Of a stretch of DNA of 64,000 nucleotides, positions 1 through 64,000 are shown in pieces (positions within the stretch are counted from its first letter, which is position 1; each line of letters starts with the position of its first letter). The stretch comes from Ferrovibrio sp. MS7. GTDB taxonomy: Bacteria; Pseudomonadota; Alphaproteobacteria; Ferrovibrionales; Ferrovibrionaceae. Made by a program: the position numbers and the translations under genes. The notes under the pieces were generated by a model. That model saw only the letters and a program-made list of their open reading frames with translations, was not told the DNA's origin and did not search any database. Location of the stretch: NCBI RefSeq assembly GCF_038404985.1, contig NZ_JBBKBA010000002.1:62001-126000 (forward strand), given 5' to 3'.

Positions 1-11
1 CGGGGAAAGCC

Positions 12-1418
12 TCAGATGGAGAAAATCTTGCCCGGATTCATCAGGTTATCGGGATCCAGGGCCTTTTTGATCGAGCGCATCACGCTCACCGCCTCGCCAT
101 GCTCGGCAATCAGGTACTTCATCTTGCCGCTGCCGATGCCATGCTCGCCGGTGCATGTGCCTTCCATGGAGAGCGCGCGCTGCACCAGGCGGGCATTGAG
201 CCGCTCGGCTTCCTCGATCTCCTTCGGGTTCGCGCGGTCGATGACAAAGGCGAGGTGAAAATTGCCATCGCCGACATGGCCGACCAGCGGCGCGATCAGG
301 AAGCTCTGCTTCAGGTCTTCCTTGGTTTCGAGGATGCAATCCGCCAGCCGCGAGATCGGCACGCAGACATCGGTGGCCCAGATTTCGCAGCCCGGCCGCA
401 ACGACTTCGCCGCATAGGCGGCATCATGCCGCGCCTGCCACAGCCGCGCGCGTTCCTCGGGCTTGGTGGTCCAGGAAAAATTCTGCCCGCCATTATCGGC
501 GGCGATGGCCTGCACCAGTTCGGCCTGTTCCTGGGTGCCGGCCTCGGTGCCATGGAATTCCAGGAACAGAGTATCCTTCACCGGCATGTCGTATTTGGCA
601 TAGCGGTTGATGGCATCGACATGCAGGTCGTCGAGCAGTTCGATCCGCGCCACCGGAATGCCGCTCTGGATGGTCGCGATCACGGTCTTGATCGCGCCTT
701 CCAGGCTATCGAAAGCGCAAACCGCCGAGGTGATCGATTCCGGGATGCCATAGAGCTTCAGTGTGATCTCGGTGATGATGCCGAGCGTGCCTTCCGAACC
801 GACGAAAAGCCGCGTCAGGTCATAACCGGCGGCGGATTTCTTGGCGCGCTTCGAGGTACGGATGATGCGGCCATCGGCCAGCACCACGGTCAGCGCCAGC
901 ACATTCTCGCGCATGGTGCCGTAGCGCACCGCGTTGGTGCCGCTGGCCCGCGTCGAGACCATGCCGCCAATCGAGGCATTGGCACCCGGATCAATCGGGA
1001 AGAACAGGCCGGTATCGCGCAGGTATTCATTGAGCTGCTTGCGCGTCACGCCCGGCTGCACCACCACATCCAAGTCCTCGGCGTTGACGCGGAGGATCTT
1101 GTTCATCTGCATCACGTCGAGGCTCAAGCCGCCCTGGAGCGCACCGACATGGCCTTCCAGCGAGGTGCCGGCGCCATAGGGGATGATCGGCATGCCATGG
1201 GCGGCGCAGATCTTCACGATCTCGGCCACTTCCTCGGTGCTCTGGGCGAAGGCGACGGCATCGGGAAGCTGCGGCTGGTGCCAGCTCTCGTCCTTGCCAT
1301 GCTGCTCGCGGATCGCCTGGCCGGTGCTGAGGCGGTCGCCCAGAAGTTGCTTGAGCGCCGCAATTGCCGCTTCGGTGGCGGTGGCGGACAGACGGGGGGC
1401 AGCGGCGGTGGCAGCCAT
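12..1418 (-). CDS. FAD-linked oxidase, D-lactate dehydrogenase (cytochrome)/GlcD type
   Basis: A 468-residue flavoprotein of the vanillyl-alcohol oxidase fold that should oxidise D-lactate, glycolate or another D-2-hydroxy acid to the keto acid. The N-terminal half carries the PCMH FAD-binding domain, with the motif PYGAGTSLEGH near residue 80 and GGMVSTRASGTNAVRYG near residue 152. The C-terminal half has the metal- and substrate-binding motifs GHVGDGNFH and GEHGIG, and ends with NPGKI as in GlcD and LDHD. Length fits the LDHD group (about 460 residues). The start is an ATG with AAGGAA about nine bases upstream. It diverges from the helicase gene across about 100 bp. The glcE-glcF genes near 63 kb encode the other subunits of glycolate oxidase, but this gene is not contiguous with them, so a stand-alone D-lactate dehydrogenase is as likely. 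Substrate is unproven. Confidence 0.9.
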   Translation of the reverse strand: MAATAAAPRLSATATEAAIAALKQLLGDRLSTGQAIREQHGKDESWHQPQLPDAVAFAQSTEEVAEIVKICAAHGMPIIPYGAGTSLEGHVGALQGGLSLDVMQMNKILRVNAEDLDVVVQPGVTRKQLNEYLRDTGLFFPIDPGANASIGGMVSTRASGTNAVRYGTMRENVLALTVVLADGRIIRTSKRAKKSAAGYDLTRLFVGSEGTLGIITEITLKLYGIPESITSAVCAFDSLEGAIKTVIATIQSGIPVARIELLDDLHVDAINRYAKYDMPVKDTLFLEFHGTEAGTQEQAELVQAIAADNGGQNFSWTTKPEERARLWQARHDAAYAAKSLRPGCEIWATDVCVPISRLADCILETKEDLKQSFLIAPLVGHVGDGNFHLAFVIDRANPKEIEEAERLNARLVQRALSMEGTCTGEHGIGSGKMKYLIAEHGEAVSVMRSIKKALDPDNLMNPGKIFSI

Positions 1419-1522
1419 GGGCGGGTTTCCTTCCGGTGGTTGCCCTAAGTCGTAGCGCGGTGACGGATTTATGGCAATGCCAGCGGTGGTCAGGCGGGGG
1501 GCCTTGGGCTATGTAACCCGCT

Positions 1523-3829
1523 ATGTCCGATCCCTTCGATCTGGCCGGATTCGAACCCGAACCGGCGCCGCCGCCGCCGGAAGCAGGCCATTTTCCGCCG
1601 CCGCCCTGGCTGGAACGGCTGAACCCGGCCCAGGCCGAAGCGGTTTCGCATCTGCAGGGGCCGCTGCTGGTGCTGGCCGGCGCGGGCACCGGCAAGACCC
1701 GCGTGCTGGTCTGCCGGCTGGCCAATATCCTCTACCAGCGCCTGGCCTGGCCGAGCCAGATCCTGGCCGTCACCTTCACCAACAAGGCCGCCCGCGAGAT
1801 GCGCGAGCGCGTCGAGCAACTGGTGGGCGAGGCTTCCTCCGGCCTCTGGCTCGGCACCTTCCACGGCATCGCCAACCGCATCCTCAAGCGCCATGCCGAG
1901 GTGGTGGGGCTGAAAAGCAACTTCACCATCCTGGACGTGGACGACCAGCTCCGCCTGATCAAGCAGGTACTGGACCTGGAAGGCATCGACGAGAAAACGC
2001 TGCCGCCGCGTCTGCTGGCGGCGCAATTCGACCGCTGGAAAGACAAGGGCTATGGCCCGGACAAGGTGCCGCAATCGGAGCGCGGCTTCGCCGAGGGCAA
2101 GGGGCAGAAACTCTATCAGCTCTATGCCGAGCGGCTGCTGCAACTGAATGCCTGCGATTTCGGCGACCTGCTGCTGCATAACCTGACCATCTTCCAGCAG
2201 AGGCCGGACATCCTGGAACGCTACCAGCGCCAGTTCCGCTACATCCTGGTGGACGAATACCAGGATTCCAACGTCAGCCAGTATCTCTGGCTGCGGCTGC
2301 TGGCCCAGGCGCACAAGAATATCTGCTGCGTCGGCGACGACGACCAGTCGGTCTATGGCTGGCGCGGCGCCGAGGTGGGCAACATCCTGCGTTTCGAGAA
2401 GGATTTCGAGCAGGCGCATATCGTGCGGCTGGAGCGCAACTACCGCTCGACGCCGCATATCCTGGCCGCCGCCTCCGGCCTGATCGCGCATAACACCAGC
2501 CGCTTGGGCAAGACGCTGTGGACCGACATCGCCGAGGGCGACAAGGTGATCGTGCAGGGCGTGTGGGATGGCGACGAGGAAGCCCGCATGGTGGGCGAGG
2601 AAATCGAGGCGCTGGAACGTGCCGGCGTGGCGCTGGACCAGGCAGCCATCCTGGTGCGCGCCGGGCATCTGACCCGCGCCTTTGAAGAACGCTTCCTCAC
2701 CATCGGCATGAAATACCGCGTCATCGGCGGCCTGCGCTTCTACGAGCGCAAGGAAATCCGCGATGCCATCGCCTATTTCCGCGTGGTGATGCAGCCGGAC
2801 GACGACCTGGCCTTTGAGCGCATCGTGAACCTGCCAAAGCGTGGCCTGGGCGACAGCACGATGCAGGCGATCCACCGCGTGGCACGGGCCAACCGCACCT
2901 CCCTCACCGCCACCCTGGCGACGTTGCTGGAAACCGACGAACTCAAGCCGAAGCCGCGCGCCACACTGAAGGCGCTGATGGACGACTTCGCGCGCTGGCG
3001 CAAGGCGGTGGCGGAATTGCCACATGGCGAGGCGGCGGCGATCATCCTTGAAGAGTCCGGCTATATCGGCATGTGGCAGGCGGACAAGACCCCGGAAGCC
3101 CCGGGCCGGCTGGAGAACCTGCGCGAACTGATCGGTGCGCTTGGCGATTTCGAGAATCTCGCCGGCTTCCTCGATCATGTGGCGCTGGTGATGGATACCG
3201 AGCAGGAAACCGGGCAGCCGATGGTCAGCCTGATGACCCTGCATGCCGCCAAGGGCCTGGAATTCGACTATGTGTTCCTGCCGGGCTGGGAGGAAGACCT
3301 GTTCCCGAGCCGCCGCGCCGTGGAGGAAAACGGCCAGGCCGGACTCGAGGAAGAGCGCCGGCTGGCCTATGTCGGCATTACCCGCGCGCGGCGCCGGGCC
3401 CATATCAGTTTTGCCGCCAATCGCCGCATCTACAATCAATGGGCCAGTGCCATTCCCTCGCGCTTCATCGAGGAATTGCCGGCTGAGCATATCGAGCAGC
3501 GCTCGCAGCCCGGCCTTTATCGCGGCGCGCAGTCGCACAGCTTCGGCGCCGCTTTCGGCAACAGCTTTGGCGGCAGCAGCAAGACCAGCTATGCCGGCCA
3601 TAGCTGGAATCTGGCGAAGCAGCGCGACACGGTTATAGAAGGCCGCGCGCGCCAGGAGCCGGCAGCGGCGGCCTCGAAGGGCCCGCGTCATTTCGAGATC
3701 GGCGAGCGCGTATTTCACCAGAAATTTGGCTATGGCCGCATTCGCGCCGTGGAAGGCAACAAGCTGCTGGTCGCGTTCGAGAAGGCTGGTGAGAAAAAGG
3801 TGATCGACAGCTTCGTGGAGTCGACGTGA
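1523..3829 (+). CDS. uvrD: ATP-dependent DNA helicase, UvrD/PcrA family
   Basis: A 768-residue superfamily 1A 3'-5' DNA helicase for nucleotide excision and mismatch repair and for clearing RecA or stalled polymerase. Visible motifs in order: Walker A GAGTGKT at residues 53-59, motif II DEYQDSN, motif III GDDDQSVYGWRGA, motif V TLHAAKGLEFDYVF and motif VI YVGITRARR. The C-terminus (about 715-765) has HFEIGERVFHQKFGYGRI followed by a VAFEKAGEKKVIDSF-like stretch, matching the Tudor-like RNA polymerase-binding domain of PcrA/UvrD. A Pro-rich leader of about 30 residues precedes the helicase core. The ATG at 1523 lacks a strong Shine-Dalgarno sequence. The stop overlaps the prmA start by four bases (ATGA), so the two are translationally coupled. 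Confidence 0.95.
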   Translation: MSDPFDLAGFEPEPAPPPPEAGHFPPPPWLERLNPAQAEAVSHLQGPLLVLAGAGTGKTRVLVCRLANILYQRLAWPSQILAVTFTNKAAREMRERVEQLVGEASSGLWLGTFHGIANRILKRHAEVVGLKSNFTILDVDDQLRLIKQVLDLEGIDEKTLPPRLLAAQFDRWKDKGYGPDKVPQSERGFAEGKGQKLYQLYAERLLQLNACDFGDLLLHNLTIFQQRPDILERYQRQFRYILVDEYQDSNVSQYLWLRLLAQAHKNICCVGDDDQSVYGWRGAEVGNILRFEKDFEQAHIVRLERNYRSTPHILAAASGLIAHNTSRLGKTLWTDIAEGDKVIVQGVWDGDEEARMVGEEIEALERAGVALDQAAILVRAGHLTRAFEERFLTIGMKYRVIGGLRFYERKEIRDAIAYFRVVMQPDDDLAFERIVNLPKRGLGDSTMQAIHRVARANRTSLTATLATLLETDELKPKPRATLKALMDDFARWRKAVAELPHGEAAAIILEESGYIGMWQADKTPEAPGRLENLRELIGALGDFENLAGFLDHVALVMDTEQETGQPMVSLMTLHAAKGLEFDYVFLPGWEEDLFPSRRAVEENGQAGLEEERRLAYVGITRARRRAHISFAANRRIYNQWASAIPSRFIEELPAEHIEQRSQPGLYRGAQSHSFGAAFGNSFGGSSKTSYAGHSWNLAKQRDTVIEGRARQEPAAAASKGPRHFEIGERVFHQKFGYGRIRAVEGNKLLVAFEKAGEKKVIDSFVEST

Positions 3830-4737
3830 TGCCGTCTTTCTGGTTCGTCGAGATCGAACTGCCTTTCGCGGCCTTGGCGCCGTTCGAGGAGCTGCTCGGC
3901 GAAACCGAGGCGGTGGCGGTGAGTTCCTACGAAGTCGCGCCCCTGCCCGATCCGGACCTGGCGCCCTGGCGATTCCAGGTGCTGTTCGATGCGCCACCCG
4001 ATGAAGCGGCCTGGCGTCAGCGCCTCAGTGCCATTGCTGCCGCAATGGGTCATGCCGAGGCGCCAGTCTATGCCGGCAAGCTGCCGGACCAGGATTGGGT
4101 GCGCCATACCAACAAGCTGAATGCGCCGGTGCAGGCCGGACGCTTTTTCCTTTATGGCGCCCATGATGCCGGCAAAGCCCCACCGGGCAGCCATAGCCTG
4201 CTGCTGGATGCCGGCCTGGCTTTCGGCACCGGCCGGGCGCCCTCGACATTTGGCTGCCTGCAGGCCATCGACCATATCGCGCGCCGCAAACGCTTGAATT
4301 GCGTGCTGGATCTCGGCACCGGCTCGGGCGTGCTGGCGATGGCGGCGGCGAAAGCCGGCGCGCGCCAGATCTGGGCCGCCGATATCGATCCGGTAGCGGT
4401 GCAGGTGGCAGCCGATAACGTGGCCCTGAACGGCCTGCGCGGCCGCGTGCATTGCCTGGTGGCGCATAAGCCGCGTGACCCGAAGCTGCCGGGGCCGTTC
4501 GATCTGGTGGTGGCGAATATCCTGGCCGGCCCGCTCTGCGCCATGGCGGCGGGCCTTGCATCACAGGTAGCGCCAGGCGGCTACCTGATTCTCTCCGGGC
4601 TGCTGGCCCGCGAGGAGCGCCGGGTGAAGGCGCATTACATCGCGCAGGGACTGAACTTCACCGCGCGCCTGCCGCGTGAAGGCTGGCACACCCTGGTATT
4701 CCGCCGGGATGCGCCAGCCCTGATCGCGCTGCGTTAG
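3826..4737 (+). CDS. prmA: ribosomal protein L11 methyltransferase
   Basis: A 303-residue SAM-dependent methyltransferase expected to trimethylate lysines and the N-terminus of ribosomal protein L11. The N-terminal third is the L11-recognition domain. The class I Rossmann fold follows, with motif I LDLGTGSGVLAMAAAKAGA near residue 160, the acidic loop AADIDPVAV, and motif IV NILAGPL in place of the usual NILA(N/G)PL. The family length is about 290-310. The start ATG overlaps the uvrD stop. The TAG stop at 4735-4737 abuts the stop of the convergent DUF1127 gene with no intervening base, so there is no room for a separate terminator. Confidence 0.93.
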   Translation: MMPSFWFVEIELPFAALAPFEELLGETEAVAVSSYEVAPLPDPDLAPWRFQVLFDAPPDEAAWRQRLSAIAAAMGHAEAPVYAGKLPDQDWVRHTNKLNAPVQAGRFFLYGAHDAGKAPPGSHSLLLDAGLAFGTGRAPSTFGCLQAIDHIARRKRLNCVLDLGTGSGVLAMAAAKAGARQIWAADIDPVAVQVAADNVALNGLRGRVHCLVAHKPRDPKLPGPFDLVVANILAGPLCAMAAGLASQVAPGGYLILSGLLAREERRVKAHYIAQGLNFTARLPREGWHTLVFRRDAPALIALR

Positions 4738-5298
4738 TTAGGCAACGACCTTGCGGCCGAGCACCTGAACCTTCGCAATGCCGGCATTCTCGTTTGCCGG
4801 CTTTTCGCTGGCCGGAACGTCGAGCTGCGGCGCATGCGGGCGATAGATGTTGCCCATCACCGCGGCCGGGATTTCCGACCGGCTCAGGCCCATGTCGTAG
4901 AGCGTACGATCATCCAGGCCATAGAGTTCGGCCATCGCCGCCTGACGGGCGAGATAGGCCTTGACCCGCCGGGTCACCGGCTCGGCCAGGCGCTCGATGA
5001 AGCTCACCACCTGATAGATCGCCTCAGCGAAGGCTTCGGCGCGCTGGTAGCGCACATCGGCCTCGAGCTGGCGCAGGGTATATTCCTGGCGCACCGCCGT
5101 GGTCACCGCCGGGGGCTCGGCGGCAAAGCTCTGCCAGCCGCGCTTGACGGCGCCGGCCAGGGTGATCAGGCCCGAGGCAATCGCCTGGGCGCGCAGCCGA
5201 CGGGCATAGGCTTCGGCCTCCACCGCCGAAAGCTGACGCGCGTCGCGCAGCTCACTAAGCAGCGAGGTGGTTTGAATCTGGGTACCGATGTCGCTCAT
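4738..5298 (-). CDS. DUF1127 domain protein with long N-terminal extension
   Basis: A 186-residue protein with a C-terminal DUF1127 (YjiS-like) domain at about 125-160, marked by ELYGLDDRTLYDMGLSRSEI. DUF1127 proteins are usually 45-80 residues and Arg-rich; some are implicated in RNA turnover, stress and phosphate or carbon responses. The start is the ATG at 5298 with GGAGAG about six bases upstream; a longer in-frame extension to 5430 runs through promoter-like DNA and is rejected. The N-terminal motif LSAVEAEAYARRLRA recurs in the next gene upstream on this strand (LSTVEVEAEARRLRA), so the two are paralogues by duplication. It has no predicted signal peptide or membrane segment. A promoter candidate shared with the paralogue lies 64-91 bases upstream of the start. 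Function unknown. Confidence 0.8.
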   Translation of the reverse strand: MSDIGTQIQTTSLLSELRDARQLSAVEAEAYARRLRAQAIASGLITLAGAVKRGWQSFAAEPPAVTTAVRQEYTLRQLEADVRYQRAEAFAEAIYQVVSFIERLAEPVTRRVKAYLARQAAMAELYGLDDRTLYDMGLSRSEIPAAVMGNIYRPHAPQLDVPASEKPANENAGIAKVQVLGRKVVA

Positions 5299-5361
5299 GA
5301 CTTCTCTCCATTGGCGAGACGGAGCCGCTCTCGAATCCGCTCCCGCCCTGTCTCGCCATCC

Positions 5362-5389
5362 ATATTGCAGTGCAACATTACATTTGCAA
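5362..5389 (-). promoter_or_regulatory. candidate promoter of the first DUF1127 gene
   Basis: Read on the minus strand: TTGCAA, 16 bases, then CAATAT, with the -10 region TGCACTGCAATAT. The other DUF1127 gene has TTGTTG, 16 bases, CAATAT with TGCAGCGCAATAT. The two -10 regions agree at 11 of 13 positions and lie at similar distances from their starts. The implied 5' leader is about 55-60 bases. The match between the pair is seen directly; promoter function is inferred. Confidence 0.5.
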
Positions 5390-5390
5390 G

Positions 5391-5425
5391 AGAGAAAAAT
5401 TAAATATTCGAGAGAAAAATTCTCT
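5391..5425. repeat. direct repeat AGAGAAAAAT and small palindrome
   Basis: AGAGAAAAAT occurs at 5391 and again at 5411, exactly 20 bases apart and each followed by T. The second copy is part of the palindrome AGAGAA-AAA-TTCTCT (5411-5425). The block lies just upstream of the -35 box of the first DUF1127 gene, in a conspicuously AT-rich island of an otherwise high-GC window. A regulator-binding site is possible; no family is recognised. Confidence 0.4.
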
Positions 5426-5510
5426 GCCACTTAAATCACCAGAAATGTTCGAAAAATTAGCACTCGCTTGAATGAAATACAGTCACTGAAATACTTTGTT
5501 GCAGATGCGA

Positions 5511-5566
5511 AAAAGCCGGACCGATCTGTTACCGGAAACTTCCGATTCAGACCTGGCCCGGCTTTC
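5511..5566 (-). terminator. intrinsic terminator-like hairpin after the second DUF1127 gene
   Basis: Arms AAAGCCGG (5512-5519) and CCGGCTTT (5558-5565) pair perfectly over 8 bp around a 38-base loop that holds a small nested hairpin (CGGA/TCCG). On the minus strand the second arm reads CCGGCTTTTTC, giving the U-tract expected of a Rho-independent terminator for the gene ending at 5671. The long loop lowers confidence. The transcript would have a 3' region of about 150 bases. Confidence 0.5.
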
Positions 5567-5670
5567 GGGGAGGAACTCAACTTACTCGGACTAGACGAAT
5601 ACTGAGACTGTACTTCGACTTTTACTTACTGACTGCTACTGGCTACTGGACTGCTACTGGCCGTGCGAGC
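5566..5670 (-). other. repetitive 3' untranslated region of DUF1127 mRNA, candidate sRNA
   Basis: Between the stop of the second DUF1127 gene and its terminator the minus strand holds short direct repeats: CAGTAGCAGT, CCAGTAGC, CAGTAGCAGT, then CAGTAAGTAAAAGT. Further on comes TTCCTCCCCG, a CCUCC-type anti-Shine-Dalgarno sequence. No open reading frame is supported. In Rhodobacter the DUF1127 gene ccaF1 is co-transcribed with downstream CcsR sRNAs that expose CCUCC loops. The similarity here is only in arrangement and that short motif, so an sRNA is an inference. Confidence 0.35.
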
Positions 5671-6033
5671 TTAGGCAGCCTGGCGCGGCACCAGACGCAC
5701 CACCTCGGCCGTCACGGTGGCATTCTCGTTGGAAGCCAGGGCGGGACGGTAGATGGAGCCGGCGACGGCGGCGGGGATCTGCGAGCGGGTCAGGCCGATG
5801 TCACGCAGCATGGCGTCATCAAGGCCGTAGAGTTCGTCGATGGCCTTCTGCTCGGCACGCCAGGAATTCAGCTTGCCAAACAAGGCCTTGATCCCCTCCA
5901 GCGCCTTCGGAGCGAGCTGGGCGACAGCCACGGCGCGCAGGCGGCGCGCTTCGGCTTCCACCTCGACGGTGCTGAGCGGAGCCATCCGCGCACCATAGGC
6001 AAAAGCATTGGCTTCGTTAGCGGGGGTAAACAT
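5671..6033 (-). CDS. DUF1127 domain protein, paralogue of the neighbouring gene
   Basis: A 120-residue protein with the C-terminal DUF1127 core AIDELYGLDDAMLRDIGL and TRSQIPAAVAGSIYRP. It shares both the N-terminal LS.VE.EA.ARRLRA motif and the IPAAV.G.IYRP tail with the gene at 4738-5298, but lacks most of that gene's middle segment. Two ATG codons lie six bases apart (6039 and 6033). AGGAG directly abuts the first, leaving no spacing, whereas it is six bases from the second, so 6033 is preferred. The neighbour's promoter-like motif recurs upstream at 6082-6109. Predicted soluble, cytoplasmic. Function unknown; an RNA-related regulatory role is plausible for the family. Confidence 0.8.
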   Translation of the reverse strand: MFTPANEANAFAYGARMAPLSTVEVEAEARRLRAVAVAQLAPKALEGIKALFGKLNSWRAEQKAIDELYGLDDAMLRDIGLTRSQIPAAVAGSIYRPALASNENATVTAEVVRLVPRQAA

Positions 6034-6081
6034 TTTCATCTCCTAAGTGGTTCGGCCGGCTCGGTGCCGGTCACGGGAGCA

Positions 6082-6109
6082 ATATTGCGCTGCACCCTAG
6101 ATTCAACAA
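6082..6109 (-). promoter_or_regulatory. candidate promoter of the second DUF1127 gene
   Basis: On the minus strand: TTGTTG, 16-base spacer, CAATAT, with TGCAGCGCAATAT at the -10 region, nearly identical to the element before the paralogue (5362-5389). The palindrome GCAATATTGC (6079-6088) overlaps the -10 box. The leader would be about 40-45 bases. Inferred from the shared sequence. Confidence 0.5.
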
Positions 6110-6212
6110 TGGCTTATATCTGAGTGCTGACTTGCAAAAAACGCATAGGTCGAGACGGGGCTGGATGAATGGCTGTTAACGGAATAAACATAATCGCTTA
6201 GAGGACCCCGCC

Positions 6213-8198
6213 ATGAACGCACCCCTGCCTGATCTCGCCGCCCTGCCCGCCGCGCTGGCTGCCCATCTGCGCGGCATTGCCGCCGCCCCGGCGCCGCTGG
6301 GGCGTTTTCCCGGCCTGAGCCTGCTGCCGCATGACTCGTCCCTGGCGCCCGGCCAGGCTGAATTGCTGGTGGCGCGGCTGGCCGAACGCTATCAAGCCGC
6401 CATCGAGAACCGCGCCGCCGTGGCCGAGCGTCTGCAAGCCTTGCGCGGCGAACTGGCCCGGCGCGGCCTGCAGGGCCTGATCATCCCGCTGACCGATGAA
6501 TTCCATGGCGAATACCTGCCGCTGCGCGCCCAGCGCCTGACCTGGCTCACCGGCTTCACCGGCTCCGCCGGCCTCTGCATCGTGCTGCCGGAACGCGCCG
6601 GCCTGTGGAGCGATGGCCGCTATACGCTGCAATTGCGCCAGCAGGTCGACGCAACGCTGTTCGAACTGCTGCACATCACCGACCAGCCGCCGACCGAATG
6701 GCTTAAGACCGCGCTGAAGCCGGGCGACAAGCTCGGCTACGATGCCTGGCTGCATACCGAGGATGCGCTGCGGCGCTTCGCTGCCGTGGCCCAGGCCGCC
6801 AAGGCGGAAGCGGTGGCCGTGGAAGGCAACCCCATCGACGCGGTGTGGAGCGACCAGCCGCCGCCGCCGCTGGCGCCTGTGGTGCCGCACGGCATGGCCC
6901 ATGCCGGTCGCGCTTCATCAGAGAAACGCGCCGAGATCGCCGCCAGGCTGGCACAGGACGGCATCGATGCCGTGCTGATCACGCTGCCGGAATCGATTGC
7001 CTGGCTGCTCAATATTCGCGGCGGCGATGTGAAGCACACGCCCTTTGCGCTGAGCATGGCGCTGCTGCGCCGGGATGCCAGCCTGGACCTGTTCATCGAC
7101 ACGCGTAAGCTGGCGCCGGAAACCCCGGCGCATCTCGGGCCCGATGTGCGGCTGCATGCGCCCGATGCCTTGGCGGCGGCACTGGACGCACTCGGCAAGG
7201 CAAAGCAGACCGTGCAGGTCGATCCCGCCACCGCAGGCGCCTGGCCGATCCGCCGCCTGGAAGCCGCCGGCGCCGTGCTGAAGCGCGCCGACGATCCCTG
7301 CCTGCTGCCCAAGGCCTGCAAGAACGCGGTGGAGCTGGATGGTATCCGTAACGCGCACTTACGCGATGGTGCCGCCGTCAGCCGCTTCCTCGCCTGGCTG
7401 GCGCGCGAGGCGCCGAAGGGAGGTATCGACGAATTGCAGGCCCAGGCACAGCTCGAAGCCTGCCGCCGGCTCGACAATTCCTTGCGCGACCTGTCTTTCA
7501 CCTCGATTTCCGGCGCCGGCCCGAATGGCGCCGTGGTGCATTACCGTGCCACCGAGGAAACCAACCGCAAATTGGAAACCGGCAATCTCTACCTGATCGA
7601 TTCCGGCGGCCAGTATCCCGACGGCACCACCGACATCACCCGCACCATCGCCATCGGCACGCCGACGCAGGAAATGCGCGAAGCCTTCACCCGCGTGCTG
7701 AAAGGCCATATCGCCATTGCCCGCGCCCGCTTTCCCGATGGCACTGCCGGGCAGCAGCTTGATGCCCTGGCGCGCTATGCGCTGTGGCAGGCTGGCCTCG
7801 ATTACGACCACGGCACCGGCCATGGCGTCGGCGCCTATCTCTCGGTGCATGAAGGCCCGCACCGCATTTCCAAGGCCGGCACGCCGGTGCCGCTGAAGCC
7901 CGGCATGATCGTTTCCAACGAGCCCGGCTACTACAAGACCGGTGCCTTCGGCATCCGCATCGAGAATCTCGTGGCGGTGCGCCAGGAAGTCGAGAAAGCC
8001 GAGAATGGCAAGGCCTGGCACGGTTTCGAGACCCTGACCAAGGCGCCGATCGACCGCAACCTGATCGAAACCGCTTTGCTGACGCGCGAAGAGATCGACT
8101 GGGTGAACGCCTATCACGCCGAGGTACGCCGCGACATCGGCCCGCGCGTCGATGACGACACCCGGCGCTGGCTCGAAAGCGCGACAGCGGCGGTTTAG
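6213..8198 (+). CDS. Xaa-Pro aminopeptidase (M24B), long form
   Basis: A 661-residue metallopeptidase that removes N-terminal residues preceding proline. It has three parts like the eukaryotic APP1 type: two creatinase-like N-terminal domains (about 60-200 and 225-365) and a C-terminal pita-bread catalytic domain. Metal ligands are recognisable in DSGGQYPDGTTDITRT (two Asp), GTGHGVGAYLSVHEGP (His), SNEPGYYKTGAFGIRIEN (both Glu). AGAGGA lies about nine bases before the ATG. Longer than the roughly 440-residue E. coli PepP. It is monocistronic, divergent from the DUF1127 gene, and ends two bases from the convergent exonuclease gene. Confidence 0.92.
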   Translation: MNAPLPDLAALPAALAAHLRGIAAAPAPLGRFPGLSLLPHDSSLAPGQAELLVARLAERYQAAIENRAAVAERLQALRGELARRGLQGLIIPLTDEFHGEYLPLRAQRLTWLTGFTGSAGLCIVLPERAGLWSDGRYTLQLRQQVDATLFELLHITDQPPTEWLKTALKPGDKLGYDAWLHTEDALRRFAAVAQAAKAEAVAVEGNPIDAVWSDQPPPPLAPVVPHGMAHAGRASSEKRAEIAARLAQDGIDAVLITLPESIAWLLNIRGGDVKHTPFALSMALLRRDASLDLFIDTRKLAPETPAHLGPDVRLHAPDALAAALDALGKAKQTVQVDPATAGAWPIRRLEAAGAVLKRADDPCLLPKACKNAVELDGIRNAHLRDGAAVSRFLAWLAREAPKGGIDELQAQAQLEACRRLDNSLRDLSFTSISGAGPNGAVVHYRATEETNRKLETGNLYLIDSGGQYPDGTTDITRTIAIGTPTQEMREAFTRVLKGHIAIARARFPDGTAGQQLDALARYALWQAGLDYDHGTGHGVGAYLSVHEGPHRISKAGTPVPLKPGMIVSNEPGYYKTGAFGIRIENLVAVRQEVEKAENGKAWHGFETLTKAPIDRNLIETALLTREEIDWVNAYHAEVRRDIGPRVDDDTRRWLESATAAV

Positions 8199-8200
8199 GT

Positions 8201-8893
8201 CTAGCCTCTCAGCCAGGGCGGCAGGCGGTTGCGGCGGAATTCGCGGCGGCGTTCGCGCGCTGCCGAGCAGCTTTCGTGATAGCCCGGCTCCAGCCGGCCG
8301 GCGGTGATGCCCCAGGCCGGCAGCTTTTCCAGCAGCGGTTCGCCCTCGGCAGCCCGCAGCGCGATACTGGCGCAGGCAGCAGCATCGCTGTCGGCCGCAT
8401 GGTGGCGCAGATCGAAACCGATATGTGCCGCCACGGTGGAAAGCTTGTGGTTTTCCAGTTCCGGCCAGGCGGCGCGCGCGATCTTCACCGTGCAGAGATA
8501 GGACAGCGCCGGCCAGGCGATGCCATAGGCCGAAAGGCTGTCGCGCAGCACGCCGATATCGAAGCCGGCATTATGTGCCAGCAACAGCGGCGTCGCCTCC
8601 AGATGCGGCAGCAATTCATCCCAGATGGCCGGAAATTCCGGCTCGTCCTCGACATGGCGCGGCTCGATGCCATGGATGGCGATATGGAACCCATTGAACT
8701 GCATGTCGCGCGGCCGCACCAGGCGATGCGCCACATGGCTCACCTGGCCGTCCTTGATCCAGGCCAGGCCAATCGAGCAGATGCCACCGGGCATGGTATT
8801 GGCCGTCTCGAAATCCAGCGCGATGGCAGAGGCGCCGGCGACGTCCGGTAAATCCGGAATGGCAATCTGGCGCAGATGGGTCTCGTCCTGCAT
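8201..8893 (-). CDS. 3'-5' exonuclease, DEDDh (DnaQ/RNase T-like)
   Basis: A 230-residue exonuclease. Exo I is ALDFETAN (Asp and Glu), Exo II is AHNAGFDIGVLRDSL and Exo III is HHAADSDAAA, giving the DEDDh set. The family includes the DNA polymerase III epsilon subunit and RNase T; the substrate cannot be told from sequence. The C-terminal 40 residues are Arg-rich (RERRREFRRNR). The ATG at 8893 lies two bases after the ligA stop and is preferred over an upstream in-frame start that would overlap ligA. It is the last gene of the recN-ligA run, which suggests a DNA repair role. Confidence 0.85.
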   Translation of the reverse strand: MQDETHLRQIAIPDLPDVAGASAIALDFETANTMPGGICSIGLAWIKDGQVSHVAHRLVRPRDMQFNGFHIAIHGIEPRHVEDEPEFPAIWDELLPHLEATPLLLAHNAGFDIGVLRDSLSAYGIAWPALSYLCTVKIARAAWPELENHKLSTVAAHIGFDLRHHAADSDAAACASIALRAAEGEPLLEKLPAWGITAGRLEPGYHESCSAARERRREFRRNRLPPWLRG

Positions 8894-8895
8894 CG

Positions 8896-11210
<2,315 letters not shown>

Positions 11211-12902
11211 TCACGCCTTCTGCAGCAGCAGGTCGTCAGCGGCAGCGCGGGCGGCATCGGTGATGGTGGCGCCGGCCAGCATGCGGGCGATTTCCTCGCG
11301 GCGTTCGTCGCGGCTCAACGGGGTTACTTCGGTGATGGTGGTGCGCGCCTTGGCCGGGCCGGCCTCGCGCTTGGCGATGCGCCAATGTTCGCCACCCTTG
11401 GCCGCCACCTGCGGCGAATGGGTAACAACCAGCACCTGCACCTTGCCGGCCAGCCGCGCCAGACGCTCACCCACAGCCGCCGCCGTGGCACCGCCGACGC
11501 CGCGATCCACTTCGTCGAAAATCAGCGTGCCGGCATCGCCGCGCCCGGCCAGCACCACGCGCAGGGCCAGCATGAAGCGGCTCAATTCGCCGCCCGAAGC
11601 GATCTTGGCCAGCGAACCCGGTGCACTGCCGGGATTGGTGGCGGCCTGGAAGGTGACGCGGTCGGCGCCATCGGAAGTCCATTGCTCGGGCGGCAGCGTA
11701 TCCACCGCCGTCTGGAATTTCGCCGCGCCGAGTTTCAGCGGGCCGAGTTCGGCAGCCACGGCCTTGTCGAGCTTCGCCGCCGCCTTGCGCCGTGCCGTAC
11801 TGAGCGCTTCGGCGCCGGCGCTGAAAGCCGCACGCGCTTCAGCAGCGGCCTTGGCGAGCTTGCCCAGGCTTGCCGCCTGGTTGTCGATCAGCGCCAGTCG
11901 CTCGGCGAATTGTTCCGTGAGACGCGCCAGGTCGCTCACCGGCACGCCATGCTTGCGGGCAGCGGCGCGGAGCGCGAACAGGCGTTCCTCCACCCGTTCC
12001 AGCTTCTGCGGGTCGAGATCCAGCCGCCGCGATGTGGCCTCCAGTTCCTGGGCATAGCGCGCCACGGCATCGAGTGCTGCTTCCGCCGCCTGGGCTGCCG
12101 CCGCCACCTGATCCGGCGCGCGGTCGGCCACGCGTTCCAGCGCCCGCAGGCTGTTGCGCAGCCGCGCCTCGACGCCGCCACCACGTTCGCCACCGAGCAG
12201 AGCCGCCTCGGCCTCCTGCATCGCCACGGCCAGTTTTTCACCGGCCTGCAACAGGCTGCGCTGGCCGGCCAGTTCCTCTTCCTCGCCGGCAACCGGCTTC
12301 AGGTCTTCCAGTTCCGCCACCACATGGCGCAGATAGTCTTCGTCGCGCCGCGCCTGCTCGGCGGCAGCCTCGGCTTCCTTCAACGCCGCCTCGGCATCGC
12401 GGAAGGCGCGGTAGCGGCCTTTCAGCGCCTCGGCATCGCGGCTGAGGCCGGCATAATCATCCAGCAACGCACGATGCACGGCACTATCGATCAAACCCTG
12501 CTCGTCATTCTGGCCATGGATTTCCACCAGCGTATCGCCAAGCCGGCGCAGCAGGCCGACGCTGACCGCCTGGTCGTTGACGAAGGCGCGGCTCTTGCCA
12601 TCCGCCGTCACCACGCGGCGCAGCACAATGCCTTCCTCAGCCACTTCCAGCCCCTGCTCCGCCAACAAGGCAAAAGCCGGATGCTTCTCGGCAACTTCGA
12701 AGGCGGCAGTCACCACGCCCTGCGCGGCACCAGCGCGCACCAGGCCAGCATCGGCGCGGCGGCCCAAAGCCAGGCCGAGCGCATCGAGCAGGATGGATTT
12801 GCCGGCACCGGTCTCGCCGGTGAGCACGCCCAGGCCATTGCCGATCTGCAGCTCCAGCCGCTCGATCAGCACGATGTCGCGGATGCCTAAATGGGTCAGC
12901 AT
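11211..12902 (-). CDS. recN: DNA repair protein RecN
   Basis: A 563-residue SMC-like ATPase that helps recombinational repair of double-strand breaks. The N-terminal Walker A is GETGAGKSILLDALGLALG and the C-terminal Walker B is TLIFDEVDRGVGG, with the ABC signature GGELSRFMLAL between. A long Ala/Glu-rich coiled coil (about 155-370) separates the two ATPase halves. The start is the ATG at 12902 (MLTHLGIRDIVLIERLEL), the conserved RecN N-terminus; a longer in-frame extension overlaps bamD and is rejected. It lies 13 bases after bamD, and ligA follows, the usual alphaproteobacterial order. Confidence 0.96.
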   Translation of the reverse strand: MLTHLGIRDIVLIERLELQIGNGLGVLTGETGAGKSILLDALGLALGRRADAGLVRAGAAQGVVTAAFEVAEKHPAFALLAEQGLEVAEEGIVLRRVVTADGKSRAFVNDQAVSVGLLRRLGDTLVEIHGQNDEQGLIDSAVHRALLDDYAGLSRDAEALKGRYRAFRDAEAALKEAEAAAEQARRDEDYLRHVVAELEDLKPVAGEEEELAGQRSLLQAGEKLAVAMQEAEAALLGGERGGGVEARLRNSLRALERVADRAPDQVAAAAQAAEAALDAVARYAQELEATSRRLDLDPQKLERVEERLFALRAAARKHGVPVSDLARLTEQFAERLALIDNQAASLGKLAKAAAEARAAFSAGAEALSTARRKAAAKLDKAVAAELGPLKLGAAKFQTAVDTLPPEQWTSDGADRVTFQAATNPGSAPGSLAKIASGGELSRFMLALRVVLAGRGDAGTLIFDEVDRGVGGATAAAVGERLARLAGKVQVLVVTHSPQVAAKGGEHWRIAKREAGPAKARTTITEVTPLSRDERREEIARMLAGATITDAARAAADDLLLQKA

Positions 12903-12915
12903 CGGTGCAGCGCGG

Positions 12916-13755
12916 TCAGAACAGCCGGCTGAGCCAGGAACCTTCCTTGGCCTCGGGCCGCACATTCTTGCCGGTAAGCATCGCGTAAGTGTCGACGTAC
13001 CATTCGCTGCCCGGATAGTTGTGGCCAAGCACGGCTGCCGAATTCTGCGCCTCATCGATCACGCCGAGTGCCAGATAGCTCTCGGTGATGCGGTGCAGTG
13101 CCTCCGGCACATGAGTGGTGGTCTGGAATTTCTCCACCACGGTCTTGAAGCGGTTGATTGCGGCAATGTGCTGGCCCTGGCGCTGGTAGTAGCGGCCGAT
13201 GGTCATTTCCTTGCCGGCAAGATGGTCGCGCGTCAGATCGATCTTGAGCCGCGCGTCGCGGGCATATTCCGAGGTCGGGAAACGCTGCACCACATCGTTC
13301 AGCGCATCCAGCGCCTTCTGCGTCGTGCCCTGGTCGCGCGCCACGTCGGCGATCTGCTCGTAATAGCTGATCGCTTTCAGATAATAGGCGTAGGCGCTGT
13401 CCTTGTGGCCGGGATGCAGCTGCAGGAAACGATCAGCGGCGGCAATCGCATCATCGTAGGAATTGCGCTGATACCAGGAATAGGCCGCCATGATCTGCGC
13501 CTTAGTGGCCCAGGTCGAATACGGATGCTGGCGCTCGACTTCATCGAATGTCTTCGCCGCTCCTTCCCAGCTTCCCTGGTTCGCAAGGTCGACGGCGCGG
13601 TTATAGAGCTTGTCTACCGGCTCTTCGACATAGGGCTTTTCCTCGGCCGCGCAGGCAGCCAGGACCAGCAGCAGGAAGCCGGCGGCAAGCATCCGGCAGA
13701 GGCCGCGCAACGGCGCCGGACTCGCCGGAATCGAAGAGGTCACGATGCTCGACAT
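12916..13755 (-). CDS. bamD: outer membrane assembly lipoprotein BamD
   Basis: A 279-residue lipoprotein of the BAM complex that inserts beta-barrel proteins in the outer membrane. The signal peptide ends in the lipobox LAAC, with Cys35 as the lipidated residue. The mature part shows TPR-like helices (KLYNRAVDLANQGSWEGAAK, QHPYSTWATKAQIMAAYSWY, LALGVIDEAQNSAAVLGHNY). The n-region is long if the ATG at 13755 is used; a second ATG at 13692 would give a compact signal sequence, so the start is uncertain. The bamD-recN-ligA block follows lpxC as in Caulobacter, except for the inserted regulator. Confidence 0.92.
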   Translation of the reverse strand: MSSIVTSSIPASPAPLRGLCRMLAAGFLLLVLAACAAEEKPYVEEPVDKLYNRAVDLANQGSWEGAAKTFDEVERQHPYSTWATKAQIMAAYSWYQRNSYDDAIAAADRFLQLHPGHKDSAYAYYLKAISYYEQIADVARDQGTTQKALDALNDVVQRFPTSEYARDARLKIDLTRDHLAGKEMTIGRYYQRQGQHIAAINRFKTVVEKFQTTTHVPEALHRITESYLALGVIDEAQNSAAVLGHNYPGSEWYVDTYAMLTGKNVRPEAKEGSWLSRLF

Positions 13756-14160
13756 GCCACCATCTGTCTCATGGCTGAGGGGGCAAAATCAAGCCTGCCT
13801 CCCCGCCTAAAGACTCCAATGGGGTAAGGTAAGAAGATACCGCAATTGTGTCCAAGCTGGACAAAAACATCCCAGGATTATCCTTTCGAACTACTTACAG
13901 CTTAGTTCCAATCCGACAGAATCTCTTTTGAGACACCACCAAAGGCTGTATCCTCTATACTTCTGAACGATTTTCCGTCGTGTAGAACTGGCCTACAACA
14001 TGAATCGTGTTCCGGTTGGTATCCTCCTTGTTTTGGACGCATACCGCGGAACGGCCGGCCAAACCCTCCTGGGCTACCGGGATCGCCAAGGCAGCGGGGA
14101 GAACGTTACCCCACCCAGCCGGCTTGGCTCGGACAAATTGAATATCGAGAGGACATATCC
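13756..14160. other. 405-bp divergent intergenic region with an inverted repeat
   Basis: This region between bamD and the XRE regulator is lower in GC than its neighbours and has no supported gene; a short ORF at 14000 lacks a Shine-Dalgarno site and any recognisable product. It should hold the bamD and XRE promoters. TATACT at 13956-13961 is a fair -10 box, though no good -35 sits at the usual spacing. The inverted repeat TGTAG-N7-CTACA at 13981-13997 is a possible operator. GAGAGG precedes the XRE start. Confidence 0.4.
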
Positions 14161-14568
14161 ATGGGAAAGATTGCCACGCGGGTTGATGAATATGTTGGTG
14201 AGCGCATCCGCGCCCGCCGCACCGAACTGGGCCTGACCCAGGAAGAACTGGCCAACGCCCTGAAGATTTCCTACCAGCAGGTGCAGAAGTACGAGACCGG
14301 CGCCAACCGCGTCAGCGCGGGCCGGTTGTTTGAAGTCGCCCAGCGCCTTCAGGTCGAGATGGCCTACTTCTTCGAAGGCCTGGAGCAGAAGCTGGACAGC
14401 CGTCCGATGGAACATGGCGGCAAGAACCGCTCCACCATCGAGCTGGTGCGCAATTTCGCCGAGATCGAGGACAACACCATCCGCTCCGCGGTGGCCGGCC
14501 TGATCAAGAGCATTGCCCAGCGCAACAAGGATGGCACCGACCCGGTGACCCTTGGCGGTGACGACTAA
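14161..14568 (+). CDS. XRE-family helix-turn-helix transcriptional regulator
   Basis: A 135-residue DNA-binding protein. The Cro/C1 helix-turn-helix spans about 13-67, with GLTQEELANALKISYQQVQK as the two core helices followed by YETGANRVSAGRL. The remaining half (about 75-125) is a short helical tail, probably for dimerisation. GAGAGG lies about eight bases before the ATG. It is the only plus-strand gene inside the otherwise minus-strand dcw/lpxC/bamD/recN block and has its own strong terminator. Small XRE proteins of this type are common in alphaproteobacteria, and the targets are unknown. Position suggests, but does not show, a role in envelope or division control. Confidence 0.88.
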   Translation: MGKIATRVDEYVGERIRARRTELGLTQEELANALKISYQQVQKYETGANRVSAGRLFEVAQRLQVEMAYFFEGLEQKLDSRPMEHGGKNRSTIELVRNFAEIEDNTIRSAVAGLIKSIAQRNKDGTDPVTLGGDD

Positions 14569-14589
14569 GCCGCAAGGCTAGAGCCAATG

Positions 14590-14621
14590 AAAAAGCCGCC
14601 GGGCGACCGGCGGCTTTTTTT
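14590..14621. terminator. bidirectional intrinsic terminator between XRE gene and lpxC
   Basis: Perfect 8-bp stem GCCGCCGG (14595-14602), GCGA loop, CCGGCGGC (14607-14614), followed by seven T on the plus strand and preceded by five A, which read as a U-tract on the minus strand. It can therefore end both the XRE gene (stop 14568) and the dcw-lpxC transcript (lpxC stop 14656). It implies that bamD needs its own promoter. Confidence 0.92.
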
Positions 14622-14655
14622 GTACCCGCGAGGGCCAGGAACTAGAAAGAGCGAA

Positions 14656-15621
14656 TTAGAAGGAGGCTTCGGCAGCCGCGCGGATGCGCGAGCCGAGTTC
14701 GGCCGAACGCACCAGTTCAGCGACGCGCGGCTGGGCCTCGCGGCTCTTCGGATAGGTGGTCCAGGCAAACGCGCTCTTGTCGGCGAACAGCGCATGCAGC
14801 AGGCGGTTGTTCAGCGCATGGCCGCTGCGGCAGCCCTCGTAACGACCGAGGATCGGGCCACCGGCGAGGTAGAGGTCGCCCAGCGCGTCGAGCGCCTTGT
14901 GGCGCACGAATTCATCGTCGTAGCGCAGGCCATCGTCATTCAGGATGCGGTCGGCGCCCAGCACCACCGCGTTTTCCAACGAACCGCCGCGGGCCAGGCC
15001 CATGGCACGGAGCTGCTCCACTTCCTGCACGAAGCCGAAAGTGCGGGCACGCGCCAGATCGGCCTTGAAGCGGCCCGGCGCGAGATAGAATTCCGCCGCC
15101 TGGCGGCCAATCATCGGATTCGAGAAATCGATCTCAAAGGCGATGGAGAAATCATCATCGGGGAGCAGCGCGGCCGAGGCCAGGCCATCGCGCACTTCCA
15201 CCGGCTTCAGCACCTTGAGATAGCGGCGCGGCGCCACCTGGTCGATCAGGTCGGCGCATTCGATCAGGAACACGAAGGGGGCCGAGGAACCATCCATCAC
15301 CGGCACTTCCGGACCATCGATCTCGACCACCACATTGTCGACACCGAGGCCGGCGAACGCGGCCATCAGATGCTCGACGGTGCCGACCGAGACGCCTTCG
15401 CCGGCGCCGATGGTGGAGCAGAGACGCAGATCGGTAACCTGATCGTAGCGGGCGCGGACCAGAGGCTGGCCCGGCAGATCGACGCGGCGGAACACCACGC
15501 CGGTATCCGGCGCCGCCGGACCGAGGGTCATCGTGACCTTGGCGCCGCTATGCAGGCCAATGCCGGAGCACTTGATGCGATTCTTGAGGGTCTTCTGCGC
15601 CGTCTTGCCGGAAGTGAGCAC
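14656..15621 (-). CDS. lpxC: UDP-3-O-acyl-N-acetylglucosamine deacetylase
   Basis: A 321-residue zinc amidase, the committed step of lipid A synthesis. Conserved motifs: SGIGLHSG near the N-terminus, VEHLMAAFAGLGVDN (first zinc His), a HKALDALGDLYLAG stretch with the other His and Asp ligands, and the SGHALNNRLL loop with the catalytic histidine. Length is typical (about 305-320). It follows ftsZ by 165 bp on the same strand, as in many proteobacteria, and ends at a bidirectional terminator. Confidence 0.97.
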   Translation of the reverse strand: MLTSGKTAQKTLKNRIKCSGIGLHSGAKVTMTLGPAAPDTGVVFRRVDLPGQPLVRARYDQVTDLRLCSTIGAGEGVSVGTVEHLMAAFAGLGVDNVVVEIDGPEVPVMDGSSAPFVFLIECADLIDQVAPRRYLKVLKPVEVRDGLASAALLPDDDFSIAFEIDFSNPMIGRQAAEFYLAPGRFKADLARARTFGFVQEVEQLRAMGLARGGSLENAVVLGADRILNDDGLRYDDEFVRHKALDALGDLYLAGGPILGRYEGCRSGHALNNRLLHALFADKSAFAWTTYPKSREAQPRVAELVRSAELGSRIRAAAEASF

Positions 15622-15786
15622 TTAGGAAATCTCCCCTGCGAATCGGCACACACGCGCGCCGCTCGAAACAGTACGGGGATGGTTGTAGCAACCACCCCCG
15701 TCCAGTAACAAATCACTCTTCGTAACCAAATGTTTCGTCATTTACGACCTATAAACCTTTGGAAACGCTAAGCGATTCAGGCTTCC

Positions 15787-17517
15787 TCAGTTCGCCTGAC
15801 GACGCAGGAAAGCGGGGATGTCGAGCAGGTCTTCCTGCACCCGGCCGGCGGTCTGGCCAAGGCCGTGGGCTGGAGCCGGCTGGGCGGTGCGCTCAACCGC
15901 CGGCTGCGGCGGCAGCTCGGCCACCGGCTGGGCGGCAGCAACCTGCGGTGCCGGAGCAGCGGCAGCGGCACGCGGTGCGGTCTGGCGCATCACCGGCACG
16001 GTGAACTGCGGCTCGGCCTGCGGACGGGCCGGAGCCGGCGCCGGCTCGGCCGGGGCGGCAGCGCGGCCGAACATGCGACCAAAGATGCCCGCAGCCTTGC
16101 GCGGCTCAGCACGAACCACTTCGGCATCGTTGAACAGGCCCTGCTGCGGCGCGGCAGCGACCGGCGCGGCGGCAACCGGCGCGGCTTCCATCACCGGCGT
16201 GGCGAGCGGACGCGGCGCGTCAGCAGCAACCGGAGCCGTCATGGGGGGCGCAGCCACCGGGGCCGGAGCGGCAACCGGAGCCGGCATGGCAGCCTGAACC
16301 TCGGCGACAACCGTGGTCAGATCCAGGGCCGGGGCGGCATTCACCGCTTCCATTGCGGCAGGAACCGGGGCAGCGGCAATCGGAGCAGCGGCAGCCGGGG
16401 CTTCAACCACCGGCATTGCCAGCGGGGCGGCAGCAGCCGCGGCAGCAGCAGCCGGTGCACGGGCCGGCATGGTGGCAGCCGGCACGACCGGGCGCGGCTG
16501 CGGCACCGGCGGCGTCACCAGGCGCAGCTTCGGTTCCGGATTCACCTGAGCGGCAGCATCGATGCCGGTGGCAACCACCGAAACGCGCATGCGGCCCTGC
16601 ATATTCGGATCCAGGGTCGAGCCGACGATGATGTTGGCTTCCGGATCGACCTCTTCACGGATGCGGTTCGCGGCTTCATCCACCTCGAACAGCGTCAGGT
16701 CCGGGCCGCCGGTGATATTGATGAGCACGCCACGCGCGCCCTTCATCGAGATATCGTCCAGCAGCGGGTTGGCGATGGCGCGCTCGGCGGCTTCGATGGC
16801 ACGATGCTCGGCATCGGCCTCGCCGGTGCCCATCATCGCCTTGCCCATCTCGCTCATCACCGCGCGCACGTCGGCGAAATCCAGGTTGATCAGGCCCGGC
16901 ATCACCATCAGGTCGGTGATCCCGCGCACGCCGGACTGCAGCACGTTGTCCGCCATCTTGAAGGCATCCGCGAAGGTGGTCTTCTCGTTGGCGATGCGGA
17001 ACAGATTCTGGTTCGGGATGATGATCAGCGTATCGACATACTGCTGCAATTCCCGGATGCCGGCTTCGGCCAGCTTCATGCGCTGGCTGCCCTCGAAGGA
17101 AAACGGCTTGGTCACCACACCGACGGTGAGGATGCCCATTTCCTTGGCGGCGCGGGCGATCACCGGGGCGGCGCCGGTGCCGGTACCGCCGCCCATGCCG
17201 GCGGCGACGAAGGCCATATGGCAGCCCTGCAGGTGCTCGGCGATCAGTTCCATCGATTCTTCAGCCGCGCCACGGCCCACATCGGGCTTGGCGCCGCAGC
17301 CGAGGCCCTGGGTCAGCGCCGTGCCGAGCTGGATGCGCCGCTCGGTGAGCGACATGTTCAGCGCCTGGGCATCGGTGTTGGCGGCAACGAACTCGACGCC
17401 CTCGAGCTGGGAGGCGATCATGTTGTTGACCGCATTGCCACCGGCGCCGCCGACACCGAAGACAACGATGCGGGGCTTCAGTTCCCGCGTGGCCGGCATT
17501 GAGAGATTGATACCCAT
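15787..17517 (-). CDS. ftsZ: cell division protein FtsZ with very long linker
   Basis: A 576-residue tubulin homologue that forms the Z ring. The GTPase domain covers about 15-330, with [13 protein letters not shown], the tubulin signature GGGTGTG at 109-115 and the NLDFADVR T7 loop. A roughly 230-residue Ala/Pro/Val-rich disordered linker follows, then the conserved C-terminal peptide [11 protein letters not shown] that binds FtsA and other partners. E. coli FtsZ is 383 residues and Caulobacter's 508; long linkers are an alphaproteobacterial trait and this one is at the long end. The ATG at 17517 has GGAGG eight bases upstream; an 18-residue extension is rejected. Confidence 0.97.
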
Positions 17518-17630
17518 CACTAATCCTCCAGGGTTAGAAGTTGGATTGACCGAGAAACCGCTTGCTTGCAAGCGGCGTTTGCGATCGCGCGTGGATGCTG
17601 GTTTTTTTGAAGGTCATCATTTCCACGCCA

Positions 17631-18872
17631 CTAGAAATTCGCCCGCAGCCAGCGGCCGATTCGTGCGATGGCACCGGTGGTTTCGACCTCCGGTTCCTCC
17701 AGACGAATGACGCGCTGCGCCTGTTCCTGCAGGGCATAGGTGAGCAAACCGGCGCAGGCCGAGAAGGCCGGGCCGCCTGTTGCCTCGGCCAATCCGCCAA
17801 CGCGGATCGGGCGGCCGAGGCGAACCTGCTTGTCAAGCGTGCGGGCCGCCAGCTCGCGCACGCCTTGAAGTTGACTGGCACCGCCGGTGAGCACGACACG
17901 GCGCCCGGCGAGCTTTTCGAATCCGGAAGCGACGAGTCGCTCACGCACCTGCTCCAGAGTCTCCTCGACTCGCGGCTTGATGATGCCGGTGAGAATCGAA
18001 CGCGGCACCGGATTCTGGGCATGCTCCTCGGTCTCGCCAACCTGGGGCACGTCGATCATCTCATTCTCGTCGGCCTGGCTCGGCAGCACGGTGCCGTAGA
18101 GGGTCTTAAGCCGCTCGGCATGGGCCAGCGGGGTGGAAAGGCCACGGGCGATGTCGTTGGTGACATGGGCGCCGCCCAGCGGGACAACGTCGGCATGCAC
18201 CAACTGGCCGTCGTAGAACACCGCGAGGCTGGTGGTGCCGCCGCCCATGTCGATCAGGGTGACGCCGAGGTCCATCTCGTCTTCCACCAGGCAGGCGAGG
18301 CCCGAGGCGAAGGGGGCGATGACGCGGCCCGAAAGCCGCAGATGGCCGCGCGCGACGCAGGTGGCCAGATTGCGCAGCGGGCCCGAGGCGGCGGTGATCA
18401 CATGCATGTTGACGCCGAGGCGCTCGGCGGCCATGCCGCGCGGCTCCTTGATGCCGCGCGAGCCGTCGATGGTGTAGCCGACCGGAATCGAATGCAGGAT
18501 TTCGCGGTCGCCGGGCTGGTCCATGCGGCGGCCCTGCTCCAGCACGCGGGCGACATCGGCGTCGCTCACTTCATGGCCATCGATGGCCATTTCCACGCCC
18601 ATGGTATGGCTCTGCGGGTTGCCGGCCGAGATGCTGACAAAGACATCGCGGATGGTCTCGCCGCACATCCGCTCGGCGGTCTCGACCGCGGCGCGGATCG
18701 AGCCTTCCGCCGCCTCCATGTCGATGACATTGCCGGAGCGCAGGCCGCGCGAAAGCTGGTGGCCGATGCCGATGACGCGGAGCGTGCCGCCATCGGCCCG
18801 GGCGATGAAACAGCAGACCTTGGACGAGCCCACATCCAGGCCGGCGATCAATCCATTACGCGATACCGCCAT
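17631..18872 (-). CDS. ftsA: cell division protein FtsA
   Basis: A 413-residue actin-like ATPase that tethers FtsZ to the membrane. The N-terminus has GLDVGSSKVCCFIA (phosphate 1), the middle has LIDMGGGTTSLAVF (phosphate 2) and VVLTGGASQLQGV (adenosine motif). The last residues, GRWLRANF, form the short amphipathic membrane-targeting helix. Length is standard. It lies 14 bases after ftsQ and about 110 bases before ftsZ. Confidence 0.96.
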   Translation of the reverse strand: MAVSRNGLIAGLDVGSSKVCCFIARADGGTLRVIGIGHQLSRGLRSGNVIDMEAAEGSIRAAVETAERMCGETIRDVFVSISAGNPQSHTMGVEMAIDGHEVSDADVARVLEQGRRMDQPGDREILHSIPVGYTIDGSRGIKEPRGMAAERLGVNMHVITAASGPLRNLATCVARGHLRLSGRVIAPFASGLACLVEDEMDLGVTLIDMGGGTTSLAVFYDGQLVHADVVPLGGAHVTNDIARGLSTPLAHAERLKTLYGTVLPSQADENEMIDVPQVGETEEHAQNPVPRSILTGIIKPRVEETLEQVRERLVASGFEKLAGRRVVLTGGASQLQGVRELAARTLDKQVRLGRPIRVGGLAEATGGPAFSACAGLLTYALQEQAQRVIRLEEPEVETTGAIARIGRWLRANF

Positions 18873-18886
18873 GTGCCTTCCCCTTC

Positions 18887-19816
18887 TTATGTCCGTTTCG
18901 CCGCCGGCTTCTTGGCCGGCGCGTTATTCGTGGTCGGCGGCACTGCTTCCGGCATCAGCTTGACGATGAGCCGGTCGTTGAGGCGCAGGTCCACGCTTTC
19001 CAAATCGCGCCGCAGCAGGCCGTGGCGCTGTTCCAGTTCGATCAGGCGGCGCCAGGCCAGTTCCGGAGTCTCCTCCGGCAGCTTGGCGATCACGCCATTG
19101 TCGAATTCGATATCCCAGCGGCGCTCGCGCACGCGGATGGCATTCACCACCCGGCGGCCCAGTACCGGCTCGGATTCCAGCATCGCGATCAGGGCGGCGG
19201 CCTGGTCCGAGGCGCCGGGGCCGACCAGGCGCAGCAGATGCGCGAATTCGATGCGGTCATCGTCATCCAGCACGCGGCCGTCGCGGTCGATCAGGCGCAC
19301 CTGATGATCGATCTGCCAGCGCGCGAAAGGCTCGCGCTCCAGGATTTCGATATGCAGCGTATCGGGAAGCTGGCGCCACACGGCGGCGCTCTTCACCCAG
19401 CCCAGGCCCTCGACGCGCTTGCGCACGGCATCGAGGTCGACGGCCAGGATCGGATCGCCACGCTCGATCTCAACGGCAGCCAGCAGCGCATCCGGCGGCG
19501 TATGCTCACGACCCGTCACGCTGATATCGCCGACCCGCAGATCCACCAGCGCACCGGCCTCGCCGATGGCAAGCTGCACCTCGTTGCGGATCCGCTCCGG
19601 CCAGTCGGTGCGGAACCAGGTATAAGCACCACCACCGCCGAGCCCCAGCAGCAGGCCGAGCGCCAGCGTCCAGCGCACCCGGCGCCACAGCACGCTTTTC
19701 GGCTTCTTGCGCGCTGGCGGCAGCGGCCGGCAATAGCCCTTCGGGCGCTGCGGCGGCGGTACCGGCGCGCAGGGCGCGCAAGGACGGTCATCGGCCAGAA
19801 CGACTAGCGATCGCAT
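18887..19816 (-). CDS. ftsQ: cell division protein FtsQ
   Basis: A 309-residue bitopic inner-membrane protein of the divisome. A Pro- and Arg-rich cytoplasmic tail (1-46) precedes one transmembrane helix (WTLALGLLLGLGGGGAYTWF, about 49-68). The periplasmic part has a POTRA domain (VGDISVTGREHTPPDALLAA and onward) and a beta domain with GRVLDDDDRIEFAHLLRLVG. It ends in a Lys/Ala-rich tail (AKKPAAKRT). The ATG overlaps the ddl stop by 13 bases and has GGAGG eight bases upstream within ddl. Confidence 0.94.
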   Translation of the reverse strand: MRSLVVLADDRPCAPCAPVPPPQRPKGYCRPLPPARKKPKSVLWRRVRWTLALGLLLGLGGGGAYTWFRTDWPERIRNEVQLAIGEAGALVDLRVGDISVTGREHTPPDALLAAVEIERGDPILAVDLDAVRKRVEGLGWVKSAAVWRQLPDTLHIEILEREPFARWQIDHQVRLIDRDGRVLDDDDRIEFAHLLRLVGPGASDQAAALIAMLESEPVLGRRVVNAIRVRERRWDIEFDNGVIAKLPEETPELAWRRLIELEQRHGLLRRDLESVDLRLNDRLIVKLMPEAVPPTTNNAPAKKPAAKRT

Positions 19817-20718
19817 GAGGCGTCCTCCACCATCCAGCGCACCAGGGCACCGAAACCGATGCCATTATGCGCCGCGATCTCGGGCACCAGCGACAGCGGC
19901 GTCATGCCCGGCTGGGTGTTGATCTCCAGCAGGTAGAACTTGCCTGGCTCACCGGCCGTATCGTCATAGCGCCAATCGGCCCGCGTCACGCCGCGGCAGC
20001 CGAGCGCCAGATGTGCTTCCAGCGTCAGTGCGCAGACCTGCTCATAGGCATCCTTGTGGATCGGCGCCGGCATCAGATGCGTCGCCTTGCCGTCGGTATA
20101 CTTGGCTTCGTAATCGTAGAAGCGGCCATGCGCCTTGATCTCGATGCCGCCGAGCACGCGATTGCCCATCACCGCCACCTGGATTTCGCGGCCGGCAATA
20201 TAGCGTTCCACCAGCACGGTTTCGCCGAAGCGCCAGGAGGCATCGTCCTGCGGCTGGTAATTGTCGCCGGCAAACACGATATGCACGCCCACCGAGGAGC
20301 CCTCGTTGAGCGGCTTGATCACGTAAGGATGCGGCATCACCGGGCCGGCGGCGAAGGCTGAGCGGTGCACGACCTTGCCTTCCGCCAGCGGCAGGCCATG
20401 GCCGGCCCACACCGCCTTGGCCATCGGCTTGTTCATCGCCAGTGCCGAAGCCAGCACGCCGGAATGGGTGTAGGGAATGCCGATCACCTCGAGCAGGCCC
20501 TGCACCGTGCCATCCTCGCCATAGGGGCCGTGCAGCGCATTGAAGGCCACATCCGGCTTCACGCGCACCAATTGTTCGGCGAGGTCGCGGCCGACATCGA
20601 TGGCGGTGACGCGGTAGCCCTCGCCTTCCAGCGCCTTGACGCAGGCACGGCCGGAGGTAAGCGACACCTCGCGCTCCGACGACCAGCCACCCATCAGCAC
20701 GGCAACATGCTTGCTCAT
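19804..20718 (-). CDS. ddl: D-alanine--D-alanine ligase
   Basis: A 304-residue ATP-grasp enzyme that makes the D-Ala-D-Ala dipeptide for peptidoglycan. Seen: the N-terminal [17 protein letters not shown], the serine loop [11 protein letters not shown], the ATP-binding [20 protein letters not shown] and the metal-binding [18 protein letters not shown]. Length matches DdlB. It overlaps murB by four bases (ATGA) and is preceded by GAGGAG. Confidence 0.96.
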
Positions 20719-21668
20719 GGTGTGGTCTCCTCATCTTCATTCGCCGCCAGCGGCAGGCCGACGCGGCGGATTTCCCAATGCAGCTCGATGCCGCTCTGCT
20801 CTTTCACGCGCCGGCGCACGGTCTCGCCCAGCGTCTCCAGATCGGCGGCAGTCGCCTCGCCGCGATTGATCAGGAAATTGCAATGCTGCTCGCTCACCTG
20901 GGCATCGCCCATCACCAGGCCACGGCAGCCGGCGGCGTCAATCAGTTCCCAGGCCTTAGCCCCAGGCGGGTTGGCGAAGGTGGAGCCGCCGGTGGCGGTC
21001 TTGATCGGCTGCGTCGTCTCCCGCGACTTCTGGATTTCCGCCATGCGCGCGCCGATCTCGGCGCGATCGCCCGGGCGGCCCTTGAGGCGCGCGGCAAGGA
21101 AGATCCAGTCCGCCGGCACGCCGCAGAAGCGGTAGCCGAATTTAAGGTCGTCGGGCAGCAGGCGGTGGATGCGGCCCTGCGGATCGATGGCGCTGGCTTC
21201 CAGCACTACATCCCGCATCTCGGCGCCATACGCACCGGCATTCATGCGCAGGCCGCCGCCGATGGTGCCAGGAATGCCGCGCAGGAATTCCAGACCAGCC
21301 AAGCCGGCTTCCTGCGCCACCAGCGACACGCGCACATCGGAAGCGCCGGCGCCAGCTTCAACCACATCGCCATCAACGCGGATATCGGAAAAGCCTTTGG
21401 CGAGCCTGATGGTGACGCCCGGCAGGCCGCCATCACGCACCAGCAGGTTGGAGCCAACACCGATCACCGTCACCGGCACATCGGCGGGCTTGGCGGCCAG
21501 GAAGGCGGCAAGATCCTCAAGGTCGGCGGGCCGGAACAGCACTTCCGCCGGGCCGCCGACGCGGAACCAGGTGAGATCGGCCAGCGGCGCACGCGCGGTG
21601 TAGCTGCCGCGCGTGGCGGGCAGCTGCGCGATCAAGCCTTCCGCATCCATGCGCCGGGCCGCCATCAT
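20715..21668 (-). CDS. murB: UDP-N-acetylenolpyruvoylglucosamine reductase
   Basis: A 317-residue FAD enzyme that reduces enolpyruvyl-UDP-GlcNAc to UDP-MurNAc with NADPH. The PCMH-type FAD-binding fold shows [12 protein letters not shown] and [36 protein letters not shown] is the conserved flavin-contacting loop. [10 protein letters not shown] carries the catalytic Ser, as in type II (short) MurB, and the C-terminal [19 protein letters not shown] is also conserved. Start and stop overlap murC and ddl by four bases. Confidence 0.96.
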
Positions 21669-23092
21669 GCCGCCCCCATCAGCTTCTGCAATTCAGTCGG
21701 CAGGGCATTCGCCCAGGTGGTGATATTGCCAGCACCGAGGCAGACCACCATGTCGCCGGCCGTGGCCTCGCGCAGCACCAGCGGCGCCAGATGCTCCGGC
21801 GCATCCAGCGCGATCACCTTGCGATGGCCGCGCGCACGCAGGCCTTCCACCAGGGCATCGCGGCTGACGCCCTCGATCGGCGCCTCACCGGCAGCATAGA
21901 CATCGGCAACGATCACCGTGTCGGCATCGTTGAAGCAGGCGCAGAAATCCTCGAACAGGTCGCGCAGCCGGGTGTAGCGATGCGGCTGCACCACGGCGAT
22001 CACCTTGGCATTGGCATTGCCGGCGGTGGCCTGGCGCGCGGCGGCCAGCACGGCGGAGATTTCCACCGGATGATGGCCGTAATCGTCGATCACCGCGATG
22101 CCGCCGGCCTCGCCAGTGCGGGTGAAGCGGCGCTTCACGCCCTTGAAGCCGCCAAGCGCGCGGCGGATCACTTCCGGATCGAAGCCCATTTCGCGGGCGA
22201 TCACCGCGACGACCAAGGAATTCTGAACATTGTGCTTGCCATACATCGGCAGCATCACGCCGGTTACGGTATCGATGGTTCCATCGACGCGGTTGGTGAA
22301 CTGGATGTCGTAATGCGCACCAACGGAGTCGAAGCGCAGATTCACCGCGCGCACGTCGGCCTGCGGCGAGAAACCATAGGACACCACGCGGCGGTCGGTG
22401 ATGCGGCCGATCATCGCCTGCACTTCCGGATGATCAATGCACATCGCGGCGAAGCCATAGAACGGCAGGCTCTCGACAAACTGCTTGAAGCCGTCGCGCA
22501 CGCGGTCGAAGGTGCCGTAATGATCCAGGTGCTCGGGATCGATATTGGTCACCACTGCGATGGTGGCCGGCAGTTTCAGGAAGGTGCCGTCGCTCTCGTC
22601 GGCTTCGACCACCATCCACTCGCCGGCGCCCAGCCGCGCATTGGTGCCATAGGCATTGATGATGCCGCCGTTGATCACGGTGGGATCAAGCTGCGCCGCT
22701 TCCAGCAGGGCGGCGACCATCGAGGTGGTGGTGGTCTTGCCATGGGTACCGGCAATGGCGATGGCCCATTTCAGGCGCATCAGTTCGCCCAGCATCTCGG
22801 CGCGGCGCACCACCGGGATCAGGCGGGCACGCGCCGCCTTCACTTCCGGATTGTCCGGCTTCACGGCAGAGGAAATCACCAGCACCTCGGCGTCATTCAC
22901 ATTCGCCGCCGCATGGCCCTCGAACACCTTGATGCCGAGGTCGCGCAGGCGCTTGACGTTGTAGTTCGCCGAAATGTCGGAACCCTGCACCGTGTAGCCG
23001 AGATTGTGCATCACCTCGGCAATGCCCGACATGCCGATGCCGCCGATGCCGACGAAATGGATAATGCCGATATCGAGAGGCAACGCCCTCAT
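21665..23092 (-). CDS. murC: UDP-N-acetylmuramate--L-alanine ligase
   Basis: A 475-residue Mur ligase that adds L-Ala to UDP-MurNAc. The N-terminal Rossmann motif [19 protein letters not shown] binds the UDP substrate, the ATP loop is [18 protein letters not shown], and [16 protein letters not shown] and [11 protein letters not shown] follow as in MurC. The C-terminal Mur ligase domain includes [15 protein letters not shown] and [14 protein letters not shown]. It overlaps murG and murB by four bases each, so translation is coupled. Confidence 0.97.
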
Positions 23093-24207
23093 GCCACACT
23101 CCTGGCTACGCTGGACTGATTGGAATTCGCCGCCACGCGCTCGACCAGATCGGCCAAAGCCATGGTGGCATCGGGCCGCCCCTGGGATTTGGCCGCCGCC
23201 GCCATGGCAACAAGGCCGGGGCCATTGCCAAGCAGGGCGGTCAATTCGCGGGTGGCGCGCTCGACAGTGAAATCATTCTGGCTGACGCGAATGGCGCCGC
23301 CCGCCCGCACCAGGGCTTCCGCGTTCGCGGTCTGGTGGTCGTCGGTGGCATGGGCATAGGGCACCAGCAGGGCCGGGCGGCCGATGGCGGCGATCTCGGC
23401 GGTGCTGGAAGCACCGGAACGGGTCACCAGCAGATGCGCAGCGGCAATGCGCTGCGCCACATCAGCGAAGAAGTTGTTGGTCTCTGCCGCGATGCCGGCC
23501 TCGGCATAGAGCGCGCGCACGCGCTCCAGGTCTTCCGGGCGGCATTGCTGCGTTACCCGCAGGCGACCACGCAGGTCTTCGGGCAGAGCGCTGAGCGCCG
23601 CCGGTACAATATCAGAGAAGATACGCGCACCCTGGCTGCCGCCCAGCACCAGCAGGCGGATTTCCTCGGCGGGCGCTTGATACGGCACGGCGGTGGCTTC
23701 CAGAATCGCCGGGCGCAGCGGATTGCCGGTGACGGCGGTGCGTGCATTGAGCGGCAGCAGATGGGTATTCTCGAAGCTGAGCGCAATCATGCCGGCGCGC
23801 TTGGCCAGCAGGCGGTTGACGCGACCGAGCACTGCATTCTGCTCATGCAACACGGTGGGGACGCCAAGCTGCGCCGCCGCCAGCATCAGTGGCAGCGACG
23901 GATAGCCGCCGAAGCCGACCGCGGCGATGGGCGGCAGATGCTGGATCAGCTTGCGCGCTTCCAGCACGCCGCGCCCGATGGCGAGAGCGGCCAGCGCCTT
24001 GCCGATCAGGCCCTTGCCGGTGGGCGTGGCGGACGAGACACGGTAGAGCGGCACATTCGCCATGCCCTTGCCGAAGCCGCTGCCGCGCGGATCGGTGACG
24101 AAAGCCACCTTATGGCCACGGCCAGTTAGCTCCGCCGCCAGCGCTTCCGCCGGGAAGACATGACCGCCGGTGCCGCCGGCCGCGAGGTAGATCGGGCCGG
24201 CCTTCAT
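23089..24207 (-). CDS. murG: undecaprenyl-PP-MurNAc-pentapeptide GlcNAc transferase
   Basis: A 372-residue GT-B glycosyltransferase that converts lipid I to lipid II on the inner face of the membrane. The N-terminal donor loop is [16 protein letters not shown], with [15 protein letters not shown] for membrane association, [31 protein letters not shown] for the second G loop, and [24 protein letters not shown] with the UDP-contacting residues. Length is typical. It starts 31 bases after ftsW and overlaps murC. Confidence 0.96.
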
Positions 24208-24238
24208 CGCGCCATACGCCTTATGTTGGTCATGCCGC

Positions 24239-25363
24239 TCATCGCACCATTCCGTGCTCTGGCCGCCAGCGCGTCAGCGCCAGCAGCATGCCCATGGCGA
24301 AAGCCAGCGCCAGCAGCGAGGAACCGCCATAGGAGATGAACGGCAGGGTCATGCCCTTGGTCGGCAGCAGATGCAGGTTGACGCCGATATTGATCACCGC
24401 CTGCAAGCCGAACTGCGTGGTGAGGCCAGCAGCAGCGAGCAGCACGAACAGGTTGTTCTCGGTCATCAGGCGGCCGAAGCAGCGCAGCACGATGAAGGCG
24501 AACACTGCCAGGATGAACAGGCAGGCGAACAGGCCGAATTCCTCGCCGGCAACCGCGAAAATGAAATCGGTATGGGCATCGGGCAGCACATTCTTCACCG
24601 CGCCCTCGCCCGGGCCGCGCCCGAACAGGCCGCCGGTGGAGAAAGCCTCCATGGCACGCTCGATCTGGTAATTCTCCTTGCCCGAGGGATCGAGGAACTT
24701 GTCGATGCGCGCCGCCACATGCGGCAGCAGCGAATAGGCGCCGAAGATGCCGGCGGCACCAAGGCCAGCCAGCACGATCACCAGCAGCATCGGCAGGCCG
24801 GCGATGAAGAACTGTGCTGCCCACACGGATGCCACCACCACCGCCATGCCAAGATCGGGCTGCAGCAGCAGCGTGCCGAGCACGATGGCGCAAAGGCCGG
24901 CGCTGATCGCCCAGCCCGGGAAACCATTGCCGCGCCGCCATTCAGCGAACAGCCAGGCGGAAACCACGGCGAAAGTCGGCTTGACGAATTCGGACGGCTG
25001 CAACGACACGCCAGCGAAGTAGATCCAGCGATGCGCGCCCTTCACTTCCATGCCGATCACGAAAGTGAGGAACATGCCGATCAGCGCGCCGATGAATACC
25101 AGCGTGGCAATGCGGCGCACGCCGAGCGGCGACAGTAGCGAGGTCGCCAGCATGATCAGCAAGGCCGGAATCAGGAAGACCAACTGGCGCTGCACGAAAT
25201 GGAAGCTGGACAGACCGATGCGGTTGGCCACCGCCGGCGAGGCCGCGAGCGTGAGCACGCAGCCGACGATCACCAGCACCATCACCGACATCAGCAGCCA
25301 GCGGTCGACGGTCCACCACCAGCGGCCGACAATCGAGGTATCGGTGCGCGACAGCGTGATCAT
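24239..25363 (-). CDS. ftsW: SEDS glycosyltransferase FtsW
   Basis: A 374-residue polytopic membrane protein (about ten helices), the septal peptidoglycan polymerase that works with FtsI. It has an N-terminal tail with DRWLLMSVMVLVIVGCVLTL as the first helix, and the SEDS-conserved KGAHRWIYFAGVSLQPSEFVKP written here in two parts: KGAHRWIYF and LQPSEFVKP. Near the C-terminus come FIFAVAGEEFGLF, NIGVNLHLLPTKGMTLPF and ISYGGSSLLA. It overlaps murD by four bases. Confidence 0.96.
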   Translation of the reverse strand: MITLSRTDTSIVGRWWWTVDRWLLMSVMVLVIVGCVLTLAASPAVANRIGLSSFHFVQRQLVFLIPALLIMLATSLLSPLGVRRIATLVFIGALIGMFLTFVIGMEVKGAHRWIYFAGVSLQPSEFVKPTFAVVSAWLFAEWRRGNGFPGWAISAGLCAIVLGTLLLQPDLGMAVVVASVWAAQFFIAGLPMLLVIVLAGLGAAGIFGAYSLLPHVAARIDKFLDPSGKENYQIERAMEAFSTGGLFGRGPGEGAVKNVLPDAHTDFIFAVAGEEFGLFACLFILAVFAFIVLRCFGRLMTENNLFVLLAAAGLTTQFGLQAVINIGVNLHLLPTKGMTLPFISYGGSSLLALAFAMGMLLALTRWRPEHGMVR

Positions 25364-26739
25364 GCGGCGGCCCCCTTGGCCTGGCGTTCCTGAATCAGGC
25401 GGATGAATTCATCGCCACGATGCTCGAAGCTCTTGAACTGGTCATAGGAAGCGCAGGCCGGCGACAGCAGCAGCACGGCATTTTTCAGCTTCTCGCGCCG
25501 CGCCAGGGCAAGCGCCTGGTCGATAGCCGGCTCCAGGCTGCCGCTGAGCGTATGCGGCACATCGCGGCCCAGCGTGGCGGCGAAATCGTTGGCGGCATGG
25601 CCGATCAGGAAGGCATGGCGGATACGCGGGAAAAGCGGCTTCAAGGAGCCGATACCGCCTTCCTTGGCCTTGCCACCGGCAATCCAGTAGATCGTTTCGA
25701 AGCAGGCCAGCGCCTTCTCGGCGGCTTCCGCGTTGGTCGCCTTGGAATCATTGATGCAGGCGATGCCATCGATGCTGCCGACCTGCTGCAGGCGGTGCTT
25801 GAGGCCGGGGAAAGTCTCGATCGCCGAGAGGATCGCTTCGGCTTCCAGCCCGGCGGCACGCGCGGCGGCGAACACGGCGGCGATATTCTGGCCGTTATGC
25901 CTGCCGGGCAAAGCCGGGAAGCGCGACAGCTCGGCGACTTTCACGCCCTGTTCGTAGAGCACGCCATTCACCGCCGAAATGCCATCTTCCAGGATCTGCT
26001 CGGCGGAAATGGCGCAGATGGCGCGGCCGGATTGTTCATTGACCAGGTCGGCGTAGATGGCATGGCAGTAATCGTCGTCGATACCGATCACTGCGGTATC
26101 GCCTGCCGCCTGCCCCTGGAAGATGCGTGCCTTGATGGCGGCGTAATTCTCCATCGTGCCGTGACGGTCGAGATGATCCGGCGTGATGTTGAGCAGCACG
26201 GCGATGCGCGCCTGCCAGCCCGGCGTCAGGTCGATCTGGAACGACGACATCTCCAGCAGGTAGGCGCCGTCATCACCCAGGCGTTCGAGGTCCAGCACCG
26301 GCACACCGATATTGCCGCCGATGGCGATGCTGCGGCCGGCAGCCTTGAGCACATGGCCGAGCAAGGCCGTGGTGGTGGATTTGCCGTTGGTGCCGGTAAT
26401 GCCGAAGACCACGGGGCTCAGTTCGCGCAGCAGCAGCTCGACATCGCCGATCACCGGTACGCCGACGCGCTTTGCTGCGGCAACGCAATCGTGCGGCACC
26501 GGATGGGTGAGCGGTACACCTGGCGCCAACACCAGGGCGGCGCAGCCGGCGAGCGTCGCGTCGTTCAGCGGCAACGTCTTGAAGCCGGCCTGTTCGGCGG
26601 CAAGGCGCGAGGCCTCGTTATCATCCCACAGCCGCACCTCGGCACCGCCGGCAACAAGCGCGCGCGCCGTGGCCAACCCGCTGCGCGCGAGGCCGAACAC
26701 GGCGTGGGTGCTGCCTTTGCTATGCCGGAGTGCGATCAT
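25360..26739 (-). CDS. murD: UDP-N-acetylmuramoylalanine--D-glutamate ligase
   Basis: A 459-residue Mur ligase that adds D-Glu. The N-terminus has [18 protein letters not shown], the ATP loop is GITGTNGKSTTTALLGHVL, with LLEMSSFQIDLTPGW and LNITPDHLDRHGTMENY next. The C-terminal domain has NDSKATNAEAAEKAL and SPACASYDQFKSFEHRGDEF. It lies ten bases after mraY and overlaps ftsW by four bases. Confidence 0.97.
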   Translation of the reverse strand: MIALRHSKGSTHAVFGLARSGLATARALVAGGAEVRLWDDNEASRLAAEQAGFKTLPLNDATLAGCAALVLAPGVPLTHPVPHDCVAAAKRVGVPVIGDVELLLRELSPVVFGITGTNGKSTTTALLGHVLKAAGRSIAIGGNIGVPVLDLERLGDDGAYLLEMSSFQIDLTPGWQARIAVLLNITPDHLDRHGTMENYAAIKARIFQGQAAGDTAVIGIDDDYCHAIYADLVNEQSGRAICAISAEQILEDGISAVNGVLYEQGVKVAELSRFPALPGRHNGQNIAAVFAAARAAGLEAEAILSAIETFPGLKHRLQQVGSIDGIACINDSKATNAEAAEKALACFETIYWIAGGKAKEGGIGSLKPLFPRIRHAFLIGHAANDFAATLGRDVPHTLSGSLEPAIDQALALARREKLKNAVLLLSPACASYDQFKSFEHRGDEFIRLIQERQAKGAAA

Positions 26740-26749
26740 GCCCAGCGCC

Positions 26750-27838
26750 TCACCGCAGCTTCAGGGTGGCAAGGCCGGCAAGCGCCAGGATCACCGAGAT
26801 GATCCAGAAGCGGATCACCACGGTCGGCTCTTTCCAGCCCTTCTTCTCGAAATGGTGATGCAGCGGCGCCATGCGGAAAACGCGCTTGCCGGTGAGCTTG
26901 AAGGAAGCCACCTGCACCATCACCGACACGGTTTCGAGCACGAACAGGCCGCCGATAATCGCCAGCACTAGTTCATGCTTGGTGATGACGCTAATGGTGC
27001 CGAGCGCGCCGCCGAGGCTGAGCGAGCCGGTATCGCCCATGAACACCATGGCCGGCGGGGCGTTGAACCACAGGAAGCCGATGCCGGCACCCACCAGCGC
27101 GCCGCACAGCACGGCCAATTCGCCCGAGCCCGGCACATAATGGATCTGCAGGTAATTGGCGAATACGGTGTTGCCAACCAAATACGAGATCAGGCCGAAG
27201 CTCGCCGCCGCGATCATCACCGGCACGATAGCGAGGCCATCGAGACCATCGGTGAGGTTGACCGCATTGGAGGCGCCGACGATGACGAACACCGCGAAGG
27301 GCAGCATGAACCAGCCGAGATTGACCAGCACATCCTTGAAGAACGGCACCGCCAGGCTGCCATTCAGCGGGGCTGGCATGATGGCGCCGATCCAGTAGGC
27401 CACGGCGGCGCTGATGACGATGGTGGCCAGCAGCTTGAGCTTGCCCGGCACGCCCTTGGGGTTCTGCTTCGTCACCTTGAGATAGTCGTCGGCAAAGCCG
27501 ATCAGGCCGAAGCCGAAGGTGACGATCAGCACCGCCCAGACATAGCGGTTGGTCAGGTCGGCCCACAGCAGCGTGCCGGTGCCCATGCCGATCAGGATCA
27601 GGAAGCCGCCCATGGTCGGCGTGCCGCGCTTGGTCAGCAGGTGGCTTTCCGGGCCGTCATCGCGGATCGGCTGGCCCTTGCCCTGCTTGGCGCGCAGCCA
27701 GTTGATCAGCGGCTCGCCGATCACGAAACTCAGCACCATGGCGGTCATGATGGCGCCGCCGGTGCGGAAGGTGATGTAGCGGAACAGGTTGAACGGGGTG
27801 AATTCGTCCGCCAACGGGTAGAGCAGATGATACAGCAT
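26750..27838 (-). CDS. mraY: phospho-N-acetylmuramoyl-pentapeptide-transferase
   Basis: A 362-residue integral membrane enzyme (about ten helices) that makes lipid I from UDP-MurNAc-pentapeptide and undecaprenyl phosphate. The magnesium and substrate motifs are [15 protein letters not shown] (catalytic Asp pair), [16 protein letters not shown] and [15 protein letters not shown], with [15 protein letters not shown] near the C-terminus. Length is standard. It lies between murF (17-bp gap) and murD. Confidence 0.97.
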
Positions 27839-27855
27839 CCTGAAACTTTCCTTCG

Positions 27856-29280
27856 TTACCAGCCACTCGCGGCGCGGGGCGCCGGCGCAGCCGTCAACAG
27901 ATTCTCCACCACCCGGCCCATGCGGCTGCCGAGCGATCCTTTCACCAGCAGCACATCGCCGGCGCGGATGGCGCCGCGCAAGCCGTCGATCAGGTCTTGC
28001 GAATTGGCGGCATGCACGCCGCGCAGCTTGGCCGGCAGCGCCTCATGCAGGCCCTGCATCATCGGCCCTGCCGTGAACACCAGGTCGATGCCGCTTTCCT
28101 GCAGCGGTTCGGCCAAGCCGATATGTGCGGCCTGCGCCTCGGCTCCGAGTTCCAGCATGTCGCCCAGCACCGCGATGCGGCGGCCGCGCGGCGATAACGG
28201 CTTGGCCATCGCCAACACGGTGAAGGCGGCGCGCATGCTGGCAGGGCTGGCGTTGTAGCTGTCGTCGATGATTTCGATCTGGCCATCGCGCCAGTCGCGC
28301 AGATGGCGTTCGCCCCGGCCCTTCGGTGCAGCGATGCTGGCCAGCGTCAGGCCGGCCTGGGCCAGATCGGCGCCCAGCACCTGCGCGGCGGCCAGCACGG
28401 CCAGGGAATTCAGCACCCAGTGGCGGCCTGGCGCACCGATCTTGTAGGTGATCGCCTGGCCCAGCACTTCCGCCGCCACGCAGGAGCAATTCGGATGCGC
28501 GGCATACTTGATCAGGCGCGACTGCGCTTCCGCATGCTCGCCGAAGCTGACGATCTCCGCGCCATGCTTCACAGCGGCAGCGGCCAGGCGGTCATAATAG
28601 GGATTGTCGCGGTTCAGCACGGCGATGCCGCCGGGCTCCAGCCCTTCCACGATCTCCGCCTTGGCATCGGCAATGCCGGCGACGCTATCGAAGAATTCCA
28701 GATGCACCGCTTCCACGGTGGTAATCACCGCCACATGTGGCCGTGCCAGCTTCGAGAGCGGGCGGATCTCGTCGGCATGGTTCATGCCCATCTCGATCAC
28801 GGCATAGTGGCTATCCACCGGCATGCGCGCCAAGGTGAGCGGCACACCCCAATGATTGTTGAGATTGCCGAGCGAGGCATGGGTCGGGGCCTGTGCCGCG
28901 AGAATCTGGCGCAGCATTTCCTTGGTCGAGGTCTTGCCGACACTCCCGGTGACACCAACGACGCGGGCGCCGCAGCGCTGCCGCGCGGCCGCACCGAGAT
29001 CGTTCAGCGCCTGGAAGGTATCGCGCACCAGCACCAGGTTGGCGCCCGGCGGCAGGCCTTCCGGGATACGGTCGACGATGGCGGCGGAGGCACCCTTGGC
29101 CAGCGCATCGGCAACGAAGCCATGGCCATCGAAATTCGGGCCCTTCAGCGCCACGAAGAGATCGCCGAAGGCAACGCTGCGGCTGTCGATGGAAATGCCC
29201 GATGCCGACCAGCGGGTTTCGGCGCGGCCCTTCACGGCAAGCGCCACTTCATCGGAAGTCCAGAGGGAGAAAGGTTCCAT
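27856..29280 (-). CDS. murF: UDP-N-acetylmuramoyl-tripeptide--D-alanyl-D-alanine ligase
   Basis: A 474-residue Mur ligase that adds the D-Ala-D-Ala made by Ddl. It shows [18 protein letters not shown] in the UDP-binding domain, [18 protein letters not shown] as the ATP loop, [14 protein letters not shown] and [11 protein letters not shown] typical of MurF, and [15 protein letters not shown] in the C-terminal half. It starts 14 bases after murE. Confidence 0.96.
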
Positions 29281-29294
29281 TAATCTTTACTCCC

Positions 29295-30770
29295 TTATGG
29301 TTCGATGCCCGAAGAAAACCCTGCGTCAGCCGCAGACACGGCTTCGCGGGCTTCTCCTGCATCATCGAAGGGACGGGTTTCCTTACCCACGATCTGGCCC
29401 TGCTCATGGCCCTTGCCGGCCAGCAGCAGCAGATCACCAGCACGCAGTTCAGCCACCGCCGCGCGGATCGCCGCATGGCGGTCGCCGATCTCGATGGCGC
29501 CCGGGCAGGCGGCGAGAATGGCAGCACGGATCGCGGCCGGCTCCTCGCTGCGCGGATTGTCGTCGGTGACATAAACACGGTCGGCCAGCCGCGCGGCGAT
29601 CTCACCCATCAGCGGGCGCTTGCCCTTGTCGCGGTCGCCGCCGCAACCGAACACCACCACCAGGCGGGCAGCGGCATGCGGGCGCGCGGCCTTGAGCGCG
29701 GTTTCCAGCGCATCGGGCTTGTGGGCGTAATCGACGAACACGGCAGCGCCGTTCTTGCGCGTGGCGGCAAGCTGCATGCGGCCCGGCACGCCTTGAATCC
29801 CCGCCAGCGCGGCAATTGCCTTGGCAGTATCGGCACCGGCGCCGATCACCAGGCCCAGCGCGGCCAGCAGGTTGCCGGCCTGGAAGCCGCCGATCAGCGG
29901 GCAATCGATTTCATGTTCGGCACCGAAAGCAGCAAAGCGGAAACGCAGGCCCCCGGCATGCGGCTGGCTGGCGATCAGCCGCAGCTCCTCGCCCCTCCGG
30001 CCATAGCGGATCAGGCGCTGGCCGCGCGCCGCGGCAATCTCGGCAACACGGGCACCATGCTCGCTGTCCATGTCGATCACCGCCACGCCATCGACGGGCA
30101 GCAACTCGCTGAACAGCCGCAGCTTGGCGGCGAAGTAATGCTCGACCGTCGGATGGTAGTCCATATGGTCGCGGCTGAGATTGGTGAAGGCGGCGGCGCG
30201 GATGCTCACGCCATCGAGGCGGAACTGGTCCAGGCCGTGGCTGGAGGCTTCGAGCGCCAGATGGGTGCAGCCGGCTTCAGCGGCGCGATGCAACAGGCGG
30301 TGCAGTTCCACCGGATCCGGCGTGGTGTTCGGCACTTTTTCAAACACGCCCGGGGCGATCAGGCCCAGCGTGCCGAGGCTGGCGGCACGCTCGCCCATGA
30401 TGGTCCAGAGCTGCTGGGCGAAATTCGCCACCGAGGTCTTGCCGCTGGTGCCGGTGACGGCAACGATGGCTTTCGGCTGCGCGCCGAAGAAGGCGGCGGC
30501 CATCAGCGCCAGGCGGCGGCGCGGGTTGGCATCGGCAATAAAAGCAACACGCTCGGCATAAGCCGGATCGACGCTGTCGCTCAACACCGCCACGGCGCCT
30601 TTCTCGGCGGCATCGGGAATGAAGCGGCGGCCATCCATGGCACTGCCCTGCAATGCCGCGAACAGGAAGCCCGGACGCACGGCGCGGCTATCGGCAGTGA
30701 GGCCGACGATGTCGAGCCCCGCGATCCGCGGATCTAGCCGCAGGTCGGTGCAAAGCTCATTGAGACGCAA
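29295..30770 (-). CDS. murE: UDP-MurNAc-L-Ala-D-Glu--2,6-diaminopimelate ligase
   Basis: A 491-residue Mur ligase that adds the third amino acid. The DNPRSEEP motif near the C-terminus is the signature for meso-diaminopimelate rather than lysine, so the peptidoglycan is DAP type. Also seen: LTADSRAVRPGFLFAALQG, the ATP loop VTGTSGKTSVANF, EASSHGLDQFRLDG and FTNLSRDHMDYHPTVE. The start overlaps the end of ftsI by 14 bases. Confidence 0.97.
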   Translation of the reverse strand: MRLNELCTDLRLDPRIAGLDIVGLTADSRAVRPGFLFAALQGSAMDGRRFIPDAAEKGAVAVLSDSVDPAYAERVAFIADANPRRRLALMAAAFFGAQPKAIVAVTGTSGKTSVANFAQQLWTIMGERAASLGTLGLIAPGVFEKVPNTTPDPVELHRLLHRAAEAGCTHLALEASSHGLDQFRLDGVSIRAAAFTNLSRDHMDYHPTVEHYFAAKLRLFSELLPVDGVAVIDMDSEHGARVAEIAAARGQRLIRYGRRGEELRLIASQPHAGGLRFRFAAFGAEHEIDCPLIGGFQAGNLLAALGLVIGAGADTAKAIAALAGIQGVPGRMQLAATRKNGAAVFVDYAHKPDALETALKAARPHAAARLVVVFGCGGDRDKGKRPLMGEIAARLADRVYVTDDNPRSEEPAAIRAAILAACPGAIEIGDRHAAIRAAVAELRAGDLLLLAGKGHEQGQIVGKETRPFDDAGEAREAVSAADAGFSSGIEP

Positions 30771-32541
30771 TTTTCTTCTCCTGCGTCCGCACGCCGGTCA
30801 CCGGCACATACATGGCTTGCTTGAGGTCCGGTGCATTCTCGTCCACCGGCGGCACGCCGAGCAGCGGCGCGATGCGCGAAATGATGCGCCCAGCCGTCGG
30901 CGCCGAAGTCCAGCCGGCCGTGGCAAAACCATAGGTGCCCTTCTGCGGCTTCGGCTCGTCGATCATCACCTGCACGAGGTAGCGCGGCTTATGCATCGGG
31001 AAGCCGGCGACGAAGGTGTTGAACAGCGCCTTGCGATTATAGCCGCCGCGCGCACCGATCTTTTCCGAGGTGCCGGTCTTGCCGCCGACGAGATAGCCTT
31101 CCACATCGGCCTTCTTGCCGGTGCCCTCTTCCACCACCAGCAGCATCAGCTTGCGCATCACGTCCGATACTTCCGGCTTGATCACCTGGCGGCCCGGCAC
31201 CGGCAGGCCCGGCGGACGCTTCACCAGAGTGGGCGGATGCAGCACGCCGCCATTGATCATCGCGGCGGTAGCGGTAGCGAGTTGCAGCGGCGTCACCGAC
31301 AGGCCATGGCCGAAGGCAATGGTCATGGTTTCGACGGTCTTCCAGTTGCGCGGGATCAGCGGCGCGCCGATTTCGGGCAGTTCCAGCGCCACCTTGTTCA
31401 GCATGCCGATCTTGCCCATGAATTCGCGCTGCAAATTCGGGCCGACATCGACGGCCATCTTGGCCGAACCGATGTTGGAGGAATACATGTAGATTTCCGG
31501 CACGCTGAGCCAGCGGCGCTTCGGATGATCGTCGCGAATCTGGAAGCGGGAAATCTGGATCGGGTTGGTAGCGTCATAGCCGCCCGAGAGCTTCACCGTG
31601 CCATAATCCAGCGCCATGGCGGTATTCAGCGTCTTCATGGTCGAGCCCATTTCGTAGACGCCAAGCGTGATGCGGTTGAAGCGCGCATCCTTGGAGGCTT
31701 CGCCCGGATTGAGCGGGTCGAAATCCGGCAGGCTGACCAGCGACACGATCTCGCCGGTATGAATATCGAGCACGATGGCGCCGCCGCCGATGGCTTCGAA
31801 GAACTGCACCGCCTTGGAGAGTTCGTCGCGCACGATATGCTGCACACGGATGTCGATGCTGAGTTCCAGTGGGTCGCCGGTGCGGGCGGGATCGCGCAGG
31901 CTGTCGTCGAAATACTGCTCGATGCCGGCAATGCCCTTGCCGTCGATATCGGTATAGCCGAGCACATGCACCGCCAGATTGCCCTGCGGATAGACGCGCT
32001 TCTGCTCGGTGTGGAAATACAGGCCCGGAATGCCGAGGCGGTTCACTTCATATTGCTGGCGCGGCGTCAGGTTGCGCTTGATCCACACGAAGCTCTTGCC
32101 CGGCGCCAGCTTGTTCTGCAGGTCGGCAACGGTGAATTCCGGCAGGGTCTGGGCCAGCCGCACCGCCGCCTGATCCGGATTGATGATCTTGCGCGGATCG
32201 GCGAACAGCGAGGCGGTCTTGAGGTTGGTCGCCAGCATCTGGCCGTTGCGATCCACCACCGGCTGACGCTCCATCAGCACGGTCTTGGCCAGCAATTCCA
32301 GATTGCTGCCGCGCGCCACGGCGGGTTCCGACACGCCCTTGATCGCGGTGAGCCACACCAGGCGACCTGCCAGGACGCAGAACAGCAGCGAGAACAGCGC
32401 GATGCCGATGACCAGGCGCGAGCGGCCGGTTTCCAGCGCCTGCTTGGTCTCGCCTTCCAGCTTCACCAGGGCCGGACGGCCGGGAATATCGGCGGGCGTG
32501 CAGGGCGGGCGCGGCTTCGGGGTGCGGCGGAACAGTGCCAT
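30757..32541 (-). CDS. ftsI: penicillin-binding protein 3, septal transpeptidase FtsI
   Basis: A 594-residue class B PBP that cross-links septal peptidoglycan with FtsW. A basic cytoplasmic tail and one transmembrane helix (about 43-62, LVIGIALFSLLFCVLAGRLV) precede the PBP dimerisation domain. The transpeptidase domain has STMK with active Ser300, the SSN motif (MYSSNIGSAKMA) and GGKTGTSEK. It overlaps ftsL by one base and murE by 14. Confidence 0.96.
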   Translation of the reverse strand: MALFRRTPKPRPPCTPADIPGRPALVKLEGETKQALETGRSRLVIGIALFSLLFCVLAGRLVWLTAIKGVSEPAVARGSNLELLAKTVLMERQPVVDRNGQMLATNLKTASLFADPRKIINPDQAAVRLAQTLPEFTVADLQNKLAPGKSFVWIKRNLTPRQQYEVNRLGIPGLYFHTEQKRVYPQGNLAVHVLGYTDIDGKGIAGIEQYFDDSLRDPARTGDPLELSIDIRVQHIVRDELSKAVQFFEAIGGGAIVLDIHTGEIVSLVSLPDFDPLNPGEASKDARFNRITLGVYEMGSTMKTLNTAMALDYGTVKLSGGYDATNPIQISRFQIRDDHPKRRWLSVPEIYMYSSNIGSAKMAVDVGPNLQREFMGKIGMLNKVALELPEIGAPLIPRNWKTVETMTIAFGHGLSVTPLQLATATAAMINGGVLHPPTLVKRPPGLPVPGRQVIKPEVSDVMRKLMLLVVEEGTGKKADVEGYLVGGKTGTSEKIGARGGYNRKALFNTFVAGFPMHKPRYLVQVMIDEPKPQKGTYGFATAGWTSAPTAGRIISRIAPLLGVPPVDENAPDLKQAMYVPVTGVRTQEKKIASQ

Positions 32542-33098
32542 CAGCGCAGCCCCCGCTTCTTGTCGTCGGCCGGCTTGTCGCTGCTGCCGCGCATGGCGCC
32601 GAGCACGGCAGCCACATCGCCATCCATATCGTCAAGCGTCGCCGCCTGCTTGGCCGCCACCGGCTGCGCCACAGCGAGCGCCTGAGCCTGCGGCGCCTGA
32701 ACTTGCGGCACTTGGACTTGCTGAGCCGGCATGGGAGCAGCCTGAACTGGAGCCTGCGGCGCGGCAGCCACGGCGGCCGGCGCCGGCTGAGCCGGCATGG
32801 CGACCGGCGGCGCGACGCGCTCCTGGCGCCAGGGCAGGTCCTCGATGCGGGTGATCTGCCGCGCGGTAGCCGGCTTCATGTCGAGCAGGCGCTGCGCCTT
32901 GTCCTGCAGGTATTCCGGACGCGCCAGGTAGCTCCACTCGGCCTGCAGCACGCCGATGGTCTCGCGCTCCTGGCCCAAAGCGCGGTTGAGTTCCACCAGT
33001 TCGTCTTCCAGGCGCTGCACTTCATAGGAAAGCTGGTACAGACCGAAGGCGACGATGCCGAGCAGCAGCAGGGCAATGAAGGAGAAACCGCGGCTCAT
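32541..33098 (-). CDS. ftsL: FtsL-like divisome protein with long Ala/Gln/Pro tail
   Basis: A 185-residue bitopic protein at the ftsL position between rsmH and ftsI. One transmembrane helix (about 5-25, [19 protein letters not shown]) is followed by a heptad coiled coil (about 25-55, [20 protein letters not shown]), and [20 protein letters not shown] is typical of FtsL in alphaproteobacteria. The remaining 90 or so residues are a low-complexity Ala/Pro/Gln/Val tail that ordinary FtsL (about 120 residues) lacks. It overlaps rsmH by four bases. Confidence 0.85.
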
Positions 33099-34093
33099 GC
33101 GGCCTCCTGCATGTCGTCGGCCGGCCAGGCGGCGGCGTCGGTGCGGCGGGCGGCGCGCAGCTTGGCCGAGCGGGCACGCGGATTGGCTTCCGCTTCCTGT
33201 TCGCCTGCCGTGATCGCGCCCTTGTGGATCGGGGCGAAGGACGGCGCGCGGACGGCGGCGGGATTTTCCGGCAGATGGCGCGAGGTGCCGCCGCCCTTGC
33301 CGGCGCGGCGGTCGAGAAACTGCTTCACTACGCGGTCTTCCAGCGAATGGAACGACACCACGGCGAGGCGGCCATCGGGCTTGAGCAGGCGTTCTGCCGC
33401 CAGCAGGCCACGGCGCAGTTCGCCCAGTTCGTCATTCACATGGATGCGCAACGCCTGGAAGGTGCGGGTGGCCGGATGATGGCCGGGCTTGCCGCGTACC
33501 ACGCGGGCAACGATGGCGGCGAGTTGCAGCGTGCGGGTGATCGGGGCCTCGGCACGCGCCTTGACGATGGCGCGGGCGATGGCGCGCGAGCGATGCTCCT
33601 CGCCATAGAGATAGATGATATCGGCCAGCTCGGCCTCGTCGCGGCTGTTCACCACATCGGCGGCGCTCTCGCCGCTTGAGGCATCCATGCGCATGTCCAG
33701 CGGGCCATCCTGCTGGAAGGAAAAGCCGCGCTCAGCCTGGTCGAGCTGCATCGAGGAAACGCCGATATCCAGCGTCACGCCATCGACACCATCGATGCCC
33801 TCATCGGCCAGCAATTCCGCCATGGCGCCGAAACGGCCGCGCAGCAGGCGGAAGCGGCCCGGATGCGCCGCACCAACCCGCGCGGCATGCATCTCCACGG
33901 TGGGATCGCGGTCGATGCCATAGACCTTGCAATCCGCCGCCGCCAACAACGCGCCGGAATACCCCCCGGCACCAAACGTACCATCCACGAAAACCTCGCC
34001 ATCGCGCGGCGCCAAGGCTGCAACAACTTCCGCGCAGAGAACGGGAAGATGCATGGCCTTTGCGGCAGGATCATGGCCGAAGCCAGAGGCCAT
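33095..34093 (-). CDS. rsmH: 16S rRNA (cytosine(1402)-N4)-methyltransferase
   Basis: A 332-residue SAM methyltransferase that modifies C1402 in the ribosomal P site. It has [19 protein letters not shown] at the N-terminus, the SAM motif [35 protein letters not shown] and a C-terminal [16 protein letters not shown]. The ATG at 34093 lies eight bases after the mraZ stop and is preferred over a longer extension into mraZ; a later ATG at 34054 is possible. Second gene of the dcw operon. Confidence 0.94.
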
Positions 34094-34101
34094 GCCGGCG
34101 C

Positions 34102-34575
34102 TCACGATATCGCCCCCGATTTCAACTGCGTCTTGAGCCGCGCCTTGGCCGCCGCATCGCGCTCGGCCCAGGCCTTCGGCTCCCAAAGCTGGAAATTGCG
34201 GCCACGACCGACGAACACCGCCTCGCCCGGCGCGGCTAGGCCGGCATGCTCGAGCAAAGCCTGCGGCAGCACGATGCGGCCTTCGCCGTCGAACTGCGCC
34301 AGGGTCAGGGAAGCCAGCAGGGTGTCTTCAAGGTCGGCGCGCTCGGCGGAGAATTCCGGCATCGCGGCGATGCGGCCATGCACGCCCTTGAGATACTCGT
34401 TGCCGCCCGCCACCAGGGCGCGGGCTTCGTAGGTGGCATCAGCCACCCAGTCAGGGCCGAGATAGACGCCGCCTTCGGGACCCTGGCGGCCGAGCAGGGC
34501 GCGGAACGGCGCAGGCACGGAAATCCGCCCCTTGGCATCGATCCGATTCCGAAATGTGGAGAGGAAAACTTCCAC
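34102..34575 (-). CDS. mraZ: transcriptional regulator MraZ
   Basis: A 157-residue protein with two AbrB/SpoVT-type repeats. The first is [19 protein letters not shown] near the N-terminus, the second is [16 protein letters not shown] near residue 95. MraZ forms rings and represses its own operon by binding TGGGN repeats. The likely start is GTG at 34575 (giving the conserved EVFLSTF), with a GGGGGG stretch a few bases upstream; a TTG four codons earlier is less likely. First gene of the dcw cluster. Operator-like repeats lie about 65-100 bases upstream. Confidence 0.94.
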
Positions 34576-34640
34576 AATGCCCCCCAAAAGCCGTCGAAAC
34601 GGCCCGCTGCCCCGCCCAAAGGCCGGAAATACTGCCCCTT

Positions 34641-34684
34641 TGGGATGTTATGGGATAGCATGGGCTAGGATGGGCGTCAATGGA
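34641..34684. promoter_or_regulatory. MraZ-box array and dcw promoter
   Basis: TGGG begins at 34641, 34651, 34661 and 34671 (TGGGA, TGGGA, TGGGC, TGGGC), four boxes at exact 10-bp period, with a degenerate fifth (TGGA) at 34681. E. coli MraZ recognises TGGGN repeats separated by five bases. On the minus strand TTGACG (34675-34680), a 17-base spacer and TATCCC (34652-34657) form a sigma70-like promoter facing mraZ, so boxes and promoter overlap. The TGGG reads on the strand opposite to mraZ. Binding is inferred. Confidence 0.75.
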
Positions 34685-34851
34685 GAATGATTGGGCCGGC
34701 ATGGCGATTCGGCCTAAAGATTTCAGAAACTTGGCTGCGGTAGCTCACCTGGGCAATGCCTTGTTTTGTTCTCGTTCCTTTGGGGAAGAATGAACCCTTG
34801 CCGGGGGGGCGCGGGAGCCGCTACACCGGGGGACATAGACCGGAGGAACGA

Positions 34852-35442
34852 GTGCGCTTCAGTCCCCCTGCCCTAGCGACCCTGGCCCGCCTGGCCCTGC
34901 TGGCTGTCCTGCCGCTGCTTGCCGCTGCCATACCGGCCGCGCGGGCCCAGATCGGCATCAATGAATTCCTGCCGCGCCAAGCCCCGGCACTGAAGCGTTT
35001 TTCCGTCGTCGCCAGCACCGCCAACAACCAATGCCTCACGGTGCAGCCGACAGGCAGCGACATCACCCGGCTGCGCCCCGATGTGCTGCTGAGCCCCTGC
35101 GAATTCAGCATCGACAACCAGACTCAGGGCTTCTTCATCACCCGCACGGTGCGCGAGCGGAACCAGATATTCTTCGCCGCCAATCCGGCCTATTGCCTGG
35201 CCATGGATCCGCGCAACCGCCGCCTTGTCGCGGTGGCCTGCGGTGTCAACGCCGAGATGTTCGCGGCCAATCCGCAGCATTTCGAATTGCGCCGCGGCGG
35301 CCTGGCCGTGGTCACCGACAGCGGCGAGGCCTGGTGCGTGGATACCCGCGCCAGAGAAGGCTTTTCGCAACTTTTCGAGCCGTATTTCATGCCCTGCCCG
35401 AGCCAGATCGGCGAGGCCTTCATGATGCGCGTGAATCGATAA
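34852..35442 (+). CDS. secreted protein with three cysteine-containing repeats, beta-trefoil-like
   Basis: A 196-residue protein, no family recognised with certainty. The GTG at 34852 with GGAGG five to six bases upstream is the best start; it gives a signal peptide with hydrophobic core LALLAVLPLLAAA and cleavage after ARA near residue 32. The mature part has three similar units, each with two cysteines and an aromatic end: NNQCLTV to SPCEF to FFIT; AYCLAMD to VACGV to HFEL; AWCVDTR to PCPSQ to FMMRV. This threefold pattern resembles ricin-type beta-trefoil lectins without the exact QxW motif. It is likely periplasmic or secreted, with disulphides. It diverges from the dcw promoter and ends beside rnpB. 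Function unknown. Confidence 0.7.
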   Translation: MRFSPPALATLARLALLAVLPLLAAAIPAARAQIGINEFLPRQAPALKRFSVVASTANNQCLTVQPTGSDITRLRPDVLLSPCEFSIDNQTQGFFITRTVRERNQIFFAANPAYCLAMDPRNRRLVAVACGVNAEMFAANPQHFELRRGGLAVVTDSGEAWCVDTRAREGFSQLFEPYFMPCPSQIGEAFMMRVNR

Positions 35443-35450
35443 ATACAATG

Positions 35451-35834
35451 GTGCCAGACGGCCTGTAAGCCGGGTTCTGTCCACCCACTTGCGTGGGCTG
35501 TACGGCCATTCCTCTGGGACATCCGTTGCCGGATGCCTCGCGCGACCGACCCGGATGGCAGGCCGGAAAAAGCCTCGCCTGCTTGCGCAAGCCGCCATCC
35601 CTATTTGGTCTTGCTCCCGGTGGGGTTTGCCATGCCGCTCCTGTTGCCAGGCGCGCGGTGCGCTCTTACCGCACCTTTTCACCCTTGCCGCCGGCATTGC
35701 TGGCGGCGGCGGTCTGTTCTCTGTGGCACTGTCCCTGGGGTCGCCCCCGCCGGGTGTTACCCGGCACCGCTTTTCCGTGGAGCCCGGACTTTCCTCGCCC
35801 CCGAAAGAGCGCGGCCGTCCAGCCATCTGGCACC
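35451..35834 (-). ncRNA. rnpB: RNase P RNA, bacterial type A
   Basis: The catalytic RNA that matures tRNA 5' ends. On the minus strand it contains the universal GAGGAAAGTCCGGGCTCC near the 5' end and, near the 3' end, ACAGAACCCGGCTTACAGG. The ends are set by helix P1: GGTGCCAGATGGC at the 5' end pairs with GCCGTCTGGCACC at the 3' end, giving about 384 nucleotides. The usual ACAG and P15/P16-type GGTGAAA-type features are recognisable between. Every open frame across it is a shadow. Confidence 0.96.
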
Positions 35835-35841
35835 GCCGCGA

Positions 35842-35870
35842 GCAATAGACCCGCGAGGCGCCAGTATCAA
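35842..35870 (-). promoter_or_regulatory. candidate rnpB promoter
   Basis: On the minus strand TTGATA (35865-35870), 17 bases, then TATTGC (35842-35847), eight bases before the P1-defined 5' end of rnpB. The -35 is good and the -10 weak; the spacing to the RNA end is what supports it. It sits in the gap after the amidase stop. Confidence 0.5.
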
Positions 35871-35879
35871 GCGCCCAGT

Positions 35880-36623
35880 TTAAGCTCTTTGCGCGATGTG
35901 GTGAATCAGGCTGGTGGTTTCCGGATCGGCGATGCCGTCGATCCGCGCCGGCCGCCAATGGCGCTGGAAAGCGCGCACCACCGTCTCGGTCAGCGGGTCA
36001 TAGATGCCGCTGCCCTCGATGCCGTAGCCGATGCGGTCGAGCGCCACCTGCAGGTCCACCACAGCCCCGCTTTTCATGCCCGGGCGCAGTTCCGGCGCAT
36101 GCGGCGAGGGGCGGAATTCGGGGCTGGGCCACAGGCCGAAGCCGGCCTGCGCCAGCCGCGCCCAGGGGAACAGTTCGCCCGGATCTTCCTTGCGTTGCGG
36201 TGCCACGTCGGAATGGCCGATGAACCCGGCGGCCGGAATCGAATGCCGCGTCTTGATCTGCTGCAGCAACGGCAGCAAAGCCGCGATCTGTGCTTCCGGG
36301 AACGGCCGGTAGCCGAATTCATGGCCGGGATTGACCAGTTCGATGCCGATGGAGCGCGCGTTCACATCGCGGATGCCGCGCCAGAAAGCGACGCCGGCAT
36401 GCCAGGCGCGCGCCTCTTCCGCCACCAGCCGGGTGATCGTGCCATCCTCGTCGACCACGTAATGCGCCGAAACCTTGGCTTCCGCATCGGTCAGGCGGTT
36501 CAAGGCCGCTTCCGCCGTCTGCATGCCGGTATAATGCAGCACCACCATATCCACCGGCTTGCGGCACCGGCGTTCGTCGAAATTCGGCGAGGCGCGCTCG
36601 AGCATGGTCACTACATCCGTCAT
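35880..36623 (-). CDS. N-acetylmuramoyl-L-alanine amidase, AmpD/AmiD type
   Basis: A 247-residue peptidoglycan amidase. The Amidase_2 domain (about 20-180) has zinc ligands in VVLHYTG, EEARAWHAGVAFWRG and GHSDVAPQRKEDPG, with SIGIELVNPG in the core. A C-terminal peptidoglycan-binding domain (about 185-240, DLQVALDRIGYGIEG and FQRHWRPARIDGIAD) follows. There is no clear signal peptide, so a cytoplasmic recycling role like AmpD is possible; AmiD, a lipoprotein, has the same two domains. It sits 15 bases after the EamA transporter gene on the same strand, so the two may be co-transcribed. Confidence 0.9.
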   Translation of the reverse strand: MTDVVTMLERASPNFDERRCRKPVDMVVLHYTGMQTAEAALNRLTDAEAKVSAHYVVDEDGTITRLVAEEARAWHAGVAFWRGIRDVNARSIGIELVNPGHEFGYRPFPEAQIAALLPLLQQIKTRHSIPAAGFIGHSDVAPQRKEDPGELFPWARLAQAGFGLWPSPEFRPSPHAPELRPGMKSGAVVDLQVALDRIGYGIEGSGIYDPLTETVVRAFQRHWRPARIDGIADPETTSLIHHIAQRA

Positions 36624-36637
36624 GCCCTCAACTCCAC

Positions 36638-37567
36638 TTAATCCGAACCAGCTTTGACCTTCGCTGCCGCCAGCGCGGCGCGTTCTTCCACACTCTGCGC
36701 CGGCTTCTTGTCGGCAATCTGGCTATCGCGCAGGGTAACGATCAGCACGCCCAGCAGGGTGATCGCGGCGCCGATCAGCGCCCGTTCGCTCAGGCGCTCT
36801 CCCAGGATGATGACGCTGAACAGGATGCCCATCACCGGCGCCATGGTCACACCCGGATTGACCAGGGCGACGGGGTAAAGCCGCAGCAGGTAATAGACGC
36901 CGCCATGGCCAAACAGCGACACGCCGATGATCGAATAGGCCAGCAACGACCATTCGCCCCAGCCGGCGGCCTGTGTTGCCTGCCATTGACCCTGTTCGAA
37001 GAAATACGACAGCAGCAGCAGGCCGGGCGCAGAAGCCACGCCGATCCAGGCCTGCATCGCCAGCGGATCGACATGCTGGATACGGCGCACCAGCACTTGG
37101 CCGTAGGACATGGATACCATTGCCAGCAGGCAGATCAGCAGCGCCATGCCATAGGTCAGGATGGCGGGATCGAAGCTCATCACCACCGAGCCGATGAAGG
37201 CCAGCGCGATGCCAAGGCCACGGCGCCAGCGCACCGTTTCGCCCAGCATCAGCCAGGCCAGCAGGGCCGATACCGGCCCTCCAAGCTGCACGATCACGGC
37301 GATGACCGAAACATCATGCGCCATCTTGATGGCATTGAACATCAGCGCGAAATGCAGCGTGCCCATGAACAGTGCGATCTGCAGCACCAGGCTCATCTGC
37401 CCCTTATGCAGCTTCAGCCAGGGCAGCAGCAGCAGCCCGAGCCCGAGGAAGCGCAGGCCGGTGAAAAAGATCGGCGGGAAGTGGCCAACGGCGAGTTTCG
37501 AGGCAACGAAATTGAAGCCCCAGACGGCGCAAATGGATATAAGCAGCAAAAGGTGCAGGGGACGCAT
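36638..37567 (-). CDS. DMT-superfamily EamA transporter
   Basis: A 309-residue inner-membrane protein with about ten helices arranged as two EamA repeats (5-TM each). The first repeat begins HLLLLISICAVWGFNFVASK, the second after residue 145. LGGPVSALLAWLMLGE and ILFSVIILGERLSERALIGA are the usual GE(R/T)-type ends of EamA units. Family members export amino acids or metabolites such as O-acetylserine; the substrate is unknown. A charged Ala/Lys tail (about 285-309) ends the protein. Confidence 0.88.
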   Translation of the reverse strand: MRPLHLLLLISICAVWGFNFVASKLAVGHFPPIFFTGLRFLGLGLLLLPWLKLHKGQMSLVLQIALFMGTLHFALMFNAIKMAHDVSVIAVIVQLGGPVSALLAWLMLGETVRWRRGLGIALAFIGSVVMSFDPAILTYGMALLICLLAMVSMSYGQVLVRRIQHVDPLAMQAWIGVASAPGLLLLSYFFEQGQWQATQAAGWGEWSLLAYSIIGVSLFGHGGVYYLLRLYPVALVNPGVTMAPVMGILFSVIILGERLSERALIGAAITLLGVLIVTLRDSQIADKKPAQSVEERAALAAAKVKAGSD

Positions 37568-37737
37568 CGCGGGACACTATCAAAGCGCCCACAGGGGGGC
37601 CAGAAAAGAACGCGCCCCTGCCATGCATGGCCTGCATGACGGTTATGCGCCGGAACGGGCCCGGCTCTTGGCCTCGTGGACGGGAACGGCTTTACTGCGC
37701 CGGCAGCGGAACATACGGCAGAACATTGGGGGCGCAG

Positions 37738-38319
37738 ATGGCAGCGGCAGGCAAGAAGCCGGGCAACAAGGTGACAAAAGCGGCAAAAGCCCAAGAAACC
37801 GCCGTGGGAACGCGAACCCACCGGCCGATCGTTTCCTCGGCGCATCTCGCATCCGAACGCCTGAGCGAACTCAGCGAATTCGAGTTTGCCCTGATGATGA
37901 CCGCCAATGCCTTCAACCGCTGGATCGTGCGCTGCATGAATGCCGCCGGCACGCCGGACCTGGCGGCGCTGGACGTGATGGTGCTGCATGGCGTGAATCA
38001 CCGCGACCGCCCGAAGCGGTTGGCCGATCTCTGCCTGGTGCTGAATGTGGAAGACAGCCACACCGTCAATTACGGCCTCAAGAAGCTGCAGCGCCTGGGG
38101 CTGGTGAGCGGCGAGAAACGCGGCAAGGAAATCCACTATTCCACCACGGCGGCGGGCCGCGAGGCCTGCCTCAGCTATCGCAAGGTGCGCGAGGAATTGC
38201 TGGCCGAGGCCGCCGCCCTGATCGGCCGACAGCCGGGCGAGATCGCCCGCATCGCCGAGACCATGCGGGCCCTGTCCGGCCTCTACGACCAGGCCGCCCG
38301 CGCCGCCGCCTCGCTTTAG
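37738..38319 (+). CDS. winged-helix (MarR-like) regulator
   Basis: A 193-residue DNA-binding protein. The N-terminal 35 residues are Lys/Ala-rich (AAAGKKPGNKVTKAAKAQ). A MarR-type winged helix follows at about 75-160, with FNRWIVRCMNAAGTPDL, RPKRLADLCLVLNVEDSHTV and YGLKKLQRLGLVSGEKRG (recognition helix and wing). The ATG at 37738 with GGGGG upstream is preferred over an in-frame extension of 37 residues. It is 69 bp upstream of the 5-oxoprolinase gene on the same strand, with an inverted repeat between, so it probably controls that gene. Its ligand is unknown. Confidence 0.85.
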   Translation: MAAAGKKPGNKVTKAAKAQETAVGTRTHRPIVSSAHLASERLSELSEFEFALMMTANAFNRWIVRCMNAAGTPDLAALDVMVLHGVNHRDRPKRLADLCLVLNVEDSHTVNYGLKKLQRLGLVSGEKRGKEIHYSTTAAGREACLSYRKVREELLAEAAALIGRQPGEIARIAETMRALSGLYDQAARAAASL

Positions 38320-38332
38320 GACGATGACTATT

Positions 38333-38351
38333 CGTTGACAATTTATCAACG
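38333..38351. promoter_or_regulatory. inverted repeat overlapping a -35 box before the oxoprolinase gene
   Basis: CGTTGA (38333-38338), seven bases, TCAACG (38346-38351): a perfect 6-bp dyad. It overlaps TTGACA (38335-38340), a consensus -35 hexamer, but no good -10 is seen 17 bases downstream. A dyad of this size suits a MarR-family dimer such as the product of the gene just upstream. Function inferred. Confidence 0.45.
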
Positions 38352-38388
38352 TCCTGGGATGGTGCCGTCACCTTGAACGGAGGATCAG

Positions 38389-42030
<3,642 letters not shown>

Positions 42031-42110
42031 TCGCCGCCCAAATTCCGCCACAGTAACCGGCGAGTCTCCCTCCACTGCATGCCGCTGCTTATTCATGCCG
42101 TGGAGGGGGA

Positions 42111-43100
42111 GTGCATCGCTTTGCCGCTACCTGTGCCGTTCTGCTGCTGGGTTCCACTGGCCCGGCATTGGCCCAGGATGCGTTCCCGGACTGCCCGCTT
42201 TTCGTCAGTCCCGATGATGCCGCGATCTGCGGCATCGGTCGCGACAGCAGTTTGCCACCGCTCTACGATCCAACACCGGCCTTGATGCTGCTGGGCCAGC
42301 GTCCGCTGCTGGATATGCAGGATATCGACCTCACAACGCCGAACCACGCCCAGCCCTATCAGGTCAGAACCTACAGCACGACGGCTACACCGCTCACCGG
42401 CTATGACCTGCCGCTGCTGGATGGCCTCACCCTTACTGGCACGGACGCGCTGAGTCGCAGTATTGATGCCGAAAGCGAGACCAACACGCTGAAAGGCAAG
42501 TTCGGCCTCGCCTATGAGGAGTATGGCGTAAAGTTCAAGGTCAATCCCGATGCCGCGCTGATCTGGAGCGATCTGGCCGGCAGCGGTGCGCGACGCCTCG
42601 GCGTCGACAACCAGGCTTCCGCCCTGCTCAGCCAGAACCTGACCCTGACGCTTTCCGCCGGCTATGACAGCCTGTTCGATGCCGCCGATCCCGCTGCCTC
42701 GATCAGCCGGGACCGACACCGCGTCTCCCTGGCGCAGCATTTCGCCAGCGGCTACAAGTTCGGCCTCTCGGCACAGCGGCAGAACGAATACCGTGCAGCG
42801 GAACGGCGCGACATAAACAGCTTCGGCCTGCAGATCGGCGTGCCCTTAAGCGACAGCCTGAATTTCACCGCCAGCCACGAATTCGCCCTCGGCCAGAAGC
42901 GCGACCTGACGACCCGTAACGCGTTGCCCATCGCCGGCCAGCAGCAAAGCCTGGATATGCAGATGCACTGGACACCGCTGGCGCTGGACCGCCGCGCCAT
43001 GACCCTGATGGCCGCCTATTCGATCAGCCAGGAAGCCTGGGGCGGCTATGCCGATCCGGCGCTGGCCCAGGCGCGACTGAACCTGGCGATGCGCTTTTGA
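42111..43100 (+). CDS. putative outer-membrane beta-barrel protein
   Basis: A 329-residue exported protein, no family recognised. The GTG at 42111, preceded by GGAGGGGG, gives a signal peptide ending ALA near residue 21. Two cysteines lie in the first 40 residues (DCPLF, AICGIG), then from about residue 125 the chain alternates polar and hydrophobic residues as in barrel strands (KGKFGLAYEEYGVKFKV, NLTLTLSAGYDSLFDA, GYKFGLSAQRQNEYRA). It ends NLAMRF, with the C-terminal Phe that BamA substrates carry. It follows the oxoprolinase gene by 80 bp on the same strand. Barrel assignment is inferred from pattern alone. Confidence 0.6.
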   Translation: MHRFAATCAVLLLGSTGPALAQDAFPDCPLFVSPDDAAICGIGRDSSLPPLYDPTPALMLLGQRPLLDMQDIDLTTPNHAQPYQVRTYSTTATPLTGYDLPLLDGLTLTGTDALSRSIDAESETNTLKGKFGLAYEEYGVKFKVNPDAALIWSDLAGSGARRLGVDNQASALLSQNLTLTLSAGYDSLFDAADPAASISRDRHRVSLAQHFASGYKFGLSAQRQNEYRAAERRDINSFGLQIGVPLSDSLNFTASHEFALGQKRDLTTRNALPIAGQQQSLDMQMHWTPLALDRRAMTLMAAYSISQEAWGGYADPALAQARLNLAMRF

Positions 43101-43171
43101 GGTTCACGCCCCCTGCTCGATGAATGCTTCCAGCGGCAGCAGCCGCGCCAGACAATCGGCGCAGCTTAAGT

Positions 43172-43191
43172 CGGCTATACTGCCGTTTTTT
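43172..43191 (+). terminator. weak intrinsic terminator candidate
   Basis: A CGGC-TATACT-GCCG hairpin followed by six T, about 70 bases after the beta-barrel gene. The 4-bp stem is short; the run of T is the main support. The loop TATACT could equally be a -10 box for the next gene. Confidence 0.3.
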
Positions 43192-43287
43192 GGCGCTGTG
43201 GCATTTTTGCGGCCCGTTTACGCGGGGGCAGGCTTTTCTTAGTCCGCTTCACTGCTAGAGTCGCGGCAAAGTTCCGGGAGAAACGCC

Positions 43288-44937
43288 ATGTCCGCGCTCA
43301 ACGCCTTCGAGACCCATGAAGTGCTCAACCAGCCGCCAGCGCTGGAAGGCCACAATCTCTTCACCTCCGACCGCGCGCTTAGCGATGCCGCCAGCCGCGA
43401 AGGTGCTGCCTGGGCCGAGGCTGATCTTGCCGCCTATGGCGCCAAACTGGGGGCGCCGGAAACCATCGAGGCCGGTCGGCTGGCGCATAAATTCCCGCCG
43501 CAACTGCAACTCTTCGACCGTTTCGGCCATCGCCGCGACGAGGTGGAATTCCATCCCGCCTGGCATCAGATCATGGGCCTGATCATCGGCCAGGGCCTGC
43601 ATAGCGCACCCTGGGCCGACCCGAAGCCCGGGGCCCATGTCGCCCGCGCGGCTGCCTATATCATGCATGCGCAGATCGAGCCGGGCAGCCAATGCCCCAC
43701 CACCATGACCTATGGTTCGGTGCCGGCCTTGCGCCGCGATGCCGAGATTGCCAAGACCTGGCTGCCGAAAATCTATGACCGCCGCTATGACAAACGTTCG
43801 GCGCCGATAGAGCAAAAGACCTCGGTGCTGCTCGGCATGGGCATGACCGAGAAACAGGGCGGATCGGATGTGCGCGCCAACACCACGCGGGCCGAGCCCG
43901 ATGGCCAGGGCGGCTTCATCATCACCGGGCATAAATGGTTCTTCTCGGCACCGCAATGCGACGCGCATCTGGTGCTGGCCCAGGCGCCGGGCGGCTTGAG
44001 CTGCTTCTTCGTGCCGCGCTTCAAGCCCGATGGCACGCGCAATGAAATTCGCATCCAGCGCCTGAAGGACAAGATCGGCAACAAGTCGAATGCCTCGTCA
44101 GAAGTGGAATTCCACGGCGCCTGGGGCAAGCTGCTCGGCGAGGAAGGCCGTGGCGTGCCCACCATCATCGAGATGGGCACCTACACGCGGCTCGATTGCG
44201 CGCTCGGCTCGGCCGGCCTGCTGCGCGGCGCCGTGGCGCAGGCCCTGCACCATGCCAGCCATCGCCGCGCCTTCCAGCGCCACCTGATCGACCAGCCGCT
44301 GATGACCAACGTGGTGGCCGACCTGGCGCTTGAATCGGAAGCCGCGACCTCGCTGGCCTTGCGCCTCGCCCGTGCCTTCGACCGCCGCGACATGGACGCG
44401 GCGGAAGCCGCCTTCATGCGGCTCTGCACCCCGGCGGTAAAATACTGGGTGTGCAAGCGGGCGCCGATGGCCGTGGTGGAAGCCATGGAGGTGCTGGGCG
44501 GCAACGGCTATGTCGATGAAGGCCCGATGGGCATGCTGTACAAGGAAATCCCGCTCAATTCGATCTGGGAAGGCTCTGGCAACGTGATGTGCCTGGACGT
44601 GCTGCGTGCGCTGATGAAATCCGGCGATGCGCTGGACGTATTCCTGGCCGAGATCGATTCCGCCAGCGGTGCCGACAAGCGCCTCGATCAGGCGATTGCC
44701 GGGCTGAAGGCCGAATTCGCCGATGTCGCCGATATCGAAAGCCGGGCGCGGCGCGTGGTCGAGCGCATGATGCTGACCCTGCAGGGTGCGCTGCTGGTGC
44801 GCGGTGCGCCGGCTGCGGTGGCGGATGCCTTCTGCGCCTCGCGGCTGGCCGGCGACTGGGGCCACGCTTTCGGCACCCTGCCCAAGGGCGCCGACCTGCG
44901 CGGCATCGCCGAGCGGGCACGGCCTGTGCTGAATTAA
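43288..44937 (+). CDS. acyl-CoA dehydrogenase, AidB-like
   Basis: A 549-residue flavoprotein of the acyl-CoA dehydrogenase superfamily. The AidB-type N-terminal extension (NQPPALEGHNLFTSDRAL, then FHPAWHQIMGLI) is present. The FAD core shows MTEKQGGSDVRANTT and WFFSAPQCDAHLVLAQ in the beta domain. The C-terminal helical domain has MEVLGGNGYVDEGPMGMLYK and NSIWEGSGNVMCLDVLR, as in AidB. E. coli AidB binds DNA and is induced by alkylation. Many alphaproteobacterial members are simply unassigned dehydrogenases. It is monocistronic and convergent with mutL, whose stop abuts its own. Confidence 0.92.
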   Translation: MSALNAFETHEVLNQPPALEGHNLFTSDRALSDAASREGAAWAEADLAAYGAKLGAPETIEAGRLAHKFPPQLQLFDRFGHRRDEVEFHPAWHQIMGLIIGQGLHSAPWADPKPGAHVARAAAYIMHAQIEPGSQCPTTMTYGSVPALRRDAEIAKTWLPKIYDRRYDKRSAPIEQKTSVLLGMGMTEKQGGSDVRANTTRAEPDGQGGFIITGHKWFFSAPQCDAHLVLAQAPGGLSCFFVPRFKPDGTRNEIRIQRLKDKIGNKSNASSEVEFHGAWGKLLGEEGRGVPTIIEMGTYTRLDCALGSAGLLRGAVAQALHHASHRRAFQRHLIDQPLMTNVVADLALESEAATSLALRLARAFDRRDMDAAEAAFMRLCTPAVKYWVCKRAPMAVVEAMEVLGGNGYVDEGPMGMLYKEIPLNSIWEGSGNVMCLDVLRALMKSGDALDVFLAEIDSASGADKRLDQAIAGLKAEFADVADIESRARRVVERMMLTLQGALLVRGAPAAVADAFCASRLAGDWGHAFGTLPKGADLRGIAERARPVLN

Positions 44938-46779
44938 TCAGCGCCGGCCGAACAGCTTTTCGATATCGGCGAGCTGCAATTCCACATAGGTCGGGCGGCC
45001 GTGGTTGCACTGGCCGGAATGCGGCGTCGCTTCCATCTGGCGCAGTAGCGCGTTCATCTCATCCGTGGTGAGCCGCCGCCCGGCCCGCACGCTGCCATGG
45101 CAGGCCATGGTGCCGCAGACATCCTCCAGCCGCTCCTTGAGCGACAGCGCGGCATCGTATTCCGAGAGATCGTCGGCAAGGTCGCGGATCAGGCCCTTCA
45201 CGTCGCCATCGCCGAGCAGCGCCGGCACTTCGCGGACAAGAATGGCGCCGGCGCCGAAGGCTTCCAACACCAGGCCAAGCTCGGCCAATTCCTCGGCACG
45301 GGCGGCGACACGGGCGGCCTCGGCTTCGTTCAGTTCGACGACTTCGGGCAGCAGCAGCATCTGGCGCGGCACCTTGCCTGTGCTGAGATGCTGTTTCATG
45401 CGCTCATAGACCAGGCGCTCATGGGCGGCATGCTGATCCACGATGACGATGCCCTGCTCAGTCTGCGCCACGATATAGGTGGCGTGAAGCTGTGCCCTTG
45501 CAGCGCCGAGCGGGAAATTGCCCGGCGCAATATGCCCCGGCGTTTCATCGGCGCGCGCCTGCGGCTGCAAACCGGACCCGGCTTCCGGCGGCGGCGCATT
45601 GTAGAGCGCCACGGCATCGGCCAGGGCCGGCGCGAAACGCTCCGGCTGGTAGGCATAGACATTCGGCCGTGCCGGACCATTCCCGCCGGAAAACGGCAGC
45701 GGCATGGTCGGCGCAGCGGCGGCGCGACCCAGGGCGCCAAGCGCCACCTGCGCCACCGTGGTGGAAGCGCGATGGCCGGCCGCCGCCAGCGCATGGCGCA
45801 GCGCACCGACGATCAGGCCGCGCACCAGGCCGGGATCGCGAAAGCGCACTTCCGCTTTGGCCGGATGCACATTCACATCCACCTGCTCGGCAGGCAGTTC
45901 CAGGAACAAAGCCACCACCGGATGCCGGTCATGGCTGAGGAAATCGGCATAGGCGCCGCGCACCGCGCCGACAAACAGCTTGTCGCGCACCGGGCGGCCA
46001 TTCACGAACAGATACTGGTGCTGCGCATTGCCGCGATTATAGGTCGGCAAGCCGGCGAAACCGGTCAGCCGGATGCCCTCGCGCTCGGCTTCGATGGGCA
46101 GCGCGTTGTCGGCGAAGTCGCGGCCCAGAATCTGCTCCAGGCGCCGCAGCCGGCTTTCCTCGGGCAGCATCTCGGCCTGCGATGCGTCGGCACGAAAGCT
46201 GGTGCGGCCATCTTCCTGCAGGGTGAAACCGACTTCGGCATGGGCCATGGCCAGGCGGCGCACGATCTCCTGCACCGCCAGGGATTCCGAGCGCTCAGAT
46301 TTAAGGAATTTCAGCCGCGCCGGCACGGCATAGAACAGGTCGCGCACCTCGATGCGGGTGCCGAAGCCAGCGGCTGCCGGTTTCACCTTGCCGACCGCGC
46401 CGCCTTCCACCTTCAGCGCATAACCGCTCTCATCGCCCTTGCGCCGGCTGACCAGGGTGAGCCGGCTGACCGCGCCGATGGAGGGCAAAGCCTCGCCACG
46501 GAAGCCGAGCCACTTGATATCGAGCAGGTCATCACCCGGGAGCTTTGAAGTGGCGTGGCGCTCCACGGCGACGGGCAGTTCATCCGCTGCCATGCCAATG
46601 CCGTCATCCACCACGCTGATCAGCGTGCGGCCACCATTGCTGATAGTGACATCGACGCGACGCGCGCCGGCATCCAGCGCATTCTCCACCAATTCCTTCA
46701 CCGCCGAAGCCGGACGCTCCACCACTTCGCCGGCAGCGATGCGGTTGACCAGGGTTTCCGGCAGGCGGCGGATCGGCAT
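44938..46779 (-). CDS. mutL: DNA mismatch repair protein MutL, endonuclease type
   Basis: A 613-residue GHKL ATPase. The N-terminal domain has [31 protein letters not shown] and KFLKSERSE. The C-terminal domain carries [12 protein letters not shown], the DQHA(X)2E(X)4E metal motif of endonuclease-active MutL, plus ACHGSV and CNHGRPT, so it should nick DNA itself, unlike E. coli MutL, which uses MutH. It is the last gene of the conserved ileS-to-mutL run and lies six bases after the M16 gene. Confidence 0.96.
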
Positions 46780-46785
46780 GCAGGC

Positions 46786-48093
46786 TCAGCCGCCCAGCCC
46801 GCCGGGCTCGCCGACCACAACGACCAGCAGATCGCCATTGGCAAACAGGCGCTGCGCCACGCGGCGGATATCATCGGGCGTCACGGCGTTGATGTAATCG
46901 GCATAGCGGTCGATGTAATCCATGCCCAGTCCGGCAAGCTGCATCGCCGTCAGCATGCCGGCAATGGCAGAATTGGATGACAGCCGCAGCGGGAAGGAAC
47001 CGGTGAGATAAGCCTTGGCATTGGCGATCTCGCCATCGGTGAGGCCATCGCGCGCCAGAGTGAGCAGGTTCTCGCGCACCAGGCCCAAAGCCTGCCCCAC
47101 CTGCTCGTTGCGGGTGGAAAGCGAGCCGGCGAACAGGCCCGCCGCCGGCATCGGCTGCAGGCCGGTGGAAACCGAATAGACCAGGCCACGCTTTTCGCGG
47201 ATCTCTTCCATCAGGCGCGAGGAGAAACTGCCCCCGCCAAGCACGTAGTTCAGCACCGTGGCGGCGTAATAATCAGGATCGTCGCGCAGCAGGCCCGGCG
47301 CACCGAACAGCACAATGCTCTGCGGGTTGGCATAGGGCACCACGACAGGCTTGGCGGCCACCTGCGGCACGGTCTTGCCCGGCAGTTCAAGCTGCGGCTC
47401 CAGCGGCAGCTTGCCGAAGCTCAGGTCCAGCAGCCGCTTCAGTTCTTCCGGCGCGATATCGCCGACCACGCCGATCACCAGATTGCGCCGCGCCAGCACG
47501 CTTTTGACGTAGGCGCCGAAATCACCGGCGCTGAGGCGTTCCAGGCTTTCCGCCGAGGCCTGGGCTGGGCGGCCATAGGGGTGGCCCGGGAAGGCGATGG
47601 CCATGAAGCGGTTATTGGCGATGCTGCCGGGAGAGGTGCGCGCCCGCTGCGCCGCCACCAGGGCCTGCGCCTTCACACGCTGGATCGGCTCGGCATCGAA
47701 ACGCGGCTGCGTCAGGGTCTGCGCCAGCAGCTCGAAGGCGCGCTCGCGCTTCTCCGACAGCGTGCGCAGGTTGAGCGAGAGATAATCGCGGTCGGCCGAG
47801 GCATCGATGGAAATCGCATCGGCACGCAAGGCCGACTGGTAAGCTTCGGCATCGAGATCGCCGGCGCCTTCGGTGAGCAGGTCGGCAGCGATGGCAGCGC
47901 GGCCTTCGAGGCCAGTGGGATCGGTAGCCGAACCGCCGCGCCATACCGCCTGTAGCGCGATCATCGGAATCTTCGGCTCGCGCACCAGCCAGGCTTCGAC
48001 ACCGCTGGCGCCGACCACGCGCTCGATCTTCGGGCCGGCCTGGGCGGCCAGCGGCAACAGCAGCACGACAAGGGCCAGGAACCAGCGACGCAT
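46786..48093 (-). CDS. M16 family peptidase homologue lacking HxxEH
   Basis: A 435-residue periplasmic protein with a signal peptide (LALVVLLLPLAAQA). It has the M16 fold and the C-terminal half signature FSSRLMEEIREKRGLVYSVS, but the zinc motif HxxEH expected near residue 55 is replaced by PTGLEGRAAIAADLL, so it is probably catalytically dead. In other bacteria M16 proteins of this sort pair with an active subunit, here the next gene upstream. The ATG at 48093 has GGAG seven bases upstream; a TTG at 48108 overlaps that site and is rejected. Confidence 0.9.
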   Translation of the reverse strand: MRRWFLALVVLLLPLAAQAGPKIERVVGASGVEAWLVREPKIPMIALQAVWRGGSATDPTGLEGRAAIAADLLTEGAGDLDAEAYQSALRADAISIDASADRDYLSLNLRTLSEKRERAFELLAQTLTQPRFDAEPIQRVKAQALVAAQRARTSPGSIANNRFMAIAFPGHPYGRPAQASAESLERLSAGDFGAYVKSVLARRNLVIGVVGDIAPEELKRLLDLSFGKLPLEPQLELPGKTVPQVAAKPVVVPYANPQSIVLFGAPGLLRDDPDYYAATVLNYVLGGGSFSSRLMEEIREKRGLVYSVSTGLQPMPAAGLFAGSLSTRNEQVGQALGLVRENLLTLARDGLTDGEIANAKAYLTGSFPLRLSSNSAIAGMLTAMQLAGLGMDYIDRYADYINAVTPDDIRRVAQRLFANGDLLVVVVGEPGGLGG

Positions 48094-48104
48094 CGGCCTA
48101 CTCC

Positions 48105-49442
48105 TCAACTCTGTTCTTTAGGCAGCAACAGCCCGGTGACCGAGCGGCGCAGATCGAAGACATGACGCGCCGCCTCCAGTACCTGCTCAGCGGTCACGGC
48201 GCGGACCAGTTGCGGCCAGGCTTCCACCTGCTCCACGCTCAAGCCGGCAGTGAGCGCGACGCCGAAGGTGCGCGCGGCGCCGAACAGGCTGTCGCGGGCA
48301 TAGACGGCATCGGCCAGCATCACGTTCTTCGCCGCCGTCAGCTCGAATTCGGTGACGCCCTCCTTCAGCAGCGTCTCCAGCACCTTGTCGAGCGCCGCCT
48401 CGACCTCATCAATCTTGCGGCCCGATTTGGGCGAAGCAGACAAGGTGAAGGTGCTGGGATCGACCGACAGCGACTGGTAATAGGCACCGGCACCGGCAGC
48501 CGGGCCATCATTGGCGACCAAAGCGCGATGCAGCCGGCCCGTGGCATTGCTCAGGATTTCCGCCAGCACCGAAAGCGGCACGGCATGGCGCGTCTCGCCT
48601 GCCACGCGGCTGGGCGCCAGGTAGCTGCGGGTCAGCGAGGGCTGCGTCACCCGCGGGTCATGCATGGTGAGGCGGCGCGCGGCAAGCTGCGGCGGCTCCT
48701 GCGGGCGGAAACGCGGCGGCACGGGGCGCATCGGGATCATGCCGTAATGCTTCTCGGCCAGCGCACGCAATTCGTCGGGCGTGACATCGCCGGCGACGAT
48801 CAGCACGGCGTTGTTCGGCGCGTAATGCATGCGGTAGAAGGCCATCGCCTTCTCCAGATTGAGGCGCTGGATTTCATGCGCCCAGCCGATGATCGGGCGG
48901 CCATAGGGATGCGCCAGATACATCGCCGCATCCATCTGTTCGCCAAACTGGCCGCGCGGCGAATTGTCGGTGCGGCTTAAGCGCTCCTCCATCACCACCT
49001 GCAATTCCGGCTTGGCATCGGCTTCCTTGAGGCTGAGGCGGTGCATACGGTCCGCCTCCATGCGCATCACCAGTTCCAGCCGGTCGCGCGCAATGGTCTG
49101 GAAATAGCCGGTATAATCCGACGAGGTGAAGGCATTGTCGCGGCCGCCTTCGCGCGCCACGATCTTGGAGAATTCGCCCGCCGGCACGCTGGGCGTGCCC
49201 TTGAACATCAGGTGTTCGAGATAATGCGCCACGCCGGATTCGCCCGGCGCCTCATCGGCAGCGCCAACCTTGTACCACACCATGTGATTGACGATGGGGG
49301 CGCGGTGATCCTCGATCAGCACCACTTCCAGGCCATTGCCGAGCGTGAAGCGGGTGGGATTGAAGACCTGGGCGGAAGCGGGAATGGCAACAGAGAAGCC
49401 GGCCAGGCCGGCGAGGAGCAGAGCGAAGAGCAGACGGCGCAT
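48105..49442 (-). CDS. M16 family zinc metallopeptidase, active subunit
   Basis: A 445-residue exported peptidase with a signal peptide (LLFALLLAGLAGFSVAIPASA). It carries the inverted zinc motif HYLEH (GVAHYLEHLMFKGTPS near residue 75), the second Glu about 77 residues on, and EEFELT-like helices in the C-terminal half. It should degrade peptides in the periplasm together with the inactive partner. GAGGGG precedes the ATG. Between a DUF3035 lipoprotein and the second M16 gene, an arrangement seen in other alphaproteobacteria. Confidence 0.93.
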   Translation of the reverse strand: MRRLLFALLLAGLAGFSVAIPASAQVFNPTRFTLGNGLEVVLIEDHRAPIVNHMVWYKVGAADEAPGESGVAHYLEHLMFKGTPSVPAGEFSKIVAREGGRDNAFTSSDYTGYFQTIARDRLELVMRMEADRMHRLSLKEADAKPELQVVMEERLSRTDNSPRGQFGEQMDAAMYLAHPYGRPIIGWAHEIQRLNLEKAMAFYRMHYAPNNAVLIVAGDVTPDELRALAEKHYGMIPMRPVPPRFRPQEPPQLAARRLTMHDPRVTQPSLTRSYLAPSRVAGETRHAVPLSVLAEILSNATGRLHRALVANDGPAAGAGAYYQSLSVDPSTFTLSASPKSGRKIDEVEAALDKVLETLLKEGVTEFELTAAKNVMLADAVYARDSLFGAARTFGVALTAGLSVEQVEAWPQLVRAVTAEQVLEAARHVFDLRRSVTGLLLPKEQS

Positions 49443-49533
49443 CGGATCCCCTCAAGGCATTCGGGCTATTGCAGCGGCAGGCAGGCCACCGGGATGGGCC
49501 TGTCATGCAGCATATAGGGCAGCCGGCAGCGGC

Positions 49534-50145
49534 TTAAAAGATGCCTTCCAGAATGCCGCGCTCGCGGCGCTTCACGGTCGGCACATCGCCGGTATTGGCG
49601 GCCTTGCCCTGGGCGGCATTCTCGCGCAGGCGCTGGGCTTCCTTGGCCGGATCGACCACGGTGCCGCTCGGGTCCTGCGGCTTCTGCCAGAAGATCAGGC
49701 GGTCGACCAGGCGGCTGTCGCGCTCGGCAAGCTGGGTGAATTCGTCATTCACCTTGCGGCGGATATCCGGGTCGGGATTGCTGGCGCGGGCAAGCTGCAG
49801 CAACTGCGCCTCACCCGGGCTGCGCGGCGTGGCCTGGGCCTGGGCGCTGCGCTGCATCGGACTCAACTGGCCGGCGGCTTCGCCGCGACCACCGCTCAAT
49901 GCGGCCTGGGCACGCTCGCGCGCCGTCACTTCCTGCGGTCGCGGCGCACCGGGTTCCGGCGGGCGCAGACCGAATTCCGGCGGCAGTACCAACGGCGCCT
50001 TGGTCACCACGGCGAATTCATCCGGCGCCTTCTTGTTCAGGCCCAGCGCCTCGCGCGCGGTGTCGCAGCCCGTCAGCGCCAGAGGCAGGGCAAGCAAGAC
50101 AAGCAGGGCCAGATGGCGTCGGCCGGCACGGATCGGTCGACTCAT
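49534..50145 (-). CDS. DUF3035-type lipoprotein
   Basis: A 203-residue lipoprotein with the signal peptide HLALLVLLALPLALTGC; the lipobox is LTGC with Cys27. The mature protein starts DTAREALGLNKKAPDEFAVV, with the PPEFGLRPPEPG Pro-rich segment typical of DUF3035, and ends in charged, low-complexity sequence. It is in the conserved ileS-lspA-(lipoprotein)-M16-M16-mutL run. Location is the periplasm or outer-membrane inner leaflet. Function unknown; a link to envelope biogenesis is only by position. Confidence 0.82.
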   Translation of the reverse strand: MSRPIRAGRRHLALLVLLALPLALTGCDTAREALGLNKKAPDEFAVVTKAPLVLPPEFGLRPPEPGAPRPQEVTARERAQAALSGGRGEAAGQLSPMQRSAQAQATPRSPGEAQLLQLARASNPDPDIRRKVNDEFTQLAERDSRLVDRLIFWQKPQDPSGTVVDPAKEAQRLRENAAQGKAANTGDVPTVKRRERGILEGIF

Positions 50146-50247
50146 GATGGAGTGCCTCCCAGGCTTCAGGTAATCCGTGCCTAATATCGCCTCTCGGGCG
50201 CCAACTTACAAGGGCAGCCGGGCAACTCGGGCAGCGGCGAATCTATG

Positions 50248-52158
50248 TTATTTCACAGGAACTTGTGACGGAAAGCGGACAATCGCCACGGTGCCTTCGC
50301 CAACCTTCGACGTGATCTCGAGGCTGCCGCCATGCAGTTCCATGAATTTGCGGCTGATGGCGAGGCCGAGGCCGGTGCCCTCGGTGCGCCGGCGGATGCT
50401 GGGATCGCCCTGCCAGAACGGCTCGAAGATGCGGCCCAGATCCTCCTTGCGGATACCGATACCGGTATCCTTCACGTGCAATTCCACGCTGCCATCGGCG
50501 GCCACCGCCCCGGCCAGCCGCACCTGGCCGCCTGGCGGGGTGAATTTGATGGCATTGGATAGCAGGTTCAGCAGCACCTGCTTCACCGCACGGGCGTCCA
50601 ACTCCAGCAGCGGCAGGGCCGCGCCGCCCAGTTCGTTGATCAGCACGATACGGTTTTCCCGCGCCCTGCCCTTCACGATGGTAAGGCAATCCTCCGCCAC
50701 CTGGGCAACATCGGTGGGCTCAAGCGACAGCTCGTAGCGCCCGGCCTCGATCTTCGACATGTCGAGGATATCGTTGATCACATTCAGCAGATGCCGCGCG
50801 CTCACCACGATATCCTGCGCGTAGTCAAAATAGCGTTCGGAGGATGGCCCCCACATGCGCAGCCCGATCACTTCCGCAAAACCGATCACGGCATTCAGCG
50901 GCGTGCGCAATTCGTGGCTCATATTGGCGAGGAATTCGCTCTTGGCCCGGTTGGCCGCGATGGCATGCTCGCGCTCGCGCGCCAGGCTGCCGGCCAGCCG
51001 CTCGAGATCCTGCGCCTGGGCACGCAGCCGCGTGTTGGCGGCATCCAGCGCCCGCTCCGCCTGCTTGCGTTCGGTGATATCGGTGGCGATGGTGAGCAGC
51101 GCGCGCACGCGGCCCTCGGCATCGCGCAAAGGCACCTTGCTTTCCAGCGCGGTGATGGTGTGGCCATCGCGGTCGAGATAGGTATTCTCGAAATTCATCA
51201 CCGGCTGGCCACTCTCGAACAACTGCCGGTCGTTGATATTGGCCTGTTCGACGAAGGCGCGGCGGCTCGCCTTGTCCAGCGAGGTGAGCGGAAAATCATC
51301 GACACGACGGCCGACAGCGGCGGCATTCTCGATGCCGAACAGCAATTCGGCCGGGTGGTTGAGCAGCATGTAGCGCCGGTCGGTATCCTTCAAGGTGACG
51401 CGGGCCGGCAGGTTATCCAGCACCATGCGCAGCAATTCGCGCTCGCGGTCGCGGTCGCTCAAATGCCGCGCCGCCGCGACCAGGATATCGTTGATACGGC
51501 TGGCCAGAAGGCCAAATTCATCGTTGCGGTGATGTGCCGGAATCTGCACCCGCGAAGCCGTGGGGTCCTCGGCATCGACGCGGCTCAACTGCTCCACCAG
51601 GGCCAGCAACGGCCGCGTCAGGGTGTAGTAGAACAGCACCGTCAGCAGCAGGGCGAGAAAGAAATTGCGCACAAAGCCGGTGACCAGCACCACGCCGATG
51701 CGGTTCACCACATTGGCGGCGAACTGGTCGCCATCCACCACCACGCGCAATTCGCCGACCAACTCCTGCCCGCGCGCGGCATAAAGTGGCCGGGTCCGCA
51801 CCTCGTCCTCGGCGCCGACAAGATGCGTCAACCAGTTGCCCTCGGTATCCTCGCGCTGCTGCACCGCCATGCGGCGGCCGTAATTGTCATGGATTTCGGC
51901 GCGCAGGATCGGGCGATAGAGCAGCAGGCCATTGACCACGCGCACGGCAAGCTGCTCGTCGAGCGCATAGGCGGCCTGCGCCGCCGGCTCGTTCAGCATG
52001 TCCATGACCTGATTGATCGCAGTATCGCGGCTGGAGAGTTCGCTGCGCACATCGAGGATAAGCTGGAAAATGCTGGAGATGAAGCCAAGCACCAGCGCCG
52101 CCAGCACGGCGACCTGCACCTGCTTGACCGATAGTCGGCGATGCCAGGGAATACTCAT
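50248..52158 (-). CDS. membrane sensor histidine kinase with HAMP and PAS
   Basis: A 636-residue kinase. One transmembrane helix lies at about 12-32 (VQVAVLAALVLGFISSIFQL), a periplasmic sensor region at 33-150, and a second helix at about 152-180 (VLVTGFVRNFFLALLLTVLFYY in pieces). HAMP follows (RPLLALVEQLSRVD), then PAS (about 245-365). HisKA has SHELRTPLNAVIGFAEV with phospho-acceptor H415. HATPase_c shows NLLSNAIKFTPPGG, KDTGIGIRKEDLGRIFEP and GTGLGLAISRKF. No response regulator is adjacent, so it is an orphan whose partner lies elsewhere. It is inserted between lspA and the lipoprotein gene. Confidence 0.93.
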   Translation of the reverse strand: MSIPWHRRLSVKQVQVAVLAALVLGFISSIFQLILDVRSELSSRDTAINQVMDMLNEPAAQAAYALDEQLAVRVVNGLLLYRPILRAEIHDNYGRRMAVQQREDTEGNWLTHLVGAEDEVRTRPLYAARGQELVGELRVVVDGDQFAANVVNRIGVVLVTGFVRNFFLALLLTVLFYYTLTRPLLALVEQLSRVDAEDPTASRVQIPAHHRNDEFGLLASRINDILVAAARHLSDRDRERELLRMVLDNLPARVTLKDTDRRYMLLNHPAELLFGIENAAAVGRRVDDFPLTSLDKASRRAFVEQANINDRQLFESGQPVMNFENTYLDRDGHTITALESKVPLRDAEGRVRALLTIATDITERKQAERALDAANTRLRAQAQDLERLAGSLAREREHAIAANRAKSEFLANMSHELRTPLNAVIGFAEVIGLRMWGPSSERYFDYAQDIVVSARHLLNVINDILDMSKIEAGRYELSLEPTDVAQVAEDCLTIVKGRARENRIVLINELGGAALPLLELDARAVKQVLLNLLSNAIKFTPPGGQVRLAGAVAADGSVELHVKDTGIGIRKEDLGRIFEPFWQGDPSIRRRTEGTGLGLAISRKFMELHGGSLEITSKVGEGTVAIVRFPSQVPVK

Positions 52159-52245
52159 ACGCCCCGCCTGATCGGATCAATCTCTGCGCGGGCCGAGCCC
52201 ATCCCCACTCCGCAGCTTGTTGCTGTGGAAACTCTGACACCTTTT

Positions 52246-52269
52246 CCACCCTTGTGCAACGAAGGGTGG
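52246..52269. repeat. 8-bp inverted repeat between lspA and the kinase gene
   Basis: CCACCCTT (52246-52253), GTGCAACG loop, AAGGGTGG (52262-52269). It lies about 35 bases after the lspA stop and about 88 bases before the kinase start in transcription order. The T-run is on the wrong side for a minus-strand terminator. It may be an operator, a transcript-end stabiliser or a weak terminator. Confidence 0.55.
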
Positions 52270-52304
52270 CGCGATCCATACCCCTGGTTTAGGGCCGGCC
52301 CAGC

Positions 52305-52808
52305 CTAGGGCTGACCGTTGGGCCGGGGCAGCAAGGAGTCGAGCAGCAGCAGGCAGACGCCGACGACAATGGCGCAGTCAGCAATGTTGAAAGCTGGCCA
52401 ATGCCAGCCAAAGGCGTGGAAGTCGAAAAAGTCGGCAACCGCACCGAAGCGCAGCCGGTCGCCGATATTGCCCAGGGCGCCGCCGATCACCAAACCGAGC
52501 GCCACCGTCACCAGCCGCGCCGGCCCGCGCCACAGCCAGATCAGCAGCCAGACGGTGACGGCAGCGGCAGCGGCAATGAGAATCCAGCGGCGCTCGTCAC
52601 CGGCGCCGCTGAACATGCCGAAACTGACGCCCCGATTCCACACCATCACCAGATTGAAGAACGGCGTCACCTCGATGCCGCCGGGATTCTTCTCCATCAG
52701 GTCGAGCAGGAACGGCTTGCTGAGCTGATCGGAAATCACGATCAGTGCCGCGATGACGAGGCCCAGCAGCCGCGCCTGCTTCGACTTTTCCGGCGCCTGA
52801 TCCGGCAT
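52305..52808 (-). CDS. lspA: lipoprotein signal peptidase (signal peptidase II)
   Basis: A 167-residue aspartyl protease with four transmembrane helices that removes lipoprotein signal peptides. The catalytic aspartates lie in GNIGDRLRFGAVADFFDF and FNIADCAIVVG; NLVMVWNRGVSFGMF is the conserved loop. It overlaps ileS by one base. BamD and the DUF3035 protein in this window are predicted substrates. Confidence 0.95.
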   Translation of the reverse strand: MPDQAPEKSKQARLLGLVIAALIVISDQLSKPFLLDLMEKNPGGIEVTPFFNLVMVWNRGVSFGMFSGAGDERRWILIAAAAAVTVWLLIWLWRGPARLVTVALGLVIGGALGNIGDRLRFGAVADFFDFHAFGWHWPAFNIADCAIVVGVCLLLLDSLLPRPNGQP

Positions 52809-55630
52809 CAGGCCGCTACCGCCTCGGCGCAGCGCTTGCAGAGGTCATCATGGCCAGGCACATGGCCCACCTCGTCCAGCACCTGCCAGCAGCGTTCGCA
52901 CTTGATGCCGCTGGCCTGGCGCGGCAGCGCGGCAACGCCCTTCACATCCTCGAGCCGGAAGGCATCGGCCGGGCCTTCGCCGACCTCCACCGCGATGCTC
53001 GATGTGATGCAGATTTCGGCGAAGTCGATGCCCTGCAGCGCCTCCACATCCTCCGGCGCGACGAAGACCTGCGGCGAAGCCTGCAGGCTGGAGCCGATGC
53101 GCTTGGCGGCGCGTTCGATTTCCAGCGCACCGGTGACAACGCGGCGCACGCGGCGCACCCGCTCCCACTTGGCGCCGAGCGCCGGATCAAGCCAGGCGTC
53201 GGGCAAAGCCGGAAACACCTGACGGTGCACCGAGCCATCCTCGCTGGGATAGCGGGTCAGCCAGGCTTCCTCGGCGGTGTAGCAGATGAACGGCGCCAGC
53301 CAGATGGTCAGGCACTTGAACAATTCATCCAGCACCGTGCGCGCGGCGCGGCGGCGGACGGTGCCCGGCGCATCGCAATACAGCGCATCCTTGCGGATAT
53401 CGAAATAGAAGCTGGAGAGATCGACGGCACAGAAATTGTAGAGCGCCACATACATACGGTGGAAATCATAGGCCTCGCAGCTTTCGCGCACCACGCGGCC
53501 CAACTCGGCCAGGCGATGCAGCACCCAGCGCTCCAGTTCCGGCATCTCGGCCACCGGCAGGCGCTCGGCCTCCTGGAAGCCGGCAAGATTGCCGAGCAGG
53601 TAACGCAGTGTGTTGCGCAGGCGGCGATAGGCGTCGGCCTGGGCCTTGATGATATTGTCGCCGACGCTCAAGTCTTCCGAGTAATCCGACGACACCACCC
53701 AGAGCCGCAGGATATCGGCGCCGAACAGATCGATCACCTTCTGCGGCTCGACGGTGTTGCCGAGCGACTTGGACATCTTGCGGCCCTTCTCGTCCAGCGT
53801 GAAGCCATGGGTCAGCACGGCATCATAGGGCGCACGGCCGCGCGTGCCGCAGCTTTCCAGCAGCGACGAATGGAACCAGCCGCGATGCTGGTCGGAGCCT
53901 TCGAGGTAGAGCGAGGCCGGCCATTGCAGGTCGGGCCGCTGCTCCAGCACGAAGCTGTGGGTCGAGCCGGAATCGAACCAGACATCGAGGATGTCCGTCA
54001 CCATCTTCCACTCGGCCGGATTATAGCTGTTGCCAAGGAAATCCTCCGGCTTGGCGGTGAACCAGGCATCGGCGCCGCCCTTGAGGCAGGCCTGCACGAT
54101 ACGCTCGTTCACGGCCTCGTCGCGCATGATTTCGCCGGTCAGCTTGTTCTCGAACACGGTGATCGGCACACCCCAGGCACGCTGGCGACTGATCACCCAG
54201 TCCGGGCGCTGCTCGATCATCGCATAAAGCCGGTTACGGCCCTGCGGCGGATAGAAGGCGGTGGCGTCGATGGCCGCCAGCGCCTTCTTGCGCAGGTCGT
54301 TGGTGGCCATGGAGATGAACCATTGCGGCGTATTGCGGAAGATCAGCGGCGCCTTGGAGCGCCAGGAATGCGGATACTGGTGGCGCAGCCGGCCACGGCC
54401 GAGCAGGCCACCCGCCGCCGTGATCGCTTCGATCACCGCCCGGTTGGCCTCGCCTTCCTTGCCGGCATCGTCCAGCACCCGCTTGCCAGCGAACAGCGGC
54501 ACATGCGGGAAGTAGCTGCCATCCTCATCGACCGTGTGCGGCACTTCGATGCCATTGGCAACGCCGAGATTGTAGTCGTCGGCGCCATGGCCCGGTGCGA
54601 TATGCACGAAGCCGGTGCCGGCATCGAGCGTGACGAAATCGCCGGCCAGCACTGGCACGTCGAAATCGTAGCCCTGGCCGCGCAGCGGATGCGCGCAGAC
54701 GCTGCCAAGCAGCTCGGCGCCTTTCAGCGTCGCCAGCACGCTATAACTCTCGATGGCGCAGGCCTTGGCCACGGCTTCTGCCAGGTCCTTCGCCACCACC
54801 ACATCATCGCCGACCTTGGCCAGCGACTTCTCACCCACCGCATCGACGCGCAGGCGCACATACTCTGCGTCATGCGAAAGCGCCACGGCCCGGTTGCCCG
54901 GCATGGTCCAGGGCGTGGTGGTCCAGATCACGATGCTGGTGCCTTCGAGCGCCGGGTTGCTGGCCTTCATCACCGGAAATTTGGCGAAGATAGTATGCGA
55001 GGTGTGTTCCTGGTACTCGACCTCGGCCTCAGCCAGCGCAGTACGCTCGACGATCGACCACAGCACCGGCTTCGAGCCCTTGAACAGGCCGCCATTCATC
55101 ACGAATTTCTGGATCTCGCGCACGATCTGGGCTTCGGCCGCGAAGCTCATCGTGGTGTAGGGATCCTTCCAGTCGCCGATCACGCCGAAACGCTGGAATT
55201 CCTTGCTCTGCACGGCGATCCAATGCTCGGCGAAATCGCGGCATTCCTTGCGGAATTCGTCGATCGGCACATCGTCCTTGTTCTTGCCGGCGGCGCGGTA
55301 CTTCTCCTCGATCTTCCATTCGATCGGCAGGCCATGGCAATCCCAGCCCGGCACGTAATTGGCGTCATAGCCCATCATCTGCCGCGAACGGTTGATCACG
55401 TCCTTGAGGATCTTGTTCAGCGCGTGGCCGATATGCAGGTTGCCGTTGGCATAGGGCGGGCCATCGTGCAGCACGAATTTCTCGCGGCCCTTTGAATCAT
55501 TGCGGAGCTGGCGGTACAGGTCGTTCTTCTGCCAGCGAGCCAGGATTTCCGGCTCCTTGGCCGGCAGGCCGGCCTTCATCGGGAAAGCGGTCTCGGGCAG
55601 AAATACGGTTTCGCGGTAGTCTTTGGTCAT
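52808..55630 (-). CDS. ileS: isoleucyl-tRNA synthetase
   Basis: A 940-residue class I synthetase. HIGH is in PPYANGNLHIGHALNK near residue 65, KMSKS begins at K618 (KGRKMSKSLGN), and the editing (CP1) domain has the TTPWTMPGNRAVALS motif. The C-terminal zinc site is formed by CERCW and CKRC, typical of the bacterial type. Length is standard. It overlaps lspA by one base; a 256-bp leader with hairpins separates it from ribF upstream. Confidence 0.97.
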   Translation of the reverse strand: MTKDYRETVFLPETAFPMKAGLPAKEPEILARWQKNDLYRQLRNDSKGREKFVLHDGPPYANGNLHIGHALNKILKDVINRSRQMMGYDANYVPGWDCHGLPIEWKIEEKYRAAGKNKDDVPIDEFRKECRDFAEHWIAVQSKEFQRFGVIGDWKDPYTTMSFAAEAQIVREIQKFVMNGGLFKGSKPVLWSIVERTALAEAEVEYQEHTSHTIFAKFPVMKASNPALEGTSIVIWTTTPWTMPGNRAVALSHDAEYVRLRVDAVGEKSLAKVGDDVVVAKDLAEAVAKACAIESYSVLATLKGAELLGSVCAHPLRGQGYDFDVPVLAGDFVTLDAGTGFVHIAPGHGADDYNLGVANGIEVPHTVDEDGSYFPHVPLFAGKRVLDDAGKEGEANRAVIEAITAAGGLLGRGRLRHQYPHSWRSKAPLIFRNTPQWFISMATNDLRKKALAAIDATAFYPPQGRNRLYAMIEQRPDWVISRQRAWGVPITVFENKLTGEIMRDEAVNERIVQACLKGGADAWFTAKPEDFLGNSYNPAEWKMVTDILDVWFDSGSTHSFVLEQRPDLQWPASLYLEGSDQHRGWFHSSLLESCGTRGRAPYDAVLTHGFTLDEKGRKMSKSLGNTVEPQKVIDLFGADILRLWVVSSDYSEDLSVGDNIIKAQADAYRRLRNTLRYLLGNLAGFQEAERLPVAEMPELERWVLHRLAELGRVVRESCEAYDFHRMYVALYNFCAVDLSSFYFDIRKDALYCDAPGTVRRRAARTVLDELFKCLTIWLAPFICYTAEEAWLTRYPSEDGSVHRQVFPALPDAWLDPALGAKWERVRRVRRVVTGALEIERAAKRIGSSLQASPQVFVAPEDVEALQGIDFAEICITSSIAVEVGEGPADAFRLEDVKGVAALPRQASGIKCERCWQVLDEVGHVPGHDDLCKRCAEAVAA

Positions 55631-55886
55631 GACATCACTCGGCTGGCGGCCCTAGGGCGTCGCGTCGGGAACACGCGGATATATAAGTGAAAACGGCGAG
55701 AGAACCCGGCCCTTAAAGAAGGACCGGGCGGCTAATTCGCAGGGCCACGGAGTGGCGCGTATGGCCGGTTTCGGTTGTCATGCCCGAGGTTTAGCACCCC
55801 CGGCGGACGCTGTCGAGACAGCGCCGTTAACCTCCCGGGGGCTGTTAACCTCCGGGGACAGTTAACTTCTCAGCCCCCGGAGGCTA
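55631..55886 (-). promoter_or_regulatory. ileS leader with alternative hairpins
   Basis: The 256 bases between ribF and ileS hold no gene. Besides the tandem repeat at 55826-55892 there is a 7-bp stem CGCTGTC-GA-GACAGCG at 55808-55823 and a CCCGG/CCGGG hairpin at 55705-55728. The segment next to the ribF stop can pair with either of two downstream segments. Regulation by leader structure is possible; no T-box motif is recognised. A promoter is not obvious. Confidence 0.4.
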
Positions 55887-55892
55887 TTAACC
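55826..55892. repeat. tandem GTTAACCTCC repeats forming exclusive hairpins
   Basis: GTTAAC starts at 55826, 55844 and 55861 (18- and 17-base spacing), and TTAACC recurs at 55887. The first two units share GTTAACCTCC followed by CGGGGG or GGGG. The segment 55871-55883 (CAGCCCCCGGAGG) can pair with 55849-55857 (CCTCCGGGG, 9 bp) or with 55831-55844 (CCTCCCGGGGGCTG, one bulge). The two cannot form together. Confidence 0.65.
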
Positions 55893-56813
55893 TTTGGCCG
55901 CCAGCATGGCCCTGGCCGCCTCGACATCGGCGGCGATCTGCCGCTTCAGCGGTTCCGGCCCCTCGTATTTCAACTCGGGCCGCAGGAAGTTGTGGAATTC
56001 CACCCGCATGGAGCGGCCATAGAGGTCGCCGGCAAAGTCGAACAGATAAACTTCCAGTTTCACATCGGTCTGGTTGAAGGTCGGGCGGATACCCAGGCTG
56101 GCGACGCCATCATGCCGCTCGCCATCAATGACGGCGCGCACGGCGTATATGCCGAATTTCGGAATCTGGAAATCGGTCAGCGCCACATTGGCGGTGGGAA
56201 AGCCAAGCTCGCGGCCACGCTTGTCGCCATGCTCGACAACGCCAATGATTTCCCAGGGCCGGCCAAGCAATACGGCAGCTTCTTCCGGCTTGCCCTCTTG
56301 CAGCAGGGCGCGGATGCGCGAGGACGAGAAAGCCCCATGGCCATCGCCATGCGCCTTGACCACGCTGACGCCGATGCCCCTGGCTGCGCACAGTTCTTTC
56401 AGCATGGCGGTATCGCCGGCGCGGCCCTTGCCGAAGGTGAAGTCATAGCCCACCACCACATGGGCCAATCCGAGATCGTGCTGCAAAATCCGCGCAACAA
56501 AATCCTCCGGCCCCAGGCCGGCCAGGCCGGCATTGAACGGCAAAGCCAGCAGGGCATCCACGCCCAGCCCGTCCAGGATACGCGCCTTGGTCTCCAGCGC
56601 ATCAAGCCGGAAGGGCGGCGCCGAAGGCACGAAAAAACGCCGCGGATGCGGCTCGAATGTCATCACCAGGACAGGCTTGTTGCCGGCAGCCACGGCTTGC
56701 GCCTCGGCCACCAGGGCACGGTGGCCGCGATGCACGCCATCGAAATTGCCAATCGCCGCCACGGCGCCGCGCAAGGCGGCGGGCAGTTCGGCGGCAGAAC
56801 GGATGATCTGCAT
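55887..56813 (-). CDS. ribF: bifunctional riboflavin kinase/FAD synthetase
   Basis: A 308-residue enzyme that makes FMN and then FAD. The N-terminal FAD synthetase domain has AIGNFDGVHRGHRALVAEAQ, the nucleotidyltransferase motif, and VGYDFTFGKGRAGDT with SSSRIRALLQEG. The C-terminal kinase domain shows GRELGFPTANVALTD and LEVYLFDFAGDLYGRSM. The start is the ATG at 56813; the longer frame runs back into the MaoC gene. It begins six bases after that gene's stop, so the pair is co-transcribed. It feeds flavin to MurB, LDHD and acyl-CoA dehydrogenase. Confidence 0.95.
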   Translation of the reverse strand: MQIIRSAAELPAALRGAVAAIGNFDGVHRGHRALVAEAQAVAAGNKPVLVMTFEPHPRRFFVPSAPPFRLDALETKARILDGLGVDALLALPFNAGLAGLGPEDFVARILQHDLGLAHVVVGYDFTFGKGRAGDTAMLKELCAARGIGVSVVKAHGDGHGAFSSSRIRALLQEGKPEEAAVLLGRPWEIIGVVEHGDKRGRELGFPTANVALTDFQIPKFGIYAVRAVIDGERHDGVASLGIRPTFNQTDVKLEVYLFDFAGDLYGRSMRVEFHNFLRPELKYEGPEPLKRQIAADVEAARAMLAAKG

Positions 56814-56818
56814 CGCCG

Positions 56819-57247
56819 TCAATGGGGACGGCGGTTGACCATCAGCGTCGCTTCGCCCTCGATCGCCACGGTATCGCCCACCTTGCATTCGCAGATGAAC
56901 TTCACGCGGCGCTTCTCCTGCACGATCTCGGTCACGGTCGCCCTGGCCACTACGGTTTCGCCCAAACGCACCGGCGCCTTGAAGCGCAGATCCTGCGACA
57001 GGTAGATGCAGCCGGGCCCGGGCAGCTTGGTGCCGAACACGGTGGAAAGCAAGCTGGCCGAGAGCATGCCATGGGCGATGCGGCCCTTGAACATGCTGCT
57101 GGCGGCGAAATCCTGGTCGATATGCACCGGGTTGGTATCGCCGGAGACGGCGGCGAACATCAGGATGTCGGCCTCGGTGACGGTCTTGCTGAACACGGCG
57201 GACATGCCGACGGACAAATCCTCAAGGTAAAACCCATGCTGGCTCAT
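56819..57247 (-). CDS. MaoC-like hot-dog (R)-enoyl-CoA hydratase
   Basis: A 142-residue hot-dog-fold protein. The hydratase motif runs SGDTNPVHIDQDFAA, then FKGRIAHGMLSASLLSTV, with catalytic Asp and His as in PhaJ and MaoC. Such enzymes hydrate trans-2-enoyl-CoA to the (R)-3-hydroxy form for PHA or fatty acid metabolism. The start is uncertain: ATG at 57247 or at 57262, where the upstream AGG is too close. A longer in-frame extension to 57436 is rejected since it crosses the divergent HAD gene's start. It is upstream of ribF with a six-base gap. Confidence 0.87.
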   Translation of the reverse strand: MSQHGFYLEDLSVGMSAVFSKTVTEADILMFAAVSGDTNPVHIDQDFAASSMFKGRIAHGMLSASLLSTVFGTKLPGPGCIYLSQDLRFKAPVRLGETVVARATVTEIVQEKRRVKFICECKVGDTVAIEGEATLMVNRRPH

Positions 57248-57401
57248 CGTGGCACGCTTCATCCTGTATAGTCCCACCGGCCGAACCGGGCGCGGTTGAC
57301 GCGGCGGATCGGGGGCGCGACTATACTTTTTGCCCAAAATACCGGCAAGCACCGCCCCCTCACCCTTTCGTACCCCCTCTAAATGTCGAAATCCGCAGTC
57401 C

Positions 57402-58187
57402 ATGCAATCCCTTGCCGCGCTAGAGCCCGTCCGCAAGCAGGTCCATTACCTGCTCACCGATATCGACGACACGCTGACCAGCCATGGCCGACTCGAGGCC
57501 AAGGCCTATGCCGCGCTCGAGCGGCTGGAGGCAGCCGGCATCCGCGTGGTGCCGATCACCGGCCGCCCGGCCGGCTGGTGCGACATGATCGCCCGCTTCT
57601 GGCCGGTGAGCGGCATCGTCGGCGAGAATGGCGCGCTCTACATGCGCTATGACCGTCGCGCGAAAAAGATGCAGCGCCGCTTCTGGCAATCCGAGGCCGA
57701 GCGCCAGGCGTCGCGGGCCAAGCTGGCGCAACTGGCGGAGACCATCCTGCGCGAAGTGCCGGGCACGGCGCTCGCCTCCGACCAGCAATATCGCGAATGC
57801 GACCTCGCCATCGATTTCTGCGAGGACGTGCCGGCACTCCCCGCCAGCGACATCGACCGCATCGTGGCCTTGTTCGAACAGGCCGGTGCCACCGCCAAGG
57901 TCAGCTCGATCCATGTCAACGGCTGGTTCGGGGCGTGGGACAAACTGAGCATGACGCGGGCGTTTTTCAGCGAATGCTTCGGCATCGACCTGGATGCGGC
58001 GCGCGACAGCGTGGTGTTTTCCGGCGACAGCCCGAACGACGCGCCGATGTTCGGCTATTTCCCGCTTTCGGTCGGCGTCGCCAATGTGCGGCCGTTTCTC
58101 GACCGCATCAGCGCCAAGCCGAAATTCATCACGATGGGTGAAGGCGGCAGCGGCTTCGTCGAACTGGCGGATATGTTGCTGGGGTGA
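57402..58187 (+). CDS. HAD-superfamily phosphatase (class IIB, Cof-like)
   Basis: A 261-residue phosphatase. Motif I is LLTDIDDTLTSHG with the nucleophile and acid Asp pair, motif II is VPITGRPAGW, and motif IV is FSGDSPNDAPMFGYFP, the GDxxND form of the Cof/sucrose-phosphate phosphatase group. The C2 cap lies at about 85-185. The ATG at 57402 gives a compact N-terminus; the Shine-Dalgarno is weak. The gene diverges from the MaoC gene with 154 bp between starts. Substrate unknown; a sugar phosphate is likely. Confidence 0.87.
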   Translation: MQSLAALEPVRKQVHYLLTDIDDTLTSHGRLEAKAYAALERLEAAGIRVVPITGRPAGWCDMIARFWPVSGIVGENGALYMRYDRRAKKMQRRFWQSEAERQASRAKLAQLAETILREVPGTALASDQQYRECDLAIDFCEDVPALPASDIDRIVALFEQAGATAKVSSIHVNGWFGAWDKLSMTRAFFSECFGIDLDAARDSVVFSGDSPNDAPMFGYFPLSVGVANVRPFLDRISAKPKFITMGEGGSGFVELADMLLG

Positions 58188-58204
58188 CTTACCACTATAC
58201 CAAC

Positions 58205-58274
58205 ATCGTCATCCTCGGGCTTGACCCGAGGATCTCGTTGATGAGATGCGCGGATCAAGTCCGCGCATGACGAG
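58205..58274. repeat. composite palindromic repeat, copy B
   Basis: Two hairpin modules in inverted orientation. Module 1: ATCCTCGGG-CTTGA-CCCGAGGAT (58211-58233, perfect 9-bp arms). Module 2: ATGCGCGGA-TCAAG-TCCGCGCAT (58246-58268, perfect 9-bp arms). GTCAT/ATCTC borders of module 1 mirror GAGAT/ATGAC of module 2, so the whole block folds into a nested dyad around GTTGAT. Shared with copies near 11.1 and 62.4 kb. It sits in the short gap between the HAD and EAL genes, whose 3' ends face each other. Confidence 0.85.
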
Positions 58275-58282
58275 GTAAGTAG

Positions 58283-59410
58283 TCAAGCCACGCGGGCGAG
58301 CTTCGGCGTACCGAACAGATGACCCTGGCCGAGTTCGAAGCCATATTCGGCGAGTTGCACCAGATCGCGTTCGGTCTCCACCTTGGCGATCACCGGCTCG
58401 ATCTCGTGGCGGCGGCAGATTTCCAGCAGGTCTTCCAGTGCCACCGGCGCGCTGCGGGCATGGCGCGGATCGAGCAGCAACTGCGCATCCAGCTTGATAT
58501 AGCGCACGCCGAGCTTGCCCAAAGCGGCGATATCGATATCCAGGCTCTCGAAGCCATCCACCGACAAGCCGAAGCCAAGGCCGGCGAGGCGTTCCAGGCG
58601 GTGCCAGCCGGCGCGGTCGAGCTGGCGCAGGCCGCTATGGGCGAATTCCAGGATCAGCGTGCCGGCACGCTCGCGCTCGCGGCGCAGGAATTCATACAGC
58701 GTCTCGAAGGCCCGTGCGTCGGCCAGGGCTGCCGGCGAGATGTTGCAGAAGAAGCCGAGATGGCGGGCGCGGGCTTCCAGCTTGCGCACAAGCTGCACGC
58801 CGCGCAGCAGCATCAGGGCGTCGAATTCGGCGGCCAGCCCTGCCGCCTGCAGGGCCGGCATATGGGCGCCCGGCGACAATTCGCGGCCCTCGGCATCGCG
58901 GGCGCGGGCCAACAATTCGACGAAGCGCAGCTTGCGCGCCGGCAGGCGGACCACCGGCTGCACATGCAGTTCGACACGGTTGTTGTTCAGGGCGTCGCGC
59001 ACGGCGGCGAAGATGGCGGTGTCGTCGGCAATCTCGGTCTCCGCAACCTCTGCTTCCTCCGGATCCGGCAGGATGGTCGGCATCGCCAGGCGCGGCTCGG
59101 CCCGGGTTTCGGCGCGGGCTTCCGGCCGGCTCTCGATAACCCGGCTGTCATTGGCTTGCAGCGGCGCCGGCACCGGCATCGCGATGGATCCGGCCTGCAC
59201 CAGGCGGTCGATCTCGTCCAGCAGCAGATTCTGTACCCGGAAGCGCTCATAGCGCTCGCGCAAGGCCCAGAGCAGACCACCGAAGGCGGCGCTGAGCAGG
59301 ATCACTTCGCCCGGCACCCAGCCCGGCGCCAGGCGCGACAGGCTGACAGCACCGATCAGGCCGAGCAGACCGCAGGCGATGAAACTGAGTAAACCGGGAA
59401 TACTGGGCAT
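58283..59410 (-). CDS. membrane EAL-domain protein, degenerate, TipF-like
   Basis: A 375-residue inner-membrane protein. Two transmembrane helices lie at about 5-24 and 33-51, then a charged coiled coil (51-75), a Pro/Glu-rich linker, and an EAL domain from about 145. The active-site EAL is ELLAR (E165-R169); N223, E255, D285, K306 and Q362 match metal and catalytic positions. The second Asp of DDFG is Gly286, the TES Glu is His258, and the EGVE motif is altered to KVE. It is unlikely to hydrolyse c-di-GMP and may instead bind it, as TipF does in Caulobacter with the same two-helix/coil/EAL layout. ATG at 59410 gives this start. Confidence 0.82.
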   Translation of the reverse strand: MPSIPGLLSFIACGLLGLIGAVSLSRLAPGWVPGEVILLSAAFGGLLWALRERYERFRVQNLLLDEIDRLVQAGSIAMPVPAPLQANDSRVIESRPEARAETRAEPRLAMPTILPDPEEAEVAETEIADDTAIFAAVRDALNNNRVELHVQPVVRLPARKLRFVELLARARDAEGRELSPGAHMPALQAAGLAAEFDALMLLRGVQLVRKLEARARHLGFFCNISPAALADARAFETLYEFLRRERERAGTLILEFAHSGLRQLDRAGWHRLERLAGLGFGLSVDGFESLDIDIAALGKLGVRYIKLDAQLLLDPRHARSAPVALEDLLEICRRHEIEPVIAKVETERDLVQLAEYGFELGQGHLFGTPKLARVA

Positions 59411-59519
59411 GGCGTGCCTCCGCAGCGGCTCAACGGCTTTTGATATGCCTTTCGGGCACTGGACGTTGCCTTTGGGAAGGAGCAAGCTTATCTGAGCAGC
59501 GTTAACGCAGACTTAACCG

Positions 59520-60113
59520 ATGGCAAATGTCATGGCCCTGATCAGGCGTCGTCTCCTGCAAGCCGGCCTCGTATTCCTATCCGTGGCCGCCCTTCCCTTT
59601 CGAGCGCGAGCGAAAACCGGCATGAGCTTCCACGACTTCGACCTAACCGGCATCGACGGCAAGCCGCTGCCGCTGAAACAGTACAAGGGCAAGGTAGTGC
59701 TGCTGGTGAACACCGCATCGCAATGCGGTTTCACGCCGCAATACACCGACCTGCAGGCGGTGTGGACGAAATACCGCGAGCGCGGCCTGGTGGTGCTGGG
59801 GGTGCCGTCGAACGATTTCGGCGGCCAGGAACCCGGCACGGCGGCGCAGATCAAGGAATTCTGCGAGGTGAATTTCGATGTCGATTTCCCGCTCGCCGAC
59901 AAGCAGAAGGTAAGCGGCGCCGAGGCTCACCCGGTCTACAAGTGGCTGGCGGCAGAATTCGGCGAACTCGCCAAGCCGCGCTGGAACTTCCACAAATACC
60001 TTATCGCCGGCGATGGCAGCGCGGTGGACTGGTTCTCCACCGCCACCAAGCCGACGGAAGCGAAAGTGACCAAGGCCATCGAGGCCGAGCTTGCCAAGCT
60101 GAAACCCGCGTAA
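59520..60113 (+). CDS. glutathione peroxidase family, exported
   Basis: A 197-residue thiol peroxidase. The N-terminus, IRRRLLQAGLVFLSVAALPF, has Arg residues and a hydrophobic core like a Tat or Sec signal, so it may be periplasmic. The peroxidatic Cys lies in VNTASQCGFTPQY, and the GPSNDF-type VPSNDFGGQEPG and WNFHKYLI motifs complete the catalytic tetrad. It uses Cys rather than selenocysteine. The start lacks a clear Shine-Dalgarno; ATG at 59532 is an alternative. The next gene begins five bases after its stop. Confidence 0.92.
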   Translation: MANVMALIRRRLLQAGLVFLSVAALPFRARAKTGMSFHDFDLTGIDGKPLPLKQYKGKVVLLVNTASQCGFTPQYTDLQAVWTKYRERGLVVLGVPSNDFGGQEPGTAAQIKEFCEVNFDVDFPLADKQKVSGAEAHPVYKWLAAEFGELAKPRWNFHKYLIAGDGSAVDWFSTATKPTEAKVTKAIEAELAKLKPA

Positions 60114-60118
60114 GCGCG

Positions 60119-60976
60119 GTGAACTATCGTCACGCCTTTCACGCCGGCAACCACGGCGATGTGCTGAAGCATGTGGTGCTGCTGCATCTGCTGGAAGCGC
60201 TGCGCGCCAAGCCGACGCCGTTTCACCTGCTGGACAGCCATGCCGGCGCCGGGCTCTACGATCTGGCCGGCGACGAGGCACAGCGCGGCGGCGAATACCG
60301 CCTCGGCATCGGCGCCGTGCTGGCCGATGCCCGGGCCGCCAAGGCGCTGCCGCTCTATTTCGCCGCGCTCAAGGAACTCAATCCGGAACTGAAAGCCGAT
60401 GGCAGTGGCCTGCGGCATTATCCCGGCTCACCCTGGCTGCTGCGCCGCGCTTTGCGCGAGCCGGACCGCTTGAGCCTGGTGGAATTGCATGGCGATACCT
60501 ACGAGGCACTGCGCCGGAACATGGGCCGCGATGCCAGGATCGGGATTCACAAGCGCGATGCCTTCGAGGCGCTCGGCGCATTGCTGCCGCCGACGCCACG
60601 GCGCGGCCTGGCACTGATCGATCCGGCCTTCGAGCAGCGCGATGAATTCGACCAGACGGCCAAGGCACTGGTTGCCGCCCATCGCCGCTGGCAGACCGGG
60701 CAGATCGCGCTGTGGTATCCGATCAAGGACCGCGACAGCACCGATGCCTGGGCCAAGGCGCTGGCGCCCTCGCTGCCGGAAACCCTGCGGGTGGAATTGC
60801 TGATACGCCCGGCGCGGGATGCCACCAAGCTGAATGGTTCCGGCCTGCTATTGCTCAACCCGCCCTGGAAGCTGGACGAACAGCTTCGCGCGCCGCTGCA
60901 ATACCTGAACGAACGCCTGGGCCGCGAGCCGGGCGCGGCCACGCGCATCGACTGGCTGGTGAAGCCGAAAACTTAA
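60119..60976 (+). CDS. rlmJ: 23S rRNA (adenine(2030)-N6)-methyltransferase
   Basis: A 285-residue SAM methyltransferase (E. coli RlmJ is 280). The N-terminus NYRHAFHAGNHGDVLKHVV is the family signature, HLLDSHAGAGLYDL is near the SAM site, and LALIDPAFEQRDEF is the catalytic DPP(Y/F)-type motif, here DPAF. The start is a GTG at 60119, five bases after the glutathione peroxidase stop; the frame stays open upstream across that gene and is rejected there. It is convergent with the NTF2-like gene with a three-base gap. Confidence 0.93.
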   Translation: MNYRHAFHAGNHGDVLKHVVLLHLLEALRAKPTPFHLLDSHAGAGLYDLAGDEAQRGGEYRLGIGAVLADARAAKALPLYFAALKELNPELKADGSGLRHYPGSPWLLRRALREPDRLSLVELHGDTYEALRRNMGRDARIGIHKRDAFEALGALLPPTPRRGLALIDPAFEQRDEFDQTAKALVAAHRRWQTGQIALWYPIKDRDSTDAWAKALAPSLPETLRVELLIRPARDATKLNGSGLLLLNPPWKLDEQLRAPLQYLNERLGREPGAATRIDWLVKPKT

Positions 60977-60979
60977 AAT

Positions 60980-61504
60980 TTAATGGATCGAGCGCGAGGG
61001 CGGCGTATCGTCGCCGTCGTCATCGTCATCATCGTCGTCATCGTCGTCTTCGAGGCCGGCTTCCGCTTCGGCCAGCACGGCCTCGTCGTCATCCTCGTCC
61101 TCGTCGTCGTCTTCGTCGTTGCTGGCGCCGCCCGGCGGCGGCGTCGAGACCGGGCCGGCCTGATGATAGGCCAGTTTCCAGGTCTTGCCCTCGCGCACGA
61201 AGGTGTTGGTGGCGACCAGATAGGTGTCGTCCACCTTCTCGTAGCAGGTGACGATGCCGACATCGCCCCAGCACACCGCTTCGGCGCCGGCGGTTTCCAC
61301 ATCCGGGGCCGAGGTATTGGACAGGATGCGCTCCCAGCTATCCAGCACCGCCTGGCGGCCGAAAAGCGGCGGCCAGCCGGGATGGATGCAGCCGATCGGC
61401 TTCTCCTTGGCCCACAATGCCGCCATCGCCACCATGTCGCGCTCGGCGAAGGCGTTGTAGAAGGCTTCGTTGGCAAAAAGCAGGGCGGTTTCGTCTCCAC
61501 GCAT
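60980..61504 (-). CDS. NTF2-like protein with poly-Asp tail
   Basis: A 174-residue protein. Residues 1-120 are SnoaL/NTF2-like (FANEAFYNAFAERDMVAMAA, then WKLAYHQAGPVS at the end of the core, typical of the calcium/calmodulin-dependent kinase association and DUF4440 type cone fold). From about 128 comes an acidic tail: SNDEDDDEDEDDDEA, then a run of eleven Asp near the end, finishing TPPSRSIH. The tail is encoded by GAC/GAT triplet repeats. No signal peptide is seen. No substrate is known for the fold; the tail might bind cations or a basic partner. Confidence 0.8.
   Translation of the reverse strand: MRGDETALLFANEAFYNAFAERDMVAMAALWAKEKPIGCIHPGWPPLFGRQAVLDSWERILSNTSAPDVETAGAEAVCWGDVGIVTCYEKVDDTYLVATNTFVREGKTWKLAYHQAGPVSTPPPGGASNDEDDDEDEDDDEAVLAEAEAGLEDDDDDDDDDDDGDDTPPSRSIH
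61003..61134. repeat. triplet microsatellite encoding the poly-Asp/Glu tail
   Basis: On the plus strand GTC, ATC and TCC/TCG-type triplets repeat over much of this range (for example CGTCGTCATCGTC patterns), and read as Asp codons on the minus strand. Two blocks, about 61003-61057 and 61080-61120, are separated by a non-repetitive stretch. Length change by replication slippage would stay in frame. Confidence 0.6.
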
Positions 61505-61566
61505 GGCGGCAGTTTACTATTCCTCGGGAGGCTTGCGGTAGAGCCGGCGCCGGGCAAAATGCCGCC

Positions 61567-62040
61567 ATGAATATTCTGATGGTATGCACAGGGAACATCT
61601 GCCGCTCGCCCACCGCCGAAGGCATGTTGCGGCACTACCTTGCCGAGGCCGGACTGGCTGACCGCGTGCGGGTCGATTCCGCCGGCACCCATGATTACCA
61701 TATCGGCGATCCGCCGGACCCGCGCAGCATCCGCCATGCCAGCAACGCCGGCGTCGATATCAGCGGTCTGCGTGCCCGCCAGGTCAGCCGCGCCGATTTC
61801 GAGCATTTCGATCTGCTGCTGGCGATGGATGGCGGCCACCTGCAGGGCCTGCAACGGCTGGCGCCGCCGGCATTGCGCAACCGGGCCAAACTCTATCTCG
61901 ATTTCGCGCCGGCACAGCCGCTGCGCGAGATGCCCGATCCCTATTACGGCAATGCCGATGGTTTCGATCTGGTGATCCGGCTCTGTCATGCCGGTTCCAG
62001 CGGATTGCTGGCGCATATCCGCAACACTCTCGGCTGTTAA
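61567..62040 (+). CDS. low-molecular-weight protein-tyrosine phosphatase
   Basis: A 157-residue phosphatase. The P-loop is VCTGNICRSPTAEGML, fitting CX5RS with the nucleophilic Cys near residue 7. The acid Asp is in MPDPYYGNADGFD near the C-terminus, with the DPYYG motif. The family dephosphorylates tyrosine kinases or sugar-polymer export proteins such as Wzc partners; no such genes are nearby. The ATG at 61567 starts MNILMVC; a frame extending upstream is rejected since it would add non-conserved sequence. Confidence 0.93.
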   Translation: MNILMVCTGNICRSPTAEGMLRHYLAEAGLADRVRVDSAGTHDYHIGDPPDPRSIRHASNAGVDISGLRARQVSRADFEHFDLLLAMDGGHLQGLQRLAPPALRNRAKLYLDFAPAQPLREMPDPYYGNADGFDLVIRLCHAGSSGLLAHIRNTLGC

Positions 62041-62118
62041 CGAATGCTAAGAAGCTCGCCTCTTCAGCTACCTCGGCGGCGTGCTATAACCGATATACAT
62101 CGTCCAGGGATAGCTGCC

Positions 62119-62340
62119 ATGATCCGCGTTTTTCTCATGCTCGCGCTGCTTGCTGCTGCCGCGCCCGCCCTGGCACAGCAGGCCAAGCCTGGCCAACCAG
62201 TACAGAAAACCCATGCCGAGCTGGTGCAGGAATGCATGTCCGACATCCAGAAGGGCCTGAAGACCGGCCAGACCATGACCTCGCATCAGCGCATGCAGGC
62301 CGAGCAGCAATGCCGCGCCTATGCCGATAGCAAGAAGTAA
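62119..62340 (+). CDS. small secreted protein
   Basis: A 73-residue exported protein with a signal peptide (MLALLAAAAPALA, cleavage before QQAKPG). The mature part is about 53 residues, with HAELVQECMSDIQKGLKTGQ and HQRMQAEQQCRAYADSKK, so it is mostly helical with two cysteines that could form a disulphide. PsiF-like proteins have a similar size, but the match is too weak for a name. It lies after the tyrosine phosphatase gene with a 78-bp gap. Confidence 0.65.
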   Translation: MIRVFLMLALLAAAAPALAQQAKPGQPVQKTHAELVQECMSDIQKGLKTGQTMTSHQRMQAEQQCRAYADSKK

Positions 62341-62378
62341 AAGCTAGAGCGCCATATAAGTGCGAGCCTCATATAGGT

Positions 62379-62475
62379 CGTCATGCCCGGACTTGATCCG
62401 GGCATCTCATTTTTCGACTGTTTGTAAACATTTTCCCAGTGGAACAAGATGCGCGGATCAAGTCCGCGCATGACG
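62379..62475. repeat. composite palindromic repeat, copy C
   Basis: Module 1: GTCATGCCCGGA, CTTGA-type loop, TCCGGGCATCTC (about 62379-62408). A spacer of about 40 AT-rich bases follows. Module 2: GATGCGCGGATCAAGTCC then GCGCATGACG (62448-62475), identical to module 2 of copy B near 58.25 kb. The orientation of the two modules is again inverted. It sits between the small secreted gene and glcF, after which both strands end transcription. Confidence 0.85.
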
Positions 62476-62506
62476 ACGTGCCAGGTGTCGGGCCTGCAAT
62501 CAGGCC

Positions 62507-63808
62507 CTAGTCCAGCCCCTCGGGCTTTGGCCCGCCGGTCGCCCAATCCAGCCATTGCACCGTATGCAGCACCGGCAGCTTGTTGCCGGTCGCCTCAGCA
62601 CCATTGGCGATCTGCACCAGGCAGCCGATATTGCCCGCCGCTACCGCCGAGGCGCCGGTGCTCTGGATATTGCGCAGCTTGCGCTCGCGCAGTTGCCCGG
62701 CGAGTTCGGGCTGCAGCAGATTGTAGGTGCCGGCCGAGCCACAGCAGAGATGCCCTTCCGGCACATCCTTGACCTGGAAGCCGGCGCGGCTGAGCAACTG
62801 CTTCGGCGCCGTGGTGATCTTCTGGCCATGCTGCAAGGAGCAGGCCGAGTGATAGGCAATGGTCATCGCCGGCACGGCGCCGTTGGGCTGCAAGTCGAGA
62901 TCGAGCAGCAATTCGGTGATGTCTTTCGCCAGACCGGAAACGCGCGCCGCCTTCTCCGCCCAGGCGGCATCGTTGCGCAGCATGAAGCCGTAATCCTTCA
63001 CCGTGGTGCCGCAGCCCGACGCATTAATCACGATGGCATCCAATCCCTCGCCATCGGCCTCGGCGCACCAGGCGGCGATATTCGCCTTGGCCTTCTGGTG
63101 CGCGTCATGCTCCTTGCCCATGTGATGCGTCAGCGCACCGCAGCAGCCCGCGCCCGGCGACACCACCACCTCGCAGCCATGGCGGTTCAGCAGGCGGATC
63201 GTTGCCTCGTTGATCGCCGGGTCCAACACCTGCTGCGCGCAGCCGGTCATCAGCGCCACGCGCTTCTTGCGTTCGCCATGGGCCTTGTAGATGCCGGGGC
63301 GATCCTGCGTCGAAGCCTTGGGCAGCCGCTTCGGGGCCATCTGCACCATGCCGCGCAGCTTCGCCGGCAGCAATCCAGCAAACGGCCGCGCCAGCATGGC
63401 GCCGCGCAAGGCCAGGCGGAAGCGGCCCGGATAGGGCAGCAGCCAGGCCAGCAGGCCGCGCAAGGCACGGTCGAGGAAGGGCCGCTTGTAGGTCTGCTCG
63501 ATATGAGCGCGGGCGTGATCCACCAGATGCATGTAATGCACGCTGCTCGGGCAGGTGGTCATGCAGGACAGGCAGGAGAGGCAACGGTCGACATGGCGCA
63601 CGGTTTCTTCCGTCGCCGCCTCGCCGCCTTCCAGCATCTGCTTGATCAGGTAGATACGGCCGCGCGGACTGTCGCGCTCATCGCCGAGCAAAGCATAGGT
63701 CGGGCAGGTCGCGGTGCAGAAGCCGCAATGCACGCATTTGCGCAGAATGGTATTGGCTTCGGCGATATTCGGATCGGCAAGCTGGGCGAGCGTGAAAGCG
63801 GTTTGCAT
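62507..63808 (-). CDS. glcF: glycolate oxidase iron-sulfur subunit
   Basis: A 433-residue subunit of glycolate oxidase. Two 4Fe-4S ferredoxin motifs lie near the N-terminus (CVHCGFCTATCPTYALLG and CLSCLSCMTTCPSSVHY). Two CCG domains follow (GAGCCGALTHHMG and GHLCCGSAGTYNLLQPE). It passes electrons from the flavin subunits GlcD/GlcE to the respiratory chain. The ATG overlaps the glcE stop by one base (TGATG), so translation is coupled. Confidence 0.94.
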   Translation of the reverse strand: MQTAFTLAQLADPNIAEANTILRKCVHCGFCTATCPTYALLGDERDSPRGRIYLIKQMLEGGEAATEETVRHVDRCLSCLSCMTTCPSSVHYMHLVDHARAHIEQTYKRPFLDRALRGLLAWLLPYPGRFRLALRGAMLARPFAGLLPAKLRGMVQMAPKRLPKASTQDRPGIYKAHGERKKRVALMTGCAQQVLDPAINEATIRLLNRHGCEVVVSPGAGCCGALTHHMGKEHDAHQKAKANIAAWCAEADGEGLDAIVINASGCGTTVKDYGFMLRNDAAWAEKAARVSGLAKDITELLLDLDLQPNGAVPAMTIAYHSACSLQHGQKITTAPKQLLSRAGFQVKDVPEGHLCCGSAGTYNLLQPELAGQLRERKLRNIQSTGASAVAAGNIGCLVQIANGAEATGNKLPVLHTVQWLDWATGGPKPEGLD

Positions 63809-64000
63809 CAGAGACCCGCCTCCATGCGGCCGGGATTGAGGATATGCTGGGGATCGAAGCTGTCCTTGACGCGGCGGCTCAAGGCCGCCAGCGCCGGCTC
63901 CTGCGGCTGGAACACGGAAACAGCGGCGCGCACGGCGTCATCGGCGCGGAACAGCGTGGCATGGCCGCCGCCGGCTTCGGCAACAGCACGGCGCAGATCG
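63808..64000 (-). CDS. glcE: glycolate oxidase FAD-binding subunit, 3' end only
   Basis: Only the last 63 codons lie in the window; the start is beyond the right edge. The visible C-terminus reads AEAGGGHATLFRADD and ends SFDPQHILNPGRMEAGL, with the NPGRM motif that ends GlcE. The stop overlaps the glcF start. The partner GlcD is presumably further right. Together the subunits oxidise glycolate to glyoxylate at the inner membrane. Confidence 0.85.
   Translation of the reverse strand, partial: DLRRAVAEAGGGHATLFRADDAVRAAVSVFQPQEPALAALSRRVKDSFDPQHILNPGRMEAGL

Follow-up and report, generated by a model that had tools for sequence, protein, structure and literature searches.

A candidate PhaR operator shared by two extended DUF1127 genes in Ferrovibrio sp. 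MS7

Two neighbouring genes of Ferrovibrio sp. MS7 encode DUF1127 proteins with long N-terminal extensions and are each preceded by nearly the same promoter-like element, raising the question of which regulator they have in common and what their products do. The function of the DUF1127 family, which counts nearly 25,000 UniProt members (PMC12501420), is disputed, RNA binding having been described in Rhodobacter and binding of sensor kinases in Agrobacterium and E. coli. The locus was analysed within the window, i.e., the whole stretch of 64,000 nucleotides (C2:62001-126000 of the 4.58-Mb genome), and the explanation preferred here, with a probability of about 0.7, is that the gene pair belongs to the PhaR regulon and that its proteins are RNA-associated regulators resembling CcaF1. 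The features on which the analysis is built are collected in Table 1.

Table 1. Positions of the genes, protein modules and regulatory elements in the window, with the basis of each assignment.
Feature	Positions	Strand	Sequence	Basis or remark
Gene 1	4738..5298	(-)		186 aa, ATG at 5298; RSP_7527-like N-terminal module and DUF1127 core
Gene 2	5671..6033	(-)		120 aa; RSP_7527 module and DUF1127 core
DUF1127 core of gene 1	4870..4971	(-)		Residues 110-143; Pfam PF06568, 28.7 bits
DUF1127 core of gene 2	5776..5880	(-)		Residues 52-86; Pfam PF06568, 39.7 bits
RSP_7527-like module of gene 1	5110..5226	(-)		Residues 25-63; NF046098, 19.2 bits, below cut-off
RSP_7527 family module of gene 2	5869..5979	(-)		Residues 19-55; NF046098, 30.3 bits, above cut-off
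Proposed promoter of gene 1, TTGCAA-N16-CAATAT	5362..5389	(-)	TTGCAAATGTAATGTTGCACTGCAATAT	TTG-N19-CAATAT match; spacing in orthologues
Proposed promoter of gene 2, TTGTTG-N16-CAATAT	6082..6109	(-)	TTGTTGAATCTAGGGTGCAGCGCAATAT	TTG-N19-CAATAT match; conservation in relatives
Candidate PhaR operator core of gene 1	5366..5374	(-)	TGCACTGCA	TGCRNYGCA fit; one mismatch to S. meliloti 21-mer
Candidate PhaR operator core of gene 2	6086..6094	(-)	TGCAGCGCA	TGCRNYGCA fit; two mismatches to S. meliloti 21-mer
Possible remnant of a second, upstream operator of gene 2	6124..6141	(-)	TTTTTTGCAAGTCAGCAC	Intact as TTTTTTGCATTGCAGCAC in G006, G008 and G010
Terminator-like hairpin with U-run after gene 2	5510..5566	(-)		Predicted fold; 3'UTR z-score -3.71
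Anti-Shine-Dalgarno-like motif in the 3'UTR of gene 2	5567..5575	(-)	UUCCUCCCC	Similar motifs in the other examined genomes of Ferrovibrio

The gene pair and its proteins

The two genes stand in tandem on the minus strand, gene 1 downstream of gene 2; for the latter, an alternative ATG two codons 5' of the chosen start would yield a protein of 122 residues. The preliminary description had presented them as tandem DUF1127 paralogues, extended to 120 and 186 residues and sharing an N-terminal LS.VE.EA.ARRLRA motif, and in all of this it was right: both proteins score above the gathering cut-off of Pfam PF06568 (23.3 bits), taken here as the definition of family membership, and they are 45% identical across 78 residues, with an additional aligned block of 19 residues at the motif. 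The remark that the extended form was not a recognised one did not hold, since the N-terminus of gene 2 passes the NCBI cut-off (26 bits) of NCBIfam NF046098, the RSP_7527 family; the gene 1 protein stays below it. A module HMM, in whose training set gene 1 was included, matched residues 23-51 of the gene 1 protein and also detected a weak second copy of the module at residues 79-95 (iE 0.15), which may explain part of the extra length of this protein. RSP_7527 is matched at E<=0.01 by nine of 23 aligned proteins, gene 2 among them. Judged from these profile matches, a helix of RSP_7527 type is joined to a DUF1127 core in both proteins, an architecture which appears new within the open-access DUF1127 and RSP_7527 literature.

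Structure prediction for gene 2 (AlphaFold, moderate confidence; mean pLDDT 70.6, pTM 0.38) gives one long helix, residues 22-69, continuing into the DUF1127 region, together with short helices. Against PHROGs, gene 1 has one weak match (E 0.0016) and gene 2 none at E<=0.1, and the single PDB match found by sequence search (E 0.058) was judged not meaningful.

That these proteins are post-transcriptional regulators of the CcaF1 kind, induced by PHB, is a tentative proposal, and the report that DUF1127 proteins of other species work by protein binding (PMC12501420) counts against it. It is conceivable, if rather unlikely, that they work mainly through binding to a sensor kinase, for example PhoR, and in this way connect carbon storage with the phosphate response. 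A. tumefaciens and E. coli have DUF1127 proteins reported to bind PhoR, those of other species are reported to complement (PMC12501420), and phosphate-limited S. meliloti to make PHB (PMC12542648), but the interaction is known from short DUF1127 proteins, whereas those encoded here are longer and carry a small net charge (+1 and +2). Less probable still is a chiefly structural role as a coat or scaffold of PHB granules, comparable to that of phasins; in this case the phasin-like regulation described below, the high alanine content (22 and 18%), the amphipathic stretch of the gene 1 protein and the long continuous helix of the gene 2 model would be accounted for, but neither protein has a Pfam match to the phasin domain (PF09361) at E<=1, no PDB fold match was obtained at E<=0.001, and the DUF1127 relatives described in the literature are RNA- or protein-binding regulators.

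The shared promoter element and its palindrome

The two proposed promoters were located exactly as previously described, at the positions given in Table 1, and TTG-N19-CAATAT occurs in the window before gene 1 and gene 2 and nowhere else (2 against 0.16 expected; a count of 2 was reached in 2 of 100 shuffled windows); no sigma-70-type promoter is predicted in 4600-6300. The TGCA..GCAATAT stretch common to both, earlier taken as a -10 region, is more than that: although it does overlap the proposed -10 region, it includes the palindrome TGCAnYGCA, which fits, in both copies, the core of published PhaR operators, namely those of B. diazoefficiens (TGCRNYGCASMA; PMC6201568), S. meliloti (WNWD2NYGCRNYGCRNH2WNW; PMC12542648) and R. 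eutropha (YTKNTGCRNYGCANMAR; PMC12849132). The 21-mer of S. meliloti without mismatch fits neither site. In the window, TGCRNYGCA alone is not enriched (10 against 16.9 expected), and the 21-mer with up to two mismatches shows no enrichment (50 against 63 expected); a core of nine base pairs being common by chance, its context was therefore examined, and the significance of the two sites comes from their spacing, position and conservation in relatives and not from the core itself.

As to conservation, gene 2 is matched in 16 of 18 genomes of the order, and the DUF1127 tandem pair is present in nine of ten Ferrovibrio genomes, that of the window being counted. In an alignment of the region upstream of gene 2 from nine Ferrovibrio genomes, TTG...TGCRnYGCAATAT is kept while the flanks drift, the distance from TTG to CAATAT being 19 bases before gene 2 and 19 or 20 before the measured gene 1 promoters, so that the promoter similarity said earlier to have been retained after duplication is indeed found in the relatives, strictly for gene 2 and with a variable gap for gene 1. 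A second operator, 42 bp upstream, is kept in some genomes; in S. meliloti, the -35 element of phasin promoters is reported to be flanked by two PhaR operators (PMC12542648). Thirty DUF1127 loci of the order were examined among the 34 matches listed, four of the 30 coming from the species of the window: the strict core lies upstream in 26, only a relaxed one in two (L075, L081), and none in the remaining two (L064, L080).

The company in which the palindrome is found elsewhere in the genome is that predicted by PhaR control, namely genes of PHB metabolism. The genome encodes phaR, and a strict core lies upstream of phaR itself and of both phasin genes, the second phasin with TGCAGTGCA; what is expected of a PhaR regulon, a phaR gene together with phasins carrying the same operator core, is accordingly present. 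The sequence TTGCANTGCAA occurs without mismatch in eight places, four of them before gene 1, the PHB depolymerase gene phaZ, the gene for methylmalonyl-CoA mutase and a Usg-family gene, the other four being in ORFs or unclear. For TGCRNYGCAAYAT, 17 occurrences in 16 places compare with none for the same pattern read backward, a weak control, its composition being different; by reading of the ORF map, nine of these places are promoter-like, six lie in ORFs and one is unclear. The promoter-like places are those before gene 1 and gene 2, two before one phasin gene, one each before the genes for methylmalonyl-CoA mutase, 3-oxoacid CoA-transferase A, an AAA ATPase and an ABC-transporter ATPase, and a ninth between ispDF and a dihydrouridine synthase gene. 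The third DUF1127 gene of the genome has no strict core upstream.

The association extends beyond the order. Among 80 named DUF1127 loci, picked by similarity to gene 2 and including five from this order (L094, L095, L099, L104, L115), 33 have the strict core in the 500 bp preceding the DUF1127 core, compared with 1-7 for palindromes with permuted half-sites; without the five, all of which are operator-positive, the count is 28/75 against 1-6. In one of the 33 (L143) the sole core lies near the DUF1127 core, within coding sequence, and without hits of this kind the counts become 32/80 (permuted 0-6), or 27/75 when the five loci of this order are also left aside. An even class-wide sample (30 loci returned, from which that of the window, L001, was dropped, and all 29 others covered, including L191, which belongs to this order and has no site) gave 12/29 against 0-1 for the permuted palindromes. 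A test on 300 bp (31/80 against 9/319; 16/39 after dereplication) is favoured by the choice of start codons, which at operator-positive loci were placed downstream of the operator; the 500-bp tests on 80 or 75 loci and the class-wide test on 29 do not depend on the chosen starts in that way. The preliminary description had proposed, as a decisive comparison, the frequency of the motif before unrelated genes; for the palindrome core, the frequencies are far from equal, the density over the 80 loci being 1.156/kb upstream of DUF1127 genes, 0.138/kb in other intergenic sequence and 0.079/kb in coding sequence.

The operator and the N-terminal extension go together: with the module HMM (E<=1), trained on Ferrovibrio proteins (the genus of L094 and L095), 16 of the 80 proteins match, and 15 of the 16 have the operator, five of these being from this order. 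Among the seven proteins with a KPFW-like tail (by a loose pattern), none has it. In S. meliloti, the PhaR target SMc02051 reportedly adjoins the sRNA candidate C14/NfeR1; in four Rhizobiaceae genomes, the roughly 1.5 kb preceding tig contain neither a DUF1127-like ORF nor a CTCCTCCC motif.

The match of TGCAnYGCA to the PhaR operator known from the literature makes PhaR the most likely regulator, with PHB or carbon storage as the signal. It is improbable that another transcription factor, recognizing a TGC-n3-GCA palindrome, binds these sites: the match is one to a consensus, and the presence of PhaR (in 23/25 operator-positive and 21/25 operator-negative genomes; 50 of the 80 tested) does not discriminate the loci bearing the operator, but the sites of this genome precede phaR, two phasin genes and phaZ, known targets of PhaR. 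The least probable reading, in which the shared element is only the promoter of a stress sigma factor of RpoH or ECF type and the palindrome is incidental, draws on the spacing of TTG-N19-CAATAT, which is constant before gene 2 and varies little before gene 1, and on the RpoHI/RpoHII or RpoHII promoters reported for ccaF1 and RSP_7527-udsC of R. sphaeroides (PMC10253847, PMC9779115, PMC8625941), but it conflicts with the many DUF1127 genes outside the order whose palindrome has other flanks (e.g., attgcTGCAATGCAgcat) and no CAATAT, with the lack of enrichment of permuted palindromes, and with the presence of the same palindrome before PHB genes. Of the co-regulation originally suggested, the part concerning a single regulator is probably correct, the operator fit pointing to PhaR and not to a sigma factor of the stress response.

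The 3'UTR of gene 2

Downstream of gene 2, the C-rich motif UUCCUCCCC lies just 5' of the strong terminator-like hairpin and is unpaired in the predicted fold, outside the hairpin loop; a simple scan for consensus terminators did not list this hairpin. When the region was inspected for the CCUCCUCCC motif of the cuckoo, CcsR and ar14 RNAs, UUCCUCCCC was found in the window and CUCCUCCC in some other members of the genus. Nine of the ten Ferrovibrio genomes were examined (G005, from the species of the window, being left out), and each of the nine has either UUCCUCCC or CUCCUCCC downstream of gene 2. In one of them (G012) the sequence immediately after the motif is masked, and for the Ferrovibrio locus L095 the fold prediction has the motif paired. 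Rfam returned only sub-threshold matches in this region, with no sRNA family at threshold and, in 4500-6500, no match to CcsR1 or ar14 at E<=5. As the motif lies outside the hairpin loop and no Rfam family is matched at its threshold, this 3'UTR may be likened to the cuckoo/CcsR group but does not qualify as belonging to it. A sub-threshold match to MH_s15, which covers the operator palindrome, was rejected as an sRNA.

A survey of 107 downstream windows of DUF1127 genes (79 of the 80 named and 28 of the 29 class-wide loci, L191 being left out) found [CT]TCCTCCC in nine on the sense strand and in none on the antisense strand, while TCCTCCC, present in 17 of the 107, ranks first of 21 anagrams, the next reaching 7. 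The longer motif occurs at 7/43 loci with the operator versus 2/64 without (p 0.029); four of the seven operator-positive loci being from this order, the independent cases behind this association are few.

Proposed regulation and comparison with known systems

Control of both genes by PhaR is well supported and, on the sequence evidence, highly probable. In the scheme proposed, PhaR would, in cells without PHB, occupy TGCRNYGCA over the proposed -10 of each gene and block RNA polymerase; upon formation of PHB granules, PhaR would be titrated onto them, as reported in the species studied, and both genes would be released together with those for phasins, PHB depolymerase and acetoacetyl-CoA/propionyl-CoA metabolism. 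The overlap of the operators with the proposed -10 agrees with repression and, PhaR being titrated by PHB, both genes are expected to rise with PHB. The proteins may then act on the carbon-storage state as RNA-associated post-transcriptional regulators like CcaF1, while the 3'UTR of gene 2 would release an anti-Shine-Dalgarno sRNA from the same transcript. The support for this scheme is sequence-based (operator fit, conservation, regulon company, domain fusion and 3'UTR motif); PhaR binding, the transcription start, RNA processing and protein function are what we infer.

DUF1127 proteins, PhaR regulons and CIN1 loci are each already known, and their connection appears new as far as the open-access literature reaches; in the parts of it available no DUF1127-PhaR or DUF1127-PHB link is made, the co-mention found there being unrelated. 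The PhaR-type core at roughly four in ten of the sampled alphaproteobacterial DUF1127 loci (33/80; 12/29) makes PHB or carbon surplus a condition under which to search for a phenotype, and a family of puzzling function gains a testable role. A more speculative generalization is that in Alphaproteobacteria a large share of DUF1127 genes might form the post-transcriptional arm of the PHB response, in which PhaR would sense the polymer and release a DUF1127 protein, often fused to RSP_7527, and, in some lineages, an anti-Shine-Dalgarno sRNA of the same transcript, both retuning the translation of carbon metabolism. PHB control would thereby acquire a candidate RNA layer, and two small proteins of Rhodobacter would be linked through a natural fusion; if this reading of the fusion is true, the separate RSP_7527 and CcaF1 would work together.

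Among the systems described so far, the CIN1-type locus CcaF1-CcsR1-4 of R. sphaeroides likewise combines a DUF1127 gene with C-rich RNA of anti-Shine-Dalgarno type in the 3'UTR and a terminal terminator; it differs in the length of CcaF1 (71 aa, compared with 186 and 120 aa here), in its RpoHI/RpoHII promoter, where the present genes have a candidate PhaR operator, and in its four separate CcsR RNAs as opposed to one single-stranded UUCCUCCCC. The RSP_7527-UdsC pair of the same organism, in which the 3'UTR of the RSP_7527 mRNA reportedly gives rise to the sRNA UdsC (PMC9779115, PMC8625941), shares with gene 2 the N-terminal module, above the family cut-off in the latter, whereas the module is here fused to DUF1127 and the promoter there depends on RpoHII. 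The short DUF1127 proteins (the SDPs of A. tumefaciens and YjiS) have the DUF1127 core in common with the present ones but comprise only 47-54 aa and were shown to bind sensor kinases, a connection to PHB not being reported in the available parts of the source. In the PhaR (AniA) regulon of S. meliloti, B. diazoefficiens and R. eutropha, whose targets as named in the accessible parts of the papers do not include DUF1127 genes, the TGCRNYGCA core, the two operators of some promoters, the phasins and PHB depolymerase as co-targets and PhaR itself all have their counterparts here; in S. meliloti, PhaR additionally controls an sRNA, mmgR.

Flanks and products of the two DUF1127 genes

The stop codon of gene 1 abuts that of a convergent gene, which we take to be a prmA-like methyltransferase gene, the two lying back to back, so that gene 1 is left without an intergenic 3' region of its own; its 5' leader is predicted to be capable of folding into a strong hairpin (GGCGAGAC...GTCTCGCC, -25.9 kcal/mol), immediately upstream of the ribosome-binding site. 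Units resembling CAGTAGC and AGTA make up a low-complexity stretch at the beginning of the 3'UTR of gene 2, and diverged but similar runs are found in three other Ferrovibrio genomes (G006, G008, and G010). In the C-terminal tails of both proteins, outside the DUF1127 model, lies the motif NEN (N102, E103, N104), invariant or almost so across 12 aligned sequences.

Location of the features discussed
Feature	Sequence	Position	Strand
Stop codons of gene 1 and methyltransferase gene	window	4737/4738	
Leader of gene 1	window	5299-5361	
Low-complexity run, gene 2 3'UTR	window	~5600-5660	
PhaR-like site	G000:C1 (L085)	2563761-2563773	
Region with MH_s15 match	L207	1501-1774	
CcsR1-like and ar14-like matches	L178	1059-1465	minus
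SMc02051 and NfeR1	Sinorhizobium meliloti chromosome	near 1,667,000	

PhaR-like sites beside small RNA families

At L178, a locus from the class-wide sample (genome G089), the DUF1127 gene is followed by four tandem matches to the sRNA family CcsR1, overlapped by matches to the family ar14, every one of them under the gathering score; a PhaR-like site is present ~225 bp upstream, and may belong to a different gene rather than to the DUF1127 gene. The match to Rfam MH_s15 (RF02880), found in one of the two Mesorhizobium genomes searched (L207, the one behind locus L118), spans the PhaR-like palindrome TATATTGCACTGCAGTATG, ~80 bp upstream of an ORF presumably resembling a membrane acyltransferase. 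The conserved stem of this family may be an operator in DNA instead of an RNA structure.

Comparison with known PhaR targets

The genome of strain MS7 itself has another PhaR-like site in the interval that separates ispDF from a dihydrouridine synthase gene, the latter being possibly of the same gene family as nifR of B. diazoefficiens. In that organism, nifR is listed among the PhaR-repressed genes carrying a site (PMC6201568). For Sinorhizobium meliloti, the literature describes a small PhaR-repressed gene, SMc02051, adjoining NfeR1, a CCUCCUCCC sRNA.
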